Translations under genes and position numbers: made by a program
Notes under the pieces: generated by a model
Told to the model about the DNA's origin: nothing
The model's database searches: none
Seen by the model: only the letters and a program-made list of their open reading frames with translations
Source: Alistipes sp.
GTDB lineage: Bacteria; Bacteroidota; Bacteroidia; Bacteroidales; Rikenellaceae
Length of the DNA stretch: 16,459 nt
Direction of reading: 5' to 3'
Assembly (NCBI GenBank): GCA_017631135.1
Contig: JAGBTW010000016.1
Location: 1-16,459 of the forward strand
Shown: positions 1 to 16,459 of the stretch, piece by piece
How the letters are laid out: each line of letters starts with the position of its first letter
Numbering within the stretch: position 1 is the stretch's first letter

Positions 1-99
1 GCACAGCAGGCGCAGGGTAACCCCAACGCAGGTCAGGGTGCCGAGCAGCAGGCGCAGCAACAGCAGCCCGAGGATGTAGAATTTGAGGAAGTAAAGTAG
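1..99 (+). CDS. dnaK: DnaK (Hsp70 chaperone), C-terminal end only
   Basis: The window opens inside a reading frame of 32 codons ending in TAG at 97-99. It encodes a Gln/Ala/Gly-rich tail that finishes in PEDVEFEEVK. An unstructured Q/A/G-rich stretch followed by an acidic (D)VEFEEVK-like terminus is typical of the extreme C-terminus of bacterial DnaK, the ATP-dependent Hsp70 chaperone that works with DnaJ and GrpE in the cytoplasm. The nucleotide-binding and substrate-binding domains lie upstream of the window. The call rests on this tail alone, so it is good but not certain. A structured 3' element with an embedded terminator follows the stop directly. Confidence 0.8.
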   Translation, partial: AQQAQGNPNAGQGAEQQAQQQQPEDVEFEEVK

Positions 100-226
100 C
101 GATTTTCGTGATAAGGGGTCATTCTCGGCCTCTTAATCAAAGCCACCACTGGGACGTACGCAAAGTACTACCCATCGGTGGCTTTTTCATGTCGAGACCA
201 AGCCTAACCCCTTCTGACGAAAATCG
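100..226. repeat. Stop-adjacent inverted-repeat element after dnaK (element 1)
   Basis: The element begins on the base after the dnaK stop. The left arm CGATTTTCGT (100-109) is a perfect complement of ACGAAAATCG (217-226). After a 3-base unpaired step, AAGGGGT (113-119) pairs with ACCCCTT (207-213). Inside, TCTCG (124-128) can pair with CGAGA (193-197), and the core is the terminator hairpin at 139-187. The inner AAGGGG/CCCCTT ends recur in the element at 11368-11495, but the outer arms there have a different, again self-complementary, sequence. Function is unknown. It may be an elaborate 3'-end structure, or a small mobile element sitting inside a host hairpin. Confidence 0.65.
139..187 (+). 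terminator. Rho-independent terminator downstream of dnaK
   Basis: AAAGCCACC (139-147) pairs with GGTGGCTTT (177-185), and the 3' side runs into five T's at 183-187. The apical part extends as TGGG/CCCA and then GTAC-GCAAA-GTAC. A strong stem with a T tract just past a gene end is the standard intrinsic terminator layout. The stem is nearly symmetric (AAA on the left), so it could work on both strands. Confidence 0.8.
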
Positions 227-301
227 GGTTTCACGCTAATGTTTTTTTGTCGAGCAATGTATTTGTAACCTTTTCCTGAAAAATCGGGTTTCACGCTAAT
301 G
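182..301. repeat. Degenerate 60-base tandem duplication
   Basis: Segments 182-241 and 242-301 align along their length. Both start with a T run and GTCGAG, pass a TAACC, and end in an identical 22 bases (220-241 and 280-301) whose shared part includes AAAATCGGGTTTCACG. The first copy contains the right arm of element 1, so the duplication copied the element's right end plus flank. No coding potential is seen. Confidence 0.65.
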
Positions 302-527
302 AGTGTAAATAGACCGTTGCTTGTGCCCCACTTTATTTATTCCGAAGCGCACCGTTGCGACGGTGTCGCAACCACTTTGCTACTCATTACTACTCATCAC
401 TACTCTTAAAACCGTGCGAGAAGGGATGGCATTGTCGGTCGTCCGCGACCTCGCTTAAGTCTCTTACGTCACTTAATTCCCTTATGTCTCAATTGTGATT
501 TCACTTTTCTTAATTCACCTTACGCAG
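302..527. other. Intergenic stretch with short hairpins and a 10-base tandem repeat
   Basis: No credible gene is seen here. GTTGCGAC (354-361) and GTCGCAAC (365-372) form a perfect 8-bp stem with a GGT loop. It overlaps an alternative stem, ACCGT (351-355) with ACGGT (360-364), so the two cannot form together. TACTCATTAC and TACTCATCAC at 381-400 are tandem, with a partial third copy from 401. GGTCG (437-441) pairs with CGACC (446-450). The remainder is T- and C-rich with no clear signal. Confidence 0.5.
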
Positions 528-553
528 TTTTGAGTTTTTTTTCGTACCTTTAC
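528..553 (+). promoter_or_regulatory. Weak candidate promoter for dapB
   Basis: TACCTTTA at 545-552 matches the Bacteroidota -7 box TAnnTTTG except in the last base, and follows a T tract. The only nearby -33-like TTTTG, at 528-532, is just 12 bases away, shorter than the usual spacing of about 19-21. It is plausible because a promoter is expected here, but the match is poor. Confidence 0.3.
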
Positions 554-562
554 CACGATTAT

Positions 563-584
563 AGCCATATCTCAAATATGGGCT
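563..584 (+). other. Leader hairpin upstream of dapB
   Basis: AGCCATAT (563-570) pairs with ATATGGGCT (576-584), leaving one bulged G and a five-base loop. It lies in the presumed dapB 5' leader, about 45 bases before the chosen start. No known riboswitch is recognised, and the stem could be coincidental. Confidence 0.4.
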
Positions 585-629
585 GTGTGTAACGTGTTAA
601 AGTGTAGTGAAAAACAAAACATTATAGTT

Positions 630-1340
630 ATGAAATGTGCAATTATAGGTCATGGTAAGATGGGTCGTGAGATTGAGCGCATACTTGCGGAGCGTGGTCA
701 CAGCGTGGTGCTTATCATAGACGAGGTAAATGCCGACGAGCTTACGGCAACGAACTTGCAGGGTGTGGATGTCTGCTTTGAGTTCACAACGCCAGCAACA
801 GCAACAGCGAATGTGCGCACGGTGCTTGATGCAGGTGGTAGGGTAGTGTGTGGCACGACTGGCTGGCTCGAGAATCTTGCGGAGATGAAGCAGAAGGCGG
901 CAACAAATGGCGGTGCGCTATTCTATGCCTCGAACTTCTCTATTGGCGTGAACATGATGTTCAAACTCAACAAGCGCCTCGCGGAGTTGATGAACAACTA
1001 TCCCGAGTATGATGTGCGCATCGAGGAGACGCATCACATGTGGAAGAAGGATGCCCCCAGTGGCACAGCCATTACACTTGCCGAGGGTATTATAGAAAAC
1101 CTCGAGCGCAAGAGCGAGTGGGTAAACAGCGCGCCCGAGTTGGCAGAGCAGCTCGAGATTGAGTCGTTCCGCGAGGGCATGGTGCCAGGTATACACACCA
1201 TCACCTACACCTCGGCAGATGACTTCCTGCAGCTCAACCACTCGATAGTAAACCGTCGTGCCTTGGCTATGGGTGCGGTGATTGCGGGCGAGTACTTGGC
1301 TAATAAGAGCGGTGTGCACACGATGGATGACTTGTTGTAG
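630..1340 (+). CDS. dapB: 4-hydroxy-tetrahydrodipicolinate reductase
   Basis: DapB reduces hydroxy-tetrahydrodipicolinate to tetrahydrodipicolinate with NAD(P)H in the cytoplasm, on the diaminopimelate/lysine pathway that feeds peptidoglycan. The 236-residue product has the N-terminal dinucleotide fold (IIGHGKMG, residues 5-12). CGTTGW (74-79) and the signature THHMWKKDAPSGTA (134-147) follow, with His135 and Lys139 at the positions of the E. coli catalytic His159 and Lys163. The C-terminus ends RRALAMGAVIAGEYL... as in the family. An in-frame ATG at 585 would add 15 residues (MCNVLKCSEKQNIIV) before the conserved beta strand. I chose the ATG at 630 because family members begin right at MKCAIIG-like sequence. 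lepB follows after 15 bases, so the two are likely co-transcribed. Confidence 0.95.
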   Translation: MKCAIIGHGKMGREIERILAERGHSVVLIIDEVNADELTATNLQGVDVCFEFTTPATATANVRTVLDAGGRVVCGTTGWLENLAEMKQKAATNGGALFYASNFSIGVNMMFKLNKRLAELMNNYPEYDVRIEETHHMWKKDAPSGTAITLAEGIIENLERKSEWVNSAPELAEQLEIESFREGMVPGIHTITYTSADDFLQLNHSIVNRRALAMGAVIAGEYLANKSGVHTMDDLL

Positions 1341-1355
1341 AGTAAACGATTGTAT

Positions 1356-2852
1356 ATGAATAAGATAAAGGATATATATGGCATGGTCAAGGGTTGGCTA
1401 ACAAACCGTTGGCTTGCCTTTGCGGTTGTGGCACTCATACTCTCGCTCTTTGCGGTGTGGTATGGCGCATGGTGGTCGCTCTTTGTGGTGCTACCCCTCA
1501 CTTTTGACTACTACATAACAAAGCGCATTGCGACGTTGCATAAGAGTCTTTCGGCGAAATATGCGTGGTGGCGCGTGGCGTGGGCTGTGTGGTGCGCGCT
1601 GGTGTTTGCACTTATTGTGGGCGTGCTTGTCTACATGCTTGTGTTCCGCTGGAATAGCGATGCTGTGGTGTTGTGGATTGTCGTGGCGTTAGTCTTTGGC
1701 TATGCCCTATGGAACGAGATTAAGGAGGAGACAAAGATTTACGCATGGCTATACAGCTGGGTGCATGCCATCATCTTTGCTACGGTTGTGGCAACGCTCG
1801 TGCAGTTGTATTGGTTCCAGATGTTCGTTATCCCCACAAGCTCTATGGAGAGTACACTCATGGCGGGTGATTACATCCTTGTGGACAAGGTGGCGTATGG
1901 TCCTCGCGTGCCCATGACCCCATTGTCATTCCCTTTTGTGCACAACACCATGCCCCTAAACGATACGAAGCCCTCGTTCTCGACAGCCTGGGAGCGCTCT
2001 TATCGTCGCCTTGCAGCAACAGACGATGTTAAGCGTGGCGATGTCGTTGTGTTCAACTATCCCGAGGGTGATACCGTGGTTTTGGAGATGCCCGCGGTGA
2101 GCTACTACGAGCTGTTGCGTTCACCCGAGCTTGGTGCAACCGAGGCAGAGCGTCGCAAGAGTATCTCGGAGCGTTTTACCGTCGTTGTGCGCCCCTTGGA
2201 CAAGAAGGAGAACTACATCAAGCGCTGTGTGGCTGTTGCGGGCGACTCGCTCGAGATTGTCGATGGCGTGGTCTACACCAATGGCATAAAGGAGAAGTAT
2301 GTGCCCAAGCGCCAGTACTCATATATAAATGGCAAGACGCGCAAGCCCATAAACCCCATGCTCGACTACGACGGTCAGCTTGCCCCCGCCCCAATTACGG
2401 ATGACGCTATTAAGAACTATGCGGCAGACGAGCCCATAAAGGCGGGTAACACCCCTGCGGGCTACCTCATACCCCACCTCAAGCGTGGTGAGTCAGCAAA
2501 GTGGAACCTCGATAACTTCGGACCTGTATGGGTGCCCAAGGCGGGTGACACGATAGAGCTCACACCCGAGAATATGGCTATGTATGGTCGTTGCATCGCG
2601 GTGTATGAGCAGCGCATCGTGGAGCAGAAAGATGGTAAGGTATATATCGATGGCGTGGAGTCTACCCACTATACATTCCTCATGGACTACTACTTCATGA
2701 TGGGTGACAACCGCCACGGCTCTCTCGACTCGCGTTTCTGGGGCTTTGTGCCCGAGGACCATATCGTTGGTCGTGCCTCGTATGTGTGGTTCTCGGTGGA
2801 CCCCGCGGGCGAGGGCGTGCGCTGGGAGCGCATATTCACAAAGATAGAGTAA
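1356..2852 (+). CDS. lepB: Signal peptidase I (S26 family)
   Basis: This inner-membrane serine protease removes signal peptides from secreted proteins. The 498-residue product starts with about five hydrophobic stretches within residues 1-155, many Trp-rich, and the catalytic part lies outside the membrane. The nucleophile is Ser163 in IPTSSMESTLMAGDYILVDK. The general-base Lys289 is in YIKRCVAVAGD, and the conserved MGDNRHGSLDSRFWG box is near residue 450. About 125 residues separate Ser and Lys, far more than the roughly 55 in E. coli; large insertions like this are usual in Bacteroidota LepB. A TTG two codons upstream (1350) is also in frame, but the ATG at 1356 is the more likely start. 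It lies between dapB and yigZ, probably in one transcript. Confidence 0.95.
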   Translation: MNKIKDIYGMVKGWLTNRWLAFAVVALILSLFAVWYGAWWSLFVVLPLTFDYYITKRIATLHKSLSAKYAWWRVAWAVWCALVFALIVGVLVYMLVFRWNSDAVVLWIVVALVFGYALWNEIKEETKIYAWLYSWVHAIIFATVVATLVQLYWFQMFVIPTSSMESTLMAGDYILVDKVAYGPRVPMTPLSFPFVHNTMPLNDTKPSFSTAWERSYRRLAATDDVKRGDVVVFNYPEGDTVVLEMPAVSYYELLRSPELGATEAERRKSISERFTVVVRPLDKKENYIKRCVAVAGDSLEIVDGVVYTNGIKEKYVPKRQYSYINGKTRKPINPMLDYDGQLAPAPITDDAIKNYAADEPIKAGNTPAGYLIPHLKRGESAKWNLDNFGPVWVPKAGDTIELTPENMAMYGRCIAVYEQRIVEQKDGKVYIDGVESTHYTFLMDYYFMMGDNRHGSLDSRFWGFVPEDHIVGRASYVWFSVDPAGEGVRWERIFTKIE

Positions 2853-2874
2853 CCTATAGAATACCCTATATACC

Positions 2875-3477
2875 GTGGCTTCAGATAGCTTCAAGACCAT
2901 TGCCCGCGCGGCAGAGACAACATATCGCCAGTTGAGCAGCAAGTTCTTGGTGTATGCCTACCCCGTGGAGACCGAGAACGAGATTAAGGAGCACCTCGAT
3001 GCCCTTCGCAAGAGGTGGTTCGATGCCACGCACCATTGCTATGCGTGGCGTTTAGGTCCTCATGGTGAGCAGTTTAGGGCAAACGACGATGGCGAGCCCT
3101 CCTCTACGGCTGGTAAGCCCATATTGGGTCAGTTGCTCTCGAACGAGGTGACAAATATCCTGGTTGTAGTGGTGCGCTACTTCGGTGGCACGAAGCTTGG
3201 TGTGCCAGGTCTTATTGCTGCATATAAGGAGTCTACGGCGCAGGTGTTGGCCGAGTGCGAGATAATCGAGAAGACGGTGGATGTGACGGTCGATGTGGAG
3301 TTCTCGTACTTTGTTATGAACGATATAATGCGCATTGTCAAGGAGTTGCAACCGCGTGTTGTGAGTCAGGAGTTTGATAACGCATGCAAGATGCGCCTCT
3401 TGGTGCGCGAGTCGGAGAGCGAACAGCTCATCGGCCGCCTCGGCAAGGTCGACGGCGCAACGGTAGAGGTAGTATAA
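2875..3477 (+). CDS. YigZ/IMPACT family protein (UPF0029)
   Basis: The 200-residue product has the IMPACT N-terminal domain with its signature RANDDGEPSSTAGKPIL at about residues 68-84. VVRYFGGTKLGVPGL follows at about 99-113, then a smaller C-terminal domain of the DUF1949 type (roughly 130-200). Bacterial YigZ proteins are cytoplasmic; their exact role is unsettled, with links to translation or proline peptides proposed for relatives. The start is GTG at 2875, 22 bases after the lepB stop, and no better in-frame ATG precedes the conserved part. The restriction cassette starts only 7 bases after its stop, so this gene marks the left edge of the insertion. Confidence 0.88.
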   Translation: MASDSFKTIARAAETTYRQLSSKFLVYAYPVETENEIKEHLDALRKRWFDATHHCYAWRLGPHGEQFRANDDGEPSSTAGKPILGQLLSNEVTNILVVVVRYFGGTKLGVPGLIAAYKESTAQVLAECEIIEKTVDVTVDVEFSYFVMNDIMRIVKELQPRVVSQEFDNACKMRLLVRESESEQLIGRLGKVDGATVEVV

Positions 3478-3484
3478 TACTTTT

Positions 3485-4393
3485 ATGAAAGAGATGGTAG
3501 CAAGACCTTTTGTTAAGTGGGTTGGTGGTAAAACCCAGTTGTTGGAAGAGATTAAAAAATCACTTCCAGAGGATTTGCATTTACGTGAAAATGTTACCTA
3601 TATTGAGCCTTTTGTTGGAGGTGGTGCGGTGTTATTTTGGATTTTGCAGTCATATCCTAATATAAAAAGAACTATTATTAATGATATAAATTCAGAACTC
3701 ATTTGTACTTATCGTGTTATACAAAAGAGAGTGAACGATTTGATAGAACATTTAGATAGCATACAAAAACAATACTTGTTGTTAGATGTAGAGGAACGTA
3801 AGAATTACTTCTTGGAGAAAAGAAGTCTATTTAATAGTAAGGCATGTTCCGATGTAGAAATGGCAGCATTGTTTATATTCTTAAATAGAACATGTTTTAA
3901 TGGTCTGTATCGTGTAAATTCCAAGGGTGAGTTTAATGTGCCTCATGGTAAATATTCAAACCCTAAAATATGTGATAAAGATAATCTATTAGCCGTGTCC
4001 AATCTGCTGCAGAATGTTGAAATACTCTGTGGAGATTTTTCTTTGACAGAGGCTTTTGCAGGGGAAAATGTTATTTACTATTTAGACCCACCATACAAAC
4101 CAATATCAGAAACTTCGTCGTTCACGGCGTATGCAAAGACTGGTTTTAATGATGATGAACAAATGAGACTTCGAGATTTTTGTATGCGTATAGCGGATAA
4201 AGGCTCGGTGTTTATTGCGAGTAACTCTGATCCAATTGAAGAGTCTGGAGTCTCATTTTTTGATTACATATATAACAAGTTTTATATTAAAAGAGTGTCG
4301 GCAACTAGATTCGTTAATGCAAATCCATGTAATCGCGGATGTGTATCTGAAATCATGATATCAAATATTGTAAATGCGTATGAAAGACTTTAA
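3485..4393 (+). CDS. Dam-like N6-adenine DNA methyltransferase (D12 class, GATC)
   Basis: This enzyme is predicted to transfer a methyl group from SAM to the adenine of GATC in double-stranded DNA, protecting the host from the neighbouring endonuclease. The 302-residue product begins with FVKWVGGKTQLL, the usual D12/Dam opening. SAM-binding motif I is YIEPFVGGG (39-47) and the catalytic DPPY is at 201-204. Motif I before DPPY is the alpha-class order of Dam, DpnM and M1.MboI. It starts 7 bases after yigZ and overlaps the endonuclease gene by 20 bases. GATC specificity is inferred from family and from the MboI-like partner, not shown directly. No dedicated promoter is visible, so expression may depend on the yigZ transcript. 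Confidence 0.92.
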   Translation: MKEMVARPFVKWVGGKTQLLEEIKKSLPEDLHLRENVTYIEPFVGGGAVLFWILQSYPNIKRTIINDINSELICTYRVIQKRVNDLIEHLDSIQKQYLLLDVEERKNYFLEKRSLFNSKACSDVEMAALFIFLNRTCFNGLYRVNSKGEFNVPHGKYSNPKICDKDNLLAVSNLLQNVEILCGDFSLTEAFAGENVIYYLDPPYKPISETSSFTAYAKTGFNDDEQMRLRDFCMRIADKGSVFIASNSDPIEESGVSFFDYIYNKFYIKRVSATRFVNANPCNRGCVSEIMISNIVNAYERL

Positions 4394-5204
4394 TTTGTTC
4401 ATGTCCCAATTAAGCGAAACTAATGTTACTTTAGAGTCTTTGACAGATTTTGAGAAGGTGTCGCGTAATGTTTCAAAAATAGCTATTAAACTAAATCAAT
4501 TAAACTATTTGTTGGGTAAGACTGATTTGAGACAAGCTATTACTGAATTATATGCAGAGAACCCTGCAACGTTTGAGGTGCTTGATATTTTAGTGGCGGT
4601 GCGTTCTACAGATAGCAAACAAGTCCTCAATGATAAATATAGTCCAGTGTTGATACAATCGTATTTTACAAATATCGATTCTATTTGTCAATATGTTGAG
4701 CGTACAGGATTGGCAGAGGTGTTTTCTTCAAAGAAAATCACCAATTTAGTAGATTATGTGTTTGGTGTTGAGGTAGGACTTGATACAAATGCTAGAAAGA
4801 ATCGTGGTGGAGGCATTATGGCATCTGCAGTAGCAAAGAAATTTGAAGATGCGGGTATTGCATTTGCTATGGAGGTAAATAGTACAGAGTTCCCAGAAAT
4901 AAAAGCTTTAGGCGCAGATCTGAAGCGTTTTGACTTTGTTATAAAAACACCACACAAAACATATCTTATTGAGACAAACTATTATAATGGAGGTGGCTCA
5001 AAATTGAACGAAACAGCAAGGTCATATTCAGATATTGCACCTAAAATTAACCAATATCCAAATTATGAGTTTGTGTGGATAACTGATGGTAGAGGATGGT
5101 ATTCTGCGAAAAATAAATTAGAGGAGGCTTATAATATAATCCCTAGGGTTTATAATTTAGTCTCTATTTCTGATTTCATTAGAGATATAAAGTTGGAGCA
5201 ATGA
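4374..5204 (+). CDS. Type II restriction endonuclease, DpnII/MboI family (GATC)
   Basis: The 276-residue product matches the DpnII/MboI endonuclease family, which cuts unmethylated GATC. The recognisable block is GLDTNARKNRGG (about 138-149), a basic-acidic strand with RFDFVI (Asp187), YLIETNYYNGGGSKLNETA (Glu200 in IETN) and a late WITDGRGWYS. Asp187 and Glu200 are likely metal-binding residues of a PD-(D/E)xK-like fold, though the usual Lys is not obvious. ATG at 4374 overlaps the upstream methylase by 20 bases; a second ATG at 4380 is equally possible. Its stop overlaps the next start as ATGA. Translational coupling after the first methylase would let protection come before cutting. Confidence 0.92.
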   Translation: MRMKDFNLFMSQLSETNVTLESLTDFEKVSRNVSKIAIKLNQLNYLLGKTDLRQAITELYAENPATFEVLDILVAVRSTDSKQVLNDKYSPVLIQSYFTNIDSICQYVERTGLAEVFSSKKITNLVDYVFGVEVGLDTNARKNRGGGIMASAVAKKFEDAGIAFAMEVNSTEFPEIKALGADLKRFDFVIKTPHKTYLIETNYYNGGGSKLNETARSYSDIAPKINQYPNYEFVWITDGRGWYSAKNKLEEAYNIIPRVYNLVSISDFIRDIKLEQ

Positions 5205-6085
5205 TAGTCCCATATTATCGTTCCATTGATAGACAATTCACACTCTTGAAAGGTGATTGTATCGAACTCTTAAATTCTTTTGAATTTAAGTTCGATATGA
5301 TTTTTGCTGATCCTCCATATCATTTATCAAATGGAGGTATATCCGTTCATAGTGGTAGAATGGTTTGTGTCAATAAGGGAGATTGGGATAGGTCGCATGG
5401 CTGTGATGCTGATTACATGTTTGACAAAGAGTGGTTGTTGGCATGTAAACGTAAATTACGAGAAGGTGGTACTATTTGGATAAGTGGAACATACCATAAT
5501 ATATTTTCAATTGCTCGCTGCCTTACGGAGTTGGGCTTTAAGGTTTTGAACTGCATAACTTGGGTGAAGACAAATCCTCCTCCCAATTTATCATGTCGCT
5601 ATTTTACTCACTCTGCAGAATATATATTGTGGGCTCGTAAAGATGCAAAGACTCCTCATTATTACAATTATGAGTTAATGAAGGATATTAACGGTGGTAC
5701 TCAAATGCGAGATGTTTGGAACTTGCCAGCAATAGCGAAGTGGGAAAAGTCATGTGGCAAGCATCCTACACAAAAACCTCTCAACTTGCTTTGTCGCATC
5801 ATTCAGGCTTCAACTAAACCTGGAGCGTGGGTATTGGATCCATTTGCGGGAAGTAGTACCACAGGTGTTGCTGCTAATCTTTTGGGTCGCCGTTTTCTTG
5901 GTATTGATCAAGAAGATGCTTATTTAGAAGTAAGCAAAGCTCGCAAAGAGGAGATTTTGGATGTAGTTAAGCAAAGAGAGTATATTGACAGATTGCAGAA
6001 ACAATCTAAAATATTAGGTAGTAACGTCTGTGGTAATATTTTATCGGACACAATGTCTCAATATTTTGTAGATTTGCCATTCTAA
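5201..6085 (+). CDS. Second DNA methyltransferase of the cassette (DpnA / M2.MboI-like)
   Basis: The 294-residue product is an N6/N4 DNA methylase with permuted motif order. ADPPYHLSNGG, with the catalytic DPPY at 37-40, comes first; HPTQKPLNLLCRII and the SAM-binding DPFAGSST (213-220) come late. This matches the second methylase of DpnII and MboI systems. In Streptococcus pneumoniae the DpnA homologue also methylates single-stranded DNA and protects incoming transforming DNA; whether that holds here is inference. The start ATG overlaps the endonuclease stop by 4 bases. The 3' end carries the -33 box of the likely uvrA promoter. Codon use is as AT-rich as in the two preceding genes. Confidence 0.9.
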   Translation: MIVPYYRSIDRQFTLLKGDCIELLNSFEFKFDMIFADPPYHLSNGGISVHSGRMVCVNKGDWDRSHGCDADYMFDKEWLLACKRKLREGGTIWISGTYHNIFSIARCLTELGFKVLNCITWVKTNPPPNLSCRYFTHSAEYILWARKDAKTPHYYNYELMKDINGGTQMRDVWNLPAIAKWEKSCGKHPTQKPLNLLCRIIQASTKPGAWVLDPFAGSSTTGVAANLLGRRFLGIDQEDAYLEVSKARKEEILDVVKQREYIDRLQKQSKILGSNVCGNILSDTMSQYFVDLPF

Positions 6086-6102
6086 ATATATCATTATATT
6101 TG
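6073..6102 (+). promoter_or_regulatory. Bacteroidota-type promoter for the uvrA operon
   Basis: TTTG at 6073-6076 is followed after 18 bases by TATATTTG at 6095-6102, a full match to the TAnnTTTG -7 box. Transcription would begin near 6109, about 25 bases before the uvrA start. The -33 box lies inside the last codons of the upstream methylase, so the promoter straddles the cassette edge. Confidence 0.65.
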
Positions 6103-6133
6103 CTGATTTACTGGTTTAAGTTTTTAAGTAACT

Positions 6134-8911
6134 TTGGAAAACAAAATAGTCATAAAGGGTGCGAGGGTGCATAATCTCAAGAATGTGGATGTCGAGATTC
6201 CGCACAACAATCTTGTCGTGGTGACGGGTTTGTCGGGCTCGGGAAAGTCGACATTGGCGTTTGATACTATCTTTGCGGAGGGTCAGCGTCGCTATGTCGA
6301 GAGCCTCTCGGCATACGCGCGTCAGTTCTTGGGCAGGGTGGAGAAGCCCGATGTCGACATGATTGAGGGCATAGCCCCCGCCATTGCCATTGAGCAGAAG
6401 GTAATCTCGCGCAACCCTCGCTCTACGGTGGGCACAACAACCGAGATATACGACTACTTGAAGTTGCTATTTGCGCGTGTGGGTCGCACCTATTCGCCCA
6501 CTACGGGACTTGAGATACGCTGTTATGAGGTTGATGATGTGGTCGATAGGGTGCTCTCGTTGAGCGATGGCGAGAGGGTCGTCGTGGCAGCACCGCTGCT
6601 GTTGAAGCAGTCGGAGGGCATCGTGGAGCGCATCCTCACACTTATGGAGGATGGCGTAAACCGTGTGCGCTATCGTGGCGAGGTGATGCTCGTTGAGGAG
6701 TTCATGCCACAGGTGAGTGCCGATATGTCGCTCGACGAGTTGATGATTGTCGTTGACCGCATAATTGTGAGCCACGAGCAGGACTCGGTGTCGCGCATTA
6801 CAGACTCTGTGGCGCGCGCCATGGGCTATGGCTCGGGCGTGGTGCACATAATAACCGATAGGGTTCAAACTTACTCGTCTCGCTATGATGAGGAGGGTGT
6901 CGTTTTCGAGCGCCCTACGGAGCACCTCTTTTCGTTCAATAACCCCGTTGGCGCATGCCCCTTGTGCGAGGGCTATGGCAAGGTTATGGGCATCGACGAA
7001 AACCTTGTTGTGCCCGATAAGTCGAAGAGCGTCTACGATGGTGCTGTGGTCTGCTGGAATGGTGTCACGATGAGTCGCTGGAAGCAGGATGTGGTGCTCA
7101 ATGCCGCGAAGTGTAACTTCCCAATTCATACGCCCTACCATGCACTTACGGATGCCGAGCGCGATATGTTGTGGCACGGCACGGAGTTTTTCTATGGCAT
7201 CGACGCCTTCTTTGACTATATTGATACACAGCGACATAAAGTGCAATATAGGGTGCTTAAGTCGCGATATATGGGTAAGACGCTCTGCCCCGAGTGTCAT
7301 GGCAATCGCCTCAAGCGCGAGGCGCTGTTTGTCAAGGTCGGTGGTCGCAATATCGCGGAGTTGGTGCAGATGACCGTGGGCGAGCTGATGCACTTCTTCG
7401 ATGAGTTACAGCTAGACGAGCACGACACAAAGACTGCGGAGCGTGTGCTTAAGGAGATACGCAGCCGCCTTGGCTATCTTATCGAGGTGGGTCTCCACTA
7501 CTTGACCCTCGACCGCTTGTCGGTGTCGTTGTCGGGTGGCGAGTCGCAGCGCATAAACCTCGCTACGTCGCTCGGTAGCAACCTCGTTGGTTCGATGTAT
7601 ATCCTCGATGAGCCGAGCATAGGCTTGCACCCGAGGGATACAAATCGCTTGATTGGCGTATTGAAGCAGTTGCGCGACTTGGATAATACGGTTATTGTCG
7701 TGGAGCACGAGGAGGAGGTTATGCGTGCTGCCGACTGGATTGTAGATATAGGTCCCGAGGCGGGTGTTGGTGGTGGCGAGGTCGTCTATAGCGGTCCTGC
7801 CGAGAAGATTGCCGAGGCGAAGAACTCGCTTACAGCGGACTACCTCACGCGTAGACGAGTCATCGAGGTGCCACAGCGCCGACGAGCCCATGCGGGTGTC
7901 GTTAGGGTGCGCGGTGCAAGACATAACAATCTGAAAAACATAGATGTAGAGATTCCGCTTGGTGTGCTGACATGCATTACAGGTGTGTCGGGCTCGGGCA
8001 AGTCTTCGCTGGCGGATGATGTGCTCTTCCCAGCGCTTAAGCGCATACTCTCGGAGACTACGCTCACGCCTGGCGACCACGATGGTATAGATGTCGATAA
8101 GCGACAGCTGCAGAGTGTGGAGATGGTGTCGCAGTCACCCATTGGCAAGTCTACGCGCTCTAACCCCGTCACCTACATCAAGGCCTACGACGAGATACGA
8201 AAGCTCTTTGCCGACCAGCCCTACTCGAAGCATACGGGCATAGCGGCTACGGCATTCTCGTTCAACATGCCTGGCGGTCGATGCGAGGAGTGTGAGGGCG
8301 AGGGTGTCATCAAGGTGGGCATGCAGTTTATGGCAGATGTTGAGCTCACGTGCGAGGCGTGTGGTGGCATGCGCTTCAAGCCTGAAATCCTTGAGGTTAA
8401 GTATCGCGGAAAGAATATCTACGATATTTTGAATATGTCTGTGGACGAGGCTCTTGCGTTCTTTGGCGAGGATAAAACCAATGCAACCTGCAAGCGCATC
8501 GTCGACCGCATACTTCCACTGCAGCATGTGGGTCTTGGATATGTCAAGCTCGGACAATCCTCTTCGACCCTCTCGGGCGGCGAGTCGCAGCGCGTGAAGC
8601 TCGCCTCGTTCCTCACGAAGGATAAGTCGTCGGAGCGCGTGATGTTTATCTTTGATGAGCCCACCACGGGTCTCCACTTCCACGATATACGCCGTCTGTT
8701 GAGCGCTTTTGATGCACTCATCGAGCGTGGTCATAGCGTTGTCGTCGTGGAGCATAACATGGATGTCATCAAGTGTGCCGACTGGGTCATCGACCTTGGT
8801 CCCGAGGCGGGTGTTGATGGCGGTAGGGTGGTCGTGGCTGGCACGCCCGAGGATGTGATGGCTTGCAAGGAGAGCTACACAGGTCACTACTTATTAAAGC
8901 ATCAAGAATGA
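6134..8911 (+). CDS. uvrA: UvrA, excinuclease ABC subunit A
   Basis: UvrA is the DNA-damage-sensing ATPase that loads UvrB in nucleotide excision repair. The 925-residue product has two ABC halves: Walker [10 protein letters not shown] (32-40) with LSGGESQR and [13 protein letters not shown], then a second Walker [10 protein letters not shown] (from 617) with its own [11 protein letters not shown] and [12 protein letters not shown]. The second-half zinc module CEECEGEG...CEACGG is complete. In the first half only CPLCEGYG remains; the partner Cys pair seen in E. coli is absent, as I recall for other Bacteroidota. The start is TTG at 6134: an in-frame TAA lies 9 bases upstream, and [20 protein letters not shown] is the conserved UvrA beginning. 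The stop overlaps the next start (ATGA). Confidence 0.97.
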
Positions 8912-10125
8912 AAGAGTTTGAGACATATACACTCTCTAATGGTATAAGGGGCATACACCGTCAGGTGCGTAGTGGTGTTACGCACTGCGCCATGGTTGTG
9001 AATGCTGGCTCGCGCGATGAACATCGCGGAGAGTATGGCATTGCCCACTTTGTTGAGCATGCGCTCTTCAAGGGCACTGCGCGCCGCAAGGCGTACCAGG
9101 TGAACTGCCGCCTCGAAAACCTCGGTGGCGAGCTTAATGCTTACACCACAAAGGAGGATACTACGCTGCACGCCACGGTGTTGCGTCGCGACCTGTCGCG
9201 CGCCGTGGAGCTTATTGGCGATGTGATATTTAACTCTACGTTCCCCGAGCGCGAGCTTGCGAAGGAGCGCGAGGTTATTGCCGACGAGATTAACTCATAC
9301 AAGGACTCGCCCTCGGAGCGCATATATGACGACTTTGAGGACTTGATATTTAGGGGCTCGGAGCTCGGTCACAACATCCTTGGCTCGAAGGCCTCCATCG
9401 CGCGCTTCACGTCGCAGAGCATGCACTCGTTCGTGGGTCGCACCTACACCACCGACCAAATGGTCTTCTCCTCTATCGGTAACTTCTCTGCCGCTACGGC
9501 ACAGAGTGTCGCCGAACGATATATTGGTGGCTTCAAGCCTACGAAGCGCGAGTTTGAGCGTGTAGCTCCCGCGCCATACGAGGCTTTCGATGAGCGCCTC
9601 TCGCGCCATACGCACCAAGCTCATGGCATCATCGGCACGCGTGGCTATGGCATACGCGATGAGCGCCGTCTGCCTTTAGCATTAGCGCTAAATATCCTTG
9701 GTGGACCCTCGGCTAACTCGCTGCTTAATATCTTGTTACGCGAGAAGCATGGTCTGTCGTATAATGTCGAGGCGACATATACGCCCTACTCCGATACGGG
9801 CATCGTGGGCATCTACTTCTCGTCGGACCACGACAATGCTGCGCAGTGCGTGGAGCTTATCGAGAGTGAGGTTGCGCGCCTCTGTCGCGAGCATATCACA
9901 CCGCGCCGTCTTGCCATTGCCAAGCGACAGTTTGTTGCACAGATGGCAATCTCGATGGAGGCCAACGAGGGCTATATGTTAGGTGCGGGCAAGAGCTACC
10001 TTTTGTACAAGGATATAGACACCCTCGAGGAGGCGTATAAGAAGGTTATGGCAATCACAGCGTCGCAGATTTGTGATGTCGCCGCTGACTGCCTCGGTAA
10101 TATGTCACGATTGATTTATAAGTAG
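8908..10125 (+). CDS. M16 family zinc metallopeptidase
   Basis: The 405-residue product belongs to the pitrilysin/processing-peptidase M16 family. The inverted zinc motif is HFVEH (47-51), with the third ligand most likely Glu127 in EREVIADEIN, about 75 residues on. The C-terminal half contains GGPSANSLLNILLREKHGLSYNVEATYTPY-type sequence (split here for length), the conserved substrate-binding R/Y region of the family. No signal peptide is evident, so it is probably cytoplasmic. The ATG at 8908 overlaps the uvrA stop by 4 bases and begins [17 protein letters not shown], the usual M16 first strand; an earlier in-frame start at 8863 would lie within uvrA and is unlikely. The substrate cannot be read from the sequence. 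Confidence 0.92.
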   Translation: MKEFETYTLSNGIRGIHRQVRSGVTHCAMVVNAGSRDEHRGEYGIAHFVEHALFKGTARRKAYQVNCRLENLGGELNAYTTKEDTTLHATVLRRDLSRAVELIGDVIFNSTFPERELAKEREVIADEINSYKDSPSERIYDDFEDLIFRGSELGHNILGSKASIARFTSQSMHSFVGRTYTTDQMVFSSIGNFSAATAQSVAERYIGGFKPTKREFERVAPAPYEAFDERLSRHTHQAHGIIGTRGYGIRDERRLPLALALNILGGPSANSLLNILLREKHGLSYNVEATYTPYSDTGIVGIYFSSDHDNAAQCVELIESEVARLCREHITPRRLAIAKRQFVAQMAISMEANEGYMLGAGKSYLLYKDIDTLEEAYKKVMAITASQICDVAADCLGNMSRLIYK

Positions 10126-10127
10126 TT

Positions 10128-10763
10128 ATGGATAAGTTAGAGCAGTATATTTTGGATAACACAAAGCCCGAGGAGGAGCTTATGCACCGCCTCGAGCGTG
10201 AGACATACCTGCGCGTTATAAACCCACGCATGATTTCGGGACATGTGCAGGGCAAGCTCCTTGAGATGCTTGTGCGCATGATGCGTCCCAAGCGCGTATT
10301 GGAGATAGGCACGTTCACGGGCTACTCGGCATTGAGCATTGCACGTGGTTTGGAGGATGATGCCGTCCTCGACACTATAGAGGTCGATGATGAGCTCGAA
10401 GATATAGCAGCAAAGTACTTCGACGAGTCGGGTTATGGTCATCGCATACGCCAGCATGTAGGCTCGGCACTCGATGTAGTCCCCACGCTTGGCGAGGTCT
10501 ACGACATGGTATTTATCGACGGTGATAAGCGCGAGTATCCCGCTTACTACAATATGCTTATGGATGGTGGCTATGTGCGTAGTGACTCGGTGATGCTGGC
10601 GGATAACATCCTTTGGTACGGTAAGGTCGCAGAGCCCATCGCCCACAACGATAAACACACGGAGGCTATCGTGGAGTTTAACCGCATGGTGGCGGATGAC
10701 CCGCGTGTCGATAATGTCATCGTCCCCATCCGCGACGGTATTAACATGATACGCGTAAAATGA
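10128..10763 (+). CDS. SAM-dependent class I O-methyltransferase (COMT-like)
   Basis: The 211-residue product fits the small, metal-dependent catechol O-methyltransferase-like family (Methyltransf_3). SAM-binding motif I is VLEIGTFTGYSAL (57-69). TIEVDDE (83-89) carries the acidic residue that normally holds the SAM ribose. Metal ligands are likely Asp131 in FIDGDK (129-134) and Asp159-Asn160 in ADNILWYGKV. Length is typical. It starts 2 bases after the M16 stop, so it is the third gene of the uvrA transcript. The methyl acceptor is unknown; in Bacteroidota this family is common and mostly uncharacterised. Its TGA is the first part of the left arm of a 3' inverted repeat. Confidence 0.9.
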   Translation: MDKLEQYILDNTKPEEELMHRLERETYLRVINPRMISGHVQGKLLEMLVRMMRPKRVLEIGTFTGYSALSIARGLEDDAVLDTIEVDDELEDIAAKYFDESGYGHRIRQHVGSALDVVPTLGEVYDMVFIDGDKREYPAYYNMLMDGGYVRSDSVMLADNILWYGKVAEPIAHNDKHTEAIVEFNRMVADDPRVDNVIVPIRDGINMIRVK

Positions 10764-10884
10764 TACTGAATAAAAAGTCTATTTTGTCGTTCTTTGTTGA
10801 TATAACAGCGCATCTACTACCGCTAACGAATTATCTCTGCAATGGGCAGTACGCTCGAGTACAGTCCATTTTTATTCAATATCA
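10761..10884. repeat. Stop-adjacent inverted-repeat element after the O-methyltransferase (element A)
   Basis: TGATACTGAATAAAAA (10761-10776), which includes the stop codon, pairs with TTTTTATTCAATATCA (10869-10884) at 15 of 16 positions. Between the arms lies the 91-base repeat shared with 13427-13517. The arms are unlike those of the other three elements, yet placement at a stop codon and enclosure of a shared core are the same. Together with 10897-10932 it fills the first half of the 306-base gap before the Dabb gene. Confidence 0.65.
10779..10869. repeat. 91-base direct repeat, copy 1
   Basis: Copy 2 is at 13427-13517, equal in length with about six mismatches. Predicted folds in both are a small three-way junction (CGTT at 10788-10791 closing with AACG at 10825-10828 around TGTT/AACA and GCG/CGC stems) and, at the 3' end, ATGG...GTAC-GCTCGA-GTAC...CCAT running into five T's here. 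The two 64-73-residue reading frames that start in the copies (MGSTLEYSP and MSSTLKYSP) look non-coding. Confidence 0.75.
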
Positions 10885-10896
10885 CATTGATTATAT

Positions 10897-10932
10897 GGTT
10901 GGCTAAAAGTCGTTTTAGTCAACCTTTTTTTT
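10897..10932 (+). terminator. Rho-independent terminator of the uvrA operon
   Basis: GGTTG-G-CTAAAA (10897-10908) pairs with TTTTAG-T-CAACC (10913-10924) around a GTCG loop, with one G/T mismatch. Eight T's follow at 10925-10932. This is the clearest intrinsic terminator in the window and probably ends the uvrA/M16/O-methyltransferase transcript. Confidence 0.85.
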
Positions 10933-10964
10933 GCTGTGTAGCGGGGTGGCGAACAAAAAAAATC

Positions 10965-10979
10965 TTTACCGTAGGTAAA
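10965..10979. promoter_or_regulatory. Palindrome upstream of the Dabb gene promoter
   Basis: TTTACC-GTA-GGTAAA is a perfect 6-bp inverted repeat 14 bases upstream of the -33 box of the next promoter, a position suited to a regulator site. On the minus strand the same stem is followed by eight T's, so it could also be a minus-strand or bidirectional terminator. No regulator is identified. Confidence 0.4.
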
Positions 10980-10993
10980 AAAGAGAATTTACG

Positions 10994-11027
10994 TTTGCTA
11001 TGTTTAGGAAAATTATTCATATATTTG
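10994..11027 (+). promoter_or_regulatory. Bacteroidota-type promoter for the Dabb gene
   Basis: TTTG at 10994-10997 and TATATTTG at 11020-11027 are separated by 22 bases, close to the usual spacing. Transcription would start near 11034, giving a leader of about 35 A/T-rich bases before the ATG at 11070. It lies directly after a strong terminator, where a new promoter is expected. Confidence 0.6.
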
Positions 11028-11069
11028 TGTGATTGAACAATATTATTTGAAACTGTAAACCTAAATAGC

Positions 11070-11369
11070 ATGATACGACACATTGTAATGTGGAAGTTCC
11101 GCCGCGATATGGCAGAGACACCACGCGAGATTGCAAACGAGATGAAGAGCCGCCTCGAGGCACTTAACGGTAAGATTGATGGTCTCCTTCGCGCCGAGGT
11201 GGGCGTGAACATCAAAGATACTGCCTCATCTTACGATGCTGTACTCACTGCCGACTTTGAGTCGTGGGAGAAGATGGAGGCATACAAGGTTCATCCCCTT
11301 CATGTCGTAATCAGCGACTACTGCAAGGAGCGTAGACTCGAAAGGGTAGATGTCGACTATAACCTATAA
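11070..11369 (+). CDS. Stress-responsive A/B barrel (Dabb) domain protein
   Basis: The 99-residue product is a single Dabb domain. It has the typical opening MIRHIVMWKF, a helix of about residues 18-35, the central strand DAVLTADFES, and HPLHVVISDYCKERRLERVDVDYN near the end, with the usual HPxH-like pair. Members are small dimeric ferredoxin-like barrels found in plants (stress-induced) and bacteria; the bacterial role is mostly unknown. It has its own promoter and a terminator before it, so it is probably a single-gene transcript. The last two bases of the TAA stop form the start of the 3' inverted repeat. Confidence 0.88.
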   Translation: MIRHIVMWKFRRDMAETPREIANEMKSRLEALNGKIDGLLRAEVGVNIKDTASSYDAVLTADFESWEKMEAYKVHPLHVVISDYCKERRLERVDVDYNL

Positions 11370-11495
11370 TTTGTTGTGATAAGGGGCTATCTTCGACACT
11401 TTGCTTGTCTGAAAAATGCTCATTTACGCACGAGTAAACACCGCTTTTTCAGCCTGCGACAAATTGCCAAATCTAACCCCTTTTGACAACAAATT
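11368..11495. repeat. Stop-adjacent inverted-repeat element after the Dabb gene (element 2)
   Basis: AATTTGTTGT (11368-11377) is a perfect complement of ACAACAAATT (11486-11495). After a 3-base unpaired step, AAGGGG (11381-11386) pairs with CCCCTT (11477-11482). Size (128 bases), the unpaired step and the AAGGGG/CCCCTT ends match element 1 (127 bases), while the outer arms differ. The inside is the nested hairpin at 11405-11462. No coding capacity. Confidence 0.7.
11405..11462. other. Nested hairpin core, copy 1 (putative structured RNA element)
   Basis: Three stacked stems are seen: TTGTC/GACAA (11405-11409 with 11458-11462), TGAAAAA-T-GC/GCTTTTTCA (11410-11419 with 11443-11451, one bulged T), and TTTAC/GTAAA (11423-11427 with 11434-11438). 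The same plan, bulged T and TCA linker occur at 13569-13628 with different bases in the two outer stems. No T tract follows, so it is not a simple terminator. Confidence 0.6.
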
Positions 11496-11510
11496 TGGGT
11501 AGTGGAGATT

Positions 11511-11621
11511 GTCATCCTGAGCGAAACGCAGTGTAGTCGAAGGATCTCCTAAACGAGTGTACACAATGTACTGTTGCTCTTGTCGGCTTCGAGGAGATTC
11601 TTCACTAACGTTCAGAATGAC
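11511..11621. repeat. Dispersed intergenic palindromic repeat (GTCATCCTGAGCG type)
   Basis: GTCATCCTGAGCG at the left and CGTTCAGAATGAC at the right are imperfect inverted arms. GAAGGATCTCCT (from 11539) and its mirror GAGGAGATTCTTC (11591-11603) continue the palindrome. Repeats with this GTCATyCTGArCG...GAAGrATCTCC pattern are common in spacers of Bacteroidota and other genomes. A minus-strand frame across it would read VILNVSEESPR and GDPSTTLRFAQDDN, a familiar false protein. It contains one of only three GATC sites outside the restriction cassette. Confidence 0.8.
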
Positions 11622-11649
11622 ATACACACTAACAAGCCTAACGCAGTTA

Positions 11650-11701
11650 CTAGAAAACAAAACAAGAACAAATAACTAACAACTAAATAAAACCTAAAAC
11701 T
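11650..11701 (+). promoter_or_regulatory. A-rich leader before ftcD
   Basis: The 50 bases before the ftcD ATG are almost entirely A, C and T with long A runs and no Shine-Dalgarno. This is the usual form of efficiently translated Bacteroidota leaders. I did not find a TAnnTTTG box in 11622-11701, so the promoter of ftcD is not located. Confidence 0.4.
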
Positions 11702-13408
11702 ATGCAGAAAAGAATTATTGAGTGCGTGCCCAACTTCTCGGAGGGTCGTAACGCAGAGGTCATCAAGCAGATTACAGACGTTATCGACGCAGCAAAGGGC
11801 GTAAAGCTCTTGGATGTCGATCCAGGTGAGGCTACAAACCGCACCGTAGTAACCTTTGTCGGTGAGCCCGAGGCTGTGTGCGATGCAGCGGTTGCTGCTA
11901 TCAAGCGCGCAACAGAGCTTATCGACATGCGTCAGCACAAGGGTGCTCACCCCCGCATGGGTGCTTGCGACGTATGTCCCTTGATTCCCGTATCGGGCAT
12001 CACTTTGGAGGAGTGTGCAGAGCTCGCACGTGCTCTTGCAAAGCGCATCTCGGAGGAGACAAACGTTCCTACATACTGCTACGAGGCTGCAGCATTCACT
12101 CCCGAGCGTCGTAACCTCGCTGTGTGCCGTGCTGGTGAGTATGAGGCATTGCCCGAGAAGATGATGGACGAGAAGCGCAAGCCCGACTTTGGTGCTCGCC
12201 CCTACGATGAGGGTGTTGCAAAGACAGGTGCTACGGCAGTTGGTGCGCGCGACTTCCTTGTTGCTGTAAACTACAACCTCAATACTACATCTACACGCCG
12301 TGCTAACGCCATTGCGTTTGACGTGCGCGAGAAGGGTCGCCCCATGCGCGAGGGTAACCCCATCACAGGCAAAATCATGAAGGACGAGAACGGCAACACC
12401 ATCATGAAGCCTGGTACACTCAAGGCATGTAAGGCTATCGGCTGGTTCATCGAGGAGTATGGCATTGCACAGGTCTCTATGAATATGACAAATCTCTCTA
12501 TCACGCCTCTTCATGTGGCGTTTGACGAGGTATGCCGCGCGGCAGATGCTCGTGGCGTGCGCGTAACAGGTGCCGAGATTGTGGGTCTTGTTCCCAAGAG
12601 CTGCTTGGTGGATGCTGGTCGTCACTTCTTGCGCAAGCAGAACCGCTCAACAGGTCTTCCAGAGCGCGAGTTGGTGCGCATAGCTATCGAGAGCATGGGT
12701 CTCTCTAACCTCAAGGAGTTCAAGCCCGAGGAGAAGGTTGTAGAGTATATCCTTGAGGCAGAGGAGCAGAAGGGCGTTAAGAAGCTCGTTGATATGACAT
12801 GCACAGGCTTTGCGGAGGAGACTGCAAGCGAGTCACCCGCACCTGGTGGTGGCTCTATCTCTGCATACATGGGTGCTTTGGCTGCTGCGCTCGGCACTAT
12901 GGTTGCCAACCTCTCATCACACAAGGCTGGTTGGGATGACCGCTGGGAGTACTTCTCTAACTGGGCAGATAACGGCATGGGTGTTATGAACGAGTTGCTC
13001 TACTTGGTAGACGAGGATACTGCGGCGTTCAACAAGATTATGGACGTATTCGGCATGCCAAAGGGCACAGACGAGGAGAAGGCTGCACGCGCCGAGGCTA
13101 TGGAGGCTGCTACGCTCTACGCTACCCAGGTGCCTCTCCGCACTATGAAGGCTGCATACAAGGCATTCGATGTTGTTCGCGCTATGGCCGAGGAGGGTAA
13201 CCCCAACTCTGTATCTGACGCTGGTGTAGGTGCTTTGGCTGCACGCTCTGCAGTTATGGGTGCATGCCTCAATGTTAAGATTAACGCTGCGGGCCTCAAG
13301 GATAGAGCTGTTGCTGATGCTTTGGTCAAGGAGGCAGAGGAGATTCAGGCCCTTGCACAGAAAGCCGAGGCAGAGATCTTGGCAGTGGTGGAATCTAAAA
13401 TAAAGTAG
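11702..13408 (+). CDS. ftcD: Bifunctional glutamate formimidoyltransferase / formimidoyl-THF cyclodeaminase
   Basis: The 568-residue product joins two activities of histidine degradation. The N-terminal transferase (about 1-330) moves the formimino group of N-formimino-glutamate to tetrahydrofolate. It begins RIIECVPNFSEGRN and carries AHPRMGACDVCPLIPV with His83, matching the catalytic His82 of the pig enzyme. The C-terminal cyclodeaminase (about 360-568) releases ammonia to give methenyl-THF and has the signature ESPAPGGGSISAYMGALAAAL near 376-396. The fused form, as in animals, is common in Bacteroidota. The gene precedes hutU and hutH, so context agrees with function. A 308-base spacer with a 3' element separates it from hutU, so they may be separate transcripts. 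It contains two GATC sites (11819, 13375). Confidence 0.95.
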   Translation: MQKRIIECVPNFSEGRNAEVIKQITDVIDAAKGVKLLDVDPGEATNRTVVTFVGEPEAVCDAAVAAIKRATELIDMRQHKGAHPRMGACDVCPLIPVSGITLEECAELARALAKRISEETNVPTYCYEAAAFTPERRNLAVCRAGEYEALPEKMMDEKRKPDFGARPYDEGVAKTGATAVGARDFLVAVNYNLNTTSTRRANAIAFDVREKGRPMREGNPITGKIMKDENGNTIMKPGTLKACKAIGWFIEEYGIAQVSMNMTNLSITPLHVAFDEVCRAADARGVRVTGAEIVGLVPKSCLVDAGRHFLRKQNRSTGLPERELVRIAIESMGLSNLKEFKPEEKVVEYILEAEEQKGVKKLVDMTCTGFAEETASESPAPGGGSISAYMGALAAALGTMVANLSSHKAGWDDRWEYFSNWADNGMGVMNELLYLVDEDTAAFNKIMDVFGMPKGTDEEKAARAEAMEAATLYATQVPLRTMKAAYKAFDVVRAMAEEGNPNSVSDAGVGALAARSAVMGACLNVKINAAGLKDRAVADALVKEAEEIQALAQKAEAEILAVVESKIK

Positions 13409-13426
13409 AGAAGCCGTCTAATAAGG

Positions 13427-13517
13427 CTACTTTGTCGTTCTTTGTTGATATAACAGCGCATCTACTACCGCTAACGAATTATCTCGGCAATGAGCAGTAC
13501 GCTTAAGTACAGCCCAT
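13427..13517. repeat. 91-base direct repeat, copy 2
   Basis: It matches 10779-10869 over the full 91 bases with about six differences. Changes cluster in the 3' third; the CGTT/AACG junction region is identical. At the 3' end the GTAC-GCTTAA-GTAC stem is kept although its loop changed. Unlike copy 1 it is not followed by a T tract. Confidence 0.75.
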
Positions 13518-13568
13518 CGCCTCGAAACTCGCCGAGCGTTGTATCTGCACTATTCTCTCAACAAATAT

Positions 13569-13628
13569 GCTTGCCTCGAAAATCCTCATTTACGTCTAGT
13601 AAACTGCGGTTTTCGAGTCTTCGCAAGC
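13569..13628. other. Nested hairpin core, copy 2 (putative structured RNA element)
   Basis: Stems are GCTTGC/GCAAGC (13569-13574 with 13623-13628), CTCGAAAA-T-CC/GGTTTTCGAG (13575-13585 with 13608-13617, one bulged T), and TTTAC/GTAAA (13589-13593 with 13599-13603). Compared with copy 1 the innermost stem and TCA linker are constant, while the other stems changed on both sides and still pair. Confidence 0.6.
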
Positions 13629-13665
13629 CTAAAATTAGCTCTTGTTATACGACTTCAACCAAATT

Positions 13666-13697
13666 GGTAGTGTCTGATAAATCTATTGGACACTACC
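13666..13697. other. Perfect 9-bp hairpin in the hutU leader
   Basis: GGTAGTGTC (13666-13674) pairs perfectly with GACACTACC (13689-13697) around a 14-base A/T-rich loop, ending 19 bases before the hutU start. No T tract follows on the + strand. It may be a leader control hairpin or the remnant of a mobile-element end; the sequence alone does not decide. Confidence 0.55.
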
Positions 13698-13716
13698 TTC
13701 AAAAAAAATAAATATT

Positions 13717-15732
13717 ATGACAGATTTTCAGAAAGATATATTAGCGGGTATTCCCGATTCATTGCCCGCGCCCAAGGCGTATGACCCCAACGCCAACCAT
13801 GCACCCAAGCGCAAGGATATTCTCTCGGACCAGGAGAAGAAGCTCGCCTTGGCAAATGCCCTTCGCTACTTCCCCGCGAAGCACCATGCCGAGCTCGCTC
13901 CCGAGTTCTTGGATGAGTTGAAGCGCTATGGTCGCATCTACATGTACCGCTTGCGCCCCGACTACGAGATGTATGCGCGCTCTATCGACGAGTACCCCGC
14001 ACGCTCGCGTCAGGCTGCAGCTATCATGCTCATGATTCAGAATAACCTCGATAAGGCAGTTGCGCAGCACCCCCACGAGCTTATCACATACGGTGGTAAC
14101 GGTGCGGTGTTCCAGAACTGGGCACAGTATCGCTTGGCTATGAAGTACTTGGCAGAGATGACCGACGAGCAGACACTCGTTATGTATTCGGGTCACCCCC
14201 TCGGTTTGTTCCCCTCGCACAAGGATGCGCCTCGCGTTATCGTAACCAACGGTATGGTCATCCCCAACCACTCATCGCAGGATGATTGGGAGCGTTTCAA
14301 CGCCCTTGGTGTGTCGCAGTATGGTCAGATGACAGCGGGTTCGTACATGTACATCGGCCCTCAGGGCATCGTGCACGGCACAACAATCACCGTGATGAAC
14401 GCTGCACGCAAGCGCATGAAGCCCGGACAGAAGGACTTGAAGGGTATGTTGTTTGTGACAGCGGGTCTTGGTGGTATGTCGGGTGCACAGCCCAAGGCGG
14501 GTAACATCTCGGGCGTTGTTAGCATCACTGCCGAGGTGAACATCGCTGCAGCCGAGAAGCGTCACAAGCAGGGTTGGGTAGACGAGTTGTACTCGTCACT
14601 CGACGAGCTTATTCCTCGCGTTAAGCAGGCTGTGGAGAACAAGGAGGTTATCTCGTTTGCATACGTTGGCAATGTCGTAGACCTCTGGGAGCGTCTTGCC
14701 GAGGAGGATATCAACGTAGACCTTGGCTCTGACCAGACATCGTTGCACAACCCATGGGCGGGTGGTTACTACCCCGTGGGCTACTCGTACGAGGAGTCTA
14801 ACCGCATGATGGCAGAGGAGCCCGAGCGCTTCCACGAGTGTGTGCGCGAGTCGTTGCGTCGCCATGTGGCTGCTGTAAACAAACTCACAGCGCGCGGTAT
14901 GTACTTCTTCGACTATGGAAACGCCTTCCTTTTGGAGTCGTCACGCGCAGGTGCTGACATCATGGCCGAGGATGGCAAGTTCCGCTATCCATCATACGTT
15001 CAGGATATTATGGGTCCCATGTTCTTCGACTATGGCTTCGGTCCATTCCGTTGGGTATGTACATCGGGCAAGGAGGAGGACCTCATAACTTCGGACCGCA
15101 TTGCAGCAGAGGTGTTGGACGAGATGTTAAAGGAGGCACCCGCAGAGATTCAGGGTCAGTTGGCAGACAACCTCCACTGGATTCGTGAGGCTATGCAGAA
15201 CAAGCTCGTCGTGGGCTCACAGGCTCGCATCCTCTATGCCGATTCGGAGGGTCGCACGCGCATCGCCTTGGCATTCAACGAGGCTATCAAGCGCGGCGAG
15301 ATTTCAGCGCCCATCGTGCTTGGTCGTGACCACCACGACGTGTCAGGTACAGACTCTCCATATCGTGAGACCTCGAATATTTATGACGGCTCGCAGTTCT
15401 GTGCCGATATGGCTGTTCACAACGTCATTGGTGACTCATTCCGCGGTGCAACGTGGGTATCTATCCACAACGGTGGTGGCGTAGGCTGGGGCGAGGTTAT
15501 GAACGGTGGCTTCGGTATGGTCATCGACGGCTCGGAGGACTCTGCACGCCACATCGAGGAGATGTTGTTGTGGGATGTGAACAACGGCATCGCACGTCGC
15601 AGCTGGGCGCGTAACGAGGGTGCTATGTTCGCCATCAAGCGCGAGATGGAGCGCACACCTGGTTTGAAGGTTACGCTTCCCAACCTCGCAGACATGGAGC
15701 TTATCAATAAGGTGTATAACGAGAATAAATAG
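13717..15732 (+). CDS. hutU: Urocanate hydratase (urocanase), long form
   Basis: HutU adds water to urocanate to give 4-imidazolone-5-propionate, using tightly bound NAD+ in the cytoplasm. The 671-residue product shows TYGGNGAVFQNWAQYRL (about 126-142), YSGHPLGLFPS, the NAD-binding GGLGGMSGAQPKAG, DQTSLHNPWAGGYYPVGY, and near the C-terminus GRDHHDVSGTDSPYRETSN and HNGGGVGWGEVMNGGFG. At 671 residues it is the long form, like animal UROC1 (about 676), not the roughly 555-residue Pseudomonas type. At the place of the Pseudomonas ARICW motif (Cys410) it reads ARILY (Leu506). hutH starts 7 bases after its stop, so the two are one transcript. Confidence 0.96.
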   Translation: MTDFQKDILAGIPDSLPAPKAYDPNANHAPKRKDILSDQEKKLALANALRYFPAKHHAELAPEFLDELKRYGRIYMYRLRPDYEMYARSIDEYPARSRQAAAIMLMIQNNLDKAVAQHPHELITYGGNGAVFQNWAQYRLAMKYLAEMTDEQTLVMYSGHPLGLFPSHKDAPRVIVTNGMVIPNHSSQDDWERFNALGVSQYGQMTAGSYMYIGPQGIVHGTTITVMNAARKRMKPGQKDLKGMLFVTAGLGGMSGAQPKAGNISGVVSITAEVNIAAAEKRHKQGWVDELYSSLDELIPRVKQAVENKEVISFAYVGNVVDLWERLAEEDINVDLGSDQTSLHNPWAGGYYPVGYSYEESNRMMAEEPERFHECVRESLRRHVAAVNKLTARGMYFFDYGNAFLLESSRAGADIMAEDGKFRYPSYVQDIMGPMFFDYGFGPFRWVCTSGKEEDLITSDRIAAEVLDEMLKEAPAEIQGQLADNLHWIREAMQNKLVVGSQARILYADSEGRTRIALAFNEAIKRGEISAPIVLGRDHHDVSGTDSPYRETSNIYDGSQFCADMAVHNVIGDSFRGATWVSIHNGGGVGWGEVMNGGFGMVIDGSEDSARHIEEMLLWDVNNGIARRSWARNEGAMFAIKREMERTPGLKVTLPNLADMELINKVYNENK

Positions 15733-15739
15733 GATAGTT

Positions 15740-16459
15740 ATGATTCATTATATTAGTGCCGAGCGTCTTACTATCGCTCGCGTAGAGGAGATATTGACAA
15801 AGGGTTACAAGTTGGCATTAAGCGAGGATGCAAAGCGTCGCATCAACCACTGCCGCGAGTACCTCGACCAAAAGACCAAGACCGTAGGTCGCCCCATATA
15901 TGGCGTAACCACAGGTTTTGGCTCATTGTGCAACATCTCTGTTGAGGAGGAGGGCTTGTCGCAGTTGCAGAAGAACTTGATGATGTCGCACGCTTGTGGT
16001 ACTGGTCAGCGTGTGCCCTCGGAGATTGCTCGCCTCATGATTTTGCTCAAGGTGCAGTCGCTCTCTTATGGTCACTCGGGCGTGCAGCTCGTGACCGTGG
16101 AGCGCCTCGTAGATATGTTTAACAACAACATCATCCCCGTGGTATACGAGCAGGGCTCGTTGGGTGCTTCGGGCGACCTCTCACCCTTGGCACACATGTG
16201 CTTGCCTCTGTTGGGCTTGGGTCATGTCGAGATTGACGGCGAGGTCGTTGAGGGTAGCGTGATGATGCAGAAGATGGGCTGGGAGCCTATCACTCTCTGC
16301 TCAAAGGAGGGTCTCGCGCTCTTGAATGGCACACAGTTCATGTCGGCATACGGCGTCTACTCGCTTATCAACGCACAGCGCTTGAGCAAGTGGGCTGACC
16401 ACATCGGCGCTATGTCGTTGGATGCCTTCGATGGTCGCATGGAGCCCTTTGAGCACAAC
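15740..16459 (+). CDS. hutH: Histidine ammonia-lyase, 5' part (cut by window end)
   Basis: HutH removes ammonia from L-histidine to form urocanate, the first step of the pathway and the substrate of the adjacent HutU. The first 240 codons are present and the frame stays open to the window end. The key feature is GSLGASGDLSPLAHM: Ala143-Ser144-Gly145 cyclise into the MIO electrophile, at almost the same residue numbers as in the Pseudomonas enzyme (142-144). YGVTTGFGSLCN with the active-site Tyr54 lies before it, and LLNGTQFMSAYG after it. The ATG at 15740 gives MIHYISAERLTI, a normal family start. The remaining half, about 260 residues, lies beyond the window. Confidence 0.95.
   Translation, partial: MIHYISAERLTIARVEEILTKGYKLALSEDAKRRINHCREYLDQKTKTVGRPIYGVTTGFGSLCNISVEEEGLSQLQKNLMMSHACGTGQRVPSEIARLMILLKVQSLSYGHSGVQLVTVERLVDMFNNNIIPVVYEQGSLGASGDLSPLAHMCLPLLGLGHVEIDGEVVEGSVMMQKMGWEPITLCSKEGLALLNGTQFMSAYGVYSLINAQRLSKWADHIGAMSLDAFDGRMEPFEHN

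Follow-up and report, generated by a model that had tools for sequence, protein, structure and literature searches.

The two nested hairpins at 11405-11462 and 13569-13628 of the window (the whole stretch of 16,459 nucleotides analysed here) are probably the cores of a non-autonomous palindromic mobile repeat of the MITE/REP kind, whose fold is maintained on the complement strand and which is mobilised in trans. On this reading they represent a small palindromic mobile repeat and not a new class of RNA, and the repeat belongs to an apparently undescribed, large family of mobile folded DNA repeats. The features of the window that bear on this are the following:

11405..11462, plus strand: first hairpin, tip TTTAC (11423-11427) and GTAAA (11434-11438), core pattern match 11419-11439
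11368..11496, plus strand: whole type B element, a nested palindrome of 129 nt, the minus strand being the better-folding one
11385..11477, plus strand: conserved core module matched by covariance model R1 (55.5 bits, E=4.7e-14; the copy is among the 62 training sequences)
13410..13656 (about), plus strand: whole type A element of ~247 nt, with a second palindrome in its left arm
13551..13642, plus strand: conserved core module, R1 match with the second hairpin 13569-13628 (68.3 bits, E=7e-18; a training sequence)
13440..13567, plus strand: second palindrome inside the type A left arm, of a different family, tip GTAC...GTAC, ends set by eye
13666..13697, plus strand: intrinsic-terminator-like hairpin directly 3' of the type A element, judged from its sequence
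100..226, plus strand: related element, an inverted repeat with the type B outer frame GTGATAAGGGG...CCCCTTCTGAC and a different inner hairpin (tip GTAC...GTAC)
10765..10890, plus strand: truncated relative, seen from the direct repeat and its sequence, in which the outermost right arm directly follows the left arm and a piece of the inserted palindrome
11070..11369, plus strand: Dabb gene (stress responsive A/B barrel; Pfam PF07876, E=9.8e-20), upstream of the type B element
11702..13408, plus strand: formiminotransferase-cyclodeaminase gene, ftcD (Pfam PF07837, PF02971, PF04961), between both elements

An earlier reading of the letters alone (the sequence-only reading) had proposed both hairpins and a plan common to them. 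Their positions and the shared plan were confirmed in the sequence, while their extent was not, since they are the cores of larger nested palindromes of 129 nt and about 247 nt. The core pattern, CTCATTTAC-N3-8-GTAAAC, matches twice within the window, where 0.00 matches are expected. When each hairpin was folded by itself on the plus strand, the one at 11405 gave a z of -2.60 (3 of 200 shuffles as good) and that at 13569 a z of -5.68 (0 of 200); the corresponding minus-strand values are -1.39 and -5.27, that is, against shuffles these short cores score slightly better on the plus strand. Their energies differ little between minus and plus (-13.7 vs -12.2 and -22.9 vs -22.9 kcal/mol). For the whole elements the values are -49.7 on the minus and -36.6 kcal/mol on the plus strand (type B, 11368-11496) and -100.9 and -71.3 kcal/mol, respectively (type A, 13411-13660). 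The left arm of the type B inverted repeat (11368-11403/11460-11495) begins within TAA, the stop codon of the Dabb gene (11367-11369), and the type A element starts 1 nt past the stop codon TAG at 13406-13408.

Searching the window with R1 gave no match at 100-226 or at 10765-10890. The first of these elements folds at -71.6 (minus) vs -56.0 kcal/mol (plus) and the second at -25.6 vs -22.6 kcal/mol. The palindrome at 13440-13567 overlaps a 99-nt direct repeat (10771-10869 / 13419-13517, 92% identical) and folds at -54.1 on the minus against -27.6 kcal/mol on the plus strand (13450-13567); by eye, a palindrome of this kind is present in five of the 20 copies of the window's own genome (L007, L009, L013, L018 and L020). 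The outer frame of type B surrounds another inner hairpin at 100-226 and also in two relatives (L356 and L360) at the site of a J-domain gene. To judge from these sequences, the frame and the hairpin within it seem to be interchangeable. At 221-241 and 281-301 lies a direct repeat of 21 nt (AAATCGGGTTTCACGCTAATG), 60 nt from start to start, and its first copy overlaps the end of the 100-226 element. The window also carries a DpnII-type restriction-modification operon at 3485-6085 (D12 methyltransferase, DpnII endonuclease and N6/N4 methylase), flanked by a UPF0029 gene and by one large gene that presumably resembles UvrA. Just 3' of the type B element, 11509-11628 is an imperfect palindrome that starts with TTGTCATCCTGAGCG..., ends with ...CAGAATGACA and has a marginally lower folding energy on the plus strand (-41.4 against -38.0 on the minus strand). 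In appearance it resembles two TGTC/CGTC-tagged REP repeats, of the kind described in PMC3733652, placed head to head.

The element is repeated within and among genomes. The core pattern identified 20 copies in the window's own genome, an assembly of 1.29 Mb that is 63% complete, against 0 for the reversed control. R1 had matches in 28 of 37 genomes of the genus and in 35 of 61 relatives, with at least 70 copies each in G001 and G035; these genus counts are lower bounds, with at most 70 candidates scored per genome, and zeros may hide weak variants. In a sample of the phylum, 37 of 296 genomes had R1 matches, a lower bound with at most 14 candidates scored per genome, and 33 of the 37 belong to one family (f42, genomes of 1.6-3.0 Mb), presumed to be Chlorobiaceae. 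The core pattern was also found in genomes of named species, in at least 119 stretches with the same plan and different stems. Among the matches listed, most are from rumen and gut MAGs of Alistipes, Rikenellaceae and Bacteroidaceae, and others, by their record titles, are from Cytophagales, Cryomorpha and Chryseobacterium, as well as from Alteromonas, Kangiella, Halomonas, Gallionella, Woeseiaceae and Alphaproteobacteria. Relatives of the element therefore occur in other Bacteroidota and in Proteobacteria, that is, in more than one bacterial phylum. R1 also finds copies with tips other than that of the pattern. For comparison between groups, copies were assigned by hand to the Rikenellaceae type, other Bacteroidota, presumed Chlorobiaceae and Proteobacteria; the median length of the element is 125-148 nt by group. 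Plasmid and phage records held nothing similar to one 150-base copy, and the 22 viral matches of a 16-base core piece, none with a matching arm, were attributed to chance. Rfam had no match above the gathering threshold in the window, and permissive settings gave three matches far below gathering scores, in agreement with the earlier statement that no named RNA family fits. Open literature, judged by title or start of abstract, held no description of the element family (subscription papers and supplements lay outside the scope of the search), and, among the matches listed, the open full texts that contain core strings were unrelated by title and abstract start.

To explore covariation, we aligned by sequence alone 62 copies, consisting of 60 representatives with less than 70% identity and the two copies of the window. 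Pairing cells amounted to 81.1% against 68.2% in shuffled alignments, and 211 cells were changed on both sides against 75.6 +/- 8.3, involving 18 pairs of the 24-pair structure. The covariation score was 0.321 (0.117 shuffled), and the signal was lost when the partner was slid by 1-3 columns (0.107 or less). The changes on both sides of a pair that the sequence-only reading had taken as the mark of selection for structure, rather than of a chance palindrome, are borne out, since there are further copies and their stems covary; the lack of either would have refuted that reading. Three of the four helices vary in the 62 copies, the TTTAC/GTAAA tip being invariant there because the search pattern demanded it. 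The 85 R1 matches, whose alignment was fitted to the structure and is to be trusted in the tip part, which needs no gaps, showed that this stem does pair but that only TAC/GTA is fixed; its two outer pairs vary jointly (UA/CG; UA/GC/AU), and 84 of 84 pair. The internal loops are fixed while the stems covary, and asymmetric loops are conserved between phyla. Read on the complement strand, the fixed loops are GNAG/TGA under the tip and a loop of the GCGTTA/GCCTTG type, and many copies have tandem GA/GA mismatches, to which the TC/TC mismatch by the AAAA/TTTT stem corresponds.

The mismatches indicate which strand folds, since an A.C mismatch on one strand is a G.T wobble pair on its complement. 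We paired the arms of 163 copies found by the pattern, treating G.T and A.C alike, and counted 167 A.C against 16 G.T on the plus strand, the one that the sequence-only reading had folded, where base composition predicts a ratio of 1.11. Two positions inherited by many copies give 85 of the A.C cells; counted as distinct 5-bp contexts, there are 56 A.C against 15 G.T (p=1e-6). The contexts number 40 vs 6 in the Rikenellaceae-type set, 14 vs 6 in other Bacteroidota and 5 vs 3 in Proteobacteria (the last two not significant), and the presumed Chlorobiaceae have 15 vs 14 cells and 12 vs 4 contexts. In the groups other than the Rikenellaceae type the signal is weak. By energy, the complement has the better fold in 152 of the 163 copies (mean -47.05 vs -39.71 kcal/mol). 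Dinucleotide shuffles reproduce 3.37 of the 7.34 kcal/mol between the strands, so that composition accounts for about half of the difference; measured against such shuffles, the mean z is -5.08 for the complement and -4.07 for the plus strand, the complement being lower in 126 of 163. Among copies of the Rikenellaceae type, the complement is the lower of the two strands in 147 of 155, the corresponding figures being 39 of 40 for other Bacteroidota, 22 of 27 for presumed Chlorobiaceae and 7 of 12 for Proteobacteria. Where the upstream gene is antisense to the copy, the complement still has the better energy in 32 of 35 copies, with 32 A.C against 6 G.T (14 vs 5 distinct contexts, p=0.064); the strand preference is therefore a property of the element and not of the gene.

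Comparison of orthologous sites revealed that some close relatives carry the element where others do not, and the element therefore inserts. Between the Dabb gene and ftcD, 6 of the 14 closest genomes are filled and 8 are empty. In the window (L281), L283, L285, L289 and L290, a type B element follows the stop codon without a gap, a variant type B in L291 uses the element's own stop codon, and the eight empty sites have a spacer of only 23-76 nt. Between ftcD and hutU, the window's genome is the only one of 14 with the element; inspection by eye showed a different palindrome at this site in one relative and a further kind in three. In the spacer behind ftcD, L284, L287, L288 and L293 have palindromes that look unrelated (GGGATGTTCTATAAATTAG...; GTGAAAAGT...), and short 3' spacers may therefore be hot spots for several palindrome families. 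Behind a gene that we take to be J-domain-like, a type B frame is present in 4 of the 15 closest genomes (L355-L369) and surrounds a different inner hairpin in two of these. Behind the gene presumed to be rpoN, the element is present in the window's own genome only, of the 16 shown, and is antisense to rpoN, the remaining spacers being too divergent for comparison. The differing contents of orthologous sites indicate that frames and inner hairpins recombine or nest freely. The sequence-only reading had left the choice between a structured RNA and a DNA hairpin; the second fits better, and a discrete small RNA from the plus strand is not supported, given the excess of A.C mismatches and the dispersed insertion.

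The direction of the copies appears to follow replication in part of the genomes. On three contigs of G015, all 23 copies have one direction per contig (9 on C10, 7 on C11 and 7 on C6; C10 and C11 were covered nearly whole, and C6 for 240 of its 345 kb). These directions match the sign of the overall GC skew or, on C11, that of the segment in which the copies lie. The direction on C6 opposes the gene majority, 60% of the gene bases being on the other strand, and three copies are antisense to both neighbours; the skew at third codon positions, for both gene strands, is positive on C10 and negative on C6. All five copies on C1 agree, among the matches listed, and the directions on C3 are mixed (-,+,-). 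In 20-kb windows of G015 and G030, the direction matches the GC-skew sign in 35 of 44 cases (Fisher p=1.7e-4), against only 14 of 30 for the majority gene strand. Neighbouring copies on a contig agree rather than differ 14 to 2 in G015, 8 to 2 in G030 and 4 to 0 in G028, so that a common direction is present on the three G015 contigs and for the most part in G030 and G028. G035, with at least 70 copies, has no such bias (11 neighbours in the same direction, 10 in different ones), possibly owing to a recent burst or to rearranged contigs, and among the matches listed the rule fails by eye in the presumed Chlorobiaceae. Provided that an excess of G over C is the mark of the leading strand, the strand that folds better is its template.

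We infer that copies are oriented because they insert at the fork, and not because those set the other way are lost afterwards. Under the latter, copies with the stronger hairpin on the lagging-strand template would be lost by cleavage or deletion; orientation-dependent loss of palindromes is known, and the stronger-folding strand is indeed on the presumed leading-strand template in G015. However, the weaker strand still folds on average at about -40 against -47 kcal/mol, a small gap for a 23-to-0 outcome, and G035 lacks the bias. Such selective survival, which is compatible with a mobile repeat in everything save the fork step, is a possibility that we consider unlikely. A direction that follows replication has precedents in Tn7 with TnsE, in IS200/IS605 and in several insertion-sequence families, according to parts of PMC5371812.

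The element is located preferentially behind genes. The nearest stop codon is on its 5' side in 113 copies and on its 3' side in 36 (p=1.9e-10), as counted in the 149 informative copies of 234, with genes taken as ORFs of at least 80 codons, so that single cases may be wrong. Between convergent genes, 53 of 63 copies are nearer the stop of the sense gene. Neither the presumed Chlorobiaceae (9 vs 6) nor the window's own genome taken alone (12 vs 6) shows a significant bias. Of 106 sense copies in the genus/Rikenellaceae-type set, 58 have a terminator-like hairpin at most 110 nt downstream, against 13 of 106 on the other side, with no excess in the other groups; for antisense-context copies of the genus-type set, such a hairpin is 3' of the element in 9 of 24 and on the other side in 1 of 24. 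This test required a T-run on the plus side only. That the terminator may be inside the inserted unit is favoured by the site between ftcD and hutU, where by eye the hairpin 13666-13697 is absent from the spacer of 13 close relatives, and by the antisense-context copies, but not by the site that separates ftcD from the Dabb gene. An insertion is least harmful between a stop codon and the terminator, and this can account for the position with no function involved. The internal loops fixed between phyla are not explained by a position of least harm and suggest that the fold is recognised by some factor. Passages of PMC1590033 report that stem-loops, repeat families included, cluster at gene 3' ends in many genomes.

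We initially read the position at stop codons as a sign of a structured RNA in the upstream gene's 3' untranslated region, acting in mRNA stability, termination or translation and spread because it is useful. The adjoining sense-side stop codons, the terminator-like hairpins downstream and the covarying stems agree with this. The analyses of strand and replication led us to abandon it: the mRNA would be the plus strand, which has the A.C mismatches and the worse fold, the direction tracks the replication strand even in the three C6 copies that are antisense to both neighbours, and many relatives have the same genes without the element. This explanation is accordingly improbable. A small RNA read off the complement, running antisense to the end of the gene and itself the selected product, the repeats being spread small-RNA genes, is very unlikely, for although the wobble-tolerant pairing and the tandem GA mismatches look RNA-like, strand-specific single-stranded DNA would give the same pairing signal, and a terminator-like hairpin would stand just upstream of the start of this RNA in the 58 of 106 sense and 9 of 24 antisense copies mentioned above.

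The flanks of the element differ between groups. In the presumed Chlorobiaceae, exact 4-bp direct duplications flank 9 of 11 anchored copies, against 1.18 expected; the other 16 of the 27 copies were not anchored. For direct 4-mers around Rikenellaceae-type copies, the best offsets gave 7 of 84 (1.2 expected) and 6 of 83 (1.17 expected), none of them consistent. Inverted five-mers at the best offset were instead found in 31 of 82 type A copies (4.54 expected) and in 8 of 8 of type B (1.25 expected). This inverted flank reaches up to and into the stop codon, and it fits no standard transposition. The outer ends GTTTAATTG/CAATTAAAC in L285, L289 and L290 are an inverted copy of the flank that includes the stop codon. 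Between L285 and L283, one outer pair has changed from G-C to A-T, involving a base of the codon and its partner behind the gene, but this single event does not prove selection. Template switching, by which one arm of a quasi-palindrome is rewritten from the other, could in principle produce the paired changes by mutation while extending the arms into the flank; the inverted flank copy in these three relatives is what it would explain. Nevertheless, it should erase internal mismatches, yet asymmetric loops are conserved between phyla, and it yields perfect pairs and predicts no wobble bias to one strand. As a general cause of the paired changes it deserves little credence, and it is likely to contribute at the outer ends only.

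Several candidates for the mobilising enzyme were considered and rejected. The RAYT/Y1 transposase domain PF01797 was found in none of 37 genus genomes, with matches in 19 of 24 other genomes of the order, which speaks against RAYT. An integron integrase was likewise discarded, none of 41 genomes having a match above the TIGR02249 cut-off; weaker matches, present in 41 of 41 genomes and in 14 of 14 controls, are expected of tyrosine recombinases. Reverse transcriptase does not track the element: RVT_1 is present in 15 of 41 genomes, including five in which R1 found none (G002, G007, G009, G012 and G023), and absent from the copy-rich G001, G021 and G035. A gene family recurrent near the copies was not apparent either, the largest cluster having only 4 loci of what looks to us like a sugar-phosphate mutase. 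Finally, an autonomous insertion sequence with the ends of the presumed Chlorobiaceae copies was sought in eight of their genomes. Of 14 GGGCACCTCTA ends with the exact pattern, 11 have an R1 match alongside, two are the arms of one altered element and one shows a single arm, so that 13 of the 14 belong to short elements and one is undecided, and this candidate found no support in these genomes.

Returning to the mobile repeat, the maintained feature would be that the complement strand can form a long hairpin whose internal loops are fixed, the stems being free to change in pairs. Copies would spread by insertion, within the genus mostly into the short room behind stop codons, and would either insert or survive in one direction relative to the fork. 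The trans-acting enzyme may recognise the folded single strand and join it at the replication fork, which is a guess. Going further, the elements might form a new class of fork-coupled mobile hairpins, in which an enzyme other than a Y1 transposase or an integron integrase attaches a folded single strand, be it DNA or RNA, at the fork behind stop codons, the free 3' end of this strand copies a few bases of the gene end so that flank and stop codon become the outer stem, and the core has also been taken up by the target-duplicating elements of the presumed Chlorobiaceae; we offer this as a speculative and rather doubtful proposal. A covarying, strand-specific fold that is present across phyla and spreads by insertion without a known enzyme points either to a mobilisation system still missing from the picture or to some factor of the cell that recognises the fold. 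The data on stop codons, replication strand and inverted flanks lead to testable predictions on how small palindromic repeats move, and the movement of REP-like repeats without a transposase is an open question. In addition, covariation screens for RNA can catch mobile DNA hairpins and may assign them to the wrong strand.

Among known systems, the attC site of integrons is an imperfect hairpin behind a stop codon, in sense orientation, whose bottom strand folds and is recognised by its structure while the stems vary. The element resembles it in lying right behind stop codons in sense, in the folding complement and in the variable stems, and differs in being beside resident housekeeping genes and in having, by eye, no consistent RYYYAAC/GTTRRRY ends. 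ERIC and the Rickettsia palindromic elements are palindromic repeats of ~100-130 nt with a conserved fold, and the likeness, by description only, is in length and fold; the text of a survey of such families makes no mention of Bacteroides, Porphyromonas or Chlorobi (PMC2267715). REP/BIME repeats, which are mobilised by RAYT, are also short intergenic palindromes with tens of copies per genome, and the CGTC REPs are likewise without a known transposase and occur in Chlorobi and Bacteroidetes, as stated in passages of PMC3733652. However, the REPs of that account are 20-40 bp, and the element is several times longer, nested and provided with fixed internal loops; moreover, no terminal GTAG/CGTC tag was seen by eye in the 60 representatives, and no Y1 gene was found in the 37 genus genomes. 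Like MITEs (PMC10969869), the element is non-autonomous, 100-250 bp long and without a gene, with terminal inverted repeats and with filled and empty sites, and in the presumed Chlorobiaceae it also has the 4-bp target duplication. It differs from them in that one covarying core is common to several phyla inside different outer arms, in that the Rikenellaceae type has no consistent target duplication, and in that no parent insertion sequence was found in the eight presumed Chlorobiaceae genomes; this review of prokaryotic MITEs mentions neither Chlorobi nor Bacteroidetes. IS200/IS605 elements have strand-specific hairpins and an orientation that tracks replication, as the element appears to do in part of the genomes (PMC5371812), but they need a Y1 transposase, which was not found in the 37 genus genomes, and the placement expected of them is the opposite, the stronger strand being here on the presumed leading-strand template. 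Also similar by description, in length, phylum and palindromic nature, are the palindromic candidate RNAs of 80-132 bp that passages of a survey report from Bacteroidetes, such as HMP2_4205 with 132 bp (PMC8040213), and these candidates could be members of the element family.
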